From: Candidatus Poribacteria bacterium
GTDB lineage: Bacteria; Poribacteria; WGA-4E; WGA-3G
Assembly: GCA_026702755.1 (NCBI GenBank)
Contig: JAPPBX010000090.1
Location: 62,001-126,000, forward strand
DNA length: 64,000 nucleotides
Reading direction: 5' to 3'
The position numbers were made by a program, and so were the translations under genes. Shown here one piece after another: positions 1-64,000 of the stretch; position 1 is the first letter of the stretch; the number at the start of each line of letters is the position of its first letter. The notes below the pieces were generated by a model. It was not told the origin of the DNA. It worked only from the letters and a program-made list of their open reading frames with translations, and did no database searches.

Positions 1-44
1 CTGCTATAATAGCAAAAAACCGAGTATCGGAGCATTGACAAACA

Positions 45-1724
45 GTGACAGCCCCACTTCTCCAGATGCAGGCAATTACCAAAGACTTTCCCGGGGTGCG
101 TGCCCTTGATAACGTTTCTTTCGAGGTGCGTCCGGGTGAAATCCATGCGCTGTGTGGAGAAAACGGCGCAGGTAAATCGACGCTGATTAAGATTCTCGGT
201 GGCGTTTATCCGTCCGGAACCTATGAAGGGCAACTGTACATCAATGGGAGCGAACAGCAATTCCACACCGTGCGCGACGCAGAACGTGCCGGGATCGCGA
301 TTATTCATCAAGAACTGGCACTCATTCCAGAGATGACGGTCGCGGAGAATATCTATCTCGGTAAGGAACCTTGTCAATTCGGAACTATTGACAGGCATCG
401 CCTCTATCATGAAGCAGGCGAACTCCTTTCACAGTTTGGATTGACGATTCCACTCCATAAACCTGTCCACGAACTCGGTATCGGACAACAACAACTCGTA
501 GAAATCGCGAAGGCTTTAGGGCGCAGCTTGCAAGCCCATATACAGCAGCGGCGCAGCTTGCAAGCCCATATACAGCAGCGGCGCAGCTTGCAAGCCCATA
601 TACAGCAGCGGCGCAGCTTGCAAGCCCATATACAGCAGCGGCACAGCTTGCAGTCTGGTAATGCTCTGTTACTCGTATTGGACGAACCGACAGCCGCTTT
701 GACCGAAAGCGAAGTGGAGATCCTTCGCCAGATTCTGACCCAACTCCGAGAGAAAGGTGTCGCCTGTATCTATATCACTCATAAACTCAAGGAGATCTTT
801 CAAATCGCTGATCGGGTGACAGTGCTACGAGATGGTAAAACGGTCGCGACACAATCCGTTGAATCACCTGAATGTACCGAAGAAGCACTCATCTCTCAAA
901 TGGTCGGGCGAGAGTTAACAGCACTCTTTCCGAAACGAAGAACAAACCCTACTGCTGAAAATGGAGCGAGCCAAGAAGAGATAGCACTTCGGGTAAAAAA
1001 CTTAAGCACTTATCCGCCAGAACCCCCGCGCCTTAAAGACATCAGTTTCGAGGTGCAGCGCGGTGAAATCCTCGGCATCGCAGGCTTGATGGGTGCTGGA
1101 AGAACAGAATTGATTAGCACTATCTTCGGTGCTTATGACAGCAAATGGAACGGAGAAATCATTATAGACGGAAGTGCTGTTCAGATTCATTCGCCGTGGG
1201 AAGCGATACAACACGGGATGGCACTCGTCAGTGAGGATCGGAAACGCTACGGATTACTTTTAGATGTGGATGTCGTCCGCAACATGACGCTTGCGAGTCT
1301 CGGTTTAGCGTCAGATATTACATCTTATGGGTTAATTGACCAAAACACGGCGTTTCAAAAAAGCGAACACTATGTGGATTCCCTGCAGATTAAGACGACT
1401 TCGCTGAATGTTCCGGTGAATCATCTCAGCGGTGGAAATCAGCAGAAAGTTGTATTAGGTAAATGGTTGATGACACACCCGAAAGTGCTGTTTCTTGACG
1501 AACCGACCCGCGGCATTGATGTGGGTGCGAAAGCAGAAATCCACGCGCTGATGGCAAAACTCGCGGAAGAGGGTGTCGCCATCGTGTTTGTATCCTCCGA
1601 ACTCCCAGAAATCTTGGGCATGAGCGATAGGGTTTTGGTGTTACATGAAGGCGAAATTACAGGCGAATTTCTCAACGATAATTTGACACAAGAAGACATT
1701 TTAAGGTGTGCAGCTGGGACTTGA
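45..1724 (+). CDS. Sugar ABC transporter, duplicated ATP-binding protein (RbsA/MglA/XylG type)
   Basis: This is the energising subunit of a monosaccharide importer, with two ABC domains in one chain. The first domain has a Walker A (GENGAGKST, about residues 38-46), a signature (LGIGQQQ, near 145) and a Walker B ending LDEPTAAL (near 210). The second has the degenerate P-loop GAGRTEL typical of this class, LSGGNQQ (near 465) and LFLDEPTRG (near 487). The GTG start follows the only suitable upstream region. The permease and binding-protein genes are not in the window and may lie upstream. The striking oddity is about 43 extra residues between the first signature and Walker B, made of four identical 10-residue repeats. 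Family membership is certain; the sugar is not known. Confidence 0.93.
   Translation: MTAPLLQMQAITKDFPGVRALDNVSFEVRPGEIHALCGENGAGKSTLIKILGGVYPSGTYEGQLYINGSEQQFHTVRDAERAGIAIIHQELALIPEMTVAENIYLGKEPCQFGTIDRHRLYHEAGELLSQFGLTIPLHKPVHELGIGQQQLVEIAKALGRSLQAHIQQRRSLQAHIQQRRSLQAHIQQRRSLQAHIQQRHSLQSGNALLLVLDEPTAALTESEVEILRQILTQLREKGVACIYITHKLKEIFQIADRVTVLRDGKTVATQSVESPECTEEALISQMVGRELTALFPKRRTNPTAENGASQEEIALRVKNLSTYPPEPPRLKDISFEVQRGEILGIAGLMGAGRTELISTIFGAYDSKWNGEIIIDGSAVQIHSPWEAIQHGMALVSEDRKRYGLLLDVDVVRNMTLASLGLASDITSYGLIDQNTAFQKSEHYVDSLQIKTTSLNVPVNHLSGGNQQKVVLGKWLMTHPKVLFLDEPTRGIDVGAKAEIHALMAKLAEEGVAIVFVSSELPEILGMSDRVLVLHEGEITGEFLNDNLTQEDILRCAAGT
521..652 (+). repeat. Four 30-bp tandem repeats inside the ABC ATPase gene
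   Basis: Four identical 30-bp units lie head to tail (521-550, 551-580, 581-610, 611-640), followed by a decayed 12-bp partial unit. Each unit encodes RSLQAHIQQR in register with the gene, so gain or loss of units keeps the frame. Each unit contains the perfect 10-bp palindrome GCTTGCAAGC. Identity at every base suggests recent expansion by slippage or unequal exchange. Confidence 0.97.
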
Positions 1725-1769
1725 ATCCCTTGATTTGATAAAAAACAGAAACGACAGTACAAAAATCAG

Positions 1770-2270
1770 ATGAAAAACAGAAACGAAATTTTTAAAACAG
1801 AGAACCCTAAAGAGACACAAGCACTCGGCGAAAAACTCGGTAAGACGCTCAAACAGGGGGATGTCATCGCTCTCATCGGCGACCTCGGCACCGGCAAAAC
1901 CTGCTTGACACAAGGCATTGCGCGCGGCATCGGCATTGCACCGGATGAGGTCGTCAGTAGTCCCTCCTACATCCTGATTAACGAATATAAAGGGAAGGTG
2001 CCAATCTACCACATCGATCTGTATCGGCTTGAAAACAGTGAAGAGATCGCTGAACTCGGACTCAGTGAATATGTGGAAGGCGACGGGATTTGCATCATTG
2101 AATGGGCAGAGCGGATGGCAGATGCTTTGCCAGATACCTGCATCAGGATACACATAACGCTTGCAGACGGAAACGCCTCACACGGTGAAGAAATTAGTGA
2201 GCCAATATCATACAGTCCTGAAGATGAAAACATCCGACACATTGAAATCCAACATCCTATATCTCGATAG
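1770..2270 (+). CDS. tsaE: tRNA threonylcarbamoyladenosine biosynthesis ATPase TsaE
   Basis: TsaE is the ATPase that works with TsaB and TsaD to place the t6A modification at position 37 of ANN-decoding tRNAs. The P-loop GDLGTGKT is at about residues 37-44, followed by the family features SSPSYILINEY and HIDLYRL and by IIEWAE near residue 110. The length of 166 residues is normal. The ATG start is the first in frame, in an A-rich leader. Its end overlaps the start of the following glycosyltransferase gene, which suggests translational coupling. TsaB, TsaC and TsaD are not in the window. Confidence 0.93.
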   Translation: MKNRNEIFKTENPKETQALGEKLGKTLKQGDVIALIGDLGTGKTCLTQGIARGIGIAPDEVVSSPSYILINEYKGKVPIYHIDLYRLENSEEIAELGLSEYVEGDGICIIEWAERMADALPDTCIRIHITLADGNASHGEEISEPISYSPEDENIRHIEIQHPISR

Positions 2271-3402
2271 CGGTTCAGGCATTGGTGGTGGGCAACGAAG
2301 CCTGCTGCTCCTGCTAAACCTACTCGACAAAGATCGCTTTACACCCTTTGTTGGGTGCCTTGGGGATAGTCCATTTGCAGCGGAAGTCGAAAAGACAGCG
2401 GCGAGTGTTGTTCCACTGTCTCTCCCCGCCGCACACAATAAAACCGATAAGGTGAGACGGTTTACCCTGGGCGACCTGCTTGAAGATTTCCGTCAACTTC
2501 AGGTTATTCGTCAACTCCATCGGACGGTAAAGCAGCACTCGATTGACCTCATCCATGCAAATTCTTTGTCGGTAGCACTGCTTGGAAGCATTGTGGCAAG
2601 GATAAATCGCATCCCGATCCTGATGCACAAACGTTATGCGACCTCCTACGGTATTCTGGACCGCCTCTGTGAAAGGCTTCTGCATCGGGTGATTCTGGTA
2701 TCGGAAGCGACCCGGTGGAACTTCGCTTCCGAGGCGAAGCAGACCTTAATCTACAACGGTGTCGATTTAGACGCATTTCAGGCATCGCGAGAAGAGATAG
2801 AAACCCTTCGTACCGAACTCTTTCACGATGCCTCTGATGCTTCACTACTTGCCGGTGTCGTGACTCGGATTACACCGGAAAAAGGGATCCACTTCTTAAT
2901 CCGCGCGATGGCAGAACTCAAGGGAAAAATACCAATCAGATTGCTGATTATCGGCGGTCCTTATTTTCAAAAAGATGTCGATTATATGGAAGAACTAAAA
3001 CAAGAAGTCGCAGATTTAGGCGTTGAGGACTCCGTTATTTTCACCGGATTTTTGTCAGATACGCGGGTTGTAACAAGCCTACTTGACATTGTGCTGGTCC
3101 CATCTATTATTCCAGAGGCGTGTCCGCGCACTATCATTGAGGCGATGGCAGTCGGTAAACCCGTTATTGCGACTCCGTTGGGTGGCAGCAAAGAACTCGT
3201 CACACCCGAAACAGGGATTTTAGTGCCACCCGAAGATGCATCGGCAATTGCTGACGCTATCGCAACCCTCGCCGCCGATCAAGAACGACTGACTGCAATG
3301 GGAAAAGCCGCCCGCGATCGCGCTGTGCAAATCTTTAGCAGCGAAAAGAATACCGCTTTGACGGAAGCCGTCTACACAGAATTATTAACAGCATCAGGAT
3401 AG
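2224..3402 (+). CDS. Glycosyltransferase family 4 protein
   Basis: This is a predicted cytoplasmic sugar transferase of the GT-B fold, probably acting on a lipid-linked or cell-surface glycan. The N-terminal domain begins NILYLDSGSGIGGGQRSLL, the usual GT4 acceptor-side glycine-rich loop with GGQRS. The C-terminal domain has RITPEKGIHFLI and the nucleotide-sugar site EACPRTIIEAMAVGKPVIAT. The open frame reaches back to a TTG at 2161, but the ATG at 2224 gives the expected N-terminus and limits overlap with tsaE to 47 bp. The specific donor and acceptor cannot be read from the sequence. Confidence 0.88.
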   Translation: MKTSDTLKSNILYLDSGSGIGGGQRSLLLLLNLLDKDRFTPFVGCLGDSPFAAEVEKTAASVVPLSLPAAHNKTDKVRRFTLGDLLEDFRQLQVIRQLHRTVKQHSIDLIHANSLSVALLGSIVARINRIPILMHKRYATSYGILDRLCERLLHRVILVSEATRWNFASEAKQTLIYNGVDLDAFQASREEIETLRTELFHDASDASLLAGVVTRITPEKGIHFLIRAMAELKGKIPIRLLIIGGPYFQKDVDYMEELKQEVADLGVEDSVIFTGFLSDTRVVTSLLDIVLVPSIIPEACPRTIIEAMAVGKPVIATPLGGSKELVTPETGILVPPEDASAIADAIATLAADQERLTAMGKAARDRAVQIFSSEKNTALTEAVYTELLTASG

Positions 3403-3434
3403 ACCCACAAAATGAATATTGAGTGATGAAAGGA

Positions 3435-3474
3435 TGGAGGGACGTTCCCACGCTTCCAATCTTCCAGCCCTCCA
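3435..3474. repeat. Intergenic inverted repeat
   Basis: TGGAGGG (3435-3441) is matched by CCCTCCA (3468-3474), with a pyrimidine-rich interior holding TTCCAATCTTCCA. It sits between the glycosyltransferase and the next gene. It has no T-run, so it looks more like a dispersed palindromic repeat than a classical terminator. Confidence 0.45.
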
Positions 3475-3552
3475 ATTCGGCAAGCAAATGAATGGATTTG
3501 GCGTAAGCCCTAAACGTATTAAGAGATTTCTTCACGGCTCAAAGGAGTTATT

Positions 3553-4563
3553 ATGAGAGAAAAAACAATCAGTCCACCGCAGGGTGCCCAAGCAAGTCAG
3601 GGGCAAGTCCGACAGGTATCCCAACTATTTGGTGAGGCTATCGGTGATACCAACGAATGGGTAGAAATCCACCGCACCAGTGATCAATGGGAAGCGCAGC
3701 TGGTTCAGACCACCTTGAACGCGCAACAAATTCGGTGCCGACCCATCGAACTGAAAGAAGAACGCCAAACAGTGCTCCTCGTGGCACCAGAACATGAGGT
3801 AGAAGCCATGGAACTGGTGAGTCGTATCGGTGTCGCCGTCACGGATAATGAAATGGCGATGCGATCTGAAGAGAGCGCGGCGGCACTCAAGCAACGGGAT
3901 ATGGCTGTTGTCCAGGACGATACAAACCAACAGACTGCGCCAGAGGACTCGTCAGAACTCATAATGGCAGAACGTGAAGGTATCGGCAGTGTTGTCTATA
4001 TCGCTGGACAGGGATATGAGATCCGCGTCGGTCCTGAACCCTACGTCACTGTGGCAGAGAACGATTGGGAAGAGTTCACAGACTTTAGTGCCCAACGTCA
4101 AGAGTTTGTCATCCTCCTACGCCACGAATACCCTGACCTCTTCGAGTGGATCCAAGAGGGAAAATTACTCGCCGAATTCATCCGGCTCATCGAAATGACG
4201 TATCAAGAGGGCGCGCCAACTCCCGTGCCACACCAATCCGGTGCTGCTGAGGAATTCGATGCGACACCTTACCATCCGCTTGCCCAATTGAGTCTCACTG
4301 TCGCTGTGGTTTCAGTGATCGCTGTGCTTTTTCAGGTCCCATGGACTGTCAATCTCATACTGGCGGTTATTACTGTGGCATCGGCGGTTGTCGCGAAATA
4401 CCAGATTGATGCAAGCGAGGGAGAATCAACAGGTATCCCGATGGCACTGGGTGCGATTGTGCTTGCGTGTCTCGTTGTTGTCTTTGCGTGGTGGTTGGAT
4501 CAGCGTCCTGAACCAGTGGAGCCAGCGAATTCACCCGTCCGTGAGATGATTGAAGATCGGTAG
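3553..4563 (+). CDS. Membrane protein with N-terminal DUF2007-like domain
   Basis: The function is unknown. The segment at about residues 35-95 (WVEIHRTSDQWEAQLVQTTL through LLVAPEHEVEAMEL) resembles the DUF2007 fold, a small domain found in putative signal-transducing proteins. The middle is acidic and may be flexible. The C-terminal third has about three hydrophobic segments (LSLTVAVVSVIAVLF, VNLILAVITVASAVVA, MALGAIVLACLVVVFAWWL), so the protein is probably an inner-membrane protein. The start is well supported by AAAGGAG seven bases upstream. The gene stands alone, with about 150 bp before it and 400 bp after it. Confidence 0.75.
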   Translation: MREKTISPPQGAQASQGQVRQVSQLFGEAIGDTNEWVEIHRTSDQWEAQLVQTTLNAQQIRCRPIELKEERQTVLLVAPEHEVEAMELVSRIGVAVTDNEMAMRSEESAAALKQRDMAVVQDDTNQQTAPEDSSELIMAEREGIGSVVYIAGQGYEIRVGPEPYVTVAENDWEEFTDFSAQRQEFVILLRHEYPDLFEWIQEGKLLAEFIRLIEMTYQEGAPTPVPHQSGAAEEFDATPYHPLAQLSLTVAVVSVIAVLFQVPWTVNLILAVITVASAVVAKYQIDASEGESTGIPMALGAIVLACLVVVFAWWLDQRPEPVEPANSPVREMIEDR

Positions 4564-4962
4564 GATGTGTAAGAATTTTGTCAATTGTCTGAATCAGAAT
4601 TTGCAGGATGATAAAATTTTCAGGAGCGTTTGTTGTGATGTGTTTTTGTCTGAATCACGGATTCTCGCGGATTACACGGGTTTCGCGGATTTTCAGAAAA
4701 CAGCAATGGATTGATTCCTTTCACCAACTCACTTTTTCCTTTCAGTAAACCAAAATTTTTAGGTTGACACTTCAAGTCGTACATGGTAAAGTTAATAGTT
4801 AAAGAAGGTTGAGATTATTCACGTCTGGAACCTTGCTGATATAGAAGATTTGACAAAACCTAATGGTCTCGTGGCGTAGAAACTGCTCGTCTCTGGAATC
4901 CAATGGATGTTGTACCCTAAGGTATTATATAGAGAAGCCAAAGCATATCCAATGTTACAGGA
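4564..4962. other. Intergenic region with repeat remnants and a promoter
   Basis: This gap of about 400 bp holds two copies of TTGTCTGAATCA-like sequence (near 4584 and 4647). The second continues into a series of roughly 10-bp steps ending in CGG-ATT (4653-4696). Such TGAATCACGGATT sequence is a familiar type of dispersed intergenic repeat. The rest holds a sigma-70-like promoter and a leader of about 170 bp before hicA. No convincing open frame was seen. Confidence 0.6.
4764..4792 (+). promoter_or_regulatory. Sigma-70-like promoter upstream of HicA copy 1
   Basis: The -35 element TTGACA (4764-4769), a 17-bp spacer and TAAAGT (4787-4792) form a promoter. The block from GTTGACACTTCAA to TAAAGTTAA is closely matched in front of the second HicA copy (7612-7640), which supports a shared origin. 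Confidence 0.7.
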
Positions 4963-5229
4963 ATGAATGTAAGATTAAACAAAAAGCATCAAAGGACATT
5001 AGAGGCTATTTTTAGCACACAGATTCCAGCGACGTTGCCATGGCGGCGAATTGAAGCCCTTTTCATGGCACTTGGTGCCACAAAAGACGAGAGAAGAGGA
5101 TCTTCCGTGACTTTTGAATTGAATGGGAAAACTGTCACGCTTCACCGACCGCATCCTCGGAAAGAGGCGAACCGATACCAGATACGAGACGCTCGAGATT
5201 TTTTAAAACGGGCAGGAATAACGCTATGA
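4963..5229 (+). CDS. hicA: HicA-family toxin, copy 1
   Basis: This is a predicted mRNA interferase toxin of a type II toxin-antitoxin pair, 88 residues long. It belongs to the longer HicA variant with a conserved core: HQRTLEAIFSTQIPATLPWRRIEALF, an RRGSS turn, HRPHP and YQIRDARDFLKRAG. The catalytic histidine is probably one of those in HRPHP, but this is inferred. The start ATG follows CAGGA. The stop overlaps the hicB start by 4 bp, the usual arrangement for translational coupling. It is strongly similar to the gene at 7652-7918. Confidence 0.87.
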   Translation: MNVRLNKKHQRTLEAIFSTQIPATLPWRRIEALFMALGATKDERRGSSVTFELNGKTVTLHRPHPRKEANRYQIRDARDFLKRAGITL

Positions 5230-5480
5230 AAACAATGACTTATAAAGGCTATACAGCCGAAATTATCTATAGTGAAGAAGACAGTTTCTTCGTCGGTCAT
5301 GTTGTTGATATTGGTGATGATATCGTCTCTTTTCACGGTGATACCGACGCGGAACTGCAGGATGCTTTTGAAGGCGTATTAGACCACTATCTTGAAGTCA
5401 AAGGGCGACCTGAGAATCCGCCCCAAAAGCACTTCGCGTGGAGATTTCTGGCGCGTCTCCGTCAAGCCTTTCACCTATAG
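5226..5480 (+). CDS. hicB: HicB-family antitoxin, copy 1
   Basis: This is the antitoxin partner of the preceding HicA. It has the HicB partial RNase H-like fold: MTYKGYTAEIIYSEEDSFFVGHVVDI, then FHGDTDAELQDAFEGVLDHYLE. The C-terminus (PPQKHFAWRFLARLRQAFHL) is short and basic, and may replace the DNA-binding domain found in longer HicB proteins. The protein has 84 residues, and its closest relative in the window is at 7915-8166. The toxin-first order and the 4-bp overlap are typical for hicAB. Confidence 0.87.
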   Translation: MKTMTYKGYTAEIIYSEEDSFFVGHVVDIGDDIVSFHGDTDAELQDAFEGVLDHYLEVKGRPENPPQKHFAWRFLARLRQAFHL

Positions 5481-5595
5481 ACACACCGATGAAAAGGCAT
5501 TTTAACAGGAAGACAAGTTTCTGGCGAACTAAGTCAAGACGCTGCTTATACCAATACTATTCAGCCTAAGGTGGTACTTGGTGCGGAAGGCAGCT

Positions 5596-7524
5596 ATGTC
5601 AGACAAAAGACATCAACCTCAAATCGGAACTGAAACGACTTCGCTCCTGCTTCCGCTCGCCATCGGTGTGGTCCTGATCCTCATCAACGCGTATTGGATT
5701 GCGTTGGTCAGCGGTATCCACCACTCCCTGAACCCCGCCTATGCCTCCCTGTTTATCACCCCAATCGTCAATCTCTTTTTCGGTGTGCTGCTCAACACAC
5801 TGCTAAAGCGATTCCGTCCACAGCTCGCTTTGAGCCGCGCCCAACTGCTTTTAGTCTATCAGATGTTGGTGATACTCTGTGTCGTCTCTGGACACAACCC
5901 GATGGACTTTATCTTGGGAATCCTCGCGCATCCGTTCTGGTTCGCCACCTTTGAAAACGAATACGCTGCACTTTTTCATCGGTATATTCCGTCGTGGTTC
6001 ACAACCCAAGATAAAAGCGTGCTCACCGGTTTCTTTGAAGGCAATTCGAGTTTATACACAACAAAACACCTGTCAGCATGGATCGGTCCCATTCTGCTTT
6101 GGTCGTTTGTTACGTTTGTTCTCTTCTTCATTCTGATGTGCTTCAACAGCATTCAGCGTTTGCAATGGAGTGAACGGGAACGGTTAAGTTATCCGATTGC
6201 CCAACTCCCAATAGAGATGACCACGCCGCGCTTTTTCTCAAGAAGGTTGCTGTGGCTTGGGTTCGGCATCTGCGCGACGGTAGAATTGCTCAATGGATTA
6301 CACTATCTGTATCCTTTTGTGCCCGGTGTGCCACTCAAAATTCCCGACTTCGGCGCGAAAATCTTCACGGCGAAACCGTGGAGTGCGATTGGTTGGCTTC
6401 CACTTTTCTTCTATCCGTGGGTCATCGGTTTGACCTTCTTTGTACCGCTCGAACTTTCATTTTCGGTCTGGTTCTTTTTCCTGTTCACAAAATTTCAGTT
6501 GATTTTAGGAAGCATCGGCGGTTGGAAATCGCTACCGGGGTTCCCCTATTACAATCAGCAGGGGATTGGGGCATGGTTGACGCTTGGGATCCTCATCCTA
6601 TGGGTAAGCCGTCCACATCTCAAGACGGTGCTTACGATGGCTTTGAAGTCTGCCACCCCAACAAACGAACCCTTTCAATACCGTACTGCTCTGCTCGGTA
6701 TCTTGATAGGTACTACGGTTCTCGTCTTTATTTTTCAGCAGGCGGGTATGTCCATTGGGATTCTCATCGCTTTTCTCTGTCTTTACTTTCTGATGTCTAT
6801 CGCCATAACTTATGCGCGTGCAGCGGTCGGTGTGCCATATCATGAAGTCATTTGGACGCACCCCCAATTGATGCTCGTCTCAGCTTTAGGTGTTCGACGG
6901 ATCGGTGCATCGAATTTAACACTTCTTTCTTTTTTATATCCGTATGTTCGGGATAACGTCTCGCACCCGATGCCGAGTCAGTTGGAAGGCTTCAAAATCG
7001 CGGAACGCGCGCCGATTTCACAGAAAAAGATGGCGATTGCTATGATTGTCGCTCTGTTGGTTGCTACCCCCATTTCGTTTTGGGCGTACTTGCATCTCAT
7101 ATATCAACACGGCGCGGTTCGGACGGAGGGATACATTATTGGTATCGGTTTTGAAACCTTTGAACGGATGCTTCTGCCGTGGTTGCAACAGCCACACGCC
7201 ACGGATAGCACAGGATTGAGCTTCACTGCGTTTGCTTCGTTGTTTACGTTGGGATTAATGTTTCTGAGAAGACAGTTTATCTGGTTTCCTTTTCATCCAG
7301 CGGGCTATGCGCTCGGTTTATCGGCAGGAATGGTTTGGGTTTGGAGCGCGGTCTGTGTCGGTTGGATTATCAAGGCGGTTCTACTCAAATTCGGTGGGTT
7401 GCGCATCTATCGGAAGGCAGCCCCATTTTTCGTTGGCGTGATTTTGGGTGACTTTCTGACAGGAACGTTTTGGAGTTTAGTGGGTGCGGTTTTTGAGATA
7501 CCTGTGTACCGGGTTTGGTATTAA
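5596..7524 (+). CDS. Large multi-spanning membrane protein, DUF6785/DUF6784-like
   Basis: This is a predicted polytopic inner-membrane protein of about 642 residues with a dozen or so hydrophobic segments. The cytoplasmic-loop motif ERLSYPIAQLPIEMT and the late block VGVPYHEVIWTHPQLMLVSALGVRRIG resemble, from memory, the DUF6785/DUF6784 family seen in Poribacteria and Planctomycetes. No biochemical role is known. The open frame extends to a TTG at 5578, but the ATG at 5596 has GGAAGG five bases upstream and is preferred. It lies exactly between the two HicAB copies, so the duplication may have bracketed or carried it. Confidence 0.7.
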   Translation: MSDKRHQPQIGTETTSLLLPLAIGVVLILINAYWIALVSGIHHSLNPAYASLFITPIVNLFFGVLLNTLLKRFRPQLALSRAQLLLVYQMLVILCVVSGHNPMDFILGILAHPFWFATFENEYAALFHRYIPSWFTTQDKSVLTGFFEGNSSLYTTKHLSAWIGPILLWSFVTFVLFFILMCFNSIQRLQWSERERLSYPIAQLPIEMTTPRFFSRRLLWLGFGICATVELLNGLHYLYPFVPGVPLKIPDFGAKIFTAKPWSAIGWLPLFFYPWVIGLTFFVPLELSFSVWFFFLFTKFQLILGSIGGWKSLPGFPYYNQQGIGAWLTLGILILWVSRPHLKTVLTMALKSATPTNEPFQYRTALLGILIGTTVLVFIFQQAGMSIGILIAFLCLYFLMSIAITYARAAVGVPYHEVIWTHPQLMLVSALGVRRIGASNLTLLSFLYPYVRDNVSHPMPSQLEGFKIAERAPISQKKMAIAMIVALLVATPISFWAYLHLIYQHGAVRTEGYIIGIGFETFERMLLPWLQQPHATDSTGLSFTAFASLFTLGLMFLRRQFIWFPFHPAGYALGLSAGMVWVWSAVCVGWIIKAVLLKFGGLRIYRKAAPFFVGVILGDFLTGTFWSLVGAVFEIPVYRVWY

Positions 7525-7614
7525 CACGATAATAGAGACAGAGCGACTTCTTTAACCCATCCGGCTCCACATTATCGTATCCTGTTCTTTGAGCGGACTG
7601 ACATTTTTCAGTTG

Positions 7615-7640
7615 ATACTTCAACAAGTATGTGTTAAAGT
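7615..7640 (+). promoter_or_regulatory. Sigma-70-like promoter for HicA copy 2, almost no leader
   Basis: TTGATA, a 17-bp spacer and TAAAGT (7635-7640) match the promoter of copy 1. The ATG of hicA is at 7652, only 11 bases after the -10 element. The mRNA would therefore have a leader of about 5 nt and no Shine-Dalgarno site. Confidence 0.65.
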
Positions 7641-7651
7641 TAAAAATCGTA

Positions 7652-7918
7652 ATGAACGTACGCTTAAACAAAAAACATCAAAGGACATTGGAGGCTATTT
7701 TTAGCACACAAGTCCCCGCTACGTTGCAATGGCGGCGTATTGAAGCCCTTTTCATGGCACTTGGGGCTACAAAAAAGGAAGGACGCGGATCAATTGTGAC
7801 TTTTAAACTGAAAGATGAAGATGCCCTTTTTCATCGACCCCACCCTCAAAAAGAGGCAAAGCGATATCACGTCCGAAAAGCGAGAGAATTTTTAGAACAG
7901 GTAGGAATCACACCATGA
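7652..7918 (+). CDS. hicA: HicA-family toxin, copy 2
   Basis: This is the second HicA toxin, 88 residues from the ATG at 7652. A GTG at 7631 is in frame but lies on the promoter, so it was rejected. The sequence MNVRLNKKHQRTLEAIFSTQ is identical at the start to copy 1, and divergence rises in the middle (KKEGRGSIVTFKLKDED against DERRGSSVTFELNGKT). The HRPHP motif is kept. The stop overlaps hicB by 4 bp. The two copies may have drifted enough to be insulated from each other, but this cannot be judged from sequence alone. Confidence 0.86.
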   Translation: MNVRLNKKHQRTLEAIFSTQVPATLQWRRIEALFMALGATKKEGRGSIVTFKLKDEDALFHRPHPQKEAKRYHVRKAREFLEQVGITP

Positions 7919-8166
7919 AGACAATGACGTACAAAGACTATACCGCGAAAATTATCTATAGCGACGAAGATGAATGCTTTGTCGGTCATATTGTCAATAT
8001 TGATGCAATATCAGGTTTTCACGGTGATACCGACGAAGAATTGCGCGACGCTTTTGAAAACATGGTAGAACTCTATATTGAGACACTGGAGGAACCAGAA
8101 AATCCACCGCAAAAACATTTTGCTGGGAGATTGCTATCGCGTCTACGTCAAGCACTCCATCTATAG
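7915..8166 (+). CDS. hicB: HicB-family antitoxin, copy 2
   Basis: This antitoxin partner of the second HicA has 83 residues. It shares MKTMTYK-YTA-IIYS, the FHGDTDEEL block and the C-terminal ENPPQKHFAGRLLSRLRQAL with copy 1. Most differences fall in the central region (CFVGHIVNIDAISG), which in HicB proteins helps contact the toxin. That fits coevolution with its own HicA. A DUF2064 gene starts 60 bp downstream. Confidence 0.86.
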   Translation: MKTMTYKDYTAKIIYSDEDECFVGHIVNIDAISGFHGDTDEELRDAFENMVELYIETLEEPENPPQKHFAGRLLSRLRQALHL

Positions 8167-8226
8167 AAGCAGCGTGTCTATTCTGCCCATTATTAGAATA
8201 AAACCGCAAGAACAAGGAATTTACCG

Positions 8227-8934
8227 GTGAAGACCTGCGTTATTGTTTTCGCTAAGAATCCAGTGCCGAACCAAGTCAAGACGCGGCTCGTCCCGTCCAT
8301 CTCGGCGGAACAAGCGGCAGCATTATACACAGCGTTTCTCACAGATTGGTGCGAGACTCTCACCACACTCTCCGAGGTGGACCTTGTTATCACGTATACG
8401 CCCCCAGAGGCACAGGCGGATTTACAAGCGTTAATTGGAGACGGTGCCATCTATATACCACAGAGTGGAGCGGGTCTTGGGGAACGACTTACTTCAGCAA
8501 CGCAGTGGGCAGAAAAATACGGCTATACGAAAATCCTACTCGTTGGATCTGACAGTCCGACGTTACCAATTTCATATATCTCACAAGCACTTACACTGCT
8601 TGACTCGCGAGACATCGCTGTCGGACCGAGTACAGATGGTGGTTATTACCTGATCGGCTTTTCTGCAGTGAACGTGGCAATGACAGTGCCATCCCTATTT
8701 GAAGACATCGCATGGAGTACAGCAAACGTTTTTCGACAAACGCTGGCGCGTATCCGTTCGCTAAAGGCAACGGTGGGACTCCTACCGCCATGGTATGACA
8801 TAGATACGGCTGAAGATTTGGCGTTTTTGTATGGACATATATCGGCGATGCGACTTGCAGGTGGAACGGTGCAAGCAGTTAGAACAGAATCCCTATTAAC
8901 AGAAATGTTTGATAAAAATAAGGAGAATCGATAA
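8227..8934 (+). CDS. TIGR04282/DUF2064-family glycosyltransferase-like protein
   Basis: This is a small nucleotidyl/glycosyltransferase-fold protein of 235 residues. It starts with CVIVFAKNPVPNQVKTRLVP, the nucleotide-binding opening of the DUF2064 (TIGR04282) family. It continues with VGSDSPTLP, where the DSP carries the metal-binding Asp, and with GPSTDGGYYLIGF. Some members are linked to arsenosugar biosynthesis, but nothing nearby supports arsenic metabolism here. The GTG start is followed immediately by the conserved N-terminus. Its TAA shares a base with the ATG of the SDR gene, so the two are coupled. Confidence 0.85.
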   Translation: MKTCVIVFAKNPVPNQVKTRLVPSISAEQAAALYTAFLTDWCETLTTLSEVDLVITYTPPEAQADLQALIGDGAIYIPQSGAGLGERLTSATQWAEKYGYTKILLVGSDSPTLPISYISQALTLLDSRDIAVGPSTDGGYYLIGFSAVNVAMTVPSLFEDIAWSTANVFRQTLARIRSLKATVGLLPPWYDIDTAEDLAFLYGHISAMRLAGGTVQAVRTESLLTEMFDKNKENR

Positions 8935-9665
8935 TGGGACAATTAGATGGAAAATTTGCGATTGTAACGGGTGGAAACCGCGGTATCGGTAAAGGAATTG
9001 CGAGAGGGCTTGCCGCTGAAGGCGCGAGTCTGACGATCGCCGCAAGGAACGCCGAACTCCTTGAGCAGACGGCAAACGAATTACGTGCAAACGGCACAAA
9101 AGTGTTGGCTGTTCCGACCGATGTAACTGACGAAGCACAGATTAAAGCACTCTTTGAAAAATCGATGGACGAGTACGGTCGTTTGGACATCCTCGTAAAC
9201 AATGCCGGGGCGTTTAATGCCGGTCCTATAGACGAACTCTCAACAGAGGATTGGGATTGGGTCGTCGGTGTGAACCTCCGCGCACCGTTTATCTGCACAC
9301 GCGAGGCATTCGCAATTATGAAGGCACAAGGTGAAGGTGGACGCATCATCAACGTCGGTAGTATTTCTTCACATCGAGTGCGTCCTCGGACAGCACCTTA
9401 CAGTGCCACTAAATTCGGGATTTGGGGATTGACGCAGGTAACAGCACTCGAAGGTAGACCGCACGGCATTACAGCGAGTTGTTTGAAACCCGGTAATACC
9501 TACGTAGAACGCCATCATAATCAGTCGCAGCCACCGGTTGAACCGATGATGGACGTTGACGAACTCGCGCAAGCCGCCGTTCTGATGGCGACGCTCCCGC
9601 CGCATATCAATATGTTAGATGCGACAGTCCTGCCGGTCGGTCAACTCTATGTCGGACGTGGGTAA
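8934..9665 (+). CDS. Short-chain dehydrogenase/reductase
   Basis: This is an NAD(P)-dependent oxidoreductase of the classical SDR family, 243 residues long. The cofactor-binding glycine motif TGGNRGIG is at residues 12-19, NNAG is near 87, and the catalytic set is Ser in VGSISS with YSATK. The substrate is unknown. An Arg-Asn pair after beta-2 (AARNAEL) suggests NADP preference, which is inference only. The start overlaps the previous stop by one base, and the PhyH gene follows 35 bp later. The three genes probably form one transcript. Confidence 0.92.
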   Translation: MGQLDGKFAIVTGGNRGIGKGIARGLAAEGASLTIAARNAELLEQTANELRANGTKVLAVPTDVTDEAQIKALFEKSMDEYGRLDILVNNAGAFNAGPIDELSTEDWDWVVGVNLRAPFICTREAFAIMKAQGEGGRIINVGSISSHRVRPRTAPYSATKFGIWGLTQVTALEGRPHGITASCLKPGNTYVERHHNQSQPPVEPMMDVDELAQAAVLMATLPPHINMLDATVLPVGQLYVGRG

Positions 9666-9700
9666 CGTGTGCGCTCATAAACGCGCAATCGGAGGCAATC

Positions 9701-10921
9701 ATGCAAGTCAACCTGACTCAATTCATGGAAGAAGGCTACCTCGTTTTCCGCGAGGTAATTCCACCTGAAGAACTGGACGCACTTCGGGAAAGTTATGAAC
9801 TGCTGGTATCGCGTCAGCGAGAAATCTGGGCGAGAGAACGCTCGCCACAAGATCCACCCGGTGGCGTATGGGAGACTTCACCCCAACCCCGCCTACTCCT
9901 CGGACGTGAACCGCTTGCCGGGCTTGTGGATGAAAAGACAGCGAGTGCTGTTGAGATTTGGGCACATGAAAACATGCAAGGGGTCAGCAGTGAGCTGCTC
10001 GGCGAGGAGGACGCAGGTGTCACCGAGATGATGCTCATGTGTAGTCCAGTCAAAGACTGCGGGCCCGCCACTTGGCACCGAGACCATCACCCTATTGATA
10101 CCGCTCCATTACAAGGCTATATCGACGATATTGTAGAGACGAGACCACGTTATGTTCAGTGGAATCTCTCACTCTACGACGACAGTGTGTTGTGGGTACT
10201 TCCCGGTAGCCACCTACGCGTCAATACTGAAGCGGAAAATGAACTATTGCTGGCGGATCCGAAGGTGCCGTTACCGGGCGCGGTTCAAACACATCTGAAC
10301 GCAGGCGACGGTGTCGTCTACATTCTACCGATTTTGCACTGGGGAAGCAACTACAGCCGCAAGATGCGGCGCACGATTCACGGTGGGTTTTCAAACTTCA
10401 CGCACTATCCATCACTTGATTACGTAGATTATGTTTCACCGTCCGTACAAGAAAAGTTTGATCGATGGAACGAACGCAGCAATCAAATGCAAGTGAGTAC
10501 TGAAAAGGCACTGCGGGCATCTATCGAAAAGAGTGCCGATGCCTACGACGCTGCACTTGAACAACTGCATCCAGATCGAGGCGAAAAAGGGAAGATGCTC
10601 TCAACCGTCTTTTTGTGCAAAGCTGCCTGTTTTGTCGCACTGATGCACGGTTGCGAACTCGCAGACATTCCCGATGACCTCCAGAATCGTGGCAAAGGTT
10701 TCCACGCTATTACCCTCAATTGGGGACCCCCCTTCGCCGAACGGTTTACTAAGGAAGAAGCAACCACCCTATGGGAACGTTTTAAGCTACTCGACGCGCT
10801 TCTCAAGACCGACGAAGAGCTGTATTTACCGGGTTTCCAATCCGGTCCGATGCATTACTATTTCAATGAAATGCCTGCCAATTTCGGTGTTGCAGATTTC
10901 ATTAAAACGTGGGAACTATAG
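9701..10921 (+). CDS. Phytanoyl-CoA dioxygenase (PhyH) family protein
   Basis: This is a predicted Fe(II)/2-oxoglutarate-dependent oxygenase of 406 residues with the jelly-roll fold. The iron triad can be read as H126-x-D128 (WHRDHHPID) and H227 (RRTIHGGFSN), with the 2-oxoglutarate-binding Arg likely in the RKMRRTIHGG stretch. The C-terminal 150 residues, after SVQEKFDRWNE, form an extra helical part beyond the core. GGAGG six bases ahead supports the start. The 3' end overlaps the convergent isomerase gene by 6 bp. The substrate is unknown; Poribacteria carry many such paralogues. Confidence 0.88.
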   Translation: MQVNLTQFMEEGYLVFREVIPPEELDALRESYELLVSRQREIWARERSPQDPPGGVWETSPQPRLLLGREPLAGLVDEKTASAVEIWAHENMQGVSSELLGEEDAGVTEMMLMCSPVKDCGPATWHRDHHPIDTAPLQGYIDDIVETRPRYVQWNLSLYDDSVLWVLPGSHLRVNTEAENELLLADPKVPLPGAVQTHLNAGDGVVYILPILHWGSNYSRKMRRTIHGGFSNFTHYPSLDYVDYVSPSVQEKFDRWNERSNQMQVSTEKALRASIEKSADAYDAALEQLHPDRGEKGKMLSTVFLCKAACFVALMHGCELADIPDDLQNRGKGFHAITLNWGPPFAERFTKEEATTLWERFKLLDALLKTDEELYLPGFQSGPMHYYFNEMPANFGVADFIKTWEL

Positions 10922-11710
10922 CGGTAAACCGAGCATTCCGCTCAGATAGAAATACGCTTCCTCAGTATAGCGCGGCAGATTTTCTGGATCTTCGACTTCC
11001 AATTCTAATGTCAGGTCGCCTTGGTAGTCTATCTCTTGGAGCGTTTCGATGATCTGTTTGAGCCTAAGTTCCCCACGTCCAATGCCGACAGATACGGAGC
11101 CGAGATGGTCCTTGAGATGTATCGCATAGATGCGGGAACCGAATTGACGAATCGCGGCAAGTGTGTCCACGCCGGACGAATGGAAATGTCCTGTATCTAT
11201 GCAGACTCCCACCCGCTCATCAGGAATAGCATCTAACACTGTTTGGAAATCCTCCGCTTGCTCAAGCACATTCCCGTGGTGCGGTTCAAGCGTCAACTTG
11301 ATTTGACTCTCTGTTGGCATACGCTGCAACACCTCGCGGACACAAGCAGTAACCCTGTCCAATGCCCCGGGTTCTGTTCTACGTTGTGCACCGCTTGTTG
11401 TTAGATGTGTCGCGCCGAGTCCTTCAGCGATTTCAACACACCTTGCGATTGCCTCCGCACGTACATCAACATCGGCATTGTCCTGTCCACCCCACCCAGG
11501 TGGATAGAGTCCGGCACATTTCATGCCAGATGCGTCAATCTTCGCCTTCATAGCGTCTATATCAAACGCGTGTGCGGCATCTACGCTCCATATAAGCGGT
11601 CCATGAATTTCCATCAGTCGATAGCCGATCTGTGGTGCGTATTCTAAGGTTGCAGCAACTTCATCTTCGGCATAACCTCGATAACAAATAGAAGCACAGA
11701 TAATGTCCAT
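10916..11710 (-). CDS. Sugar phosphate isomerase/epimerase (xylose isomerase-like TIM barrel)
   Basis: This is a metal-dependent TIM-barrel protein of 264 residues from the AP endonuclease 2 / xylose isomerase-like superfamily. Metal-ligand positions can be seen in LEPHHGNVLE, in VCIDTGHFHSSGVD and in LELEVEDPEN. Members typically isomerise or epimerise sugars, inositols or keto acids; the exact substrate is not predictable. The start follows an AAGGAATT ribosome-binding site. It is convergent with the PhyH gene, with overlapping 3' ends. Confidence 0.87.
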   Translation of the reverse strand: MDIICASICYRGYAEDEVAATLEYAPQIGYRLMEIHGPLIWSVDAAHAFDIDAMKAKIDASGMKCAGLYPPGWGGQDNADVDVRAEAIARCVEIAEGLGATHLTTSGAQRRTEPGALDRVTACVREVLQRMPTESQIKLTLEPHHGNVLEQAEDFQTVLDAIPDERVGVCIDTGHFHSSGVDTLAAIRQFGSRIYAIHLKDHLGSVSVGIGRGELRLKQIIETLQEIDYQGDLTLELEVEDPENLPRYTEEAYFYLSGMLGLPL

Positions 11711-11769
11711 AAAAATTCCTTTCTATCAAGTCTGGAACGGCTCAAAAAGATGTACAGCCCTATCAACTA

Positions 11770-12033
11770 TCATATCAGTCGCATGTATTCATCGTGTGTT
11801 CCAATCCAAAACCAGAAGAAAGTGCCCTCTCTTTCAGAAGCGAGCGTACGATATTTAGGACCGACCCTCGCCGACCAATAGATACGCACCTTTTTCAATG
11901 CTAAAGATGGATGCTGTGGATTTTGTTTTAGCAATTCAAAACTTTTGTCAGCGAGCCGCTGAACATGGTGAGGAAGGTCCCGATAATGTTTCCGAAAACG
12001 TTGCGTTTTTACGTGTTTTATATATCTTCGCAT
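11770..12033 (-). CDS. RelE/ParE-like toxin
   Basis: This small basic protein of 87 residues fits a type II mRNA-interferase or gyrase-directed toxin of the RelE/ParE superfamily. It has RFRKHYRDLPHHVQRLADKSFELL (two helices), then a beta-sheet part with VRIYWSARVGPKYRTLASE, and the end FFWFWIGTHDEYMRLI, in which the IG-HDEY element is typical of this fold. It overlaps the end of the upstream antitoxin-like gene by 16 bp. The gene order is antitoxin first, as in RelBE. Confidence 0.78.
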   Translation of the reverse strand: MRRYIKHVKTQRFRKHYRDLPHHVQRLADKSFELLKQNPQHPSLALKKVRIYWSARVGPKYRTLASEREGTFFWFWIGTHDEYMRLI

Positions 12034-12329
12034 TTACCTGCTCGAAAATCAGTGAGTGCCTCTTTCGCGAATCGTTTAAATTTTCCAGCCTTAGCGTCTT
12101 CTTCAAATTGCTTATCCCACATTTCCGCTTCCACCTTATATATTGCCAAGCACTCGTGAAGTTCAATTTCCAACACTTTCAACAATTCCTCTTTCGTTTT
12201 TCTTTCACAATTTACCTCGGGAAGTTCTTGTATCCACCCAATCCATCCATCACCGTTTTGCTCAGCATGGACCGTGTAAATCTCGTCAAATCCCTGTTCT
12301 TGGACTTCAATAGTATGAACCAGCTCCAT
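12018..12329 (-). CDS. HicB-like antitoxin paired with the RelE-like toxin
   Basis: This 103-residue protein sits just upstream of the RelE-like toxin gene and overlaps it. The N-terminal half (DEIYTVHAEQNGDGWIGWIQELPEVNCERKTKEELLKVLEIELHE) resembles the HicB RNase H-like fold. The C-terminal half is helical and charged (WDKQFEEDAKAGKFKRFAKEAL), more like a toxin-wrapping tail. A HicB-type antitoxin with a RelE-type toxin is a mixed pairing. A start is visible after AAGGAG on the minus strand (TAAGGAGTTACACTATG). Confidence 0.72.
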   Translation of the reverse strand: MELVHTIEVQEQGFDEIYTVHAEQNGDGWIGWIQELPEVNCERKTKEELLKVLEIELHECLAIYKVEAEMWDKQFEEDAKAGKFKRFAKEALTDFRAGKCEDI

Positions 12330-12408
12330 AGTGTAACTCCTTATTATGTAATAGTTTCAAATATGCTCTATTATATCCCATAAAAAAGTTAATTGTCAAA
12401 CAATTTTC

Positions 12409-12436
12409 TTGAAAAATTGAATAAACAAGGTATAAT
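12409..12436 (+). promoter_or_regulatory. Promoter for yjbQ-like gene
   Basis: TTGAAA (12409-12414), a 16-bp spacer and TATAAT (12431-12436) lie 38 bp ahead of the GTG start. A second TATAAT at 12443-12448 has a weaker -35 element. Confidence 0.6.
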
Positions 12437-12473
12437 AAACCGTATAATCAGCAGACTTGGAGTATAGTAAAAA

Positions 12474-12884
12474 GTGATTCAACAAATCGAAATAACCTTA
12501 CCTGAATACCCGCGCGGCTTTCATCTGGTTACAGATGAGATTATGAAATCGCTCGGTGAATTGCCGAAAGAAGGTATCCTACATCTCTTCATTAAGCACA
12601 CGTCCGCAGGATTGACCATCAACGAAAACGACGATCCGACGGTCCGCGAGGATTTTGCTAACAGTTTCGATCAGCTCGTCAAAGAGCGTGAACCATTTTA
12701 TAAACACACAATAGAAGGCGATGACGATATGCCAGCACATATCAAAGCGTCGCTTGTCGGCTTTACCGTCTCCGTCCCGATTACTGACCATCGCCTCAAT
12801 TTAGGTATATGGCAAGGCATCTATCTCTGCGAATTTCGGAATTGTGGTGGTAGGCGACACTTAGTAGCGACGCTCTATTCTTAG
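12474..12884 (+). CDS. yjbQ: YjbQ/UPF0047-family protein (secondary thiamine-phosphate synthase)
   Basis: This 136-residue protein belongs to the YjbQ family, whose members can supply low thiamine-phosphate synthase activity; the physiological role is unsettled. The core KHTSAGLTINENDDPTVREDF has the conserved histidine and acidic residues. HTIEGDDDMPAHIKASL and GIWQGIYLCEFRN complete the family pattern. The start is GTG. It is monocistronic and followed by a branched palindromic element. A thiamine-pyrophosphokinase-like gene lies 13 kb away, which may or may not be meaningful. Confidence 0.9.
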   Translation: MIQQIEITLPEYPRGFHLVTDEIMKSLGELPKEGILHLFIKHTSAGLTINENDDPTVREDFANSFDQLVKEREPFYKHTIEGDDDMPAHIKASLVGFTVSVPITDHRLNLGIWQGIYLCEFRNCGGRRHLVATLYS

Positions 12885-12892
12885 TGTTAGGT

Positions 12893-12960
12893 AGGTTCGT
12901 AGTCGTGCGATTCATCGCACGTCCCAAACGGGAGAACGTGAATTGCCGTACTACGAACCT
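12893..12960. repeat. Branched palindromic intergenic element
   Basis: Outer arms AGGTTCGTAGT (12893-12903) and ACTACGAACCT (12950-12960) are perfect 11-bp complements. They enclose hairpin CGTGCGA/TCGCACG (12904-12910 and 12915-12921) and small hairpin TCCC/GGGA (12922-12925 and 12930-12933). The fold would be a multi-branch cruciform or RNA. It lies between two convergent genes and resembles a REP or small MITE. Confidence 0.8.
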
Positions 12961-12991
12961 GATGGACTTCAATTTGAAACTTGATAAAGCA

Positions 12992-13750
12992 CTACAAAGT
13001 GCTATAGAGTTCAGCGTGTCGCTTCAGCACCGCATCGGAATCCGGTGGGTTGATAACCTCTATGGAGATAAATCCGTTATATCCGTCTTCAGCAAGGAGC
13101 GTGAGCGAATCTCTTTCTGTATCGGGTAGTGGTCCGTCGTCCCCGAAGTTGACATGTGCGTGTCGGACTTTGCCACGCAGATGGACATACGCCACATTGA
13201 TGGGTTCTCCGTGCCGGACATGATGCGCTGCGTGCCAATTCACAAAAGTGTTCTGTGCTTCAGCGCGATGCAGTGTCTCCGCAACGTAGCTGCCGATGAG
13301 GTTGCCGTGTGTCTCTAAACAGAGTGCAACGCCTGCGTCGCCTGCCAATCCATCACATTCACGAATGCCATCCGCTTCCCAATCCAAAGTTTGGGATACT
13401 TCAACTGGAGTCTCTGGTACCCTATCCCCAAAGATACGGATATTCGCTGCGCCCATGGTTGCTGCAAGATCAATGTAACGCTTGAGGAGTTCAACTTGCT
13501 CGGCACGTTTGCTCGCGTCTGGATCAATGAACCGGACACCCGTTGCGATGCAGGAGAGATCAATCCCGCTATCGACAAATTGGGCGCGCGCGTCGCTGAG
13601 TTGTTGTGGTGTAGAATCCAGTTCGACACCGTGTCCGTGATCCCACTCGACGCGAAGTTCCAAGTGTTTATAGTCATACTGTTTCGCTTTGTCAATGAGT
13701 TCCGCCAATGTTAGCGGCGGACAGACAGACGACATGAAACCAAATTGCAT
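12992..13750 (-). CDS. Sugar phosphate isomerase/epimerase, second copy type
   Basis: This xylose-isomerase-like TIM barrel has 252 residues. The N-terminus MQFGFMSSVCPPLTLAELID and the strand YKHLELRVEWDHGHG match the family. Metal ligands are likely in LCLETHGNLIGSYV, VNWHAAHH and ISIEVINPPDSD. It is only distantly similar to the protein at 10916-11710, so it probably acts on a different substrate. GGAGG lies seven bases upstream of the ATG. SbcC/SbcD lie just upstream on the same strand, with no obvious functional link. Confidence 0.85.
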   Translation of the reverse strand: MQFGFMSSVCPPLTLAELIDKAKQYDYKHLELRVEWDHGHGVELDSTPQQLSDARAQFVDSGIDLSCIATGVRFIDPDASKRAEQVELLKRYIDLAATMGAANIRIFGDRVPETPVEVSQTLDWEADGIRECDGLAGDAGVALCLETHGNLIGSYVAETLHRAEAQNTFVNWHAAHHVRHGEPINVAYVHLRGKVRHAHVNFGDDGPLPDTERDSLTLLAEDGYNGFISIEVINPPDSDAVLKRHAELYSTL

Positions 13751-13773
13751 GTAAAGCCTCCAATTTTGTTAGG

Positions 13774-16700
13774 TTAACCTTGAATTTTAACAGATGAACT
13801 GCCGTTTCCTTTTTTATTAACTTGAATTTTGACAGGTAAGCGTCTCGTTAATTCCTGAATATGGCTGATGAGGAAGATGTTCCGTCCCTGCATGCGGAGT
13901 CCTTCAAGTGCAGCGATAGCAATGTCGAGCGTCTCGGTATCAAGCGTGCCAAATCCCTCGTCAAGGAACAACGAATTGAGTTGTGCCCGCCCACGACTGA
14001 GTTCAGAGAGCGCGAGTGCCAAAGCGAGGCTCGTCAGAAACGATTCTCCACCGGAGAGTGTCTCAACGGGACGTTTTTCATTCGCATTCCAGCGATCAAC
14101 AACAGATAAGTCACCGATAGTTTCGACTTCAAGTTGGTACCGCTCTGAGGTGAGATATTTGAGTTGTTCATTTGCTAAACTGACCATTTGCCTGAACATA
14201 ATCTCCAGCGCGAAATCACGTAAGTCATTAGCGGGAATTGTCTTCTGTAACCTCCGCCAGCGTTTCCATTCTTGTTTAGCCTCTTGTGCCTCAGCCTCAA
14301 GATTTTCACGTTCCTGAAGCGCATTTTGCAAATTGTTTACTATTTGCCGTTGTTCACCAACTTTTTGCTGCGCCTCTTGGAACTGCACTTCAATTTCTTC
14401 GGCTTGGGTTTCAATATCCACTAATACCTCCGACAATGCTGCATCGTGTGCTTCTGACCAGTTAAATTCTGCGTTCTCTAATCTATTAAAATAAGCTTGG
14501 CATGCCGTTTCAAATCTTTCAGCACATTCACCACACCGCACTTCGCAAATCTCGTGAGCAATTTGCGTTTCTGTTAGCAGGTTTTGGCTCTCCTGCAATT
14601 GACGATCAGCATTATCGCGCTCCACCTCTTTGGTCTGCATGTCAGCTTCTAACGCCTCAATAGCGACGTTAATCTCGTCTTCTGTTTCCAAACCACCAGT
14701 TATTTCGCGAGCTGCCTCCAAAAACGCTTCCCCCTCGGCCCGATATGCATCTATTTCGGTTTGCAATACTTCGCGGCGTTCTCTCAGGTTTTCAAGGTTG
14801 CCTTCGTCTGCCGTGATTTCCGTATTAAGCACCTGAAGTCGTGCCTCTGCATTCCGACGTTCGTCTTCACGGATCCCAATCGCTTCGATCATATTGTTAA
14901 ACTCATCTACAGCCTCTTGTGGTGCAACACCATGAAAAGCGTCAGGTAGCAACTCCCAAAAACGCGACTCTGTAGATGCGATACCCGCTTGTAAATCTTC
15001 AACGGCATCGCTGAGTTCGCTCAACTGCATTTCAGTTTCATTCAGAGATTCGGTGTCGCGAGCGATGTCGTTGTCACAGGTTTCAAGTCGTTGTGTTGCT
15101 GTTTCGCAATTATGCGTTGCTTGTGTGTGGACTTGCCTGGCGGTTTCAAGAGCTGCGATAGCAGTATCCGCGTCGTCAACCTGCTCGGCTGTCCAGGCAG
15201 ATGAAACATCTGCATCTGGATAGATCTCTCGCCACTCTGTGAGAAGCTGCGTTGTCTCGTCTTGCAGTGTTTCTATTTCGGTAGCGCATTCCATAATTTG
15301 TTCAGCAGTATTGCGGCTATTTTGTTCAGTTCTCGCCTGTCTCGTTTGTAAATCCCGAATCCGATTTTGTGCGGACTGTGCGACATCTCTGGCATTTGTT
15401 AATGCAGTTTCAGCATCTTGCAGCAAATTCTCAGCTTCAGGTTCCACGACATCAACACAGGGATGATCTGTTGCACCACACACCGAGCAGGGTTCTCCCG
15501 GTTGAAGCCGTTGCCGAAGTTGATTGATTGGATTTGCTAAAAGTGCTGATTCTCGTGCATCTTCACAACGTTGAACTGCATCTTCCTCCCGCTGGCACAC
15601 CTCCGCTTGGCTTGTCAATTCATTTTCGATCTGTGCAAGTATCGTATCTAATTCTGTATTCGCCACATTCAATTCATGCAAACGGTCTTCGGAGTTCGCT
15701 AAGTTACTGTTTGCTGTTTCATATCTCTGAGCGATGGGTTGTGCCTGGAGTGCCTGCTGTCTGCGGGTATTCCAATCTTCACGAGTTCCATCTGTCTGTA
15801 AATTGTCCAATTCAGCTTCGGCGTTTCCCAATGCAGTTACCGCTTCTGCTTGTTCCGCGAGGCGTTCTTCACGATTCCTGAATAACGTCTCTAATCTGTT
15901 TTCCAAAGACGATACTCTTTCGACACAATCATCCCTACTGACCGATCTATCCTCTAACTGATTTTGTAGTGCATCAAGTTGTGCCAGAAAACCGGTGGCT
16001 CGGTTAAGACGTTGTTGCCGATCTGATGGAAGCGAATTTTCGTTCAAAAAACGCTGTGCATTTTCAATCTGTTCGTTTAACTGTTCTTGCTCAGTCCGTC
16101 CGTCGCTTAATTGGTTCTCCAATGTGTTAATCTGCTCTGTCAAATTCGTCAAATCTGAAGTTCGCTTATCCACTTCCGCAAACCGATCTTCCGCTCGTCC
16201 TATATTTGGTCTCGCTTCAGCGTAGTTCCGCATCCTCCGATCTCGCTCAGTGGATGCAGCGGCGTACGATGCCTGCACCTCGTCAAAAACGGTTTGATTG
16301 GTTTCAACTTGTTCCTTTGCAGCAGTTCTATCTGCTGCTGCCGAACGGAGTTCAACCTCTGCATTTGCAAGTTCTAATCTTGCCCGAATTCGTTGCCTAT
16401 TCGCATCTAATACTTCAGATTGCCTTTGCAAACTAACAAGTCTCTCTCTAGCTGCGTCTATCTCATGTGAAGATACCCGAATTCGATTGCCTCTTTCGTT
16501 GACTTCCTCATGCACCGCTTCAAGCTGGCTAACTTTGTCGTTTAGCGTCTGTTTGAGTAAATCATAGTCATAGCTGTCTATGGTTGCTTCCAAAATCGCC
16601 CGTCGCTCTTCTTTGCTTGCCTTTAAAAACGCCGCGAATTCGCCTTGCGCTAACATAACAGAGCGTTTGAAAGCACCAAAATCAAGCCCTAAGATAGATT

Positions 16701-17076
16701 CTACCTCTTGAGCAACATTGGTGGTGATTAACTCGTCGGAATCATTAAACAATTGTGATTGCGGAGAGCGGTTGCGCCTAATGGACCACGTCGCATGGTA
16801 ACGGGTATTGTTTGCCTCAAAATGTATTTCAGCAAAGCCCTCCGTTTCACCGTGGCTGATAAGGTGTCTTGGATGTTGATTTGTAGTTCCACTCAACCTT
16901 GGTGTCTTTCCATAAAGGGCGACACAAATAGCATCCAACAGCGTTGTCTTTCCAGCACCTGTTGGACCGGTAATCGCTACAAGAGACGCGTCATCCAACG
17001 GCGGATTTTCAAAATCAATTGCAACTGGGTCCCGAAAACTATTTAGATTTTTAAGTTTCAATTTGCATATTTTCAT
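13774..17076 (-). CDS. sbcC: Exonuclease subunit SbcC (Rad50-type ATPase)
   Basis: SbcC is the SMC-like ATPase of the SbcCD nuclease, which opens hairpins and trims DNA ends. Its 1100 residues show the expected order. The Walker A GPTGAGKTT is at 37-45, followed by a long coiled coil with the zinc-hook CSVC near 528, a second coiled coil, the ABC signature LSGGESF near 1006 and the Walker B LFLDEGFGTLD near 1035. The start ATG overlaps the sbcD stop by 4 bp. The coiled coil is rich in Glu, Gln and Asn. The gene is intact and of normal length. Confidence 0.96.
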   Translation of the reverse strand: MKICKLKLKNLNSFRDPVAIDFENPPLDDASLVAITGPTGAGKTTLLDAICVALYGKTPRLSGTTNQHPRHLISHGETEGFAEIHFEANNTRYHATWSIRRNRSPQSQLFNDSDELITTNVAQEVESILGLDFGAFKRSVMLAQGEFAAFLKASKEERRAILEATIDSYDYDLLKQTLNDKVSQLEAVHEEVNERGNRIRVSSHEIDAARERLVSLQRQSEVLDANRQRIRARLELANAEVELRSAAADRTAAKEQVETNQTVFDEVQASYAAASTERDRRMRNYAEARPNIGRAEDRFAEVDKRTSDLTNLTEQINTLENQLSDGRTEQEQLNEQIENAQRFLNENSLPSDRQQRLNRATGFLAQLDALQNQLEDRSVSRDDCVERVSSLENRLETLFRNREERLAEQAEAVTALGNAEAELDNLQTDGTREDWNTRRQQALQAQPIAQRYETANSNLANSEDRLHELNVANTELDTILAQIENELTSQAEVCQREEDAVQRCEDARESALLANPINQLRQRLQPGEPCSVCGATDHPCVDVVEPEAENLLQDAETALTNARDVAQSAQNRIRDLQTRQARTEQNSRNTAEQIMECATEIETLQDETTQLLTEWREIYPDADVSSAWTAEQVDDADTAIAALETARQVHTQATHNCETATQRLETCDNDIARDTESLNETEMQLSELSDAVEDLQAGIASTESRFWELLPDAFHGVAPQEAVDEFNNMIEAIGIREDERRNAEARLQVLNTEITADEGNLENLRERREVLQTEIDAYRAEGEAFLEAAREITGGLETEDEINVAIEALEADMQTKEVERDNADRQLQESQNLLTETQIAHEICEVRCGECAERFETACQAYFNRLENAEFNWSEAHDAALSEVLVDIETQAEEIEVQFQEAQQKVGEQRQIVNNLQNALQERENLEAEAQEAKQEWKRWRRLQKTIPANDLRDFALEIMFRQMVSLANEQLKYLTSERYQLEVETIGDLSVVDRWNANEKRPVETLSGGESFLTSLALALALSELSRGRAQLNSLFLDEGFGTLDTETLDIAIAALEGLRMQGRNIFLISHIQELTRRLPVKIQVNKKGNGSSSVKIQG

Positions 17077-18245
17077 TCAAATTCCTCAACAAGTTGGACT
17101 AATTCACTGAATGTTTGCGCCAAGGTCTCATCCGGTGGTTCACCTTCGAATTTTGCTCTGTGAAACTGTGCAAAGATTTCTTTCGGACGTTTCATGTCTT
17201 CAACGGGGATCGTCGGTCCCTGCGCCATTTCTGGCAGTTCAAGCTCAACGCTCAAAACCTCACCGCCACGGTCTCCGAATTGCTTCCGAATTTCATCGCT
17301 GATGCCGACCCTTGGTGCATCTAATTTCAGTTTAACCTGTATATACTTTCCATCCCACTTTCCTTTCTTTGCTTCTGATAAAACCGAATCTTCGTCACCT
17401 GTGATAGTGCACAACTCTTTGAAGATATCAATTTCAATTCCCTTATCTTGTTTCAGTGTGCCTTCATCAGACAACTCTAACAGATACACCTTTTTGCGAT
17501 AACCCGTTTCGTTGAACCTTAGCGGAATTGGTGAACCGGAATAACGGATTGGATAATCGGTACCGTTGATCGTCTGTGGTCTATGGAGGTGTCCGAGAGC
17601 GACATAACTCACATTCTCAGGGAAATCGCTTGCGTGGGTAGCGGTCGCGCCACCGATCTGTACATTTCGTTCGGAATCCCCTATTTTTCCACCTTGAACG
17701 AAGAGGTGTCCCATCAAAATTTTCGGGAGTTCTGCTGGCATGGCAGCAACGCAATCCGCATAGAACGCCTTAAGCCATTCCCGATACCGTTCGTTCCTAT
17801 CCGCCTCCGCTTCATACGAAAGGTGTCGGAGATCGCTTTCGGAAAGATATGGAACAGCCGCAATAGCAATCCGAGGATTGTCAGGCGGAAGGGCAACGAC
17901 GCAGTCAGCAACCTCATTTGCGAGACCGACGACGTGGATTCTACCCATTTTGAGGAATTCACGTGGAGCTTCCAGGTGCCGAGCGGAGTCGTGATTGCCA
18001 GCGGTAATCACTGTATAAGTATCCGTTTTATTAAAAAGGCGGTAGAGGAACCCGTAATAGAGGTTTGTTGCTTCTGCTGACGGAAGGGAGGTGTCAAAAA
18101 TATCGCCTGAAACGAGGAGGAGCTCAACGTTATGCTCTTGGATTGTGTTAAGAAGCCAGTCGAGGAATTGCTCGTGTTCATCAAGCCGGGAACGTTCGTG
18201 GAGGCGTTGTCCGATGTGCCAATCGGCGGTGTGCAGAATTCTCAT
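17073..18245 (-). CDS. sbcD: Exonuclease subunit SbcD (Mre11-type nuclease)
   Basis: SbcD is the metallophosphoesterase nuclease partner of SbcC. Catalytic motifs are all present: D8-W-H10 (TADWHIGQRL), GDIFD near 50, GNHDS near 90, GHLFVQGG near 180 and GHLHRPQ near 220. The 390 residues fit the family. The C-terminal capping part is present. It is first in the sbcDC pair and is coupled to sbcC by an ATGA overlap. The ribosome-binding site is weak (AGGTAG well upstream). The next gene upstream is divergent. Confidence 0.95.
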   Translation of the reverse strand: MRILHTADWHIGQRLHERSRLDEHEQFLDWLLNTIQEHNVELLLVSGDIFDTSLPSAEATNLYYGFLYRLFNKTDTYTVITAGNHDSARHLEAPREFLKMGRIHVVGLANEVADCVVALPPDNPRIAIAAVPYLSESDLRHLSYEAEADRNERYREWLKAFYADCVAAMPAELPKILMGHLFVQGGKIGDSERNVQIGGATATHASDFPENVSYVALGHLHRPQTINGTDYPIRYSGSPIPLRFNETGYRKKVYLLELSDEGTLKQDKGIEIDIFKELCTITGDEDSVLSEAKKGKWDGKYIQVKLKLDAPRVGISDEIRKQFGDRGGEVLSVELELPEMAQGPTIPVEDMKRPKEIFAQFHRAKFEGEPPDETLAQTFSELVQLVEEFE

Positions 18246-18489
18246 GTTTTGTGTACGCTTACTACCTGTTAAAGATTATTCCAAGGATTTAATACGCACT
18301 ATCATAACAAACCTTGAGTCTTTTTTCAAACAAATTAATCGTTGTCCAAAAAAGCGGCGTGTGCTAAATTAAAACCTACTCTAAACTCGATTGTTCTCAT
18401 GCTCGTTGTCTACAACGAAATCCAATATTTTTCGGATAAGAACATAGATTTCCCAATGATACCATCGCGGGAAACAAGGAGTTAGTCTC

Positions 18490-19683
18490 ATGAAAGACAA
18501 CAAACGAACCTTAACCCCAGAACTCGAAGAGATGGAAGTCTACGGCGAAACGCGGGTCGGATGGGACGAGCACACACCCGTCAATGAAACTGTTGATGCT
18601 GACGGAAACCCGCCCCCCGGCAATAGAGGATTCGGCGTAGCAGATCCGAACTCGCCCAAGCGTCGGGTCTACGACGATCCAGGGGTCGAAACCCTACGCG
18701 AAAAACTGCGCGAACACAACGGTATTCGCGGACTTGAAATCTGCGAACCCCACGAAACCAAGAAGATCGCTCGAATTTTCCATCGTGATGGTTTTGCCGT
18801 CGTCAAAGACCTTCTCAATCCTGAGGAACTCGCGCGCTGGAGAGAAGGGTGTGCTGAAGCACTGCGCGATATTCTCTCCATACCGGGACCCGGGAACAGA
18901 AAATACACAGCCGAAACCGGACGGCTGCCACACCGCTATAGTTACGGCACCTCTTCCGCTTCAAGGCAGATGCTGCACCACTCTGCTTGGGCAAGCATGA
19001 TTGACTTGCCGACGACCACGCCAATCGTCGCAGAAATTTTCGGCTCTTCAGATTATCGGGTCTGGGGTTCAGGTGGCGACCTCTGCCTCCCCGGCGCGAT
19101 AGAGTATCAACACTTGCATTCCGATGGTAGGGACCCACAACACCTTTCCGAAGCGCGTATCAAGCAAGCCGAATTACTCGGTGCTCAACTCCATAGAGAT
19201 GATAACGGGAACCTTGATGTCCCCTCACAGAAACTGATTATGGAGATGACCCCACCTACTGTCACGATTAACTTCATCATGTGCGATCTAACGTGGGAAA
19301 ATGGTCCGATCCGTCAGATTCCAGGGACACATACACTGCAGCAGAATCCCCCACCTCCGGGTGACGAACCCGATTGGATGAAACATTCAACGCTCGTCGG
19401 TGCAACAGCGGGTTCTGGTGTGTTCCGAGATAATCGGGCATGGCACGGCGCAACCCCGAACCTCTCAAAAGAAATTCGTGCCCTACCAAACGTCGAGTAC
19501 GCTGCGCCGTGGCGCACACAACACGGTTTCAGTAGGATTATGCCCCACGAAATCTGGGAGACCTTGACACCGTACGCCCAGAAATTGTGTGACTGGATTA
19601 AGGCGGATCCAGGTGTTTGGCCCCCCGGTGCCGGTATCATGCACCCGCTATCAAGTAAGCGTGCAGAAGCAGCAAAGGGATAG
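18490..19683 (+). CDS. Phytanoyl-CoA dioxygenase (PhyH) family protein, long form
   Basis: This is an Fe(II)/2-oxoglutarate oxygenase of 397 residues. The iron ligands are likely H210-x-D212 (QHLHSDGRD) and H319 (RAWHGATPN), with an Arg in the following KEIRALPNVEYAAPW stretch for 2-oxoglutarate. About 90 residues precede the core, including a proline- and glycine-rich start. The protein is not close to the one at 9701-10921. AAGGAG lies about ten bases before the ATG. It leads a probable three-gene unit with two Gfo/Idh dehydrogenases, which suggests breakdown of an unusual sugar or polyol; this is inference. Confidence 0.87.
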   Translation: MKDNKRTLTPELEEMEVYGETRVGWDEHTPVNETVDADGNPPPGNRGFGVADPNSPKRRVYDDPGVETLREKLREHNGIRGLEICEPHETKKIARIFHRDGFAVVKDLLNPEELARWREGCAEALRDILSIPGPGNRKYTAETGRLPHRYSYGTSSASRQMLHHSAWASMIDLPTTTPIVAEIFGSSDYRVWGSGGDLCLPGAIEYQHLHSDGRDPQHLSEARIKQAELLGAQLHRDDNGNLDVPSQKLIMEMTPPTVTINFIMCDLTWENGPIRQIPGTHTLQQNPPPPGDEPDWMKHSTLVGATAGSGVFRDNRAWHGATPNLSKEIRALPNVEYAAPWRTQHGFSRIMPHEIWETLTPYAQKLCDWIKADPGVWPPGAGIMHPLSSKRAEAAKG

Positions 19684-19711
19684 GACAATCAAGTTAGGAG
19701 GAGATAACATA

Positions 19712-20752
19712 ATGTTAAATTGGGGCGTTATGGGCGCAGGCGGTATCGCTTATGTTTTTTGTAATGGAATGCGTTTCACAGACAGCGGACAGATTCTCGC
19801 TGTTGCGAGTCGCACCCAATCTCGTATGGACAGACTTGTCAACGATTTCGATATTCCCCGCCAATACAACGATTACGCTGATCTGTTGACGGATGATGAT
19901 ATTGATGCTGTCTACATTGCCACGATTCATCCACTTCACGCGGAGTGGGCGATAAAGTGCGCGGAAGCAGGAAAACATCTTCTCGTCGAGAAACCGGTCA
20001 GTATGAATCACGCCGAAGCTGCTGCTATGGTAGATGCAGCACGCGAAAATGACGTATTTTTCATGGAAGCCTTTATGTCCCGGTGCCATCCACAGATAGC
20101 AAAAATGGTTGAACTGATACAAGATGGCACCATCGGCGAGGTCCAGGTCATTCGAGCAACTTTCGGCTACCGCTCAGGTTTCAATCCACAAAGTCGCATC
20201 TATAACCGTGAAATGGGGGGCGGTGGTATCCTTGACATCGGGTGTTATACCGCCTCAATGGCACGAAAAGTTGCAGGTGCAGCAGCAAACAAACTATTTC
20301 TGAATCCTATCTCTGTAAAAGGGAACGGAAAAATCGGTCCCACAGGTGTTGACCAGATCGCAGCAGCGACCCTGAAATTTGAGAACGATATTATCGCTGA
20401 GATCATTTGCGCCGTTGAATGCAACTATGGCAGTAACGTCACCATCTACGGTACAGAGGGGACACTAACAATCCCGAACCCGTGGCTGCCGTCATCGCCT
20501 TGCCGTGGTGCGCGGGAACCGCTGCCGCTCGATACAACCTTCCCCGCAACGCAGCTGATCGTTCAATCGGCCCAAAGTCGGGAAACGACTGAAGTGACGA
20601 TACCCGTTGATAGGGATCTATTTACTTATGAAGCCGATACCGTCGCTGCGCACATCCCGGACCGACAGGCACCAGCAATGTCTTGGGACGACACGCTCGG
20701 TAACATGCAAGTGCTGGACGCTTGGCTCTCAGAAGTAGGGGTCGTTCATTGA
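19712..20752 (+). CDS. Gfo/Idh/MocA-family oxidoreductase
   Basis: This is an NAD(P)-dependent sugar or inositol dehydrogenase-like protein of 346 residues. The Rossmann glycine motif is near the N-terminus (GVMGAGGIAYVF), the conserved EKP lies near residue 95 (HLLVEKPVSMN), and the C-terminal domain has GGGGILDIGCY. The open frame reaches back to 19589 inside the previous gene, but GGAGGAG at 19697 places the start at the ATG of 19712. The overall pattern resembles dihydrodiol/trans-1,2-dihydrobenzene dehydrogenase-like members. The substrate is unknown. Confidence 0.9.
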   Translation: MLNWGVMGAGGIAYVFCNGMRFTDSGQILAVASRTQSRMDRLVNDFDIPRQYNDYADLLTDDDIDAVYIATIHPLHAEWAIKCAEAGKHLLVEKPVSMNHAEAAAMVDAARENDVFFMEAFMSRCHPQIAKMVELIQDGTIGEVQVIRATFGYRSGFNPQSRIYNREMGGGGILDIGCYTASMARKVAGAAANKLFLNPISVKGNGKIGPTGVDQIAAATLKFENDIIAEIICAVECNYGSNVTIYGTEGTLTIPNPWLPSSPCRGAREPLPLDTTFPATQLIVQSAQSRETTEVTIPVDRDLFTYEADTVAAHIPDRQAPAMSWDDTLGNMQVLDAWLSEVGVVH

Positions 20753-20785
20753 CTTCTATGCCAAGGAATCCAAGGAGATAAATGA

Positions 20786-22000
20786 ATGCGGAAAGCCAAG
20801 ATCGCGTCAGTAGGTTGTGGCTGGGTTGCAAAACGCTGGCACCTTCCCACAATCGCTGAATTGACGAAAAGAGGGGATTTGGATTACGTCGCTGTGTGCG
20901 ATGCTGATGCGGACATCGCTCGCGAAGCCGGTGAGACGTACGGTCTATCCTATTATACGGATGTTCAGCAGATGTTGAAAAAGCACAGCGACATTGACGT
21001 TGTAGACATCAGCACCGGCGACTATACACACCATCCGATCGCGAAGATGGTCGCTGAACACAAGATGCACCCCATCGTTGAAAAACCGATGGCACCGACC
21101 CTCGCCTGTTGTGATGTGATAATAGATAGCTGCAGAAAAAACGGTGTGCACTTTGAAGTCGCCGAGAACTATTTTCGGATGCCAGGGGACAGAATCATCA
21201 TAAAGCTGATTCAGGAAGGTGTGCTTGGCGATATTATGCGAGTTCACTTTATCGAACCCTTCGGACGCAGGGAGTTCGTGCACGGTGTAGGAAAACCGCG
21301 CGGCATAGCGTCGCCCATCTCAACATTTACTTCGCATTCCGGTGTTTGCATTGACATGGGCGTTCACCGGATGTCCCAGATTCGATTTTATGCCCAAAGC
21401 GAACCGAAAAGAATCACTGGAATTACCAAGCAGTTCGTTCCGGGTCCCGACAGGGTTTACGAAGATTGGGGGCACGCGCTTATTGAATTTGAAAGTGGTG
21501 CCGTTGGTGTCTATGAAACCTCTCAAGTCGGGGAAGAAACGATTAAGTACAGACAGATTATGGGAACGAAAGGTGTGATAACAGACGTTGATTTCTGGAC
21601 TGCCGACTTTCCGCTGCGTGCCCTCGTCAACGGTGAAATGAAAGATATTCCCATCGAAACGGAACGACACAAGGTTGACGGGGTTGATGTCCTTTCCAGA
21701 ATCGTCGTGCATACAGATCCACAGATCGTTTATGAAAATCCCTTTAGGGCGTACGCAATAGACGATTGGAATGTGGGAACTGCTGAGGAGATTATGACCA
21801 TTGCGAAGGCGGCACTCACAGGAGAACCACCGGAGTACGGCATCGGTGGGCGGAAAGACGTGGAGATGTGCATCGCGTTATACGAATCCTCACGGACGGG
21901 AATGATGCCCATCGACATCCCAATAACGAAAACGACCGGTTATGAGCAGATGGTTCATGACGAGTTTCGTCAAAAATTCGGGCACGCTATTGACGAGTAG
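20786..22000 (+). CDS. Gfo/Idh/MocA-family oxidoreductase, second copy
   Basis: This is a second dehydrogenase of the same family, 404 residues, with SVGCGWVAKRWHLP at the nucleotide site and HPIVEKPMAP for the active-site EKP. A conserved histidine-containing segment (CIDMGVHRMSQIRFY) sits where the catalytic His often lies. AAGGAGATAA precedes the start. It is 33 bp after the previous Gfo/Idh gene and probably cotranscribed with it and the PhyH gene. Low similarity between the two dehydrogenases argues for successive steps rather than redundancy. Confidence 0.9.
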   Translation: MRKAKIASVGCGWVAKRWHLPTIAELTKRGDLDYVAVCDADADIAREAGETYGLSYYTDVQQMLKKHSDIDVVDISTGDYTHHPIAKMVAEHKMHPIVEKPMAPTLACCDVIIDSCRKNGVHFEVAENYFRMPGDRIIIKLIQEGVLGDIMRVHFIEPFGRREFVHGVGKPRGIASPISTFTSHSGVCIDMGVHRMSQIRFYAQSEPKRITGITKQFVPGPDRVYEDWGHALIEFESGAVGVYETSQVGEETIKYRQIMGTKGVITDVDFWTADFPLRALVNGEMKDIPIETERHKVDGVDVLSRIVVHTDPQIVYENPFRAYAIDDWNVGTAEEIMTIAKAALTGEPPEYGIGGRKDVEMCIALYESSRTGMMPIDIPITKTTGYEQMVHDEFRQKFGHAIDE

Positions 22001-22147
22001 AACCTATCCACAGCGTCAATCTCCCACAATCTACGGTAGGACAATTTCCAACCATCTCAACATCGCTGCGAAACTACTTCCCTGCTATTCGGTTAGTGTC
22101 CAGATGCATCGTTTTACTTGTCATTTGGACAAGATGAGAGGAAAACA

Positions 22148-22444
22148 ATGGAGATTAGCCTTGCTGTTATGATGATTTGGTGTGCTGCGCTGCTCTGGTG
22201 CAGCCTCAAAGAGACAGAGCGACACTTACGATTCGTTTTTACAGTGGTGTGTCTTTCCGGCGGTATTCTCTTCTTCGCGTGGCATGCTTTCACTGACGAA
22301 TTCTTTTCCCTTAGATTCTGGAGATTTAGATGGCGCAGATATGAGGAATACTTCCGTATTCTCTCCTCTCTCATAATATTTCTAACGATTGTTTATGGTG
22401 CGCGCGTTCTTGGCACTCGGATCGACAAAAGCGGGAGAAAATGA
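22148..22444 (+). CDS. Small predicted membrane protein
   Basis: No family is recognised. From the ATG at 22148, preceded by GAGAGG, the product has 98 residues. It has three hydrophobic stretches: VMMIWCAALLWCSL, FVFTVVCLSGGILFFAW and ILSSLIIFLTIVYGA. The loop between the second and third is strongly aromatic and basic (RFWRFRWRRYEEYF). The frame opens at 22118, but that start has no ribosome-binding site. It lies alone between the dehydrogenases and aroQ. Coding status is likely but not certain. Confidence 0.5.
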   Translation: MEISLAVMMIWCAALLWCSLKETERHLRFVFTVVCLSGGILFFAWHAFTDEFFSLRFWRFRWRRYEEYFRILSSLIIFLTIVYGARVLGTRIDKSGRK

Positions 22445-22506
22445 AGCGAACAGCAGATCGATCTATCCGATAAAACTTCAATTGGTCCGGTAGCACTATA
22501 AAAGTC

Positions 22507-22535
22507 TTGCGAGTTTTTCTGATTGATTATATACT
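22507..22535 (+). promoter_or_regulatory. Promoter for aroQ
   Basis: TTGCGA (22507-22512), a 17-bp spacer and TATACT (22530-22535) lie 40 bp upstream of the dehydroquinase start. Confidence 0.5.
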
Positions 22536-22574
22536 GCTTATGGTGATAAGGTAATACATCACGAAAAAGGAACC

Positions 22575-23033
22575 ATGCGCATGAACATCCTCGTCCTACA
22601 CGGACCGAATCTACATCTGTTGGGAAAACGCCAGCCGGAGATTTACGGACACCAAACGTTACCCGACATCAACGCTACACTTGACCGGTACGCAGCAGCA
22701 TCACCGCACCCGATTGTTCTCAAAATCTTTCAATCCAATCATGAAGGCGAACTCGTCTCCATCATCGGGGACCATATCGACTGGGCAGATGGCATCCTGA
22801 TTAATCCTGCTGCTTACACACATACCAGTGTTGCCATCCGAGATGCACTCTCTACTGTCGCCCGACCTGTTATCGAGATTCATCTCTCTAACATTTACGC
22901 CCGCGAAGAATTTCGGCATCATTCTTATATATCAGCGGTTGCTGTTGGTGTCATCGGTGGGTTCGGAACGCATAGTTACACGCTTGCTCTTGAAGCAATG
23001 ATCCACATCCTGCAACGAACTGAGGAAAATTAA
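22575..23033 (+). CDS. aroQ: 3-dehydroquinate dehydratase, type II
   Basis: AroQ converts 3-dehydroquinate to 3-dehydroshikimate in the shikimate pathway, and the type II enzyme is a dodecamer. It has 152 residues. It shows HGPNLHLLGKRQPEIYG with the catalytic Tyr, QSNHEGELVSII, NPAAYTHTSVAIRDAL, and EIHLSNIYAREEFRHHSYIS with the catalytic His and the Arg that stabilises the intermediate. The ATG at 22575 follows AAAGGAA; a second ATG six bases on is an alternative. No other aro genes are close. Confidence 0.95.
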   Translation: MRMNILVLHGPNLHLLGKRQPEIYGHQTLPDINATLDRYAAASPHPIVLKIFQSNHEGELVSIIGDHIDWADGILINPAAYTHTSVAIRDALSTVARPVIEIHLSNIYAREEFRHHSYISAVAVGVIGGFGTHSYTLALEAMIHILQRTEEN

Positions 23034-23131
23034 AAAAAACGCGAAGCCTGAAACGTAGTGGAAGGCGCATATACGGAGGCGATCCTGAAACTTTAGACGA
23101 ACCTTACCGAACCGCAAGGAAAATTAAAAAG

Positions 23132-24277
23132 ATGGCAAAAAAACCGTTTGTACCGTTTAGTCGTCCTTGGATTGATGATACTGAAATTGAAGCCGTTAGC
23201 CAAGTGCTCGCCTCCAAGTGGATCAGCACAGGCAACAGAGTCCGCGAGTTTGAACGTTCTTTCGCCGAATACCTCGGTGCCAAGCATGCTATCGCCGTCA
23301 GTTCTTGCACGGCTGCGTTGCATTTGAGTCTCGTTGTCGCCGGTATCGGTAGCGGCGACGAGGTCATCACAACGCCTTATACCTTCACTGCGACCGCTGA
23401 GGCAATCCGATACGTCGGTGCGAAGCCTGTGTTTGTGGACATCAACCCGGATACGTTGAATATTGACATCTCCAAGATCGAGCAGGCGGTAACCCCACGC
23501 ACTAAGGCGATTCTCCCCGTCCATATCGCAGGTATTGCATGCGATATGGATGCGATACAGGACATCTGCCAAAACCACAATCTCGTTCTTATCGATGACG
23601 CAGCCCACGCGATTCCAACCGAATACAAGGGGCAATCCATCGGCAATATCGGTGATCTGTCCGCCTTCAGTTTCTATGCGAATAAAAATCTAACGACAGG
23701 CGAAGGGGGTATGATTACCACCAATAACGACGCATTTGCTGAACCACTCCGAACAATGCGGCTCCACGGTATCGACAAAGACGCTTGGTCACGTCAATCG
23801 CAGCGCGACATCTGGCGGTACGACATCACCACTGAAGGCTATAAATACAACATGACCGATATTCAAGCAGCGATGGGGTTGTGCCAATTGATGAAACTCA
23901 ATAAACAGCATGAACGCCGCCGAAATTTCGCGCAGATTTATAAAACGGAACTGGCGAAATTTCCACAAATAAGCACACCTGTGATACCGGATAATCCTCG
24001 CGAACATTCGTGGCACCTCTACATTATCCAACTCCAGAACGGCAAACGCGACGAATTTGTGGCATCCTTAAGCGAGGCGAACGTTGAATGCAGTGTCCAC
24101 TACATCCCGTTACACCTCTTTGAGTTTTATCAGGAGAAATACGGCTACCGTGTCGGTGATTTCCCGTACGCAGAGGCAGCTTATGAACGCGTCGTGAGTT
24201 TACCCCTCCATCCAGGGTTGACCGACGGAGACATCCACACCGTGGTTGCGGCGATAGGAAAGATTTTGAACGCATAA
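23132..24277 (+). CDS. DegT/DnrJ/EryC1/StrS-family aminotransferase
   Basis: This PLP-dependent aminotransferase has 381 residues and probably makes amino-sugar nucleotides for surface glycans. The PLP lysine is K185 (FYANKNLTTGEGG). The family also shows SSCTAALHLSLVVAGIGSGDEVI, VDINPDTLNID, VHIAGIACDM and DDAAHAIPTEY. AAGG lies upstream of the ATG. The next gene is 33 bp downstream. A GT4 gene elsewhere in the window could act in the same kind of pathway, but there is no direct linkage. Confidence 0.92.
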   Translation: MAKKPFVPFSRPWIDDTEIEAVSQVLASKWISTGNRVREFERSFAEYLGAKHAIAVSSCTAALHLSLVVAGIGSGDEVITTPYTFTATAEAIRYVGAKPVFVDINPDTLNIDISKIEQAVTPRTKAILPVHIAGIACDMDAIQDICQNHNLVLIDDAAHAIPTEYKGQSIGNIGDLSAFSFYANKNLTTGEGGMITTNNDAFAEPLRTMRLHGIDKDAWSRQSQRDIWRYDITTEGYKYNMTDIQAAMGLCQLMKLNKQHERRRNFAQIYKTELAKFPQISTPVIPDNPREHSWHLYIIQLQNGKRDEFVASLSEANVECSVHYIPLHLFEFYQEKYGYRVGDFPYAEAAYERVVSLPLHPGLTDGDIHTVVAAIGKILNA

Positions 24278-24310
24278 TCAAGCCGCGAAAACCTTATATC
24301 TATAGTCCAG

Positions 24311-24880
24311 ATGAGAGAGACATCCAGTGCAGCAAACGCCAAACTCTACCAAATCATCCCCAGCGAGGTCTGCTTCTCGTGTGATGTCTGCTGCCGATTT
24401 TTGGAAGCGGACAGCCCCCTCGCACCTATCTTCACCGAAGCTGAAATGGAAGAAGTTATAGCACACGGTGCAGATCCTGCGCTGTTTCGTCTACAAGCAG
24501 ATGGGAAAAGTGCCCAAATCCAACTAAAACCCCACAAAGATTTCTATATCTGCCCCTTTTTTGAGCCAGAGACGAGTCACTGTACCATCTATCCGATGCG
24601 CCCGCTCGACTGCCAACTCTACCCGTTCGCCCTCATGTTCAGCGAAGATGGGAACGAAGTTGTACTTGGTGTGGATACCCTCTGTCCGTTCGGTGAAGCA
24701 CATCTCGAAACGGAAGCCTTCCAGCGGCACATCCGCCACGTTATTGATTATGTCGAATCCGAAACGGTCACCGCGCAGATCGCCGCCAACTGGAGCCTCA
24801 TCGGTGATTACCAAGACACCGTGAAGATTGTCCACACTCTATCACAATTGACAGATGCAACTTCACTCGCTAACACTTAA
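24311..24880 (+). CDS. YkgJ-family cysteine-cluster protein
   Basis: This protein of 189 residues carries the CxxCxxCC signature near the N-terminus (CFSCDVCCRF). Further cysteines occur in CPFFEPETSHCTIYPMRPLDCQLYP and LCPFGEAH. The pattern matches YkgJ/UPF0153-like proteins thought to bind zinc or an Fe-S cluster; their role is not established. Its 3' end overlaps the DUF2156 gene by 26 bp, so the two are likely translated together. Confidence 0.83.
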   Translation: MRETSSAANAKLYQIIPSEVCFSCDVCCRFLEADSPLAPIFTEAEMEEVIAHGADPALFRLQADGKSAQIQLKPHKDFYICPFFEPETSHCTIYPMRPLDCQLYPFALMFSEDGNEVVLGVDTLCPFGEAHLETEAFQRHIRHVIDYVESETVTAQIAANWSLIGDYQDTVKIVHTLSQLTDATSLANT

Positions 24881-25772
24881 AGATAAATCAATTTTCGACA
24901 CATACGCACATCGGACATGCACACGCCTTTCAAGTTACGCCTTTACGCCGCTCTACGTATGGCGGGAGCATTTTCAGTTTTACTGGACACTGCTAACGGA
25001 CTATCTGTGCATTTTCGCAAAGCAGGGGGACGATTATTTCATGCCGATCCTGCCCATGCCGTACAAAACCGAAAACCGAGACTACCTAAACGTCATCCGC
25101 GAAGCGTATCAGTTCATGTTAGCATCGAATCGAAATCCACACATCGCCCGGATAGAAAACGTTCCAGAAGAGATGCTCACTTTTTTTCAAAAGAACAGAT
25201 TTCGTGGCACTTTGAAGGAAACCGAATACCTCTATGAGACAGCAACACTCAGTGCGTTAAGTGGGAATCGCTTCAAGAGCAAGCGGAACGCCTATAACGC
25301 TTTTACCGAGCGGCATCCGTCGGCGACGTTCAGCCTGTACGGCACCGCCGACAGTGGTGCGTGCCTTGCACTCTATGACGCGTGGCACACAGCACGCACA
25401 GCAAAATGTGAAGACGAAGTCTATCGCGCGATGCTTGAGGATTCTCAATCAGCACACCGAATCGCGATCGCGCATGCGGAAGCACTCGGGCTTTTGGGTA
25501 GGGTTGTTCATATTGATGGGGAAATGAAAGGTTATACCTTCGGATATCCACTTAACGCGGATATGTTCTGCATTTTGTTTGAGATCACAGATCTCGAAAT
25601 AAAAGGGCTGGCGCAGTTTATCTACCGCGAATTCTGTAAGGAATTAATGGGTTCCTACAAGTGGATTAACGCGATGGACGATTCAGGGTTGGAAAATCTA
25701 AAGCGCGTCAAACGTTCCTATCACCCTTGCCAACTGATTTCGTCGTACAATATTGACCGCAAGGAAAATTAA
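24855..25772 (+). CDS. DUF2156 protein (lysyltransferase C-terminal-like, GNAT fold)
   Basis: This 305-residue protein matches the soluble domain of phosphatidylglycerol lysyltransferases (DUF2156), which transfer amino acids from aminoacyl-tRNA. It has no membrane segments. Recognisable parts are LSSYAFTPLYVWREHFQFYW at the start, RFKSKRNAYNAFTERHP in the middle, and the end GLENLKRVKRSYHPCQLISSY. The acceptor is unknown. It overlaps the YkgJ gene and is followed 3 bp later by the TPK-like gene, forming a tight operon. Confidence 0.83.
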   Translation: MQLHSLTLKDKSIFDTYAHRTCTRLSSYAFTPLYVWREHFQFYWTLLTDYLCIFAKQGDDYFMPILPMPYKTENRDYLNVIREAYQFMLASNRNPHIARIENVPEEMLTFFQKNRFRGTLKETEYLYETATLSALSGNRFKSKRNAYNAFTERHPSATFSLYGTADSGACLALYDAWHTARTAKCEDEVYRAMLEDSQSAHRIAIAHAEALGLLGRVVHIDGEMKGYTFGYPLNADMFCILFEITDLEIKGLAQFIYREFCKELMGSYKWINAMDDSGLENLKRVKRSYHPCQLISSYNIDRKEN

Positions 25773-25775
25773 AAA

Positions 25776-26489
25776 ATGAAATCAGCACTTATTTTCCTCA
25801 ACGGTTACTATGATATACGGCACCTCGATTTTTACCGTCAAGAAATCGAAAATGCGCTGAAGAACCGTTTTCCGATTATCTGCGCTGATGGAGGCATCAG
25901 GATTTTCGACGAATTAAATCAACGAGGAAACACGCCTCTTGTACCGGATGTTCTCATTGGTGATATGGACTCAATTGAAAAGGTGGAAACAAAAGCAAAA
26001 CATACCGTTCAGGATTGGATTGGACAGACAGACAAAGATTACACCGATGGACAACTCGCTGTAGCTTACGCGCTGGAACAGGGCAACTGCCGACACATCA
26101 TTATTTACGGAGGTTTACCTCGTCCAGAAGCATACGAGACCGACCAATTTCTTGGCAATCTAAAACTGATGCGCTTTGGACATTATCGAGTGTCCACAGG
26201 TGAGCCTTACAGTGCTGAAATGCGTGACCCAAAACAAACAATCTACTATGTCCTATCGGCAGTGCGCTTACCCCGAAAAAACAGGAACCTACAACGCGTC
26301 TCGCTCATAGCAGAAGCCGACAACGTTATTGTGGAAAGTAGCGAGAATTTACGATGGGATCTTGCGTCGCTACACATCCACCCCGCCCTAACAAATGCCC
26401 TTCGCAACGAATTTATAGACGACACAGAATCGGCAACCATCCAATTGGCAGATGGTTCTGCTCCGGTCTACGTGATTCACAACTGGTAG
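25776..26489 (+). CDS. Thiamine pyrophosphokinase-like protein
   Basis: The fold and motifs resemble thiamine pyrophosphokinase, which makes thiamine diphosphate from thiamine and ATP. Visible are CADGGIRIF, the IGDMDSIEK metal/nucleotide motif and QTDKDYTDGQLAV. The usual GGRxDH element is altered to GGLPRPEAYETDQFLGN, keeping the Asp but replacing the His with Gln. It has 237 residues, within the family range. It is last in the DUF2156 operon and overlaps the convergent dehydratase gene by 13 bp. It could be a true TPK or a diverged relative with another substrate. Confidence 0.75.
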   Translation: MKSALIFLNGYYDIRHLDFYRQEIENALKNRFPIICADGGIRIFDELNQRGNTPLVPDVLIGDMDSIEKVETKAKHTVQDWIGQTDKDYTDGQLAVAYALEQGNCRHIIIYGGLPRPEAYETDQFLGNLKLMRFGHYRVSTGEPYSAEMRDPKQTIYYVLSAVRLPRKNRNLQRVSLIAEADNVIVESSENLRWDLASLHIHPALTNALRNEFIDDTESATIQLADGSAPVYVIHNW

Positions 26490-27442
26490 CCAAGTACTTT
26501 TTTGAGTGTTTCGGTGTCCAGATTCCCACCGCTCATCACCATCACAACATGTTTTCCCGCCAATGTATCGGTGAGTTTGTGTGCAGCTGCTATTGGCGAC
26601 GCGCCTGCCCCTTCTGCAAGGTTGTGCGTCCATCGCAATGCCAAACGGATGCCTTCCTTAAGTTCTTCCTCGCTGAGCAATACCATATCGTGAATGCCCT
26701 TTTTAATAATGGAAAACGGAAGCGAGAACGGCACCCGGGTCGCAATACCGTCCGCAATCGTATCGCAGGAATCGGTTTCTACGCGTTGTCCGGTCTTCCA
26801 AGAGCGGTAGATAGCAGGAGCATTCTCCGCTTGTACACCGATAACCTTGACCTTCGGATTAACTGCCTTCGCAACGGTGATAGCCCCGCAGCAACCACTT
26901 CCGCCCCCGATTGGCACAATGATAGCGTCCACATTCGGAAGGCTTTCAAAAATCTCAAGCGAATAGGTGCCGACACCGTGGAAGAGTCCCGGCTCCATAC
27001 ACGGATGAACGTAATAAAGTCCGCGCTCTGCTTGGAGTGTTTCACACAACGCAAGTGCCTCATCAAAATCGTTCCCGTGTTCAATGAGCTCCGCGCCAAA
27101 CGCCCGCATTGCACTATTCTTTTCTGGGTTATTTCCGTACGGGACAACAACAGTGGCTTTAACGCCAAACTGCGATGCTGCATAGGCGATCGACTGCCCA
27201 TGATTGCCACGGGTTGCCGTAAGCACGCCCTTTTCACGCTGCGCTTGTGGTAGATGGTGCATGAAATTCAATCCACCGCGCACCTTAAAACTTCCCGTTG
27301 GATGATGGTTTTCGTGTTTGATGTATGCCTGAAATCCAAGTCGCTCGGATAATTCTGGATAATGAATTAAGGGTGTCTGTTTTAAAAATCGCGCCACGAC
27401 CTTTCTCGCGGCAATGATGTCTTGAAATTTAAGAGTTCCCAC
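26477..27442 (-). CDS. Threonine/serine dehydratase-like PLP enzyme
   Basis: This is a fold-type II PLP enzyme of 321 residues. The PLP lysine is in GSFKVRGGLNF near residue 52, the substrate loop TRGNHGQSIAYAA is near 85, and the phosphate-binding glycine loop is GGGSGCCGAI. It probably deaminates threonine or serine to the 2-oxo acid, or acts as a racemase; it lacks the C-terminal ACT domain, so it is not the allosteric biosynthetic form. The GTG start follows AAAGGAAT. The C-terminus overlaps the convergent TPK-like gene. Confidence 0.87.
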   Translation of the reverse strand: MGTLKFQDIIAARKVVARFLKQTPLIHYPELSERLGFQAYIKHENHHPTGSFKVRGGLNFMHHLPQAQREKGVLTATRGNHGQSIAYAASQFGVKATVVVPYGNNPEKNSAMRAFGAELIEHGNDFDEALALCETLQAERGLYYVHPCMEPGLFHGVGTYSLEIFESLPNVDAIIVPIGGGSGCCGAITVAKAVNPKVKVIGVQAENAPAIYRSWKTGQRVETDSCDTIADGIATRVPFSLPFSIIKKGIHDMVLLSEEELKEGIRLALRWTHNLAEGAGASPIAAAHKLTDTLAGKHVVMVMSGGNLDTETLKKVLGYQL

Positions 27443-27460
27443 TTTTATTCCTTTAGTATA

Positions 27461-27517
27461 GTTGTCAGTTATCAGGTGTCAGAAAAGCATCTACTTACCC
27501 AGCCGAGAACTGACAAC
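27461..27517. repeat. Inverted GTTGTCAGTT repeat
   Basis: GTTGTCAGTT (27461-27470) is matched by AACTGACAAC (27508-27517) across a 37-bp interior. Degenerate CTGATGACT sequence follows. This is a dispersed intergenic repeat type made of CAGTTNTCAG units; no gene is seen in the 188-bp gap. Confidence 0.55.
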
Positions 27518-27630
27518 CAAAAACTGATGACTCTGAAAAATAGCATCTTGTAAACCTAAAAAATCTATGCTAATATGATAACATATCTTAACACGCATAT
27601 CAAAACCAATTGCAGCGAAAGGAAACACAC

Positions 27631-28572
27631 ATGGCGCAAGAATGGCACTCCACACAACTTGAAATTGACGAAACTGACGACCTCATCGAAGTCTGCTATG
27701 AAAATGGATGGACAGATGGACTCCCCGTCGTTCCACCGACACCAGAACGCGTTGAACGGATGCTCAGTGCAACAGATCGGGATCCAGATGAACTCATTGC
27801 AGCAGTCCCACCCAAATGGGGCAGAGCCACAGTTGAGAAAGTTGCAATCAACGCTGTTATGGCAGGATGTAAACCGGCGTATCTGCCGCTTATTCTCACC
27901 GCAGTAGAAGCGATGACCTCCGAACAGTTCAATCTCCACGGTGTCCAAGTCACGACTTCACACGTTGGACCGATGCTCATCGTGAACGGGCCCATCCGAA
28001 AACAATTAGAAATCAACGACGGATTCAATCTCTTTGGGCAAGGGTGGCGTGCAAATGCAACCATCGGTCGCACGCTGAGGCTTGTTTGCACCAATATCGG
28101 TGGGGCGTTACCCGGTGAACTCGACCGCGCGGCATTCGGGCACGCCGGAAAATACACCTGCTGCATCGCTGAAAAAGAGGAAGCGAGTCCTTGGGAACCC
28201 TTGCATACCGAACGCGGGTTTCAAGCGGATGATAACACTATCACCGTTTTCGCCGCCGCTGGTCCTCAAACCGTCAACGATCACGGTAATAACACCGCAG
28301 AAGGCATCCTCAACACAATCGCCCAGAATATTGCCGCTCCGGGGAACAGCAGCGGAGAGACGCTTCTCGTCGTAGGCGTTGAGCATGCAAAAACAATTTC
28401 AGAAGATGGATTCAACAGAGCCGATATCCGACAGTACATCGCTGACACTACACAGCAATACTCAGCGGAAGATTTGCTGCTCATAGTAGCAGGTGGACCT
28501 GCGGGCAGATGGACCATCGTTGTTCCGGGTTGGGGTTCACCGACTTCGCGTGCCGTCACATTGACGGTGTAG
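27631..28572 (+). CDS. UGSC-like family protein of unknown function
   Basis: This 313-residue protein has the conserved block CYENGWTDGLPVVPPTPERVERML, then PKWGRATVEKVAINAVMAGCKPAYLPLI, GPMLIVNGPIRKQLEIN, GWRANATIGRTLRLVCTNIGGALPG and TCCIAEKEEASPWEPLHTERGF. From memory this matches the large domain of UGSC-type (seleno)proteins, but I see no in-frame TGA and no UGSC or CGSC motif. It is predicted cytosolic. The ATG at 27631 with AAAGGA is preferred over a TTG at 27610. It stands alone upstream of the CBS/oxidoreductase group. Confidence 0.6.
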   Translation: MAQEWHSTQLEIDETDDLIEVCYENGWTDGLPVVPPTPERVERMLSATDRDPDELIAAVPPKWGRATVEKVAINAVMAGCKPAYLPLILTAVEAMTSEQFNLHGVQVTTSHVGPMLIVNGPIRKQLEINDGFNLFGQGWRANATIGRTLRLVCTNIGGALPGELDRAAFGHAGKYTCCIAEKEEASPWEPLHTERGFQADDNTITVFAAAGPQTVNDHGNNTAEGILNTIAQNIAAPGNSSGETLLVVGVEHAKTISEDGFNRADIRQYIADTTQQYSAEDLLLIVAGGPAGRWTIVVPGWGSPTSRAVTLTV

Positions 28573-28634
28573 ACGCTGGATAAACCGGGACTGAAGCTAC
28601 AAAATTCAGGTGGAATTTTTCGCTGAAAATATTT

Positions 28635-28663
28635 TTGCAAATCGTCAAAAAATGTGGTATCCT
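28635..28663 (+). promoter_or_regulatory. Promoter for the CBS/oxidoreductase group
   Basis: TTGCAA (28635-28640), a 17-bp spacer and TATCCT (28658-28663) lie 67 bp before the first CBS gene. The same TATCCT -10 form occurs before the iron alcohol dehydrogenase gene. Confidence 0.5.
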
Positions 28664-28729
28664 TTTTAAGCAAAGAGAATAAGAAACTGAAATCTATTTT
28701 CTAACGTTACACTATAAGGAATAGATGCG

Positions 28730-29158
28730 ATGGACGCGAGAACGCTGTCTTTACCTATCAGCACTTTAGATTACAAACAACCTGCCACCGTGCAAGTCGG
28801 CTCCCCTGTTTCCGTTGTCATTGATATGATGCAAGAGGAAGGGCGAGGATGTGTGCTCGTCGTTGATGAAGACGAACAATTAGTTGGAATCATCACGGAG
28901 CGAGATCTACTCCAACATGTGAGCGGTCAGCGCGCCGCACCTACGGAATTTAAGGTTGAACAGGTAATGACACCAGACCCTGAAACACTACGCGCCAGTG
29001 ATCCGATTGCCTTCGCATTAAACTTGATGCACCTCGGGCACTTTCGGCATGTCCCCCTCTGCGTCTGGGATGACCAAGAAGAAGCATATCCCATCGGCAT
29101 AATTTCAACCCGCGATATTCTCGAACATATCGCTATATTCATAGAAAATCAGGAGTAG
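28730..29158 (+). CDS. CBS-domain pair protein 1
   Basis: This 142-residue protein consists of two CBS motifs (a Bateman module) that usually bind adenosine nucleotides. The first runs from ATVQVGSPVSVVIDMMQEEGRGCVLVVDEDEQLVGIITERDLL. The second runs from VMTPDPETLRASDPIAFALNLM to PIGIISTRDILEHI. It has no catalytic domain, so it likely senses ligand and acts on a partner. An AAGGAAT lies upstream of the ATG. A second CBS protein follows 11 bp later. Confidence 0.9.
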   Translation: MDARTLSLPISTLDYKQPATVQVGSPVSVVIDMMQEEGRGCVLVVDEDEQLVGIITERDLLQHVSGQRAAPTEFKVEQVMTPDPETLRASDPIAFALNLMHLGHFRHVPLCVWDDQEEAYPIGIISTRDILEHIAIFIENQE

Positions 29159-29169
29159 GAGGCGTAACC

Positions 29170-29703
29170 GTGCTGTACGACTTGGCAATTGATGAAGAGT
29201 TAGAGCAGATGGACGAAGATGCTGCGTTAAAGGCATGGCGCGCGCAAGAAATTCAGATTTCGCTTAAAGATCTGATGCGTCCTATTGTCACCATTGACAT
29301 CAACTATAGCACAAACGAAGCAATTGATCTGCTCTTAGCACACAAAATCGGTGCAGCACCTGTTGTGGAGAATGGCAGGCTCCGCGGGATTTTTAGTGAG
29401 CGAGACGTGCTAAACAAAATTCTCAACAAGCAAGTTGGAGACTTGGACCACATCGGCGTTGAAGAATTCATGATAGCAGATCCACAGACAGCGCAACCAG
29501 AAGACTCACTGAATACCGCCATTCTTTATATGGCGAGCGGTGGCTATCGCCACGTTCCTATTGTTGATACCGAGAATCGTCCCCTCGGCATGGTATCCAT
29601 TCGTGATGTCATCTCCTATCTCGTAGAGGAATTTCCGCAAGAGGTCTTAACGCTACCTCCGAAACCCGTTCGGGATGCCTTTAAAGCCCGCGAGGGAGCG
29701 TAG
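29170..29703 (+). CDS. CBS-domain pair protein 2
   Basis: This second Bateman-module protein has 177 residues, with an acidic N-terminal extension (ELEQMDEDAALKAWRAQEIQ) before two CBS motifs. The first ends AAPVVENGRLRGIFSERDVLNKIL and the second ends VPIVDTENRPLGMVSIRDVISYL. The start is GTG with AGGAGG eight bases upstream. It lies 120 bp ahead of the 2-oxoacid oxidoreductase genes on the same strand, and the two CBS proteins may form a heteromeric nucleotide sensor. A regulatory role on the oxidoreductase is only an inference from position. Confidence 0.9.
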   Translation: MLYDLAIDEELEQMDEDAALKAWRAQEIQISLKDLMRPIVTIDINYSTNEAIDLLLAHKIGAAPVVENGRLRGIFSERDVLNKILNKQVGDLDHIGVEEFMIADPQTAQPEDSLNTAILYMASGGYRHVPIVDTENRPLGMVSIRDVISYLVEEFPQEVLTLPPKPVRDAFKAREGA

Positions 29704-29823
29704 ATGTTTTTTTAAATCTTATATTTTTCAGGTGCGGTTTCCGAGCGCGAACCCTATGTTTGAATATCCCGAAGGCGCGCCTCTCAAGCGTACACCTATC
29801 ATAGAAAAAAGGAAACGATTGTA

Positions 29824-31677
29824 ATGCGTAAGCCAGTAGAGCAAATTGAGGAAGCGACAATTCTATTTGCTGGCGACTCCGGCGATGGGTCACAGACCAT
29901 TGGCACGCAAATGACAGAAACCACCGCCCTCATTGGTAACGATGTCGCTACACTCCCCGATTACCCCGCCGAGATTCGCGCACCCGCAGGATCGTTAGCA
30001 GGGGTGTCCGGGTTCCAACTCCATTTCTCAAGCGAACAGATTCACACCCCTGGAGATCTTTGCGATGTCCTCGTCGCAATGAACCCCGCTGCCTTAAAGG
30101 TTCACCTCAATAAACTTAAACCCAACGGTATCCTCATTGTAAATGTTGATAATTTTGCAGACCGCAATCTACGCCTCGCGGGGTATGAAAGTAATCCACT
30201 TGAAGACGATGCACTTACAAAATATCAAGTTTTCCAAGTTGAACTCACGCAGCTCACCCGAAAAGCACTCGAAACAACGGACTTGACGACAGGAGAAATT
30301 GATCGGTGTAAAAACTTTTTCGCACTCGGTATGATCCTTTGGTTCTACAATCGTCCGATGGAATACACGATGAAGTGGATCAAGGTGAAGTTCGCTAAAA
30401 AACCTGAGTACATTGAATCAAACATCCTTGCACTCCGCGCAGGAAATACCTATTGCGAAGCCACTGAACAGTTTGCTGTCTCCTATGATGTCAAGCCAGC
30501 TGTTTTTGAACCGGGCACTTACCGAAATATTGAGGGCAATATGGCAACAGTGCTGGGACTTGTCGCAGCTTCACATCAATCCGGTTTACCGCTTGTGTAC
30601 GGCAGTTACCCGATAACGCCTGCGAGTGATATTCTCCACGGACTCGCCCAGTACCGAAATTTCGGGGTCGTCACAATGCAGATGGAAGATGAAATCGCCG
30701 CCGTTGGAGTTGCAATCGGTGCTGCCTTTAGTGGTGCGCTCGGCGTTACCGGTAGTAGTGGTCCGGGGCTCGCACTCAAATCGGAGGCGATTAATCTCGC
30801 CATGATTGCCGAACTCCCAATCGTGATATGTAACATTCAGCGTGCAGGTCCTTCAACGGGAATGCCAACAAAAACAGAACAATCGGACTTGTTGCAAATG
30901 TTTTATGGCAGGAACGGCGAATCGCCCGTTCCGATCATTGCCTCGTCTCGTCCTTATGACTGTTTTGAGGCGGTCTATGAAGCCTGCCGTATCGCCGTGA
31001 AATATAGGACACCGGTGATCTTTCTCTCCGATCTCTACATCGGGATGGGAGCTGAACCGTGGAAAATCCCTCAACTCTCTGAATTACCAGAAATTAGAGC
31101 TAACTTTGCAGTGAGCGCAGATACCAATAATGGATTTGAACCTTATCTACGCGATCCGAAGACTTTGGCGCGTCCGTGGGCAAAACCCGGTACCTCCGGC
31201 TTAGAGCACCGCATCGGTGGTTTAGAGAAATCAGATGTGACGGGACACGTCAGTTACGATGCCGAAAACCACGAGAAAATGGTGGAAATCCGAGCAGAAA
31301 AGGTTGCTCGCATCGCGGATGACATTCCACCTACCGAGATCTTTGGAGCACAGGAAGGCGAAATTCTCCTGCTGGGTTGGGGTGGCACCTACGGCGCAAT
31401 CCGAACCGTAGTGGAAAACTGCGTTGCTGAAGGACTCCCGATAGGACACGTGCATCTCCGGCATCTCAATCCTTTCCCAAATGACTTAGACGACATTCTA
31501 CAGAGATTCAAAAAGATTTTAATTCCCGAACTCAACAGCGGTCAGCTCCTCCAACTCATTCGTAGCACCTATCTCATCAATGCAGTCGGACTTAACAAGG
31601 TGCAAGGACAACCCTTCCACGTTTTTGAGTTGCATGCCAAAATTGACGAAATACTTAAAGAAATAGGACATCTTTAG
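29824..31677 (+). CDS. korA: 2-oxoacid:acceptor oxidoreductase, fused gamma-alpha subunit
   Basis: This 617-residue subunit of a 2-oxoglutarate-type ferredoxin oxidoreductase has the gamma domain first and the alpha domain second. The gamma part has FAGDSGDGSQTIG and EIRAPAGSLAGVSGFQLHFS. The alpha part has YPITPASDILHGLAQ, a KorA hallmark, and VTGSSGPGLALKSEAINLAMIAELPIV. It oxidises a 2-oxoacid with CoA and reduces ferredoxin. AAAGGAA precedes the ATG. The beta subunit follows 27 bp later. The CBS-pair genes lie directly upstream. Confidence 0.93.
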   Translation: MRKPVEQIEEATILFAGDSGDGSQTIGTQMTETTALIGNDVATLPDYPAEIRAPAGSLAGVSGFQLHFSSEQIHTPGDLCDVLVAMNPAALKVHLNKLKPNGILIVNVDNFADRNLRLAGYESNPLEDDALTKYQVFQVELTQLTRKALETTDLTTGEIDRCKNFFALGMILWFYNRPMEYTMKWIKVKFAKKPEYIESNILALRAGNTYCEATEQFAVSYDVKPAVFEPGTYRNIEGNMATVLGLVAASHQSGLPLVYGSYPITPASDILHGLAQYRNFGVVTMQMEDEIAAVGVAIGAAFSGALGVTGSSGPGLALKSEAINLAMIAELPIVICNIQRAGPSTGMPTKTEQSDLLQMFYGRNGESPVPIIASSRPYDCFEAVYEACRIAVKYRTPVIFLSDLYIGMGAEPWKIPQLSELPEIRANFAVSADTNNGFEPYLRDPKTLARPWAKPGTSGLEHRIGGLEKSDVTGHVSYDAENHEKMVEIRAEKVARIADDIPPTEIFGAQEGEILLLGWGGTYGAIRTVVENCVAEGLPIGHVHLRHLNPFPNDLDDILQRFKKILIPELNSGQLLQLIRSTYLINAVGLNKVQGQPFHVFELHAKIDEILKEIGHL

Positions 31678-31704
31678 CCTCAAACGCCAAAGGGGTAACA
31701 CACT

Positions 31705-32754
31705 ATGAAAAGGAAAAGAACTTCTCGCATCCCCGCCGGGGCACCGACTCTCACAAGAGCGGATTTTAAATCCGATCAAGACACACGCTGGTGCCCGGGT
31801 TGCGGCGACTATTCAATTCTTACCCAGACACAACACATCATGCCTGAACTCGGCATCCCAAAGGAAAACATCGTCTTTATTTCTGGCATCGGGTGTTCAA
31901 GCCGATTCCCATACTACATGAACACCTACGGTTTTCACACCATTCATGGTAGAGCACCTACCATCGCCTCTGGCGTGAAAATGGCGAACCCTGACCTCTC
32001 TGTATGGGTTATCACGGGTGACGGCGATGCACTTTCAATTGGGGGCAACCACTTCATCCACTTGATGCGCCGGAATTTCGACATCAACGTGCTGCTGTTC
32101 AACAACCGGGTCTACGGGCTCACAAAGGGACAATATTCACCGACATCTGAACGAGGCCACCAAATGTATCAGTCCAATCCACTCGGCTCATTGGACACCC
32201 CTTTTAATCCTATCAGTCTTGCACTGGCTTCGGGTGCTACGTTCGTGGCACGTTCTGTTGACATAGATTCAGGACACCTGCGTCCCATGCTTAAGGCCGC
32301 CTTTGAACATAAAGGCACCTCTTTCATCGAAATCTATCAAAACTGCCACATCTATAACGACGATACCTTCAAACTATACAGAGAAAAAGAGCTTAAAGCC
32401 GACAATACGGTGCGTCTGGAACACGGCGAACCTCTCGTTTTCGGTGCGGAAAGTGATAAGGGTATCCGACTTAACGGTTTCCAGCCTGAAGTCGTTGACC
32501 TCACAGACGGCGAGCACACCATTGATGACCTCATCGTCCACGACCAATACGCCGAGGATACTACCTTAGCAAACTTCCTCTCGGGGATGAGCGACACACC
32601 TGACATGCCACATCCGATGGGTATCTTTCGCAGTGTTCGTCACCCCTGCTACGAGGATCTGATGACAAACCAAGTCCGCACTGCCAAAGAACGCATGGGC
32701 GACGGTGACCTTGAGGCACTCCTCAACGATGGCGAAACATGGACCGTGTCATAG
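31705..32754 (+). CDS. korB: 2-oxoacid:acceptor oxidoreductase, beta subunit
   Basis: This is the TPP- and Fe-S-binding beta subunit, 349 residues. The WCPGCGDYSIL motif gives two of the cluster cysteines, GIGCSSRFPYYMNTYGFHTIHGRAPTIA is the conserved beta-subunit stretch, and the TPP-binding segment is GDGDALSIGGNHFIHLMRRN followed by NNRVYGLTKGQYSPTS. Substrate preference for 2-oxoglutarate is likely from the pairing with a KorA-like alpha subunit. No separate ferredoxin-like delta subunit is encoded next to it. Confidence 0.93.
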   Translation: MKRKRTSRIPAGAPTLTRADFKSDQDTRWCPGCGDYSILTQTQHIMPELGIPKENIVFISGIGCSSRFPYYMNTYGFHTIHGRAPTIASGVKMANPDLSVWVITGDGDALSIGGNHFIHLMRRNFDINVLLFNNRVYGLTKGQYSPTSERGHQMYQSNPLGSLDTPFNPISLALASGATFVARSVDIDSGHLRPMLKAAFEHKGTSFIEIYQNCHIYNDDTFKLYREKELKADNTVRLEHGEPLVFGAESDKGIRLNGFQPEVVDLTDGEHTIDDLIVHDQYAEDTTLANFLSGMSDTPDMPHPMGIFRSVRHPCYEDLMTNQVRTAKERMGDGDLEALLNDGETWTVS

Positions 32755-32912
32755 GACTGATTTACACCCTGATGCGTTGTAGGACAGACAGTGCTAACAA
32801 ACGTCTTCAATCCGTGAATATGTTCCTTCGGTTCGTTCAACGACTCAAGTGGCAGTCTGAAGTCGCAACTTCTCAAAGCTGATTGGCTGCCTAATTTGGG
32901 AGGACCCCGACC

Positions 32913-33686
32913 ATGAAGATTTACATTCTAACCGACTTAGAAGGTGTCGCGATGGTATCCCGTTTCAGTCAAACCCGTGAAGAGGGTCCCCAGAAACAGA
33001 CAGCCATGAAATTGCTGACACAAGAGGTAAATGCTGCTGTTGATGGCATTCTTGATGTGGATTCGGACGCAGAAATCGTCGTCTGGGATGGACACGGGAC
33101 TGGCGGGATTGATGTAGCCGAATTTCATCCCAAGGCGAAACTAATTGCGCGGGGTCCCATTCGTCCCCCTTACTATCTTGACGCAACCTATGACGTACTC
33201 TTCTTCTTAGGACAGCACGCCATGGCAGGCACGCCAAACGCCCCGTTGAGCCATACATATTCCTCGTTATCAATTGAATACTACAAACTCAACGGTGAAA
33301 TGATCGGAGAATTCGGATGCCGTGCAGCACTCGCAGGCACTTTCGATGTTCCAACGGTTTTCATCTCCGGCGACGATAAAGCAGTTGCAGAAGCAAAACA
33401 ACTTATTCCCGGCATTTATGGTGTTGAAACCAAACAGGGACTCGGACAGGAACTCGCGCTACATCTATCACCGCAACGGTCGCGAGAATTGATTCGAGAG
33501 ACTGCCGCGGTGGCTTGCAGAAATATCTCTGAGATTGCCCCGTTGAAAATTGATCCACCTTACGAGTTTGAAGTCCGAGTTCTTGACGGCAAATCAATTG
33601 ACGGGTATCTGAAACGGGGTGCAGTGAAGATTGATGATCGCACCGTTCGCTGGCACAGCGATGACCTGTGCGCCCTGTCTATTTAA
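32913..33686 (+). CDS. M55-family D-aminopeptidase (DppA-like)
   Basis: This zinc D-aminopeptidase-like protein has 257 residues. The metal ligands of the family are visible: Asp and Glu in TDLEG (residues 7-11), His in WDGHGTGGID, His in FLGQHAMAG and Glu in GEMIGEFG. Related DppA enzymes release D-alanine from D-Ala peptides during cell-wall turnover. GGGAGGA lies about seven bases before the ATG. It is not tightly linked to neighbours, being 158 bp after korB. Confidence 0.9.
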   Translation: MKIYILTDLEGVAMVSRFSQTREEGPQKQTAMKLLTQEVNAAVDGILDVDSDAEIVVWDGHGTGGIDVAEFHPKAKLIARGPIRPPYYLDATYDVLFFLGQHAMAGTPNAPLSHTYSSLSIEYYKLNGEMIGEFGCRAALAGTFDVPTVFISGDDKAVAEAKQLIPGIYGVETKQGLGQELALHLSPQRSRELIRETAAVACRNISEIAPLKIDPPYEFEVRVLDGKSIDGYLKRGAVKIDDRTVRWHSDDLCALSI

Positions 33687-33744
33687 CATAACCTCGCCTT
33701 ACATTATTTTAGGTGATCTCCAACCCCAACTGCTATTCCGCTGT

Positions 33745-33770
33745 AGGAGCGAGTTGTGCTCGCGACTCCT
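33745..33770. repeat. Dispersed GGAGCGAG...CTCGCGACTCC hairpin
   Basis: AGGAG-CGAG (33745-33753) pairs with CTCG-CGA-CTCCT (33759-33770), giving a bulged hairpin with a TTGTG loop. The preceding sequence CTGTAGGAG has a partial echo near 46275 (CTGTAGGA). It looks like a REP-type intergenic repeat. Confidence 0.5.
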
Positions 33771-33784
33771 AACTGTCCTTTCCC

Positions 33785-33814
33785 TTGACTTTCCGTCTTA
33801 GAATCTGGTATCCT
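33785..33814 (+). promoter_or_regulatory. Promoter for the iron alcohol dehydrogenase gene
   Basis: TTGACT (33785-33790), an 18-bp spacer and TATCCT (33809-33814) form a promoter. This places the gene start downstream of the in-frame TTG at 33785, which is part of the -35 box. Confidence 0.55.
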
Positions 33815-33934
33815 GTTACAGGAGCTTATACATATAATCTTTTGCTGGCACGCCTTGAAAAAGGCGAGGTTAGAACCTTCACTTGCAAAAAACTAAAATT
33901 TACAAACGCGCTCTATTATATTCTGATTTCGTCC

Positions 33935-35056
33935 ATGGAAGCTTTTGACTGCGAACTGAAACAACAGGTTATCTTCGGTGATAACACGATTGAGAGACTC
34001 GGTGAACTGACGCGCTCACTCGGAGGGAGCCGCGTTCTCGTCACGACAGATCGGGGTATCGAAAAGGTGGGCATCCTCGCGAGAGCCGTCTCAGCCCTGC
34101 AAAGCGAAAGGATCGCCGCTTACGTTTTTCCCGATGTTACGTCCAACCCGACGACAGAAGACGTTGACGCTGCGGTAGCGTTCGCGAAAACTAACGCGCC
34201 GATAGACCTAATCATCGGACTCGGTGGTGGCAGCTCAATGGATTGTGCGAAAGGGGCAAACTTCCTGCTCACAAATGGCGGCAAAATGGAAGACTACTGG
34301 GGCACCAACAAAGCAACCCAACCGATGCTCCCCTCCATCGGCATTCCGACGACCATTGGCACCGGCAGCGAAGCACAGTCCTTCGCGCTCATTGCACAGG
34401 CGGACACCCATAGCAAAATGGCGTGCGGCGATAAAAAGGCGCGATTCGGCACTGTCATCTTGGATGCAACACTTACGAAAACCTTGCCGAGACCAATCGC
34501 AGCAATCACAGGGATAGACGCTATCGCGCACGCTGTTGAAAGCTTCGTCTCAACCAGACACAACCCGATGTCACAAATGTTCTCACGACACGCATGGGAG
34601 TTGCTAAACGCTCACTTTGAGGCGTGCCTTGAACCCAACAATTCCACAGCCCGAAGCAAGATGTTATTCGGTGCTTATCTGGCGGGACTCGCAATCGAAA
34701 ATTCGATGCTCGGTGCCGCGCATGCGTGTGCTAACCCCTTGACAGCGAGATACGATATTATCCACGGTGTCGCTGTTGCGTTGATGCTACCACACGTCAT
34801 CCGACTCAACAGCACTGTGTCAGGAGAAGCCTATCGTGAACTGTACCCGGACGGAGATTTAGCGGACAGAATTACAACACTAAAGCAGATCGGCAATTTA
34901 CCGAACAGACTTCGGGATTACCCTGTCCAATACACGATAGGAACAACAGACATACCGACATTGGCAAAGGAAGCGGCAACACAGTGGACAGCGCAGTTCA
35001 ACCCGCGCCCTTTGAATGTCAGAGATTTTATGGCACTTTATGAACAGGTTTATTGA
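33935..35056 (+). CDS. Iron-containing alcohol dehydrogenase
   Basis: This NAD(P)-dependent alcohol or sugar-alcohol dehydrogenase of the iron-dependent family has 373 residues. It has the dinucleotide site GLGGGSSMDCAKGANF near 100, then TIGTGSEAQSF. The metal ligands are in GIDAIAHAVES (Asp and His), AAHACANPL and HGVAVALMLPH. The frame opens at TTG 33785, but that lies in the promoter and the extra 50 residues do not fit the family, so the ATG at 33935 is preferred. The 3' end overlaps the next gene by about 17 bp. Confidence 0.9.
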   Translation: MEAFDCELKQQVIFGDNTIERLGELTRSLGGSRVLVTTDRGIEKVGILARAVSALQSERIAAYVFPDVTSNPTTEDVDAAVAFAKTNAPIDLIIGLGGGSSMDCAKGANFLLTNGGKMEDYWGTNKATQPMLPSIGIPTTIGTGSEAQSFALIAQADTHSKMACGDKKARFGTVILDATLTKTLPRPIAAITGIDAIAHAVESFVSTRHNPMSQMFSRHAWELLNAHFEACLEPNNSTARSKMLFGAYLAGLAIENSMLGAAHACANPLTARYDIIHGVAVALMLPHVIRLNSTVSGEAYRELYPDGDLADRITTLKQIGNLPNRLRDYPVQYTIGTTDIPTLAKEAATQWTAQFNPRPLNVRDFMALYEQVY

Positions 35057-36239
35057 CAAACAAGTAGGTAAGCAGAATCGTACATATCTTAAAAAGTCAA
35101 AGGCTACGGCACAACGGAGTGTGTCTTCTACCTTCCTCACTCTTGTGCTGCTGCTCTTCGCTTCACAGGTAACCCTTGGCAACTGGACCAGTTTCCGTGG
35201 TAATCCACAACTCACCGGTGTCGCCGATTCCCAACTCCCTGAAAATCCGCAATTGCTCTGGACTTTTCAGGCAGGAGATATGATTGAATCCACGGCTGCA
35301 GTCGTCAACGGTACCGTCTACATCGGCGCGTTAGATGGCATTTTCTATGCGCTCGACGCGCGAACAGGTGAAAAACAGTGGACCTATCAGACGAATAGTT
35401 CAATAAAAGCGTCCGCTGCTATCCACAATGGAGTCGCCTATTTCGGTGACGGCGATGGTGTCTTCCATGCGGTAGATATCAACACTCACAAAATGAAATG
35501 GCAGTTTCGTACGGAGGGTGAAATTATATCATCGGCGAATTTTGCTGGTGATCGCGTGCTATTCGGTTCGTATGACGGATTCCTCTACTGCCTCAACCGA
35601 GAGAACGGAGAATTGGTTTGGAAATTTGAGACGGAAGGTTACGTCCATGGCACCCCCGGTGTCTGGACACAGGTTGACAGCGATTCTGGGCAGGCGAAGA
35701 ATTTCGTGATTGTCACAGGATGCGATAGTTATCTTCGCGTCCTCAACATCGACGACGGCACACAAACGCAACAGGTAGAACTCGGCGCGTATGTCGGTGC
35801 GAGTGCTGCGATTTCACAAGATCACGTTTACTGCGGCACGTATGGCACTGAAATACTGAGCGTCGCATTGGGAACTGGAGAAATTAAATGGCGGTATCGG
35901 CATCCGAAACGCAGATTTCCATTCTTTGCCTCAGCCGCCCTCACTGAAGATAGCGTTATTATTGGCGGACGCGATAAAATGGTGCATGCGCTCTCACCAA
36001 AAACTGGCGAGTCGCTATGGACGTACACCGCCAAATCCCGCATTGAGTCTTCCGCTGTCATCGTCGGCACGCGCGTTTTCCTCGGAACAACTCGCGGGTT
36101 AATTATTGGTTTAGATATTAAGACTGGGGAATTGGTGTGGGAATTCGCAACAGGCTCCTCTATCGTCGCATCCCCCAGCGTCTCCAATGGTAAAATTTAC
36201 ATCGGAACCGAGGACGGGATCCTGTATTGTTTTGGATAG
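35040..36239 (+). CDS. Exported PQQ-like beta-propeller repeat protein
   Basis: This secreted or periplasmic WD/PQQ-type propeller has about 399 residues. The N-terminus is basic, then hydrophobic (FLTLVLLLFASQVTLG), consistent with a signal peptide. About seven repeats follow, each with a pattern like NGTVYIGALDGIFYALDARTGEKQWTYQT. This resembles BamB-like and pyrroloquinoline-quinone-like propellers, but the calcium and PQQ site residues are not evident, so a binding or scaffold role is more likely than an enzyme. Start 35040 is chosen for signal-peptide shape; 35016 is an alternative. It may be cotranscribed with the dehydrogenase. Confidence 0.82.
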   Translation: MNRFIDKQVGKQNRTYLKKSKATAQRSVSSTFLTLVLLLFASQVTLGNWTSFRGNPQLTGVADSQLPENPQLLWTFQAGDMIESTAAVVNGTVYIGALDGIFYALDARTGEKQWTYQTNSSIKASAAIHNGVAYFGDGDGVFHAVDINTHKMKWQFRTEGEIISSANFAGDRVLFGSYDGFLYCLNRENGELVWKFETEGYVHGTPGVWTQVDSDSGQAKNFVIVTGCDSYLRVLNIDDGTQTQQVELGAYVGASAAISQDHVYCGTYGTEILSVALGTGEIKWRYRHPKRRFPFFASAALTEDSVIIGGRDKMVHALSPKTGESLWTYTAKSRIESSAVIVGTRVFLGTTRGLIIGLDIKTGELVWEFATGSSIVASPSVSNGKIYIGTEDGILYCFG

Positions 36240-36240
36240 A

Positions 36241-36864
36241 TTAGTCTTCAAGGGAGGATTCGTCAAGAGGAAACTTTTCAGTAATGAACATCAGTGGGTC
36301 TTTCTTCGCTACGACCCTATAGGTGCGGCTGAGAAACGGCTTTGATTCGAGATGCCCAATAGCATCCGGCAAACCTACGGCTCGCTCAACACCCCACCAT
36401 AATAAGTCGCGGCGCGTTTCCCATATAGTTCTTTGCAAAAGTGCGCCCAATCCTCCGGCCCTTGATTTCAATCCCTCTACAACGCTGTTTGGTAAACGTT
36501 CATAGATAAGATGAGAAATTGCGTAGGCGTGGATCTTCGGTGCTCGCGTATCAGTGGTAGGTGTTTGCAGCACGACTTCCCGCGTAACAACCGGATCGCC
36601 TATCGGAAGTTCCAACCAAGCGTACTCAATACCCAAGGCTTGCTCTGTTTCTCGTAGCGGAACGACTTCCACCGGAGAAAACGTATATGCCTCAATAAGA
36701 TGTGTGACAGTTCCATCGGTGACGAGCAGTGCGCGCTGGAATGGCGTTAATCGTGAGGGTTTGATGTCGTCTAATGTGAGTGGTCTGGCAGCTTGAGCAA
36801 CAAACAGCTTATTCAGCCGCTCGCTGATAATAGCATCTGAATTACCAATCGTGCTTTTGCCCAC
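36241..36864 (-). CDS. Chorismate lyase-like protein (DUF98/Rv2949c type)
   Basis: This protein of 207 residues contains LTPFQRALLVTDGTVTHLIEAYTFSPVEVV and, further on, GGLGALLQRTIWETRRDLLWWGVE. This pattern resembles the DUF98 family, which includes the chorismate pyruvate-lyase Rv2949c making 4-hydroxybenzoate. The assignment is from memory of the motif. It ends one base from the preceding convergent gene and is divergent from the radical SAM gene downstream. A quinone or phenolic pathway role would be expected, but no partner gene is nearby. Confidence 0.6.
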   Translation of the reverse strand: MGKSTIGNSDAIISERLNKLFVAQAARPLTLDDIKPSRLTPFQRALLVTDGTVTHLIEAYTFSPVEVVPLRETEQALGIEYAWLELPIGDPVVTREVVLQTPTTDTRAPKIHAYAISHLIYERLPNSVVEGLKSRAGGLGALLQRTIWETRRDLLWWGVERAVGLPDAIGHLESKPFLSRTYRVVAKKDPLMFITEKFPLDESSLED

Positions 36865-36937
36865 TGTGCGTGCCTCCCACGAGTTAACCCATTTGTATTA
36901 ATTATAACGTCCACTCACACGACCTGTCAACATAGAA

Positions 36938-36967
36938 TTGGCACGATTCATCGTTTCATGTTATAAT
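36938..36967 (+). promoter_or_regulatory. Promoter for the radical SAM gene
   Basis: TTGGCA (36938-36943), an 18-bp spacer and TATAAT (36962-36967) lie in the 195-bp divergent region, giving a leader of about 85 nt. Confidence 0.55.
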
Positions 36968-37059
36968 TAACGTGAACTTATACGAATGTTACAGATCACA
37001 TCTCGTGTCACAGGATCGCGAAGATGTCAATGCCCGCGCAAGGTAAAGGAGCGCAAATA

Positions 37060-38400
37060 ATGCCTGAAACAAAACCGGAACCTGCAACAGCAGGCATAGA
37101 TTCAAAGGACACAACCGTAGGGAGTGTATTCGTCTCTAACTACCCCCCGTATTCCACTTGGGGCGAGTCCGATGTACCAGCGGTGCACCAAGCACTCGTT
37201 GAACCGCCGCGCCCAGATGCAACGTTGGGACTTTACCTCCACATCCCTTTTTGCCGTAAGCGGTGCAAGTTCTGCTATTTTCGCGTCTACACCGACAAGA
37301 ACAGCTCGGAAATTGATACGTACCTGAATGCCCTCGCCAAAGAGGTCGAAATTTATAGTGCACAACCCGCAATTTCGGATAGACCTCTGAGATTCGTCTA
37401 TTTCGGTGGCGGCACACCGTCCTATATCAGTGTGAAACACCTGACGACTCTCGTCGATAGAGTGAAACAGGTGATGCCGTGGGACACTGCTGAGGAGGTC
37501 GCCTTCGAGTGTGAACCCGGCACCTTGACGGAAAAAAAAGTAGAGGCTATCAAAGGAATCGGTGTAACCCGACTGAGCCTCGGTGTTGAAAACCTGAACG
37601 ATGAAATCCTCGCTGAAAACGGTAGAGCACATCTTTCCAAAGAGGTCTATCGTATCGTGCCGTGGATAAAGACGTTGGCGTTTGACCAAGTCAACATTGA
37701 TCTTATCTCAGGCATGATAGGCGAAACGTGGGAGAGTTGGCGAGAAACCGTCGAAAAGACGATAGAACTTGATCCAGACAGCGTTACCGTCTATCAGCTT
37801 GAATTGCCGTTCAATACTGTCTACTCTAAGGACATTCTCGGCGGCGATACGCTTCCAGTGGCAGATTGGAAACTGAAACGCGAATGGCACCAATACGCCT
37901 TTGAGCAGTTCACACAAGCAGGTTACACGCAATCCAGCGCGTATACGGTGCTTAAGAAAGATAAGAATTGCCAGTTTGTCTACCGCGACGCGGTGTGGCA
38001 GGGCAGCGACATGATAGGCACAGGCGTTGCCTCCTTTTCGCACCTCAGCGGAATCCACTTTCAGAACGCACCTTCATGGGGAGATTACCTCGGCAACCTT
38101 GAGGAAGGTAAACTTCCGATTTACCGTGCGCTGAAACCTACGGAAGCGGAACGGTTGACGCGAGAGATGATATTGCAACTCAAACTTGGAAAAATCAGCC
38201 CTTCCTATTTCCAGGTGAAGTTCAATGCTGATATCCTTGAGATTTTCGCCGAACCCTACGAAAAACTGCAAAACGACGGTATGTTGCGTATCAACGCCGC
38301 ATCAGATGAAATCCAGTTGACCCAGCGCGGATTGCTCCAAGTCGATAGCCTGCTCCCAGCGTTCTATGCCTCCGAATACCAAAACACACGATATACCTAA
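37060..38400 (+). CDS. HemN/HemW-like radical SAM protein
   Basis: This radical SAM enzyme of the coproporphyrinogen III oxidase family has about 446 residues. The 4Fe-4S motif is in YLHIPFCRKRCKFCYFRVYTD (CxxxCxxC), with the SAM-contact stretches FGGGTPSYIS and ECEPGTLTEKKVEAIKGIGVTRLSLGVEN. The C-terminal HemN-like domain is present (SPSYFQVKFNADILEIF). The long family member could be an oxygen-independent coproporphyrinogen oxidase, a heme chaperone or an uncharacterised relative. The ATG at 37060 with AAAGGAG is preferred over the one at 37024. Confidence 0.85.
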   Translation: MPETKPEPATAGIDSKDTTVGSVFVSNYPPYSTWGESDVPAVHQALVEPPRPDATLGLYLHIPFCRKRCKFCYFRVYTDKNSSEIDTYLNALAKEVEIYSAQPAISDRPLRFVYFGGGTPSYISVKHLTTLVDRVKQVMPWDTAEEVAFECEPGTLTEKKVEAIKGIGVTRLSLGVENLNDEILAENGRAHLSKEVYRIVPWIKTLAFDQVNIDLISGMIGETWESWRETVEKTIELDPDSVTVYQLELPFNTVYSKDILGGDTLPVADWKLKREWHQYAFEQFTQAGYTQSSAYTVLKKDKNCQFVYRDAVWQGSDMIGTGVASFSHLSGIHFQNAPSWGDYLGNLEEGKLPIYRALKPTEAERLTREMILQLKLGKISPSYFQVKFNADILEIFAEPYEKLQNDGMLRINAASDEIQLTQRGLLQVDSLLPAFYASEYQNTRYT

Positions 38401-38448
38401 GCAATCTGATTCAATGAATATATTTTCTATTATGGAAGGTGAAAAAAT

Positions 38449-38658
38449 ATGGATCCTAAACTCATCGTATCTAACCCGTCAATTATGATGGGCAAACCCG
38501 TTATCGCAGGTACTCGCATCTCTGTCGAATTGATTTTAGAAAAACTTTCCGCGGGCGAGACGATTGAGCAGTTACTTGAGGCACACCCACGCCTGACTGA
38601 GGAAGGTGTACGTGCAGCACTTCTTTTCGCATCTCAAGTTCCTAAATCCCCCAGCTAA
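38449..38658 (+). CDS. DUF433 (VapB-like) protein
   Basis: This small protein of 69 residues has the complete DUF433 pattern: IVSNPSIMMGKPVIAGTRISVELILEKLSAGETIEQLLEAHPRLTEEGVRAALLFA. DUF433 proteins are helical DNA-binding antitoxins that normally precede a DUF5615 PIN-like toxin gene. Here the next gene is a ligase 9 bp downstream, so the partner is missing. GGAAGGTG precedes the ATG. Confidence 0.9.
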   Translation: MDPKLIVSNPSIMMGKPVIAGTRISVELILEKLSAGETIEQLLEAHPRLTEEGVRAALLFASQVPKSPS

Positions 38659-38667
38659 ATTTAAAAC

Positions 38668-39933
38668 ATGGTTACAAAAACACAATTACATCGTCTCCGA
38701 GAGATGCTTGCTCCGATATTGGAGACAAACACCTTCTACAAACGAAAACTCACCGAAGCAGGAATTACACATCCAAACGACCTACAAACGCTGGAGGATT
38801 ACCGGCAGCTGCCCTTTACCACAAAGGAAGAACTTAGCGCGGATCAAGTGTCGCATCCACCTTACGGCACGAACTTGACCTTTCCACTGGAGCAATATAC
38901 CTGCCTCCATCGCACCTCAGGTACGACAGGCGCGCCGTTGCGATGGTTGGACACAGCAGAATCGTGGGACTGGTGGGGAAAATGTTGGGGCGAAATTTAC
39001 AATGCTGCCGGTGTGACCTCAGCAGACCGGCTTATGATCGCTTTCTCATTCGGTCCCTTTATCGGTTTCTGGAGTGCTTATCACGGTGCGCAGCAACTCG
39101 GTGCGCTCATAATCCCCAACGGCGGTATGACCTCCGATCAGCGGATACGCGCCATCCTCAGCAACGATGCGACAGTGCTCATCGCGACACCGACTTATGC
39201 ATTGCGACTCGCCGAAGTCGCCGAACAGGACGGCATCAACTTGTGTGAAGAAGCCTCAATCCGGGTAACAATTCACGCCGGTGAGCCGGGGGCAAGTCTA
39301 CCAGCAACAAAACAACGTATTGAAACGCGTTGGGGCGCGCGTGCCTACGATCATGCAGGCGCAACGGAGGTCGGTGCATGGGGTGTTATGTGCAAACCAC
39401 AGGCGGGAGTCCACCTCAATGAAAACGAGTTTATCTGCGAAGTACTTGATCCCGAAACCGATAATCCGGCAGACGAAGGCGAGTTAGTGATTACCAATTT
39501 AGGGCGTATCGGTATGCCGGTTATCCGCTATCGGACAGGAGATCACGTTAAGCTCAAACCAGCACCGTGTGAATGTGGTATGGAGAGTCGTGTCCTTGAC
39601 GGTGGTGTTATCGGACGCTTAGATAACGTCCTCATCATCCGCGGTCTGAACGTATATCCTGCCACGCTTGAAAACATTATCCTTAAGTTCCCGGATGTCC
39701 AAGAGTTCGCTGGACGTGTTTACGGAACAGAGACATTCGATGAACTCGAAATCCAGATTGAATCGACGAACCCACAACCTGCTGACACCGCCACCGCTGT
39801 CGCCGCTGCGATTCGAGACGAGTTAGGCTTACGTGCTACTGTGAAAGCGGTGCCACTCGGAACATTACCGAGATATGAACTTAAGTCAAATAGGTTCACC
39901 GATGAGCGTCCAGCACAGCGAAAAATAGGGTGA
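38668..39933 (+). CDS. Phenylacetate-CoA ligase-like AMP-forming enzyme
   Basis: This adenylate-forming acyl-CoA ligase has 421 residues and is of the PaaK type. The ATP/AMP loop is HRTSGTTGAPLRW near residue 88. Further motifs are YDHAGATEVGAWG, YRTGDHVKLKPAPCECGM and the C-terminal GRLDNVLIIRGLNVYPATLE. The last separates PaaK-like proteins from ordinary acyl-CoA synthetases. It presumably activates an aromatic or other carboxylic acid; the substrate is unknown. No phenylacetate pathway genes are nearby. Confidence 0.88.
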   Translation: MVTKTQLHRLREMLAPILETNTFYKRKLTEAGITHPNDLQTLEDYRQLPFTTKEELSADQVSHPPYGTNLTFPLEQYTCLHRTSGTTGAPLRWLDTAESWDWWGKCWGEIYNAAGVTSADRLMIAFSFGPFIGFWSAYHGAQQLGALIIPNGGMTSDQRIRAILSNDATVLIATPTYALRLAEVAEQDGINLCEEASIRVTIHAGEPGASLPATKQRIETRWGARAYDHAGATEVGAWGVMCKPQAGVHLNENEFICEVLDPETDNPADEGELVITNLGRIGMPVIRYRTGDHVKLKPAPCECGMESRVLDGGVIGRLDNVLIIRGLNVYPATLENIILKFPDVQEFAGRVYGTETFDELEIQIESTNPQPADTATAVAAAIRDELGLRATVKAVPLGTLPRYELKSNRFTDERPAQRKIG

Positions 39934-39967
39934 ATTTCTTGTTAATTGAATATCAAATTGGTTTACC

Positions 39968-39996
39968 TTGACACGTAAATCCTTGGAGACTATAAT
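39968..39996 (+). promoter_or_regulatory. Perfect consensus promoter at the PIN-toxin start
   Basis: TTGACA (39968-39973), a 17-bp spacer and TATAAT (39991-39996) match the sigma-70 consensus at all 12 positions. The last T of the -10 box is the first base of the only convenient start codon (TTG 39996). Confidence 0.75.
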
Positions 39997-40487
39997 TGTT
40001 ACATAACGAGAAACAATATACCGTCTACATTGAAACGTCAATTCCGAGTTTTTATTATACATTGCGCAGGGATCTTGAATCCCGTGCTATGCAGAGTTGG
40101 ACCCAGAAATGGTGGGTCCAGTACGCGGACCAATTTACCCTCGTTTCAAGTATCGTTGTTATTAACGAACTCAGCGATGGAACGAGTGAGAAAACGCAAG
40201 ACAGAATTAACTTGGTTAAAGACCTTGAAATGCTGTCTGTCACCACAGAGATTGACCAGATTGCACAAACCTACATTGATAGATTGATAATGCCTCAAGA
40301 TATGTTTGGTGACGCACATCATGTGGCCCTTGCCTCGTTTTATAATGTAGATGCTCTTCTAACGTGGAATTATAAACATATTGCGAACCTTAACAAAATT
40401 TATCGCATCCGGCAGATAAACCAAGAACTTGACTTACCGACACCGGAATTGGCGACACCCCTCAATTATTTAGGAGTTGACGACTAA
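39996..40487 (+). CDS. PIN-domain protein (VapC-like toxin)
   Basis: This is a predicted ribonuclease toxin of the PIN fold, up to 163 residues. Acidic residues of the fold can be read in VYIETSIPSFYY, VVINELSDG and the C-terminal FGDAHHVALASFYNVDALLTWNYKHIANLN. No ATG is available near the N-terminus. The TTG at 39996 has GGAGA upstream but overlaps the -10 box, so the real start may be further in. It is followed by a small partner gene 1 bp after the stop. Confidence 0.8.
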   Translation: MLHNEKQYTVYIETSIPSFYYTLRRDLESRAMQSWTQKWWVQYADQFTLVSSIVVINELSDGTSEKTQDRINLVKDLEMLSVTTEIDQIAQTYIDRLIMPQDMFGDAHHVALASFYNVDALLTWNYKHIANLNKIYRIRQINQELDLPTPELATPLNYLGVDD

Positions 40488-40488
40488 A

Positions 40489-40689
40489 ATGGCAGACTAT
40501 GAAATTGACGAAATTCGCAGAATTCGACGGGAAATCTCAGCAAGGTTTGACCACGATGCCCACAAGCTCGGGGAGTACTATCGGAAATTAGAGGAAGAAT
40601 ACCGGAAGTCTGGCAAATATAAATTTGTGGATCCACCGGATGAGAAACCAGAAGCTGCGAAATCGGATGACGAGAAAGCTGCAGATTGA
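40489..40689 (+). CDS. Small charged partner of the PIN protein, probable antitoxin
   Basis: This is a 66-residue acidic/basic mixed protein beginning MADYEIDEIRRIRREISARFDHDAHKLGEYYRKLEEEY. That pattern recurs in small genes next to PIN-domain genes of this subtype. The tail is lysine- and glutamate-rich and probably disordered. It is immediately downstream of the toxin gene, the reverse of the usual VapBC order. The role is inferred from the pairing. Confidence 0.7.
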   Translation: MADYEIDEIRRIRREISARFDHDAHKLGEYYRKLEEEYRKSGKYKFVDPPDEKPEAAKSDDEKAAD

Positions 40690-40733
40690 GTAGCGAATTT
40701 CCTATTTCCGAAATAAATCCAAACGAAACTAAG

Positions 40734-40799
40734 ATGTCAAAACTTTTAGATGGACTAAACCCATTCCAACGAGAAGCTGTTACGCACACAATAGGTCCC
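40734..40799 (+). pseudogene. Fragment of a UvrD/PcrA-type helicase N-terminus
   Basis: MSKLLDGLNPFQREAVTHTIGP matches the first residues of UvrD/PcrA helicases, which then run into the P-loop. Here the reading frame leaves the family abruptly after GP, with sequence CCAGGACTTACGCA, which has the look of an insertion-sequence terminus. No further helicase sequence follows. This is therefore a broken gene start rather than a working gene. Confidence 0.65.
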
Positions 40800-40901
40800 C
40801 CAGGACTTACGCAAAATCCATTTTTATGGAAGCGTTGTACTGCCATCGGAAATTTAGACCATACTCTAAACCAACTATAGTTTGGACAATATTATGAATT
40901 A

Positions 40902-41129
40902 CTAAAGTTTGGACAATTCATATCAGATTTAGGTTGAATTTTCAAAGATTGCGAGGTTTTTCTACGAGTTTCACATCTGTCAGGACTTGTCGAAAAATAA
41001 CAGAATCTCGCAAATGAGAGGTACGGTTTGCTGAACGGTCTCTACCGCAATGCTATAGGTTAACAGTCTATGCTACAAAAGAGGTGCCCGGTCAAAACTT
41101 TGCCTATTTTAAAATTGTCCAAAGTTCAG
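40902..41129. mobile_element. 228-bp MITE-like element with inverted ends and TA flanks
   Basis: The left end CTAAAGTTTGGACAATT (40902-40918) and the right end, read inverted (41129-41113, CTGAACTTTGGACAATT), match at 15 of 17 positions. TA dinucleotides flank both sides (40900-40901, 41130-41131), as for IS630/mariner-type insertion. An extra copy of the left end lies at 40875-40890. No transposase frame is inside. Confidence 0.6.
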
Positions 41130-41155
41130 TATAAAGAATAAAGGAGAATTTTGTC

Positions 41156-42310
41156 ATGGGTTGGCCATCATATTATGAGGATACTATAGAAGCGAGAGGT
41201 GAATCTAAAAGTTCCAACGAAGAAGCAATTCATAAATTCTTGGATAGAGCGGAAACTGCAGCCAAAAAAGTTCTAAGTCTTTCGGAAAATAATGATCCTG
41301 ATTCGCAAAAACTTTTGGAGGCTATAAAGCATTATCGGTCTGATCGCAATTTCTTGGACAATAGTGAATGGAATTTAGAATTCATTTTTACTGCGGCACA
41401 CTCGACACACTATAAACTCGGCAAGGTAAACTTTGAAGAAGGCAAGCTGGAGGAAGCGAAAAGCGCAGCAGAAGAAACCTTAAGACTCAGGGATGAATAT
41501 CCACCTGCCCGGAAACTTTTGGCGGATATAAAGATGAGATATTACAACAATGGCAAGATTTACTTTAACCCTGAGGAATACACTCAAGCAATTTTTAAAT
41601 TTCAAAAACAGATTGATTCAAACTGTGAACTTGCAAAGGAACTATTACAAAAGATAAAACAGAAACACAAAGAGCACGGCGATGACTATCGGAAGAAAAA
41701 CGCGTTCACCAAAGCACTAAAATCCTACCAACAAGCAATACGCATTGACGATAAATACAAGGAAGCTCATCACAATCTCGGCATCCTTTATCGGAAGATG
41801 AAAAAATACGACGACGCGATAACAGCTTATCAGAAAGCAATAGCCATTGATGAAAGATCTCATGTAACCTATAGCGATTTCAGTTTCGTTTACCGCGAAA
41901 TTGGTGAGACCGCTACAGCAGTAGACTTACTAAAGCGTGCAATCGCAATCAAACCAGATTATCAAAGATCATACTACAACCTTGCTGACACTTACTTTGA
42001 AATGGAAAATCTACAAGACGCAAGTGAAACAGTATTAGAGGCTTTAAGGCTTGATGATAATGATCAGAACACTCTAAAACTGCAAAAGAATATAGTGCAC
42101 GCCTATTTAAAGCAGGGACGTGATTACTTCAGACAAGGCAATCTTACTGCAGCAGAAACCTCGGCAAAAGAGGCATTAACGCTCGATCCTAACTACCAAC
42201 CTGCTCAAGAACTTCTGACAGAAATAAAAGATGCCCGTAATTGGTTGAAAGTAGGAGAGGCAAAGGTGCGAGGATTGGTCCGTTGGATAGTAAACCGTGT
42301 CGGGCTCTAA
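41156..42310 (+). CDS. Tetratricopeptide-repeat protein
   Basis: This protein of 384 residues is built of about eight helical TPR units, most clearly AHHNLGILYRKMKKYDDAITAYQKAIAID, SYYNLADTYFEMENLQDASETVLEALRLD and GRDYFRQGNLTAAETSAKEALTLDPN. It has no signal peptide or membrane segment. A role in protein-protein assembly is likely but the partner is unknown. AAAGGAG precedes the ATG. It is just downstream of the MITE-like element, which may affect its transcription. Confidence 0.85.
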   Translation: MGWPSYYEDTIEARGESKSSNEEAIHKFLDRAETAAKKVLSLSENNDPDSQKLLEAIKHYRSDRNFLDNSEWNLEFIFTAAHSTHYKLGKVNFEEGKLEEAKSAAEETLRLRDEYPPARKLLADIKMRYYNNGKIYFNPEEYTQAIFKFQKQIDSNCELAKELLQKIKQKHKEHGDDYRKKNAFTKALKSYQQAIRIDDKYKEAHHNLGILYRKMKKYDDAITAYQKAIAIDERSHVTYSDFSFVYREIGETATAVDLLKRAIAIKPDYQRSYYNLADTYFEMENLQDASETVLEALRLDDNDQNTLKLQKNIVHAYLKQGRDYFRQGNLTAAETSAKEALTLDPNYQPAQELLTEIKDARNWLKVGEAKVRGLVRWIVNRVGL

Positions 42311-42412
42311 GGAAAATATAATAGGATACTGGACATCTGATCGACATTGACAATGCTGCTCAATTATCCAAACATTGAAACTCAAAAGTACAATTCGTAC
42401 AGAGAAACATAA

Positions 42413-43675
42413 ATGAACACACACCACACTTACGACACCATCGTTATCGGAGGCGGACCCGCCGGGAGTACTGTTGCGACACTTGTTGCCGAACAAGGAT
42501 ACCGCGTGCTTCTGCTTGAACGGGAAGCCGAACCGAAATTCAAAATCGGTGAGTCGTTGATTCCTGCCACATACTGGACCTTCAAACGGCTCGGTATGCT
42601 CGAAAAACTACGAGAAAGCCATTTCCCACAGAAATACAGTGTGCAGTTCTATTCACGCAGTGGCAAAGCCTCCAGTCCATTCTACTTTTTTCAAACCAAT
42701 CCGCATGAAAGTGCTGTCACGTGGCAGGTCTTACGGAGCGAGTTTGACGAGATGCTCTTGGATAATGCCAAAGAGAAAGGCGTAGAAATTCATCAAGGAA
42801 TCAGCGTGCGAGAGGTCCTTTTTGAGGGAAACACAGCAACCGGCGTTGTGACGCAGAATCCAAACGGCACGCATGAGACGCTTCAGGCAACCGTCATCGT
42901 CGATTCTACTGGACAGCGGTCTCTTATTGGAAGGCAGCTGAACCTGAATACGACAGAAGCAAACCTCAAAATGGCATCGCTCTTCACACACTATGAAGAT
43001 GGACATAGAGACGAAGGCCTCGACGAGGGGGCGACACTCATCCTACACACCGAAGACAAAGACTCTTGGTTCTGGTCGATCCCACTTCCCTATAATCGAA
43101 CGAGTATCGGGGTCGTCGGTGCGTTAGACTACCTCCTTCAAAACCGAAGAGATGCTAATGGCAAACTCAATACTCAGAAAATCTTCACCGAAGAACTTGA
43201 GAAATGCGCTCCATTGAAACAAAGACTCGAAGGTGCGAAGCAGCTTTTCCCGATCCAGACCACAAAAGATTTTTCCTACCGTGCCAGTCGTATCGCAGGC
43301 GATAATTGGGTATTAGTCGGCGATGCATTCGGATTCTTAGATCCCGTCTACTCGACCGGGCTGTTCTTGGCATTCAAATCCGGTGAGATGGCAGCAGATG
43401 TCATCATCGAAGCCTTTGAAAAAAATGATTTTTCCGAAGCACAACTCGGGAGTTTCGGGCCCGCGTTTGTGGAGGGAATGGAGGCATTTCGGAAACTTGT
43501 TTACGCTTTTTACACAAAGGAATTCAGTTTCGCGCGGTTCTTGTCAGAATACCCAGAGCATCAGGGAGGTATCGTCGATATTTTGAGTGGGGATGTGTTT
43601 AGGAAAGACGTAACGCACATTTTCCCAGCGATGGCAGAAATGTGTCCACTTCCACCTGAAGTGCCGCTCAGTTAG
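42413..43675 (+). CDS. FAD-dependent halogenase-like flavoprotein
   Basis: This flavoprotein of 420 residues starts with the FAD motif VIGGGPAGSTVATLVAEQGYRVLLLERE. It has the halogenase-type element KIGESLIP (K44 and GES 46-48) and WFWSIP at residues 219-224, which fits the WxWxIP signature of flavin-dependent halogenases. GDAFGFLDPVYSTG is the second FAD motif. The family also includes geranylgeranyl-reductase-like and other oxidoreductases, so halogenation is a hypothesis. A flavin reductase partner is not adjacent. It is probably cotranscribed with the TAXI gene 33 bp downstream. Confidence 0.75.
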   Translation: MNTHHTYDTIVIGGGPAGSTVATLVAEQGYRVLLLEREAEPKFKIGESLIPATYWTFKRLGMLEKLRESHFPQKYSVQFYSRSGKASSPFYFFQTNPHESAVTWQVLRSEFDEMLLDNAKEKGVEIHQGISVREVLFEGNTATGVVTQNPNGTHETLQATVIVDSTGQRSLIGRQLNLNTTEANLKMASLFTHYEDGHRDEGLDEGATLILHTEDKDSWFWSIPLPYNRTSIGVVGALDYLLQNRRDANGKLNTQKIFTEELEKCAPLKQRLEGAKQLFPIQTTKDFSYRASRIAGDNWVLVGDAFGFLDPVYSTGLFLAFKSGEMAADVIIEAFEKNDFSEAQLGSFGPAFVEGMEAFRKLVYAFYTKEFSFARFLSEYPEHQGGIVDILSGDVFRKDVTHIFPAMAEMCPLPPEVPLS

Positions 43676-43708
43676 TCGGAATACGCATCATATCCAGAGG
43701 AGAATTTC

Positions 43709-44734
43709 ATGAAATCAATCCTGTTCTATCTATCAATCATCTGTGTGATATTTGCCGTAGGGTGCGATAACGCCTCGAAACGCGACACCGCCCAAGGCGA
43801 AAAAAGTGATACAACTGCCAAGTTGGTGAACGATAGCACCTCAAAACGCCGCTTCGTCAGCGTCGGCACAGCTCCTGCTGGAGGAGCATTTTTCGTCGTC
43901 GGTTCCGCAATCGCTGAGGTCGTCGCTGGTAACGCACCGGAAGCAGATTGGGAAGTCACTGCCGAAGCCACCAAAGGCACACAAGAGAACATCCGTCGCA
44001 TTGTAAGCGGTGAACTGGAATTCGCACTCGCCAACGCTGCAATCTCTTATTTCGCTGTGCGCGGCGAGGGTGCGTGGGAAACCGAATACACCATCCGTAC
44101 CGTCATGACGCTTGCTCCAAATGTTGGTTTGTTTATTACATCACAGTCTTCAGGCATCCGTACGATTCAAGACTTTGCTGGAAAACGGATTGTCGTCGGA
44201 CCGGCAGGCGCAGGCTTTGAGTATTTCCTGAAACCGATACTGGCAGCACATGGTATCACCTACGAAGACTTCACACCGATCAACAGCCACTACATCGGTG
44301 CGGTAGATCTATTAGCTGACGGTTCCGCTGCTGCGGCATTCATGGGTGGAGCAATCCCAACACCAGCCGTCACGCAAGCCAGCACATCCCAAAACATCTT
44401 TTTTATTCCGCTCGACGAAACAGCGAAACAGTCTCTCTTTGAAGATTATCCCTTCTTTAATGCGATAACTATCCCTGCGAACACCTACAAAGGACAGACG
44501 GAGCCGTTCGCCAGTATGAACGTAGGCGCAATGCATCTCATCACCGCCGAGAACGTAGATGAAAATATGGTTTACGAATTTACGAAAACCTTATATACAC
44601 ACCGAGCAGAGGTCGTCAAACGGCACGGTGCTGGCAAAGCGATTAATCCGAAAAACGTTGTCAAAGATACAGGCACGCCTTTCCATCCGGGTGCTATCCG
44701 TTTCTACCGCGAAATCGGTATTTGGAACGAATAA
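43709..44734 (+). CDS. TAXI-family TRAP transporter solute-binding lipoprotein
   Basis: This is a predicted periplasmic binding protein of a TRAP-TAXI importer, 341 residues. The N-terminus has a lipoprotein signal with lipobox FAVGC (Cys near residue 19). The body shows SVGTAPAGGAFFVVGSAIAEVV, EATKGTQENIRRIVSGELEFALAN and DFAGKRIVVGPAGAGFEYF. Its membrane partners DctQM or the fused permease are not in the window. Ligands of TAXI proteins are often glutamate or related compounds; the one here is unknown. Confidence 0.9.
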   Translation: MKSILFYLSIICVIFAVGCDNASKRDTAQGEKSDTTAKLVNDSTSKRRFVSVGTAPAGGAFFVVGSAIAEVVAGNAPEADWEVTAEATKGTQENIRRIVSGELEFALANAAISYFAVRGEGAWETEYTIRTVMTLAPNVGLFITSQSSGIRTIQDFAGKRIVVGPAGAGFEYFLKPILAAHGITYEDFTPINSHYIGAVDLLADGSAAAAFMGGAIPTPAVTQASTSQNIFFIPLDETAKQSLFEDYPFFNAITIPANTYKGQTEPFASMNVGAMHLITAENVDENMVYEFTKTLYTHRAEVVKRHGAGKAINPKNVVKDTGTPFHPGAIRFYREIGIWNE

Positions 44735-44851
44735 AAAAGTGCAACTTTTTTGTGGCTCGTTTGTAGTTAAGAATACGCGCATAGAGGGGCCGGAAATAGG
44801 GTTTTCTGAGTCAAGCAATATATTGACTGAGATGTCCCTTTTTCCGGTCAG

Positions 44852-44890
44852 CTTCGGTCTGAGGGAGATTATTCTCCTTTCAGACCGAAG
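44852..44890. repeat. Perfect 11-bp stem hairpin
   Basis: CTTCGGTCTGA is complementary to TCAGACCGAAG with GGGAG/CTCC extending the stem inward. It is not followed by a T-run, so a transcription terminator is possible but not shown. Confidence 0.7.
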
Positions 44891-45074
44891 TCTCTTCGCA
44901 TTTCAAACATGAAGCCCTCAATAGTGAGGTAACACCTACAAATCATCCTCACAAAACAGAACAGATTTTCAATACCAGCCGCTTAACCTTTAGTCGCAGC
45001 AACGTCCTATCTCAATTCGTACAGAAAATCCAAATCATCACCCAAAATTTACTTAACATACGCTAAAAAAATAC

Positions 45075-45104
45075 TTGACTTTAAAACGCTTTCTTTGTTA
45101 TAAT
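45075..45104 (+). promoter_or_regulatory. dnaN promoter
   Basis: TTGACT (45075-45080), an 18-bp spacer and TATAAT (45099-45104) lie 29 bp ahead of the dnaN ATG; AAGGAGA follows as the ribosome-binding site. Confidence 0.7.
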
Positions 45105-45133
45105 TGTAAAAATGCTTATTAAGGAGACTGGAA

Positions 45134-46237
45134 ATGGAATTAACTTTTGAAAAAGATGACCTCCTGTATTCCCTACAAGTCTTACAAGGTGTCGCGAGCG
45201 GACGTACGACTTTACCCATTCTTTCAAATGTCCTCATCCAAGCCGCAGATGGGAAAATTGAGTGTGTCGCCACGGATTTAGAAGTCGGGATTAAGATGAA
45301 GGTGGAAGGTGTCATTCAAGAAGACGGCGCAATCACTGTCTCCGCTAAGAAGCTGGCAGACATCGTCAAGGAATTGCCCGTAGATAAAACAATACACCTC
45401 GCAACGACAGCAAACGACCGCGTCGAGATTACGTGCGGCGATGGCGTTTACAAGATTATCGGACTCCCGGACGAAGAATTTCCCCAATTGCCTTCTGTTG
45501 ATGGACATTCACTAACAATCGAGGGAGAAACGCTGCGCGCTGTCCTCCGCAGAACCGAATTCGCGGCTGCGACAGAGGATGTGCGCTACTTCCTAAATGG
45601 TCTGTGTTTTAATTTTCTTCCTGACCGAACAGAAGTCGTCGCCACTGATGCGATAAGACTCGCACTCGCTTGCTGTGAACCGTTTCAGACACCGGAGAAT
45701 GTAGAGAGCTTCATCGTTCCACTCAAAGCCGTTAAAGAGATTGAACGCACTTTTGCTGAATCCGATGAAGTGCAGGTCTCAATTTTTGAAAATCAGATTC
45801 TCTTCGCCGATGAGAACGCTACCTTAACGACACGGCTTGTAGAAGGGGATTACCCGCCATATCAGAAGCTCATCCCTGATTCGACAGTGGACAAGGCGGT
45901 TGTTCCTAAAGAACAGATTCTGCACGCGGCACGCCGAGTCGCATTGTTATCAAATCCAAAGACCTTTGCCGTCTGTTTGGAGATTGATACTGAACAGATT
46001 CAGATTTCAGCGAGGACCCCAGAATTAGGAGAGGCACACGAGACGCTTCCTGTAGAGTCGAGCACTGGACGCGTCCGGTTGGGGATTGATGCCCGCTTAC
46101 TGATAGAGACACTGGCACACATCGAAACGGAATCAATCGCGATAGAGTTTACAGGCGCAGTAGCTCCTGTAGCCTTTAAACCGACCAATGAAGAAAGACA
46201 TATTTGTCTGATAAATCCGATGCGTTTGGAATCTTAA
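45134..46237 (+). CDS. dnaN: DNA polymerase III beta subunit (sliding clamp)
   Basis: DnaN is the processivity clamp of replication, 367 residues with three similar domains. It starts MELTFEKDDLLYSLQVLQGVASGRTTLPILSNVLIQA. It continues with GLPDEEFPQLP, FAAATEDVRYFLNGLCF and VEGDYPPYQKLIPDS, and ends HICLINPMRLES where the usual family end has MPxRL. The ribosome-binding site and promoter are clear. dnaA and recF are not adjacent, so this is not a classical origin region. Confidence 0.95.
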   Translation: MELTFEKDDLLYSLQVLQGVASGRTTLPILSNVLIQAADGKIECVATDLEVGIKMKVEGVIQEDGAITVSAKKLADIVKELPVDKTIHLATTANDRVEITCGDGVYKIIGLPDEEFPQLPSVDGHSLTIEGETLRAVLRRTEFAAATEDVRYFLNGLCFNFLPDRTEVVATDAIRLALACCEPFQTPENVESFIVPLKAVKEIERTFAESDEVQVSIFENQILFADENATLTTRLVEGDYPPYQKLIPDSTVDKAVVPKEQILHAARRVALLSNPKTFAVCLEIDTEQIQISARTPELGEAHETLPVESSTGRVRLGIDARLLIETLAHIETESIAIEFTGAVAPVAFKPTNEERHICLINPMRLES

Positions 46238-46308
46238 AAGTGCTGTAGTAGCCAACCCGAAACATTGCAGTTCCACTGTAGGAACAGAGACATTTTTTTT
46301 ACAGTACA

Positions 46309-46344
46309 GTGAAGGGCACGCCACCTTGCGTGCCCTTCACTTTT
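46309..46344 (+). terminator. Rho-independent terminator after dnaN
   Basis: GTGAAGGGCACGC (46309-46321) pairs perfectly with GCGTGCCCTTCAC (46328-46340) around a 6-base loop, followed by TTTT. It separates dnaN from the tRNA genes. Confidence 0.8.
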
Positions 46345-46379
46345 CTACAGATGCATCCAAAAAATATTTCTCAAAAAAC

Positions 46380-46408
46380 TTGACAACGTTTCTGTTTTAT
46401 GGTATTAT
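46380..46408 (+). promoter_or_regulatory. Promoter for the tRNA pair
   Basis: TTGACA (46380-46385), a 17-bp spacer and TATTAT (46403-46408) end 12 bases before the tRNA-Phe gene. Confidence 0.7.
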
Positions 46409-46420
46409 TATATACCTGAT

Positions 46421-46493
<73 letters not shown>

Positions 46494-46507
46494 TTTCAAT
46501 TTGCCAA

Positions 46508-46579
46508 GCCGGTGTAGCTCAGTGGAAGAGCAACTGATTCGTAATCAGTAGGTCGGAGGTTCAAATCCTCTCATCGGCT
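46508..46579 (+). tRNA. tRNA-Thr (CGU)
   Basis: Acceptor stem GCCGGTG/CATCGGC, D arm GCTC/GAGC, anticodon stem ACTGA/TCAGT with loop TTCGTAA (anticodon CGT), T arm GGAGG/CCTCT with TTCAAAT loop. It reads ACG threonine codons. CCA is not encoded. It lies 14 bases after tRNA-Phe and probably shares its transcript. Confidence 0.95.
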
Positions 46580-46662
46580 CTTCTATCCGCCCGATATTAA
46601 CAAATTGACAACCCCGGATCCGTTTCTTACGCTTACCCCATTCGTCTGAAAATTGTGGGATC

Positions 46663-47172
46663 ATGTCGATGAATTATACCGCACTACTAAACGCATTAAA
46701 GGATATACTCCCTCTTTTACCGCAGAGTGTTCAAAGATTGATGCCTCCACTACTAAACGCATTAAAGTTTATATTTCCTCGTTTACCGCAGAGTGTTCAA
46801 AGATTGATGCCTGGATTCTTAGCATTTCTGCCTCTGGCACTTGAAGTTGCTAAACTCCTGTACAAACATCGCCAAGAAATCAGAGATACTATTGAGAATC
46901 TAACCGAGCGCACTTCAACGCAAACTAAACAGGTGAGTGATAGCATCGCAATGACTGTTCCGCGTTTGCCAAAGAGGGTAGGTCGAAAGTTGCATCGTTG
47001 GTTGGAATATTTGCCCTTCACACTTGAACTTGCTAAAGCATCTTATGAAAAGAACAGCCAAAAAGTCCGTAGTTTAACAACGCCGCTCCCAAGCAAGGTT
47101 AAAAGAAAAATCAACAGATTATTGAAACGCCATCATCGTCCACAGCGTTTGAATTTATTCCATAGATTTTAG
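46663..47172 (+). CDS. Small hypothetical protein with an internal 22-residue duplication
   Basis: This 169-residue protein of unknown family begins with two near-identical 22-residue units (LLNALKDILPLLPQSVQRLMPP and LLNALKFIFPRLPQSVQRLMPG). Further helical segments (FLAFLPLALEVAKLLYKHRQEI and WLEYLPFTLELAKASYEKNSQK) echo the same idea, and the C-terminus is strongly basic. It has no cysteine and only short hydrophobic stretches, suggesting amphipathic helices. The two copies differ at only a few bases in 66. It lies after the tRNA pair with a weak ribosome-binding site, so coding status is likely but unproven. Confidence 0.55.
   Translation: MSMNYTALLNALKDILPLLPQSVQRLMPPLLNALKFIFPRLPQSVQRLMPGFLAFLPLALEVAKLLYKHRQEIRDTIENLTERTSTQTKQVSDSIAMTVPRLPKRVGRKLHRWLEYLPFTLELAKASYEKNSQKVRSLTTPLPSKVKRKINRLLKRHHRPQRLNLFHRF
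46682..46811 (+). repeat. 66-bp tandem duplication
   Basis: A 66-bp unit starting at CACTACTAAACGC is present twice (from 46682 and 46748), ending in CAAAGATTGATGCC both times. The copies keep the reading frame (22 codons). Confidence 0.9.
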
Positions 47173-47226
47173 AACTTTCTTCGTAGATTTCAACATTAGG
47201 AACATTGGATTCCATTTCTTTTTTCA

Positions 47227-48336
47227 TCACTCCCCCAATTCTGACTCAGCAGCGATATCTTCTTCAAGCGACTTGATATTTGCCAAGACCGTCGGGTGCG
47301 GTTCAATTTCATAGACTTTCCGATACACTTCCAACGCAGCTTCTTTATCACCGAGGAAACTCGCATAAATTTCCCCCATCCGTTCCCACGCGCGAACCTC
47401 TTGAGGATCAAGTTCCACGATGCGTTCGTAGACTTGCAGGGCATCCGCATATTGACGCGTTTCGATATCCTCTCGCTCAAGTGCAGACGCGCGTGCAAAA
47501 AGCAGTCCGACGAGATCGGTAATGACTTCATCCATCCCAGGACGCTTTTCAAGTGCTTGTTCCAATACGAGAATTGCCTCCGATTCAAGTCGGGTAACCT
47601 CAGTAAAATCTTCAATCGTGTATTCTCGGTCTAAAAACCGATATTTCTGAAGCATTTTGGAGTATGTTCTGGATAGCTGCAGACGTGCAAGGATACCGAT
47701 AGGTGCTTTTTCGGAGAGCACGACTCGCAACTCAGGATCGTTTTCAATCGCTTTTTTGTAGTGTTCCTCTGCCTGCTCAAACTGCTTACTTCCCTGATAG
47801 AGGACACCAAGGAGATAGTGTGCTTCGGCATTGCTCGGATCTTTTTTAACGACTGCGAGGAACTCCTCTGCGGCTTCGCTGAGTAAATAGTCATCGCGAA
47901 GCAGTTTTCCACGTAAAAGACGGACATCAGGATGGTCAGGTTGAACGCGTGATGCGTGTTCCAAACGCGCCTTTGCATCTTTCAGCCAACCACTTTGTGA
48001 ATAAATTGCAGCGATGCGAAGATTGGCATGCAAACGGATTTCTGCCCCTGTTTTCGAGGCTCCATTTATCAAGTGCTTTTGTGCTTCCGCATCATCTTCT
48101 AATGCTTGCAATGCCTGCCAATAAAAAAGCGCGGCATCAACGAGATCCTGTTGGGCAAAGAGTGTGTCTGCTTTCTCAACAAAGCCACCTACCTGCGACA
48201 CCGGTGGTGATCCGGATTCCGCACTGCCCCGCTGGATATAGAAAAACGCAAGCACAATAAAACCGATGACTACAAGTACTTCCGCATAAAAAAGCCAACT
48301 GCGTAAGGAAAATAGGGATTTCGTGTTAAATGACAT
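47227..48336 (-). CDS. Membrane-anchored TPR protein
   Basis: This protein of about 369 residues has one N-terminal membrane segment (WLFYAEVLVVIGFIVLAFFYI) and a soluble domain of TPR units. Examples are RLHANLRIAAIYSQSGWLKDAKARLEHASRVQPDHPD, AEAHYLLGVLYQGSKQFEQAEEHYKKAIENDPE and VRAWERMGEIYASFLGDKEAALEVYRKVYEIEPHP. The ATG at 48336 with AAGGGAG is preferred over the earlier in-frame start at 48396. It follows the DsbD-like gene by 73 bp on the same strand and may be part of its transcript. Confidence 0.84.
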   Translation of the reverse strand: MSFNTKSLFSLRSWLFYAEVLVVIGFIVLAFFYIQRGSAESGSPPVSQVGGFVEKADTLFAQQDLVDAALFYWQALQALEDDAEAQKHLINGASKTGAEIRLHANLRIAAIYSQSGWLKDAKARLEHASRVQPDHPDVRLLRGKLLRDDYLLSEAAEEFLAVVKKDPSNAEAHYLLGVLYQGSKQFEQAEEHYKKAIENDPELRVVLSEKAPIGILARLQLSRTYSKMLQKYRFLDREYTIEDFTEVTRLESEAILVLEQALEKRPGMDEVITDLVGLLFARASALEREDIETRQYADALQVYERIVELDPQEVRAWERMGEIYASFLGDKEAALEVYRKVYEIEPHPTVLANIKSLEEDIAAESELGE

Positions 48337-48409
48337 GTTCACTCCCTTGTCTTGATATAGTGCACAAGACGATGGAACATAAGTTTTAATCCACAATCAA
48401 AACGACGCG

Positions 48410-50260
48410 CTACTGTGCGCGACTCTCAATTTCGTCAAGAATACCGAGCATCTTCTCCGCATCAACGAAACCGGTGAACCGCTTAAGAGTAACACCATCG
48501 GCATTCAAGAAAATGACAACTGGCAATCCCGGTATCTGGTACTTCTCGGTGAGTGCTTTCGTCGTTTCGGAGGTGCGCGTGAAATCGAGTTTGACATTGA
48601 CATAATCAGCGAGTCTCGCGGCAACAGCAGGATCTGCATACGTCAGATGGTCCAGCTCCTTACAAGCAGCACACCAAGAGGCATAAAAATCGAGCATTAC
48701 GAGTTTGTCCTCCCGCTTGGCGATTTCAAATCCCTCGGCTTCGTCGTACACCCAATCAAGATGGGGTCCAGCAGGCTGCTGGATACCACCGACAAACATA
48801 TAAGCACCGAGCACCGCTAACAAAAGACCGCATGCCTTTCGGAATTTCATCTGTGGAGAGATACCACTGAAACGTTCCGTCAACTTGCCAAGCCACACGC
48901 CAATCAGCACTAAACCACCCGCAATAGCGAAGAACGGTAGCGAATTTTGCAGGAAACTCTGCAACAGTGGGAACACGTCTTTAAGAAAGTAGAGTGCCAT
49001 CGTAATAATCGCAATGCCGAAGATGTTCTCCAAAACATACATCCATCCGCCTGAACGCGGCAGCGCAGAGAGTAACCCGGAGAACGTGCCAATACCGATA
49101 AAAAGTAACCCCATTCCGAGAGCATAAGTGAACATGAGCCAGAATCCGAGGAAGAGGCTGCCCGTCGTTGCAATATAAGTTAGGACGACCGCTAATGCTG
49201 GTCCTGTGCAAGGTGCCGCAATCACACCTGCGACTGTTCCCATAGCGAATGCCCCGGCAAATCCGGTCCCTCCAACGGTGTTGAGACGATTTTGCACCGA
49301 GTATGGCAATCGAATCTCAAAAACACCGAACATAGACAATCCCAAACTCACAAGAATTAGACTGATGAAGCCAACAACCCACGGGTTCGCCATTATTTGA
49401 CCGAAAACTGCGCCTGTCGATGCAACCGCCACACCTAAAATCGAATAGGTAACGACGATGCCAAGGACATACACAATAGAGAGCAGGAAAGATTTGAGAA
49501 AACCAGCAGATTCATTCGCACCGAAAACGGAAACGGTGATCGGTATGAGCGGATAAACACACGGGGTTAAACTGGTCAAAATACCACCAGCAAACACAAG
49601 CAAAAACGCAAGCCAGACCTGTCCACCAGAGAGCGCACGCGCAAGGGTTCCTTCGTCGCTATCAGCATCCGGTAGTGCCCCAAATTGAATATTGGCAAAA
49701 ACCGCTTCATTAACTCGCTGAACGGTGTCCTCTATACCAACAACTTCAATAGGAACCTCAAAAGCCAGAACTTCAGGTAACAGACACTGTTCCTCGTTAC
49801 ATGCTTGATATCTCAGTTCCAAATCCATCGTGATCGGTTCAATTGGCGCGTCTTGACTTAAATCGGCTTGGATACCGATGGTGATGGTATCGTGATAGAC
49901 GGGTGCCTCTCCAATGGAGCCAAGTTCCAATACTTCGCCAACGGGATATACCATCTCACCGACAGTGAGATGTGGCGTATCGGGGAAAATGACCTCGGTC
50001 GCGATAAGCCCTTCGCCAGCGGGATTCGCGTTGACATGCCATCCTTCGGCAATCTCAACAACGACAGCCATTTGAAATTGGCTTCCGGGTTGCACCTTGT
50101 CAACAGAGAGGTATCCTTTTGCAGTGAGTTTCTCAGTAGACAGTTTTTCATCAAGTCCAAAATCTGCGAACTGTGCTTGGACATGAACTAGAAAAATCAT
50201 CGGAACAAGAGTCACCACACACCAGAGCAAATATTTACGAAGTTTGTTGGTTCTTAACAT
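48410..50260 (-). CDS. dsbD: Thiol:disulfide interchange protein DsbD
   Basis: DsbD passes electrons from cytoplasmic thioredoxin across the membrane to periplasmic disulfide reductases. The 616 residues show a signal peptide and an N-terminal domain with the CNEEQC pair (near residue 153). About eight membrane segments follow, with TPCVYPLIPITVSVF and APCTGPALAVVLTYI, and a C-terminal thioredoxin domain with WCAAC (near 535). The order matches the three DsbD modules. It lies 17 bp after the PorX-like gene, an arrangement consistent with one transcript. Confidence 0.94.
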   Translation of the reverse strand: MLRTNKLRKYLLWCVVTLVPMIFLVHVQAQFADFGLDEKLSTEKLTAKGYLSVDKVQPGSQFQMAVVVEIAEGWHVNANPAGEGLIATEVIFPDTPHLTVGEMVYPVGEVLELGSIGEAPVYHDTITIGIQADLSQDAPIEPITMDLELRYQACNEEQCLLPEVLAFEVPIEVVGIEDTVQRVNEAVFANIQFGALPDADSDEGTLARALSGGQVWLAFLLVFAGGILTSLTPCVYPLIPITVSVFGANESAGFLKSFLLSIVYVLGIVVTYSILGVAVASTGAVFGQIMANPWVVGFISLILVSLGLSMFGVFEIRLPYSVQNRLNTVGGTGFAGAFAMGTVAGVIAAPCTGPALAVVLTYIATTGSLFLGFWLMFTYALGMGLLFIGIGTFSGLLSALPRSGGWMYVLENIFGIAIITMALYFLKDVFPLLQSFLQNSLPFFAIAGGLVLIGVWLGKLTERFSGISPQMKFRKACGLLLAVLGAYMFVGGIQQPAGPHLDWVYDEAEGFEIAKREDKLVMLDFYASWCAACKELDHLTYADPAVAARLADYVNVKLDFTRTSETTKALTEKYQIPGLPVVIFLNADGVTLKRFTGFVDAEKMLGILDEIESRAQ

Positions 50261-50277
50261 ACGTTAGTTCTCCTCAA

Positions 50278-51933
50278 CTACCTCGGTTCAAGCACCACAC
50301 AGGGTAGGATCATCTCTTCAAGTGAAATGCCGCCGTGTTGGAAACTGCCTTGAAATATTTCCTTATACATATTGAACTGCCTGTCATAAACGAAATAGTA
50401 ATCCTCTTTGGCGAGAATATAACTTTTGCCAGCTTCTTCACCGGGTAGACGGTATGCGACAGGATCCTTTATGAGCCATCCGGCTTCAGGTGCGCATGAA
50501 ATGCCTTTCCCCTCTTTAAACCGAAGTCCCGTGGTGAGTTCAGCTTGGCTCGAAACTTTCGCTGCATTTTGACAGAGCAGCGAACCGTGGTCAGACGTTA
50601 AGATGACGGTCATACCGCGGTCAGCAGCGATTCTGAATACCTTATACAGATGCGAATGCTGAAACCACGCCTGTACGAGTGCCCGGAATGCGGTTTCATC
50701 TGGAACAAGCTGTTGAAGTAAATCCACCTCATGCCGTGTGTGTGTCAACATATCCAGAAAATCAACAACAAGTGCTGTCAAACTAATTCGATCTGTGACA
50801 CTTAACCAATGTAGGTATTGCATCTCCCCTCGTGTATCAAAAATTTTGAAGTAATGCAGGGGTGGCTTCAGAGGTATCCCATGCCGCTCAAATTGCAAGC
50901 GCATGAGTGCTTTCTCATAGCGGTTGATGCTTGTGTGTGCTTGATCGGGTTCAGCGTATAGATCCGGATGCCTTTCTGCGAACTCAAGCGGAAACAACCC
51001 ACTAAAAATAGCGTTTCGTGCATAACGGGTCGCTGTGGGCAAGATAGAATAATAGTAATCAGTCGTTATGTTGAAAAGCGGGTAGAGCAACGGCTCAATT
51101 TTCAACCAATGATCCAACCGCATACAATCCATAACAACAAACAGCACCTGCTTTCCTGCCTGAATTTCAGGGATGACATATTTGTAAACGACATCTACAG
51201 ATAAAGTCGGGGACGCTTCACCTACAAGCCAACCGTGATAGTTGTCTTGGATATAGTTAGCAAAAGCTGCATTTGCCTCTCGCTTCTCTATTTCATGGAT
51301 AGACTTAAGTTCGTCAACGTTATCAAGTGTATCAAGCCGCAGATCCCATTCCACAAGACGCACATAGGTATCAATCCATGTTTCCCAATCATCGGCAGCG
51401 TCCCAGTCCTGCGTCATCTCACCTAAAACCTGTGTTCCACTAAAACTCCGGCTGTACGCTTGCGGCGTATATGCTTCACGGATTGCTCGCTTCTCAAGCA
51501 GGAAGGTGAGTGATGTCGATAACTGCTTGTGCGAAGTTTCCTCCTGATCACTTGTTGAGATTACGAAAATATCGTCAACATCGTAAAGGCTTCCTTGCTC
51601 CATTACCTCCTGCCCACTCTCGTGCGTTAGAAGAATAATAGGGATATGCGCGTTCACACTCCGAACACGCGAAAGCAGATTTTCCTCTTGCGTCGGTGCA
51701 TCATAATTTAATAAAACTGCGTGATATGTCTCTTCTTGGAGTAAAGAAACGCCTTCAGCCCCAGTGTCCACTAAAGAAACATTGTACCCTTTGAACTCCA
51801 AGAAGCGAATGTAGGGTTTGGGTGTTATATACGTCTGTTCCTCATTATATGTGTTTTCAAGTTGAGCATTAGATTGCTCTACATCAGATATCTGGTTGTC
51901 AATCCACAGAATCCTCCATTTTTTCTCTTGCAT
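50278..51933 (-). CDS. PorX-like protein: receiver-like domain plus PglZ (alkaline-phosphatase fold) domain
   Basis: The 551 residues from the ATG at 51933 (ribosome-binding AAGGGGG) resemble PorX, the type IX secretion response regulator of Bacteroidetes. The N-terminus is receiver-like (WRILWIDNQ, KGYNVSLVDTGAEGVSLLQEETYHAVLLNYDAP, IPIILLTHES). The C-terminal PglZ domain has VLFVVMDCMRLDHW with metal Asp, the conserved LPTATRYARNAIFSGLFP with the phosphatase-type Thr, and TSDHGSLL. The receiver has lost key residues, and about 25 residues are inserted after IDNQ. It heads a dsbD-TPR cluster. PorY, PorL and other T9SS genes are not in the window. Confidence 0.75.
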   Translation of the reverse strand: MQEKKWRILWIDNQISDVEQSNAQLENTYNEEQTYITPKPYIRFLEFKGYNVSLVDTGAEGVSLLQEETYHAVLLNYDAPTQEENLLSRVRSVNAHIPIILLTHESGQEVMEQGSLYDVDDIFVISTSDQEETSHKQLSTSLTFLLEKRAIREAYTPQAYSRSFSGTQVLGEMTQDWDAADDWETWIDTYVRLVEWDLRLDTLDNVDELKSIHEIEKREANAAFANYIQDNYHGWLVGEASPTLSVDVVYKYVIPEIQAGKQVLFVVMDCMRLDHWLKIEPLLYPLFNITTDYYYSILPTATRYARNAIFSGLFPLEFAERHPDLYAEPDQAHTSINRYEKALMRLQFERHGIPLKPPLHYFKIFDTRGEMQYLHWLSVTDRISLTALVVDFLDMLTHTRHEVDLLQQLVPDETAFRALVQAWFQHSHLYKVFRIAADRGMTVILTSDHGSLLCQNAAKVSSQAELTTGLRFKEGKGISCAPEAGWLIKDPVAYRLPGEEAGKSYILAKEDYYFVYDRQFNMYKEIFQGSFQHGGISLEEMILPCVVLEPR

Positions 51934-52126
51934 GTTATACCCCCTTTTTGGCGCAGCTCGCAAGCCGAAACTTGCTTGACAACAGCGCAACATAGGCTCA
52001 CAAAGTGTATCCTACATCTTAATAAAACGGGCAATCCATCAGCTGCCCGATGTTTCGGGGTGAGCATTTATAAATCCTTCAACAAAAAGCAAAAAACACG
52101 ACGTGATCCTCTGCTTAACAACAAAA

Positions 52127-53461
52127 CTAAATACTCGAAATAAAACGTCCTGGATTCAACAAACCATCCGGATCGAATTTGGCTTTAACCTGTTTCATTA
52201 AACTAAGCGTGCCTCCGACGGAACCCCAAACGTCAATATGTTGTTTGAGTTCAGACGGTGCGGTTTCTATTATAAGGTTCCCCTGCGCCTTCATTGCCGA
52301 TTGACGCAGCTGCGTGAGTGCATCCGCAAGTTGTTGAAAATCTGTGTTAGACATTATAGGAAGGGTGAGATATAACACACCACTCCCAAGCAACGCCATC
52401 ATTTGAACATGACGCGCCCAATCCGCGTCTCCAACTTGCGCAGCAAATTCGGCGATATCGGTACGCTTCAGATTTAACTTGGCAATCACTACCTCAATAC
52501 TTCTGCTGTCTGCAGGGAATTCCTGAATAGCCTCTTGAAGCTGGTGTTGCGATTCGTCTTCTACAATAGTCACACCGATCGCGCCATTTTGTTCCATAAC
52601 TTCTTGGCAGTGTGTCAATTGCCACGCTACGGTCTCGGCATCGCCACCGAACCCAACTGTCAGTACCGGTTCATTTTTAGCTGCAGTGGCATCGCTAAGC
52701 CTTGGATCTGCGTTAGCAAATAGATTTACAAACAGCGGCAATATCTGCGAACCTACAATGTTTAAGCCCGTGTCAGCAGCGTCTTGAACACTTTGAAAGT
52801 CTGCGGTGAGGATTGCTTGCCGTGCAGGTATCGGGGACAATTTGAGAGCCACTTCGGTGATAATACCGAGCGTTCCAAAAGCACCGATATAAAGCTTGTT
52901 GAGATCGTAACCCGCGACATTTTTCACCACTTTCCCACCGCTTTTGGCAACGGTGCCGTTTGCATGGACAACCTTCAATCCCAAAACCTGATTTCGGGCG
53001 GTCCCATGTCGTAAACGGAAAGAACCGCTCACATTTGTTGCAACAATTCCACCGATGGTGCTTCGGGCTGCATAAGGTGGATTCAATGAGAGAAACTGTC
53101 GATATTTCGCTAATTCAGTTTGAAGAACGGCTAAAGGAATACCCGCCTCCACAGTTACAGTTAAATCCGCCGGTTCATATTCGATGACGCTATTGAGTCG
53201 CGTTGTCGCGAGTACCACATCTACCTTTTGTGGTAGATTCCCGATGTCAAGTTTCGTGCCAGCACCAGCAGGCATAACCGATAAGTCCTGTTTTGCCGCA
53301 AATCGGAGAACATCTTGTATCTCTTGGATGGATCCCGGCAAGACGACTGCTTTCGGAACATATCCATCAAAAGTGTAAGCGGGAATCTGTGCCTCTGGCA
53401 GGATCCCAGACTCTCCTACTATATGTTTAAGTTCATCGTGCAAGGCACGCGAATTCTCCAT
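52127..53461 (-). CDS. glcE: FAD-binding oxidoreductase, GlcE-like
   Basis: This is a PCMH-type flavoprotein of about 444 residues, similar to the GlcE subunit of glycolate oxidase or D-lactate-type dehydrogenases. The FAD domain shows LSVMPAGAGTKLDIGNLPQKVDVVLATTRLNSVIEYEPADLTVTVEAGIPL, the domain body has TIGGIVATNVSGSFRLRHGTARNQVLGLKVV, and the C-terminus ends KAKFDPDGLLNPGRFI. The ATG at 53461 is chosen over an in-frame GTG at 53482. It follows the two small genes and glcD on the same strand. Confidence 0.88.
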   Translation of the reverse strand: MENSRALHDELKHIVGESGILPEAQIPAYTFDGYVPKAVVLPGSIQEIQDVLRFAAKQDLSVMPAGAGTKLDIGNLPQKVDVVLATTRLNSVIEYEPADLTVTVEAGIPLAVLQTELAKYRQFLSLNPPYAARSTIGGIVATNVSGSFRLRHGTARNQVLGLKVVHANGTVAKSGGKVVKNVAGYDLNKLYIGAFGTLGIITEVALKLSPIPARQAILTADFQSVQDAADTGLNIVGSQILPLFVNLFANADPRLSDATAAKNEPVLTVGFGGDAETVAWQLTHCQEVMEQNGAIGVTIVEDESQHQLQEAIQEFPADSRSIEVVIAKLNLKRTDIAEFAAQVGDADWARHVQMMALLGSGVLYLTLPIMSNTDFQQLADALTQLRQSAMKAQGNLIIETAPSELKQHIDVWGSVGGTLSLMKQVKAKFDPDGLLNPGRFISSI

Positions 53462-53506
53462 GTACTTCTCTTTCTTCCTCACGATAGTAAACAGTTATGT
53501 TTCAGA

Positions 53507-53740
53507 TTACTTGGTGAGAATCCGTATTTCAAATCCCTCTATGTTTTCGCCCTGTTCCAATTGGAAAGGTGTCTGGTAAACAGGTGAATCTTCCAAACGT
53601 TTTACACTCCGCTCAAGTAGAGACAAACGTGAACTAAGTCTTCCAAACTCTCGAACAATCCATATTATGCCACCTACTATAGCGAGTAATACTGGTACTC
53701 CTGCTGCAAGTAAAGCAACAATTACATTTGCCTCTATCAC
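53507..53740 (-). CDS. Small membrane-anchored coiled-coil protein between glcD and glcE
   Basis: From the GTG at 53740 with GGAGGG ahead, the product has 77 residues: a hydrophobic segment (VIVALLAAGVPVLLAIVGGIIWIV) and a short helical, possibly coiled-coil part (REFGRLSSRLSLLERSVKRLED). The rest is a short tail, GENIEGFEIRILTK. The GTG lies a few bases after the stop of the previous small gene, which suggests translational coupling. No family is recognised. Being inside a glcD/glcE unit, it may anchor the oxidase to the membrane; that is inference. Confidence 0.55.
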   Translation of the reverse strand: MIEANVIVALLAAGVPVLLAIVGGIIWIVREFGRLSSRLSLLERSVKRLEDSPVYQTPFQLEQGENIEGFEIRILTK

Positions 53741-53744
53741 TCCG

Positions 53745-54071
53745 CTATCCCTCCACATTAATCTGGTCAAGACTGAGGTTGATTCGTCTCGTCCAGTACT
53801 CTCCTGACTTACTATCAAGGTATTCCATTCTGTCCCCGGTACTTGAGATGCTACCATCAGTATCAAATTTATTTCCTAACGCAGAACCAAAAGTGTCAAT
53901 AAATCGCTCATAACTGTGCGTAGGAATGACAGGCATCTTGTCTGCTTTTGTAATAATAATGCGAACCGAGAATTCATTCCCACTGACATGTTCAACAGAT
54001 TCAACTTCAGTGACATCTTGCAGTAAATCTCGGATAGTGTTGATAACATCATCTTTAGAAAAGGTTTTCAT
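53745..54071 (-). CDS. Small conserved-looking protein of unknown function between glcD and glcE
   Basis: This 108-residue soluble protein is not assigned to a family by me. It has an N-terminal helical start (FSKDDVINTIRDLLQDVTEVESVEHVSG) then a beta-rich part (FSVRIIITKADKMPVIP, FDTDGSISSTGDRMEYLDSKSGEYW). The start ATG is adjacent to the glcD stop (TAA then ATG). The product could be an adaptor for the flavoprotein pair or an unrelated insertion. Coding status is supported by the tight packing and the ribosome-binding site for its neighbour. Confidence 0.55.
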   Translation of the reverse strand: MKTFSKDDVINTIRDLLQDVTEVESVEHVSGNEFSVRIIITKADKMPVIPTHSYERFIDTFGSALGNKFDTDGSISSTGDRMEYLDSKSGEYWTRRINLSLDQINVEG

Positions 54072-55505
54072 TTAGAAGTTCCTCACTGATTCGGGTTGTA
54101 AACCCAATTTCGCGTAAGATTCGGCAGTTGGGAAAATTTTTCCGGGGTTGCAGAGTCCTGTGGGATTAAAAATCTCTTTGACTGTCGCCATCACCTGCAA
54201 ATCCGCAGGACTGAAAATGAGGGGCATATAATCCATCTTTTCAACACCGATGCCGTGCTCTCCAGTGATTGTGCCACCGACCTCAGCACACACAGACAGA
54301 ATCTCCATGTTCACATGCTCCACGCGTTCACACTGATCCGCGTCGCGCTCGTTAAACAGAACAATGGGATGGATATTGCCATCACCGGCGTGGAACACAT
54401 TTGCGATCGGTATCTGATATTTTTCGGAGATTTCAGAGATGCGCCGTAAGACCTTCGGCAGCGTCGTCCTCGGCACAACACCATCTTGAGTGATATAGTT
54501 CGGTGCAAGCCGTCCAAATGATCCAAACGCGCTTTTCCGCGCTTTCCAGAGTTGCTGCCGTTCCGCCTCATCTTTGGCGTAATCGACCTTCCGAGCGTTG
54601 TGCTGTTTGAAGATTTCCAGAATCTGATCGGTCTGGTTCTGCATGCCTGCCTCAATACCATCAAGCTCAACAATCAAAATAGCATCGGCATCAAGCGGAA
54701 AACCGAATTGGAAGGCTTCCTCCAAAGCACGGATGACAAGACTGTCCATCATTTCGAGTGCAGCCGGAATAATACCTTCACCGATAATCGTTGAAACGGC
54801 GTTTGAGGCATCATCCATCGTTTCAAAGACGGCAAGTGCTGTCTGGTATGCTTGCGGATTTCGGGTGAGACGGACGATCGCCTTCGTTACTATCCCGAAT
54901 GTGCCTTCGGAACCGATCAGGACACCACGTAAATCGTAGCCGGGTGTTTCTTCAACAGTGCTTCCGAATTCTACGATTTCACCATCCGGCAGAACAACTT
55001 CCAACCCAAGCACATGATCAGACGTAACACCATATTTCAGAGTATGCGGTCCCCCCGAATTTTCGGCGATATTTCCGCCTATCGTACATGCCTTCTGGCT
55101 TGAGGGATCCGGTGCGTAGTGATAGCCTTGACTTTGCACCGCCTGTGTCAACAACAAATTAACGACCCCAGGCTCAACCACTGCCCGTTCGTTTTCAAGA
55201 TCTACTTCTAAAATGCGATCCATCCGATTGAGGGCGATGATAATACCACCCTGAACAGAGAGCATACCACCACTTAAGCCGGTGCCACCACCGCGGGCAA
55301 TAAACGGTGTCTCGTATTTATTCGCTAACTTTACGATATCCGACACCTGCTGCGCCGTATCTGCGAAGACAACGACATCCGGCATCGCTTTAAAAGAGGG
55401 TGCAGCATCACATTCATATACCGAGAGTGCAGTTGCATCGGTTAAAACATTTCGAGCACCGAGGAGCGCAGTAAGATCAGCAATGAGTTGTTCTTTTTGG
55501 TCCAT
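54072..55505 (-). CDS. glcD: FAD-linked oxidase, GlcD-like (glycolate/D-lactate dehydrogenase)
   Basis: This is a D-2-hydroxyacid dehydrogenase flavoprotein of 477 residues. The FAD region has FIARGGGTGLSGGMLSVQGGIIIALNRMDRILEVDLENERAVVEPGVVN, the substrate side has IPIANVFHAGDGNIHPIVLFNERD with the conserved His and Asp, and the end has GTITGEHGIGVEKMDYM. These match GlcD/D-lactate dehydrogenases. The iron-sulfur subunit GlcF is not in the window. It is first in a minus-strand unit with two small genes and glcE. Confidence 0.93.
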   Translation of the reverse strand: MDQKEQLIADLTALLGARNVLTDATALSVYECDAAPSFKAMPDVVVFADTAQQVSDIVKLANKYETPFIARGGGTGLSGGMLSVQGGIIIALNRMDRILEVDLENERAVVEPGVVNLLLTQAVQSQGYHYAPDPSSQKACTIGGNIAENSGGPHTLKYGVTSDHVLGLEVVLPDGEIVEFGSTVEETPGYDLRGVLIGSEGTFGIVTKAIVRLTRNPQAYQTALAVFETMDDASNAVSTIIGEGIIPAALEMMDSLVIRALEEAFQFGFPLDADAILIVELDGIEAGMQNQTDQILEIFKQHNARKVDYAKDEAERQQLWKARKSAFGSFGRLAPNYITQDGVVPRTTLPKVLRRISEISEKYQIPIANVFHAGDGNIHPIVLFNERDADQCERVEHVNMEILSVCAEVGGTITGEHGIGVEKMDYMPLIFSPADLQVMATVKEIFNPTGLCNPGKIFPTAESYAKLGLQPESVRNF

Positions 55506-55612
55506 AGTCTATTCCTTTTTCATGGCGATTTTTGATTACTCTTGTACTTAGTGTACCACAATTCTGATTGAATGTCCAATTAGAAATTTAGGAATGTTTC
55601 CAGATTTTTTAT

Positions 55613-55642
55613 TTGTTATAGCTATCCGCAGCGTGTTATAAT
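55613..55642 (+). promoter_or_regulatory. Promoter for the first lectin-fold gene
   Basis: TTGTTA (55613-55618), an 18-bp spacer and TATAAT (55637-55642) lie 77 bp before the gene. Confidence 0.45.
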
Positions 55643-55719
55643 TATGAGATTGAACACAATTTACCAAAGTTTGATTATTGAGGAATTTTTCAAAGACACA
55701 GTGAGTGTAGGAGACAAAA

Positions 55720-56499
55720 ATGCGAAAATCGATATTGATTTTAGGAATTGCTTGTTTGATCACTTGGACACTATCACATATCTGTTCTGCTGAAATCGAT
55801 CCGGAAACAGCCGTTGGTGTGTGGCTTTTTGATGAAGGTGCAGGTAAAACAACCAAAGATGCTTCAGGAAAAGAGCACGATGGCACAATCAACGGTGCCA
55901 AGTGGAAAGACGGAAAAATTGGAAAAGCACTTGAGTTTGATGGCGCACAATGGGTGTCCATTGACTCTACACCGGAACTACAACTCGGTGAAGAACTCAC
56001 GATGATGGCATGGTTTTTTGCCACAGATATTTCCACTTGGCGACAACTCATTGCTAAAAGTAACGAATATCTCTTGAGGATTGATCCGCCACAGGAAGGG
56101 AATAAAATGTCAGCGTTTGTCAAGCCCGGTGGAAGTTGGGAACCGAGAGCCTCGGCGAATGTTCCTGATGAAAAAAAATGGATTCACTTCGCAGCGACTT
56201 ACGACATCAACGAGAAGGCTGAGCAACTCGCCGTGTACGTAAATGGTAAAAAAGCAGGGGTGAGCACACGTCCCGGAAAAACCGCTGTTACTGGCAATCC
56301 TGTCGAGATTGGTAAATGGGGTGGCGGTTCATACTTCGTCGGTATTATTGACGAAGCCGCCATTTTCAACACTGTTCTCAGCGAAGACGATCTCACAATT
56401 ATCGTGGAACATGGATTAGCAAAGGCACTTGGTGGGTTAGACGTTGAACCAACAAGCAAGTTGGCAACAACATGGGCAACCCTTAAAGCAAACCGCTAA
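55720..56499 (+). CDS. Secreted LamG-domain (concanavalin A-like) protein
   Basis: This exported protein of 259 residues has an N-terminal signal (ILILGIACLITWTLSHICSAE). The LamG-type fold has ETAVGVWLFDEGAGKTTKDASGKEHDGTINGAKWKDGKIGKALEFDG, then LTMMAWFFATD, WIHFAATYDI and FVGIIDEAAIFNTVLSEDDL. It probably binds carbohydrate, but the ligand is unknown. It ends with a tail, VEPTSKLATTWATLKANR, shared with the next gene. GTAGGAG precedes the ATG. Confidence 0.87.
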   Translation: MRKSILILGIACLITWTLSHICSAEIDPETAVGVWLFDEGAGKTTKDASGKEHDGTINGAKWKDGKIGKALEFDGAQWVSIDSTPELQLGEELTMMAWFFATDISTWRQLIAKSNEYLLRIDPPQEGNKMSAFVKPGGSWEPRASANVPDEKKWIHFAATYDINEKAEQLAVYVNGKKAGVSTRPGKTAVTGNPVEIGKWGGGSYFVGIIDEAAIFNTVLSEDDLTIIVEHGLAKALGGLDVEPTSKLATTWATLKANR

Positions 56500-56563
56500 C
56501 CTACAATAATACCGCTATTGAGTCCTTTTTATTTTTTGTTAACTATAACATTACGCTATATGC

Positions 56564-56569
56564 TATAAT
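56564..56569 (+). promoter_or_regulatory. Extended -10 before the second lectin-fold gene
   Basis: TGCTATAATG contains a TG-extended TATAAT (56564-56569) 25 bp before the ATG; no good -35 box is at the usual distance. Confidence 0.4.
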
Positions 56570-56594
56570 GACTTAAACCAAAAGGAGGATTGCT

Positions 56595-57329
56595 ATGCGA
56601 ATCACGATTCTCGTATGCGGATTCCTGATGTGTCTCATCGGGACAGGTTCTGCCGGTGTATGGACGGATCCGTTTGATGGCAACGAACTCGTTGAAGAAT
56701 GGGAATTTCGCGATTATCGCGACAAAGTTACAACGTTTGAAGTCAAAGATGGCTTCCTACAGATGACCAATCCGAAGGGCGGATGGGGACATACCACGCC
56801 TGACAAACCGATGGTTGAACGGGAAATCCCGAAAAGCGCAGCGAAAAACATTACGGTGAGCGGGATTTTTACCACCGAACCGGATAAACCAGCGGATTCG
56901 TGGATTGGTATTTTCCTTTACAGTGATGACGACTTGAACTACGCCTGTTTGCTATTTGGCGGCGAAGCCAACCAACCGCAAAAAACACTCATCGGTAGTA
57001 TGGTTGAAGCCAATTGGCAAGACAAGGGACACTTCCAAACCGGCTTCGATGTTCCCATTCACCTCAAGATTGTCAAAGAGGGCGATCTGTTCTCTGGCTA
57101 CTACCGCGAAAGTGAAAAAGATGACTGGACGCTGTCTGGGAACAAAACGTGGAACCACAAGTTTGACGTAGAGCGCGTCGGTGTCGGTTTCATGAACAGT
57201 TGGGGCGGTCAAACAGTTACATTTATGGTCGATACACTCTCCATTGAAGGCGAAGGGATTGAACCCTTGTCAGTTGCGCCAAATGGCAAATTAGCGACAA
57301 CATGGGGGATCCTCAAAGCAAGTCAATAA
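56595..57329 (+). CDS. Secreted concanavalin A-like (DUF1080/DUF1349-type) protein with shared C-terminal tail
   Basis: This exported protein of 244 residues begins ILVCGFLMCLIGTGSAG, a signal peptide. The body (WTDPFDGNELVEEWEFRDY, GFLQMTNPKGGWGH, DLNYACLLFGGE, LKIVKEGDLFSGYYRESEKDDW, GFMNSWGG) has the pattern of the jelly-roll DUF1080/DUF1349 group rather than LamG. The last 18 residues, VAPNGKLATTWGILKASQ, match those of the previous protein. AAAGGAGG lies seven bases before the ATG. A surface or carbohydrate-binding role is inferred. Confidence 0.85.
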   Translation: MRITILVCGFLMCLIGTGSAGVWTDPFDGNELVEEWEFRDYRDKVTTFEVKDGFLQMTNPKGGWGHTTPDKPMVEREIPKSAAKNITVSGIFTTEPDKPADSWIGIFLYSDDDLNYACLLFGGEANQPQKTLIGSMVEANWQDKGHFQTGFDVPIHLKIVKEGDLFSGYYRESEKDDWTLSGNKTWNHKFDVERVGVGFMNSWGGQTVTFMVDTLSIEGEGIEPLSVAPNGKLATTWGILKASQ

Positions 57330-57376
57330 CCTTTATTAGAATGTGTTTTTCTGCTAAGAGAAAGCAGATTTAAAAC

Positions 57377-57398
57377 GGGGTGGTGCAAGCACCGCCCC
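57377..57398. repeat. Perfect-stem intergenic hairpin
   Basis: GGGGTGGTGC (57377-57386) pairs with GCACCGCCCC (57389-57398) around AA, with one G-T pair. It lies between the lectin-fold gene and the RND gene. Without a T-run it is a structured repeat or a weak terminator. Confidence 0.6.
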
Positions 57399-57497
57399 TA
57401 TAATACGTCTTAAACAGAACCGAAGAGCACCAAAAGACAAAGGCTTAAGGTCACGCAGGGAAGAAAAAATTAGAGAACAAGGAGAAATGTTAGCACC

Positions 57498-60400
57498 ATG
57501 TCCATCCCCAAAATATCCGTAAATAACCCGGTCTTAGCAAACATGTTAATGATCATAATCATTGCATTCGGGTTGTATGCATGGATAAACCTACCACGGG
57601 AACTCACACCAGAAATCGCCTTACAGAGTGCAACGGTGACAACACTCTATCCGGGAGCCTCTCCAGAAGAAGTTGAAAAACTTGTCACCGCCCCCATTGA
57701 AGACGCTATCGAGGAAAACGTTAGCAAAATCAATTTGTTGTTCTCTACCTCTTCTGAAGGCAGATCCGTCATCTCCGTCGACTTTGAAGAAATGAGCGAT
57801 CGGGATTACGACAAGGAAATTGAAAACCTCCGCACTGCTGTAGAGCAGGTGAATGAGCTCCCAGAAGAGATTTTAGAGGATCCGCAAGTTGAAGAACTTG
57901 ATGTTTCCTCCGGCTTTCCCATGCTAACGATTGCTGTAGGCGGGAAAATTTCGGAATCCCAGATGCGCGACATCGCCGAAAATCTCAAAGACGAAATCTT
58001 GGACATCAAAAACATCGCGTCCGTCCGGATAGCAGGCCTCCGCGAAAGAGAAATTTGGATTGAGGTGAATCCGGATCGGTTGAAAGCCTATCAGATTCCG
58101 ATTGCGATGGTTATTACTGCAGTCGGTGCAAGCAATTTGAACCTCCCAGCGGGTACCATGGAACTCGGCAATACAGAATTCATGGTCCGGACGATGGGTG
58201 AATTCGCCACTCCAGACACGATCGGTGAGACTATCATCTCCGTTCAACCGACAGGTACGCCGCTCCGGCTGAAAGATGTCGCTACTGTTTCGGACACCTA
58301 CGAAGAAGCGAGAACCCTATCCCGGATTAATGCGGAACCCTCTATTAGTCTGAGCGTACAAAAAAAGACCGAGGGAAACACGATCGCGTTAGTTGCCCAA
58401 CTTCGAGAATTAGTTGAAAAATGGAGAGCCGATCTCCCTGAAGGTGCCGAATTGACAGCTGTCAACGATTACTCGGTTATTCTCAAGGAGCGGTTGGGGA
58501 TTCTTGAAACAAATGCGTTTTTCGGTTTGGTGCTCGTCGTATTCATGCTCTTCCTCTTTATCGGTTGGCGGAATGCCGTGTTCGCAGCACTCGGCATACC
58601 GGTGGCGTTTATGGCAACCTTCTGGTTTATGTCTGTGGGTGGCTATACACTCAGCGGTGTCTCCCTGTTCGGACTGATTTTAGTCGTCGGGATTGTTGTT
58701 GACGATGCTATTGTTGTCATAGAGAACATTTACCGACACATTGAGAGAGGGGCACCCCCGAAAGTCGCTGCTATTCGTGGTGCGGAAGAAGTCGGCTGGC
58801 CCGTCTTAGCCGCCAGCTTAACGACTATCTGTGCATTCGGTCCATTGATGTTTATGTCCGGTGTTCCTGGACAGTTTATGCGAGTCGTTCCAATCATGGC
58901 GATCCTCGTGCTGATTGCCTCTCTCTTTGAAGTGTTCGTGATTTTACCGGCGCACGTTTCCGAGTGGGGAAAAGCGAGAACGCAGACAGGACGGAGTAGA
59001 CTTGAAAATCTCCGCACCCGATCTCGGGATGCCTTTGCCCTAAGTGCTTACATCACCGGCTTTTTCGCAGGGTTCGGCCTGTTTTTTGACTTTATCAGGA
59101 GCCGATATGTTAGAATTTTGAAGATAACGATTCGACATCGATATGCCTTTGTAGGAAGTGTCTTCTTTATCGGTTTGATCGCGTGCGTGGGCGCATTTTT
59201 AGTCCTCGATAGGGAGCTCTTCCCCGGTGAAGATTTCCCACAATTCTATGTCAAAGCCGAAATGCCGCCTTCTTATGGGATGCAAGAAACAACAGAAGTC
59301 GTAGCACACCTCGAAGCAGCTGCCAAAACACTTCCATCCAGTGAAGTCGCTGCTATCGTCAGTAACATCGGATTACACACGCCGACTGGGGGTTTGATGG
59401 AAGGCATTACCTATGGATCCAATTTCGGTGAGGTTATTGTTGAACTCACACCAAAACAGCAACGTACTCGAGGTGTAGATGACATCATCGCAGAACTGCG
59501 GACGAAAACCACAACCATTAGTGGAATTGAGGAACTGAACTTCATCACACAGGAAGGCGGACCGCCGCAAGGGGAAGATGTTGAAGTCAAGGTAAAAGGA
59601 GCCAGATTTGAACAACTGACGGCACTGGCTGATACCCTTAAAGCCTCACTCTCGCAGATGGACGGTGTCTACGACATTCGAGATGACTTTCGCACGGGTA
59701 AATCCGAACTTCGCATCTACCTGAAACCGGAAAAGACACATCAATACGGATTAACTACATTCCAGATTGCGCAAACAGTGCGGACCGCTATTGAGGGTGC
59801 CAAAGCGACAACTTATCGCGAAGCAGACGAAGCGATTGATGTCATCGTCAAATACGAGGAAGATACGCTCGGCAACCTTGCTGCACTGAATAACTTGTTG
59901 ATTGCAACACCCACAGGTGCGATTGTCCCGCTCAAGGATGTCGCCGATATCACGGAGGAGAAAGGATACTCTGACATCCGCCGATTTGACGGTGAACGGG
60001 CGATTACGGTTTATGCTTCCGTAGATAGGGCAAAAACGACACCCTTTGATGCAACTCAAACACTCATCAGTAAATTTGCTGATGTCGAATCCCTGTACCC
60101 CGGATACCAACTCGATTTTAGAGGGCTTTTCGATGAGATTATAGAGTCCTTTTCTGAGTTGTGGAAGTTGTTCATTGTTGGGCTGTTACTCATCTATGTC
60201 GTATTGGGTGCACAATTCAAATCCTTTATACAACCGATTATCATTATGCTCGCTGTTCCGTTCGGAATGATAGGGGCGATGGTTGGGTTACTTCTTGCTA
60301 ATGCGACGCTTAGTATGGTTGCCATGTTTGGTATCGTTGCACTCTCCGGTATTGTGGTGAATGATTCAATTGTGCTTATCGACTTTATCAACAAATACCG

Positions 60401-60725
60401 CGAACGCGGTTACAATAAGTGGTATGCCATTCTGAAAGGCGGGTACGTCCGATTACGCCCGATTGTCCTCACTTCACTCACAACAATTATTGGACTCATG
60501 CCGATGGCAATCGGTCTTGGTGGTAAATCGCCTATCTGGATGCCGATGGCGTATACAATCATCTTCGGGCTTGCGCTCGCAACCACGATGACGCTGTTTG
60601 TCATGCCAGCCCTTTATGCCATCACAACAGACATACGAGGTCTCGTCCTGAAAAACCCGGAAGAACGTTTCCGAGCTGTTTCAGACGAAGACTTGTTGGG
60701 TGAAGCAGTCCCGGCTGATGATTAA
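57498..60725 (+). CDS. RND-family efflux permease, first of two tandem copies
   Basis: This inner-membrane proton-driven exporter subunit has 1075 residues and resembles AcrB/MexB or hydrophobe-exporter types. The N-terminal TM1 is NPVLANMLMIIIIAFGLYAWI, the first porter domain follows, and the TM4 proton-relay pair is VVGIVVDDAIVVIENIY. The second half repeats the layout, with LLLIYVVLGAQFKSFIQPIIIML and a late block VLTSLTTIIGLMPMAIGLGGKSPIW. An AAGGAG is visible about 14 bp upstream, longer than usual. No membrane-fusion protein or outer-membrane channel is in the window. Confidence 0.93.
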   Translation: MSIPKISVNNPVLANMLMIIIIAFGLYAWINLPRELTPEIALQSATVTTLYPGASPEEVEKLVTAPIEDAIEENVSKINLLFSTSSEGRSVISVDFEEMSDRDYDKEIENLRTAVEQVNELPEEILEDPQVEELDVSSGFPMLTIAVGGKISESQMRDIAENLKDEILDIKNIASVRIAGLREREIWIEVNPDRLKAYQIPIAMVITAVGASNLNLPAGTMELGNTEFMVRTMGEFATPDTIGETIISVQPTGTPLRLKDVATVSDTYEEARTLSRINAEPSISLSVQKKTEGNTIALVAQLRELVEKWRADLPEGAELTAVNDYSVILKERLGILETNAFFGLVLVVFMLFLFIGWRNAVFAALGIPVAFMATFWFMSVGGYTLSGVSLFGLILVVGIVVDDAIVVIENIYRHIERGAPPKVAAIRGAEEVGWPVLAASLTTICAFGPLMFMSGVPGQFMRVVPIMAILVLIASLFEVFVILPAHVSEWGKARTQTGRSRLENLRTRSRDAFALSAYITGFFAGFGLFFDFIRSRYVRILKITIRHRYAFVGSVFFIGLIACVGAFLVLDRELFPGEDFPQFYVKAEMPPSYGMQETTEVVAHLEAAAKTLPSSEVAAIVSNIGLHTPTGGLMEGITYGSNFGEVIVELTPKQQRTRGVDDIIAELRTKTTTISGIEELNFITQEGGPPQGEDVEVKVKGARFEQLTALADTLKASLSQMDGVYDIRDDFRTGKSELRIYLKPEKTHQYGLTTFQIAQTVRTAIEGAKATTYREADEAIDVIVKYEEDTLGNLAALNNLLIATPTGAIVPLKDVADITEEKGYSDIRRFDGERAITVYASVDRAKTTPFDATQTLISKFADVESLYPGYQLDFRGLFDEIIESFSELWKLFIVGLLLIYVVLGAQFKSFIQPIIIMLAVPFGMIGAMVGLLLANATLSMVAMFGIVALSGIVVNDSIVLIDFINKYRERGYNKWYAILKGGYVRLRPIVLTSLTTIIGLMPMAIGLGGKSPIWMPMAYTIIFGLALATTMTLFVMPALYAITTDIRGLVLKNPEERFRAVSDEDLLGEAVPADD

Positions 60726-60735
60726 ATAGAATGAC

Positions 60736-60761
60736 AAGGCGAGGTGTGCTGACCTCGCCTT
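60736..60761 (+). terminator. Terminator after the first RND gene
   Basis: AAGGCGAGGT (60736-60745) pairs with ACCTCGCCTT (60752-60761) around GTGCTG, followed by TATACACTTTTT. This separates the two RND genes. Confidence 0.65.
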
Positions 60762-60840
60762 ATACACTTTTTATCCGTGCAGACAAAACATCCACAAATC
60801 AACACGCAATTTTAATCCCACACAGTAAAATTCGATCACC

Positions 60841-63800
60841 ATGTCCATCCCCAAGATATCCGTAAACAACCCTGTTTTAGCGAACATGTTAATGATTATA
60901 ATCATCGTTTTTGGGTTGTACGCATGGATAAACCTACCGCGGGAACTCACCCCAGAAGTCTCAGTCCAGAGCGCAGTTGTGCCAACACTCTATCCGGGTG
61001 CCTCTCCAGAAGAAGTTGAAAAACTTGTCACTGCTCCTATTGAAGACGCAATTGAGGAGAACGTCAACAAAGTTGACCTATTGTTTTCTACCTCTTCAGA
61101 GGGACGTTCTGTTATCTTTGTCGATTTTGAGGAGATAAGCGACCGGGATTTTGACAAGGAACTTGAAAGCCTACGCACCACTGTTGAGCAGGTAAATGAG
61201 CTGCCAGAGGAGATTTTAGAGGATCCGAGGGTCCAAGAATTTGATATCTCATTTGGTTTTCCTATTTTGACGATTGTTGTAGGTGGAAATATTGCGGAAA
61301 CGCAGATGCGGGATATTGCTGAAAATCTCAAAGACGAAATCTCGGACATCAAAAACATCGCCTCTGTCCGAATGGCAGGTCTCCGTGAGAGGGAAATATG
61401 GATTGAGGTGAATCCGGATCGATTGAAGGCATATCGACTCCCAATTTCAGCAGTCATTACCGCGCTGGGAACAAACAACTTGAATCTCCCCGCCGGCACA
61501 ATGGAACTCGGAGGCACAGAATTCATGATCCGAACGATGGGAGAATTCACCGATTTGGACACTATCGGCGAAACTCTTATCACTGTTCAACCGATAGGTA
61601 CGCTTCTCCGTCTGAAAGATGTTGCGACGATTTCTGACACCTACGAGGAGGTGCGAACGCTATCGCGAATTGAGGGACAACCTTCGATTAGCCTGAGTGT
61701 GCAAAAGAAGACTGAGGGAAACACAATTGCATTAGTTACTAAACTTCGAGAATTAGTCGACAATCGGAGAACGGATCTCCCTGACGGTGCTGAGTTGACA
61801 GTTGTTAATGACTATTCCGTTGTTCTCAAAGAACGATTGGGAATTCTTGAAACAAATGCCTTTTTCGGTTTGGTGCTTGTTGTGCTAATGCTCCTTCTCT
61901 TTATTGGATGGCGGAATGCCCTATTTGCGGCACTCGGCATACCGGTGGCGTTCATGGCAACATTCTGGTTTATGTCCATTGCTGGTTATACGCTCAGCGG
62001 TGTCTCCCTATTTGGGCTTATTTTAGTCGTCGGGATTGTTGTTGATGATGCCATTGTCGTCATAGAGAACATCTACCGGCATATTGAGGCAGGTGAATCA
62101 CCGAAAGTTGCCGCCATTCGTGGTGCGGAAGAAGTCGGCTGGCCCGTTGTAGCAGCAAGTTTGACGACCATCTGTGCTTTTGGACCGTTGATGTTTATGT
62201 CTGGTGTTACTGGACAGTTTATGCGGATCGTGCCGGTTATGGCGATTCTGGTTTTGATAGCATCTCTTTTTGAAGTCTTCGTAATTTTACCAGCACACGT
62301 CGCTGAATGGGGAAAAGCCAAAATTCGCACAGGACGCAGCAGGCTTGAAAATCTCCGAACCGGGTCCCCGAGGGGTTTCACCTTCGGTGTCCGCATTGTC
62401 AGCTTTTTCGTGTGGTTTGCTATGTTTTTTGAATTAATTCGGAACCGATATGTTAGAATCCTGAAAATAACCATTCGACACCGATATGCGTTTGTAGGGA
62501 GTGTCCTCTTCTTCGGATTGGTTGCATGCATCGGAGCATTTTTTGTTCTTGACAGGGAACTCTTCCCTGGTGAAGAGTTCCCACAATTTTATGTCAAAGC
62601 TGAGATGCCACCTTCCTACGGAATACAGGAAACAACAGAAGTAATTGTCCAAATTGAAGAGATGGCTAAAGGACTTCCATCAACTGAAGTTGACGCGGTC
62701 GTCAGCAATGTCGGTTTACATACATTTATGTCAGGTTTGATAAGAAGAAGTGTTACCTACGGCTCAAATTTAGGAGAGGTAATCGTCGAGCTCACACCAA
62801 AGCAAAAACGCACCCGTGGTGTGGATGAGATCATCGCAGAACTACGCACGAAAACCACAACCATTAGTGGAATTGAGCGGCTGAGTTTCGTCACACAAGA
62901 TGGGGGTGCACCACAAGTAGCAGATGTGAGCGTCAAAGTAAAAGGACCGAGATTTGAGAATCTGACTGAAATCGCTGGCGTTCTTAAGACAGCCCTATCT
63001 CAGATAGATGGCGTTTACGATATCCAAGATGATTTCAGCATTGGAAAATCTGAACTGCGCATCTACTTAAATCAGGAGAAAGCGCGTCAATATGGATTAA
63101 CCACGTTTCAGGTCGCACAAACCGTTCAAACGGGTATTGAGGGTGCCAAGGCAACCACCTATCGAGAAGCAGACGAGGCGATTGATGTTATCGTCAAATA
63201 TGAGGAAGACAGGCTTAGGAATCTCGCAGCACTTAGCAATCTCTTGGTTGCGACACCCACTGGTGCCGCTGTTCCCCTTAAGGACGTTGCAGATATAAGG
63301 GAAGAAAAGGGGTACGCAGATATCCATCGCTTCGATGGGGAACGAGCAATCACAGTTTATGCCTCGGTAGATAGAGAAAAGACGACTGCCTTTAAAGTGA
63401 GTCAATCGCTCATCAGCGCATTTGCTGATATAGAATCTTTGTATCCGGGATACCAACTCGATTTTCGAGGGGTTTTTGATGAAATTACAGAATCCTTTTC
63501 CGAGTTGTGGAAGTTGTTCATTGTTGGGCTGTTGCTCATCTATGTCGTATTGGGTGCACAATTCAAATCGTTTATACAACCGATTATTATTATGTTTGCT
63601 GTTCCATTCGGTATGATCGGTGCGATGGTTGGACTCCTACTTTCCCATGCGACCCTTAGCATCGTCGCTATGTTTGGTATCGTTGCACTCGCTGGGATTG
63701 TGGTGAACGATTCAATTGTTCTTATCGACTTCATTAACAAGTACCGAGAAAAGGGATATAACAAGTGGTACGCTATTCTGAAAGGCAGTAGTCTCCGATT

Positions 63801-64000
63801 ACGTCCAATTGTTCTCACCACAGTGACGACGATTTTCGGACTCATTCCGATGGCAATCGGGTTAGGCGGCAAGTCGCCTATATGGATGCCGATGGCGTAT
63901 ACGATCATTTTCGGACTCGCCGTTGCAACATTGATGACGCTGTTCGTGATGCCGGGATTATATGCCATCACAACGGACCTTCGTAGACTCGTCTTGAAAG
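60841..64000 (+). CDS. RND-family efflux permease, second tandem copy, cut by the window end
   Basis: This is a close paralogue of the previous gene, open from the ATG at 60841 to the end of the window (at least 1053 codons with no stop). It begins MSIPKISVNNPVLANMLMIIIIVFGLYAWINLPREL and keeps VVGIVVDDAIVVIENIY and the GLGGKSPIW block. Frame was checked at several points and no shift was seen. It differs in the porter loops (for example GLIRRSVTYGSNLGEV against GLMEGITYGSNFGEV). No ribosome-binding site is evident. The two genes may form a heteromer, as in MdtBC, or be separate pumps. Confidence 0.9.
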   Translation, partial: MSIPKISVNNPVLANMLMIIIIVFGLYAWINLPRELTPEVSVQSAVVPTLYPGASPEEVEKLVTAPIEDAIEENVNKVDLLFSTSSEGRSVIFVDFEEISDRDFDKELESLRTTVEQVNELPEEILEDPRVQEFDISFGFPILTIVVGGNIAETQMRDIAENLKDEISDIKNIASVRMAGLREREIWIEVNPDRLKAYRLPISAVITALGTNNLNLPAGTMELGGTEFMIRTMGEFTDLDTIGETLITVQPIGTLLRLKDVATISDTYEEVRTLSRIEGQPSISLSVQKKTEGNTIALVTKLRELVDNRRTDLPDGAELTVVNDYSVVLKERLGILETNAFFGLVLVVLMLLLFIGWRNALFAALGIPVAFMATFWFMSIAGYTLSGVSLFGLILVVGIVVDDAIVVIENIYRHIEAGESPKVAAIRGAEEVGWPVVAASLTTICAFGPLMFMSGVTGQFMRIVPVMAILVLIASLFEVFVILPAHVAEWGKAKIRTGRSRLENLRTGSPRGFTFGVRIVSFFVWFAMFFELIRNRYVRILKITIRHRYAFVGSVLFFGLVACIGAFFVLDRELFPGEEFPQFYVKAEMPPSYGIQETTEVIVQIEEMAKGLPSTEVDAVVSNVGLHTFMSGLIRRSVTYGSNLGEVIVELTPKQKRTRGVDEIIAELRTKTTTISGIERLSFVTQDGGAPQVADVSVKVKGPRFENLTEIAGVLKTALSQIDGVYDIQDDFSIGKSELRIYLNQEKARQYGLTTFQVAQTVQTGIEGAKATTYREADEAIDVIVKYEEDRLRNLAALSNLLVATPTGAAVPLKDVADIREEKGYADIHRFDGERAITVYASVDREKTTAFKVSQSLISAFADIESLYPGYQLDFRGVFDEITESFSELWKLFIVGLLLIYVVLGAQFKSFIQPIIIMFAVPFGMIGAMVGLLLSHATLSIVAMFGIVALAGIVVNDSIVLIDFINKYREKGYNKWYAILKGSSLRLRPIVLTTVTTIFGLIPMAIGLGGKSPIWMPMAYTIIFGLAVATLMTLFVMPGLYAITTDLRRLVLK

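Follow-up and report, generated by a model that had tools for sequence, protein, structure and literature searches.

A short C-terminal tail on exported proteins of Poribacteria as a probable address label

Many exported proteins of Poribacteria end in a short C-terminal tail, which is probably an undescribed address label for the location of these proteins. The tail family has the consensus V-x-[PA]-x-x-K-[LIVMF]-x3-W-[GA]-x-[LIVM]-K, followed by 1–5 residues and the stop codon. The tail is nearly confined to exported proteins and, as far as sampled, is restricted to the phylum Poribacteria. It does not match any model among the Pfam, NCBIfam, and T9SS tail models. The string "KLATTW" was not found in the literature, and searches of the Poribacteria literature on sorting and type IX secretion yielded no description of the tail.

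Two tailed proteins are encoded in the window, the 64,000-nucleotide stretch analysed here, from the genome of a sponge-associated Candidatus Poribacteria bacterium. P1 (55720..56499, + strand) is an exported LamG_3 protein of 259 aa (PF13385, E 3e-23; AF2 pLDDT 88), and P2 (56595..57329, + strand) is an exported protein of 244 aa, identified as a ConA-like beta-sandwich from its AF2 model (pLDDT 86) and Foldseek. Their signal peptides, whose ends are approximate and were set from the sequence by a hydropathy rule, are MRKSILILGIACLITWTLSHICSA in P1 (55720..55791, + strand) and MRITILVCGFLMCLIGTGSA in P2 (56595..56654, + strand). The P1 tail, VEPTSKLATTWATLKANR (56443..56496, + strand), is formed by the linker V-E-P-T-S and the predicted helix K247–N258, while the P2 tail, VAPNGKLATTWGILKASQ (57273..57326, + strand), is formed by a linker and a predicted helix at residues 232–243. 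Both tails have been assigned from pattern matches and AF2 models, with 45 aligned orthologues in addition for P2. The DNA pattern matches in the window lie at 56443–56487 and 57273–57317, where none are expected in shuffles. Both ORFs are present with the shared ending that a sequence-only reading of this DNA had described, and the window DNA confirms that the two tails use different synonymous codons.

The same reading had taken P1 and P2 for proteins of different fold and P2 for a DUF1080-type protein. The DUF1080 assignment has not been confirmed, since P2 has no Pfam match. The solved structures nearest to its AF2 model are GH43 xylosidases (Foldseek), and the part of them matched by P2 is presumably their lectin-like domain. 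Judged by the Pfam match of P1 and the AF2 model of P2, the two are of the same broad fold (LamG_3 and ConA-like beta-sandwich) and, therefore, the argument from different folds is weak for this pair alone. It holds genome-wide, where truly different folds carry the tail. P2 orthologues are found in 56 of 85 Poribacteria genomes. All 48 orthologues read retain the first tail K and the tail W, even where body identity falls to ~25%, and K241 is missing in only one of the 48, which is cut by a contig end. K232, W237, and K241 are invariant in the 45-row orthologue alignment.

The tail is by no means limited to these two proteins, and ~140 proteins carry it in the genome of the window (G000). This and the other counts for that genome come from pattern searches and from the sequence stretches read. 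The generalised pattern, V.[PA]..K[LIVMF]...W[GA].[LIVMF]K, was searched in-frame as a 45-base DNA pattern and gives 139 matches in the 5.84 Mb of this genome, against 0 for the reversed pattern. A simpler L[A/T]TTW DNA pattern gives 84 matches vs 21 reversed, and the reading frames of these matches show more than 80 ORFs that terminate in the tail. The strict 30-base pattern has 63 matches in the same genome and is present in 83 of 85 Poribacteria genomes, which belong to 20 of 22 genera; the reversed control gives 0–1 match per genome. Among 12 other Poribacteria genomes, the generalised pattern is matched 20–75 times per genome. Six Planctomycetota genomes have 0 matches to it, and the reversed control also gives none.

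The two genomes without the strict pattern, G038 and G040, contain 31 and 43 LamG stretches, respectively. Many of the LamG ORFs read in them finish in a diverged version of the tail (for example, SVDPRGKMAAAWASLKRAN or AVQPKDKVTVAWGEIKRAYP), and the generalised pattern is matched 23 times in G038 and 20 times in G040 (24–75 times in the other ten Poribacteria genomes tested). Their use as a natural tail knock-out for finding a partner has been rejected, as both carry the diverged tail.

The named contigs listed with matches are nearly all from Poribacteria, and two are labelled otherwise. Contigs with typical tails have been observed in a bin labelled Planctomycetota NIOZ-UU13 (L144, L327, and L328) and in a bin labelled Pseudomonadota RHO2_bin_21 (L121). 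Only 2 of 294 sampled genomes of the phylum Planctomycetota match, with 1–2 matches each, in ORFs with genuine tails, and the L144 protein shares 70% identity with one from Poribacteria. Because of this identity and the small number of matching genomes, the Planctomycetota-labelled contigs are likely to be misbinned. The assignment of the L121 and L144 tails to true Pseudomonadota and Planctomycetota has thus been rejected in favour of misbinned Poribacteria contigs as the most likely origin, with the L121 case being the weaker one.

The association with export has been measured in ~0.85 Mb of sequence from the genome of the window. Of 175 ORFs that scored as exported, 65 carry the tail, vs 5 of 366 others (Fisher p 3e-30). 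Signal peptides were called by a simple hydropathy rule and, since the sample is centred on tails, the ratio matters and not the 37%. In at least three of the five tailed ORFs scored as non-exported, the signal peptide or the start was missed by the rule. The tail is therefore not equally common on cytoplasmic proteins, an outcome that the sequence-only reading had named as one that would speak against a signal. Nor is it found only in P1 and P2, the other such outcome named there. A lipobox was found in the signal peptide of 0 of 87 tailed proteins, compared to 8 of 136 untailed signal-peptide-like ORFs.

The bodies that carry the tail are varied. Among 80 tailed proteins, Pfam identifies LamG_3 in 46, the 3-keto-disaccharide hydrolase family (DUF1080) in 6, and PD40 propellers in 4, while single proteins match LTD (lamin-tail), F5/8C, CBM4_9, CBM9, and polysaccharide lyase. 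The tail has also been found on LRR bodies. At least eight domain types carry it. After removal of the signal peptide and the tail, the bodies fall into 19 BLAST groups, the largest with 53 of 81 proteins. LamG-type proteins make up about half of those with the tail, so that counts of tailed proteins are inflated by paralogue expansion. Many of the tailed genes are tandem paralogues, and the tailed genes are scattered over the genome and do not form one cluster.

The position of the tail is fixed with respect to the end of the protein. The strict pattern is matched 94 times in 80 named loci, each time 1–12 aa from the stop. In a set of 342 distinct C-terminal tails, 93% have K(-1) and 99% the final K, and 96% end 1–5 aa after the final K; W and V are present in 100% by construction, as the search expression required both. 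The synonymous codons of the tail resemble genome usage. Outside the codons for Trp and Lys (two-fold), third codon positions in the tail hold 0.0–0.3 bits. The next 40 bases, past the stop codon, show no conservation to speak of. Since there is little information at third positions and no conservation past the stop, selection acts on the peptide. This is what the sequence-only reading had proposed from the codons of the two genes. Recent copying of DNA, or a mobile 3' element, has been rejected on the basis of the codon use and the lack of conserved DNA past the stop.

The tail is predicted to be a short C-terminal helix on a linker, ~18 aa in total. In the AF2 model of P2, the terminal helix sits on its linker with a pLDDT of ~68–77, and in the model of P1 a terminal helix at 244–257 follows a loose linker with a pLDDT mostly below 50. 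Over the 342 tails, conservation varies with a helical period: the signal is strong near 90–100 degrees and absent near 170. The hydrophobic moment does not favour the helix (0.89 for helix vs 0.97 for strand). The conserved face is formed by L, W, and L/I at i, i+4, and i+7, flanked by two Lys and small residues, while tail positions 6 and 10 are free. None of 105 tails reaches a mean hydropathy of 1.6 over 15 residues within the last 30 aa, the measure used for a transmembrane segment.

C-terminal sorting tags on exported proteins are of a known kind, but this tail does not fit T9SS CTDs, sortase-type CTERM tags, encapsulation peptides, or lipoproteins. Like the tail, the T9SS type A CTD (TIGR04183 / PF18962) is C-terminal and found on many Sec-exported proteins of varied bodies, and the two share genomes and, in some cases, related bodies. 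The type A CTD, however, is an Ig-like beta-sandwich of ~70–80 aa with GxY and a basic motif E, whereas the Poribacteria tail is a predicted helix of ~18 aa. The MYXO-CTERM, PEP-CTERM, and GlyGly-CTERM tags share with the tail a short C-terminal form, dozens or more copies per genome, and a lineage-wide occurrence, which for MYXO-CTERM is phylum-wide (PMC11980579). These tags have a transmembrane helix and a basic cluster cut by a membrane protease, unlike the tail, and a sortase-type tag (sortase, exosortase, or myxosortase) has been rejected because there is no transmembrane segment. The encapsulation peptides of microcompartments are short helices on a flexible linker that are recognised by a docking partner (PMC12339742, PMC11157265), but their cargo is cytoplasmic while the tailed proteins have signal peptides. 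The short T9SS CTDs of Prevotella intermedia are three-stranded sheets of 40–51 aa that keep motifs B, D, and E (PMC11969387). They resemble the tail in that one organism has a shortened C-terminal signal as well as long CTDs, but none of motifs B, D, and E is evident in the Poribacteria tail.

The sequence-only reading had suggested a search for co-occurrence with T9SS, and this has been found. The genome of the window contains 59 T9SS type A CTD stretches, and CTDs are present in 13 of 13 Poribacteria genomes tested. A SprA homologue (PF14349) is present in 11 of these 13 genomes; that of the genome of the window matches TIGR04189 with an E of 1e-43, below the equivalog cut-off. The window itself contains a PorX-like gene (50278..51993, - strand) with a response regulator receiver and a PglZ domain (PF00072, E 3e-5; PF08665, E 1e-15), possibly a T9SS regulator. 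Kamke et al. 2014 observed T9SS CTDs in Poribacteria but not the structural genes of the Por system (PMC3909097), and the SprA homologue reopens this statement of T9SS signals without structural genes. The tail itself is not a T9SS CTD, as the sequence-only reading had already held. PF18962, PF13585, and PF13860 are matched by 0 of 80 tailed proteins, and TIGR04183 (type A) and TIGR04131 (type B, CHU_C) are absent among the matches of these 80. Membership in the CTD family has been rejected on the basis of these missing matches and the AF2 helix on a linker, while T9SS has been kept as a hypothesis for the route.

The CTD proteins are larger, from hundreds to >2000 aa, and 39 of 49 match PF18962. 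A tailed protein and a CTD protein on contig C88 (locus L052) are 58% identical over 337 columns, and other pairs of tailed and CTD bodies are 36% identical over 321 aa or 25–30% identical over shorter stretches. That related bodies can have either of the two endings suggests that they are sent to similar places. Both endings serve the same kind of proteins, with the cell surface as the probable site, which does not imply a common machine. The CTD proteins of the genome of the window are very uniform at the end, most finishing like ..VASGVYFYTLTAGDFTATRKMLIRK, and among 49 CTD proteins scanned, 30 match Dockerin_1 and 11 match WD40. Locus L052 (G000:C88:13000-32900) is an LRR/LTD cluster in which three ORFs with the helix tail and one with the T9SS CTD share bodies, a natural tail swap.

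We consider it fairly probable that the tail serves as an address tag, specific to Poribacteria, at the C-terminus of Sec-exported proteins, and that this tag would dock on a common envelope receptor. Under this proposal, Sec export and removal of the signal peptide would come first. The linker V[ED]Px[GD] would then present the helix K-L-[AT]-T-T-W-[GA]-x-[LI]-K, 1–5 residues from the free C-terminus, and its conserved face (L, W, and L/I at i, i+4, and i+7, the two Lys, and the small A/G positions) would dock into a groove of one putative envelope receptor. This receptor may retain the protein at the outer surface or hand it to the outer surface, by a route parallel to T9SS, which would handle the larger proteins with Ig-like CTDs. 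A docking peptide would fit the near-invariant W and both Lys on unrelated bodies, the fixed distance to the C-terminus, and the free outer positions. What we infer here is the sorting or anchoring role, the docking, the receptor, the destination (localisation) of the proteins, and whether the tag would be cleaved. More tentatively, with somewhat less than an even chance, the short helix and its putative envelope receptor may form a dedicated sorting system of Poribacteria, with a cargo of ~140 proteins, more than the T9SS CTD class, and with a mechanism unrelated to sortase tags and T9SS CTDs.

The tail could also be a minimal T9SS signal, in which the SprA/PorV machinery of Poribacteria takes a short helix instead of an Ig-like CTD. 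The SprA homologue in 11 of 13 genomes, the CTDs in all 13, the PorX-like gene in the window, and the related bodies with either ending would all agree with this. In the HBP35 CTD, the final 22 residues are enough to secrete GFP (PMC10202324), and short CTDs are known in Prevotella (PMC11969387). We nevertheless regard a minimal T9SS signal as unlikely. The tail resembles CTDs neither in sequence nor in structure (0 of 80 proteins match) and is a predicted helix with no GxY or motif E strands, whereas even minimal CTDs are beta-strands; according to the literature, Bacteroidota have T9SS and CTDs without the tail.

An assembly tag, by which exported proteins would be clustered into an extracytoplasmic complex or coat via a scaffold or self-binding, is quite improbable. 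Its anatomy would be that of encapsulation peptides, in which a disordered linker carries a short helix (PMC12339742), as in the AF2 models, and many of the cargo proteins are lectin-like. But known encapsulation peptides are cytoplasmic while the tailed proteins carry signal peptides, no scaffold gene is known, and the tailed genes are spread over the genome. It is very improbable that the tail has no sorting role and either spread along with a single LamG-type family as that family expanded or was copied as DNA. The largest BLAST body group (53 of 81) and the many tandem paralogues would agree with such an expansion, but the other bodies are of unrelated folds (propellers, LRR, LTD, F5/8C, and CBM), tail codons follow genome usage with nothing conserved past the stop, and the tail persists where bodies are 25% identical. 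The multi-fold distribution and the codon test already refute the lack of a sorting role, unless all bodies share an ancestor. We give very little weight to any explanation outside these four.

New secretion machinery has repeatedly been discovered by way of C-terminal sorting tags, as in the cases of PEP-CTERM, GlyGly-CTERM, MYXO-CTERM, and T9SS. The tail considered here is found throughout a phylum prominent in marine sponges, and in the genome of the window it marks ~140 exported, mostly lectin-like proteins. If it is an address tag, the ~18 aa peptide would provide a handle for fishing out the receptor, and the tailed proteins can be listed as probable surface proteins of a symbiont for which metagenomes are the main source of knowledge. 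The P1–P2 pair is kept together in many genomes of the genus, with homologues of both in the same loci (L236–L265), and from this conserved pairing P1 and P2 may act together.
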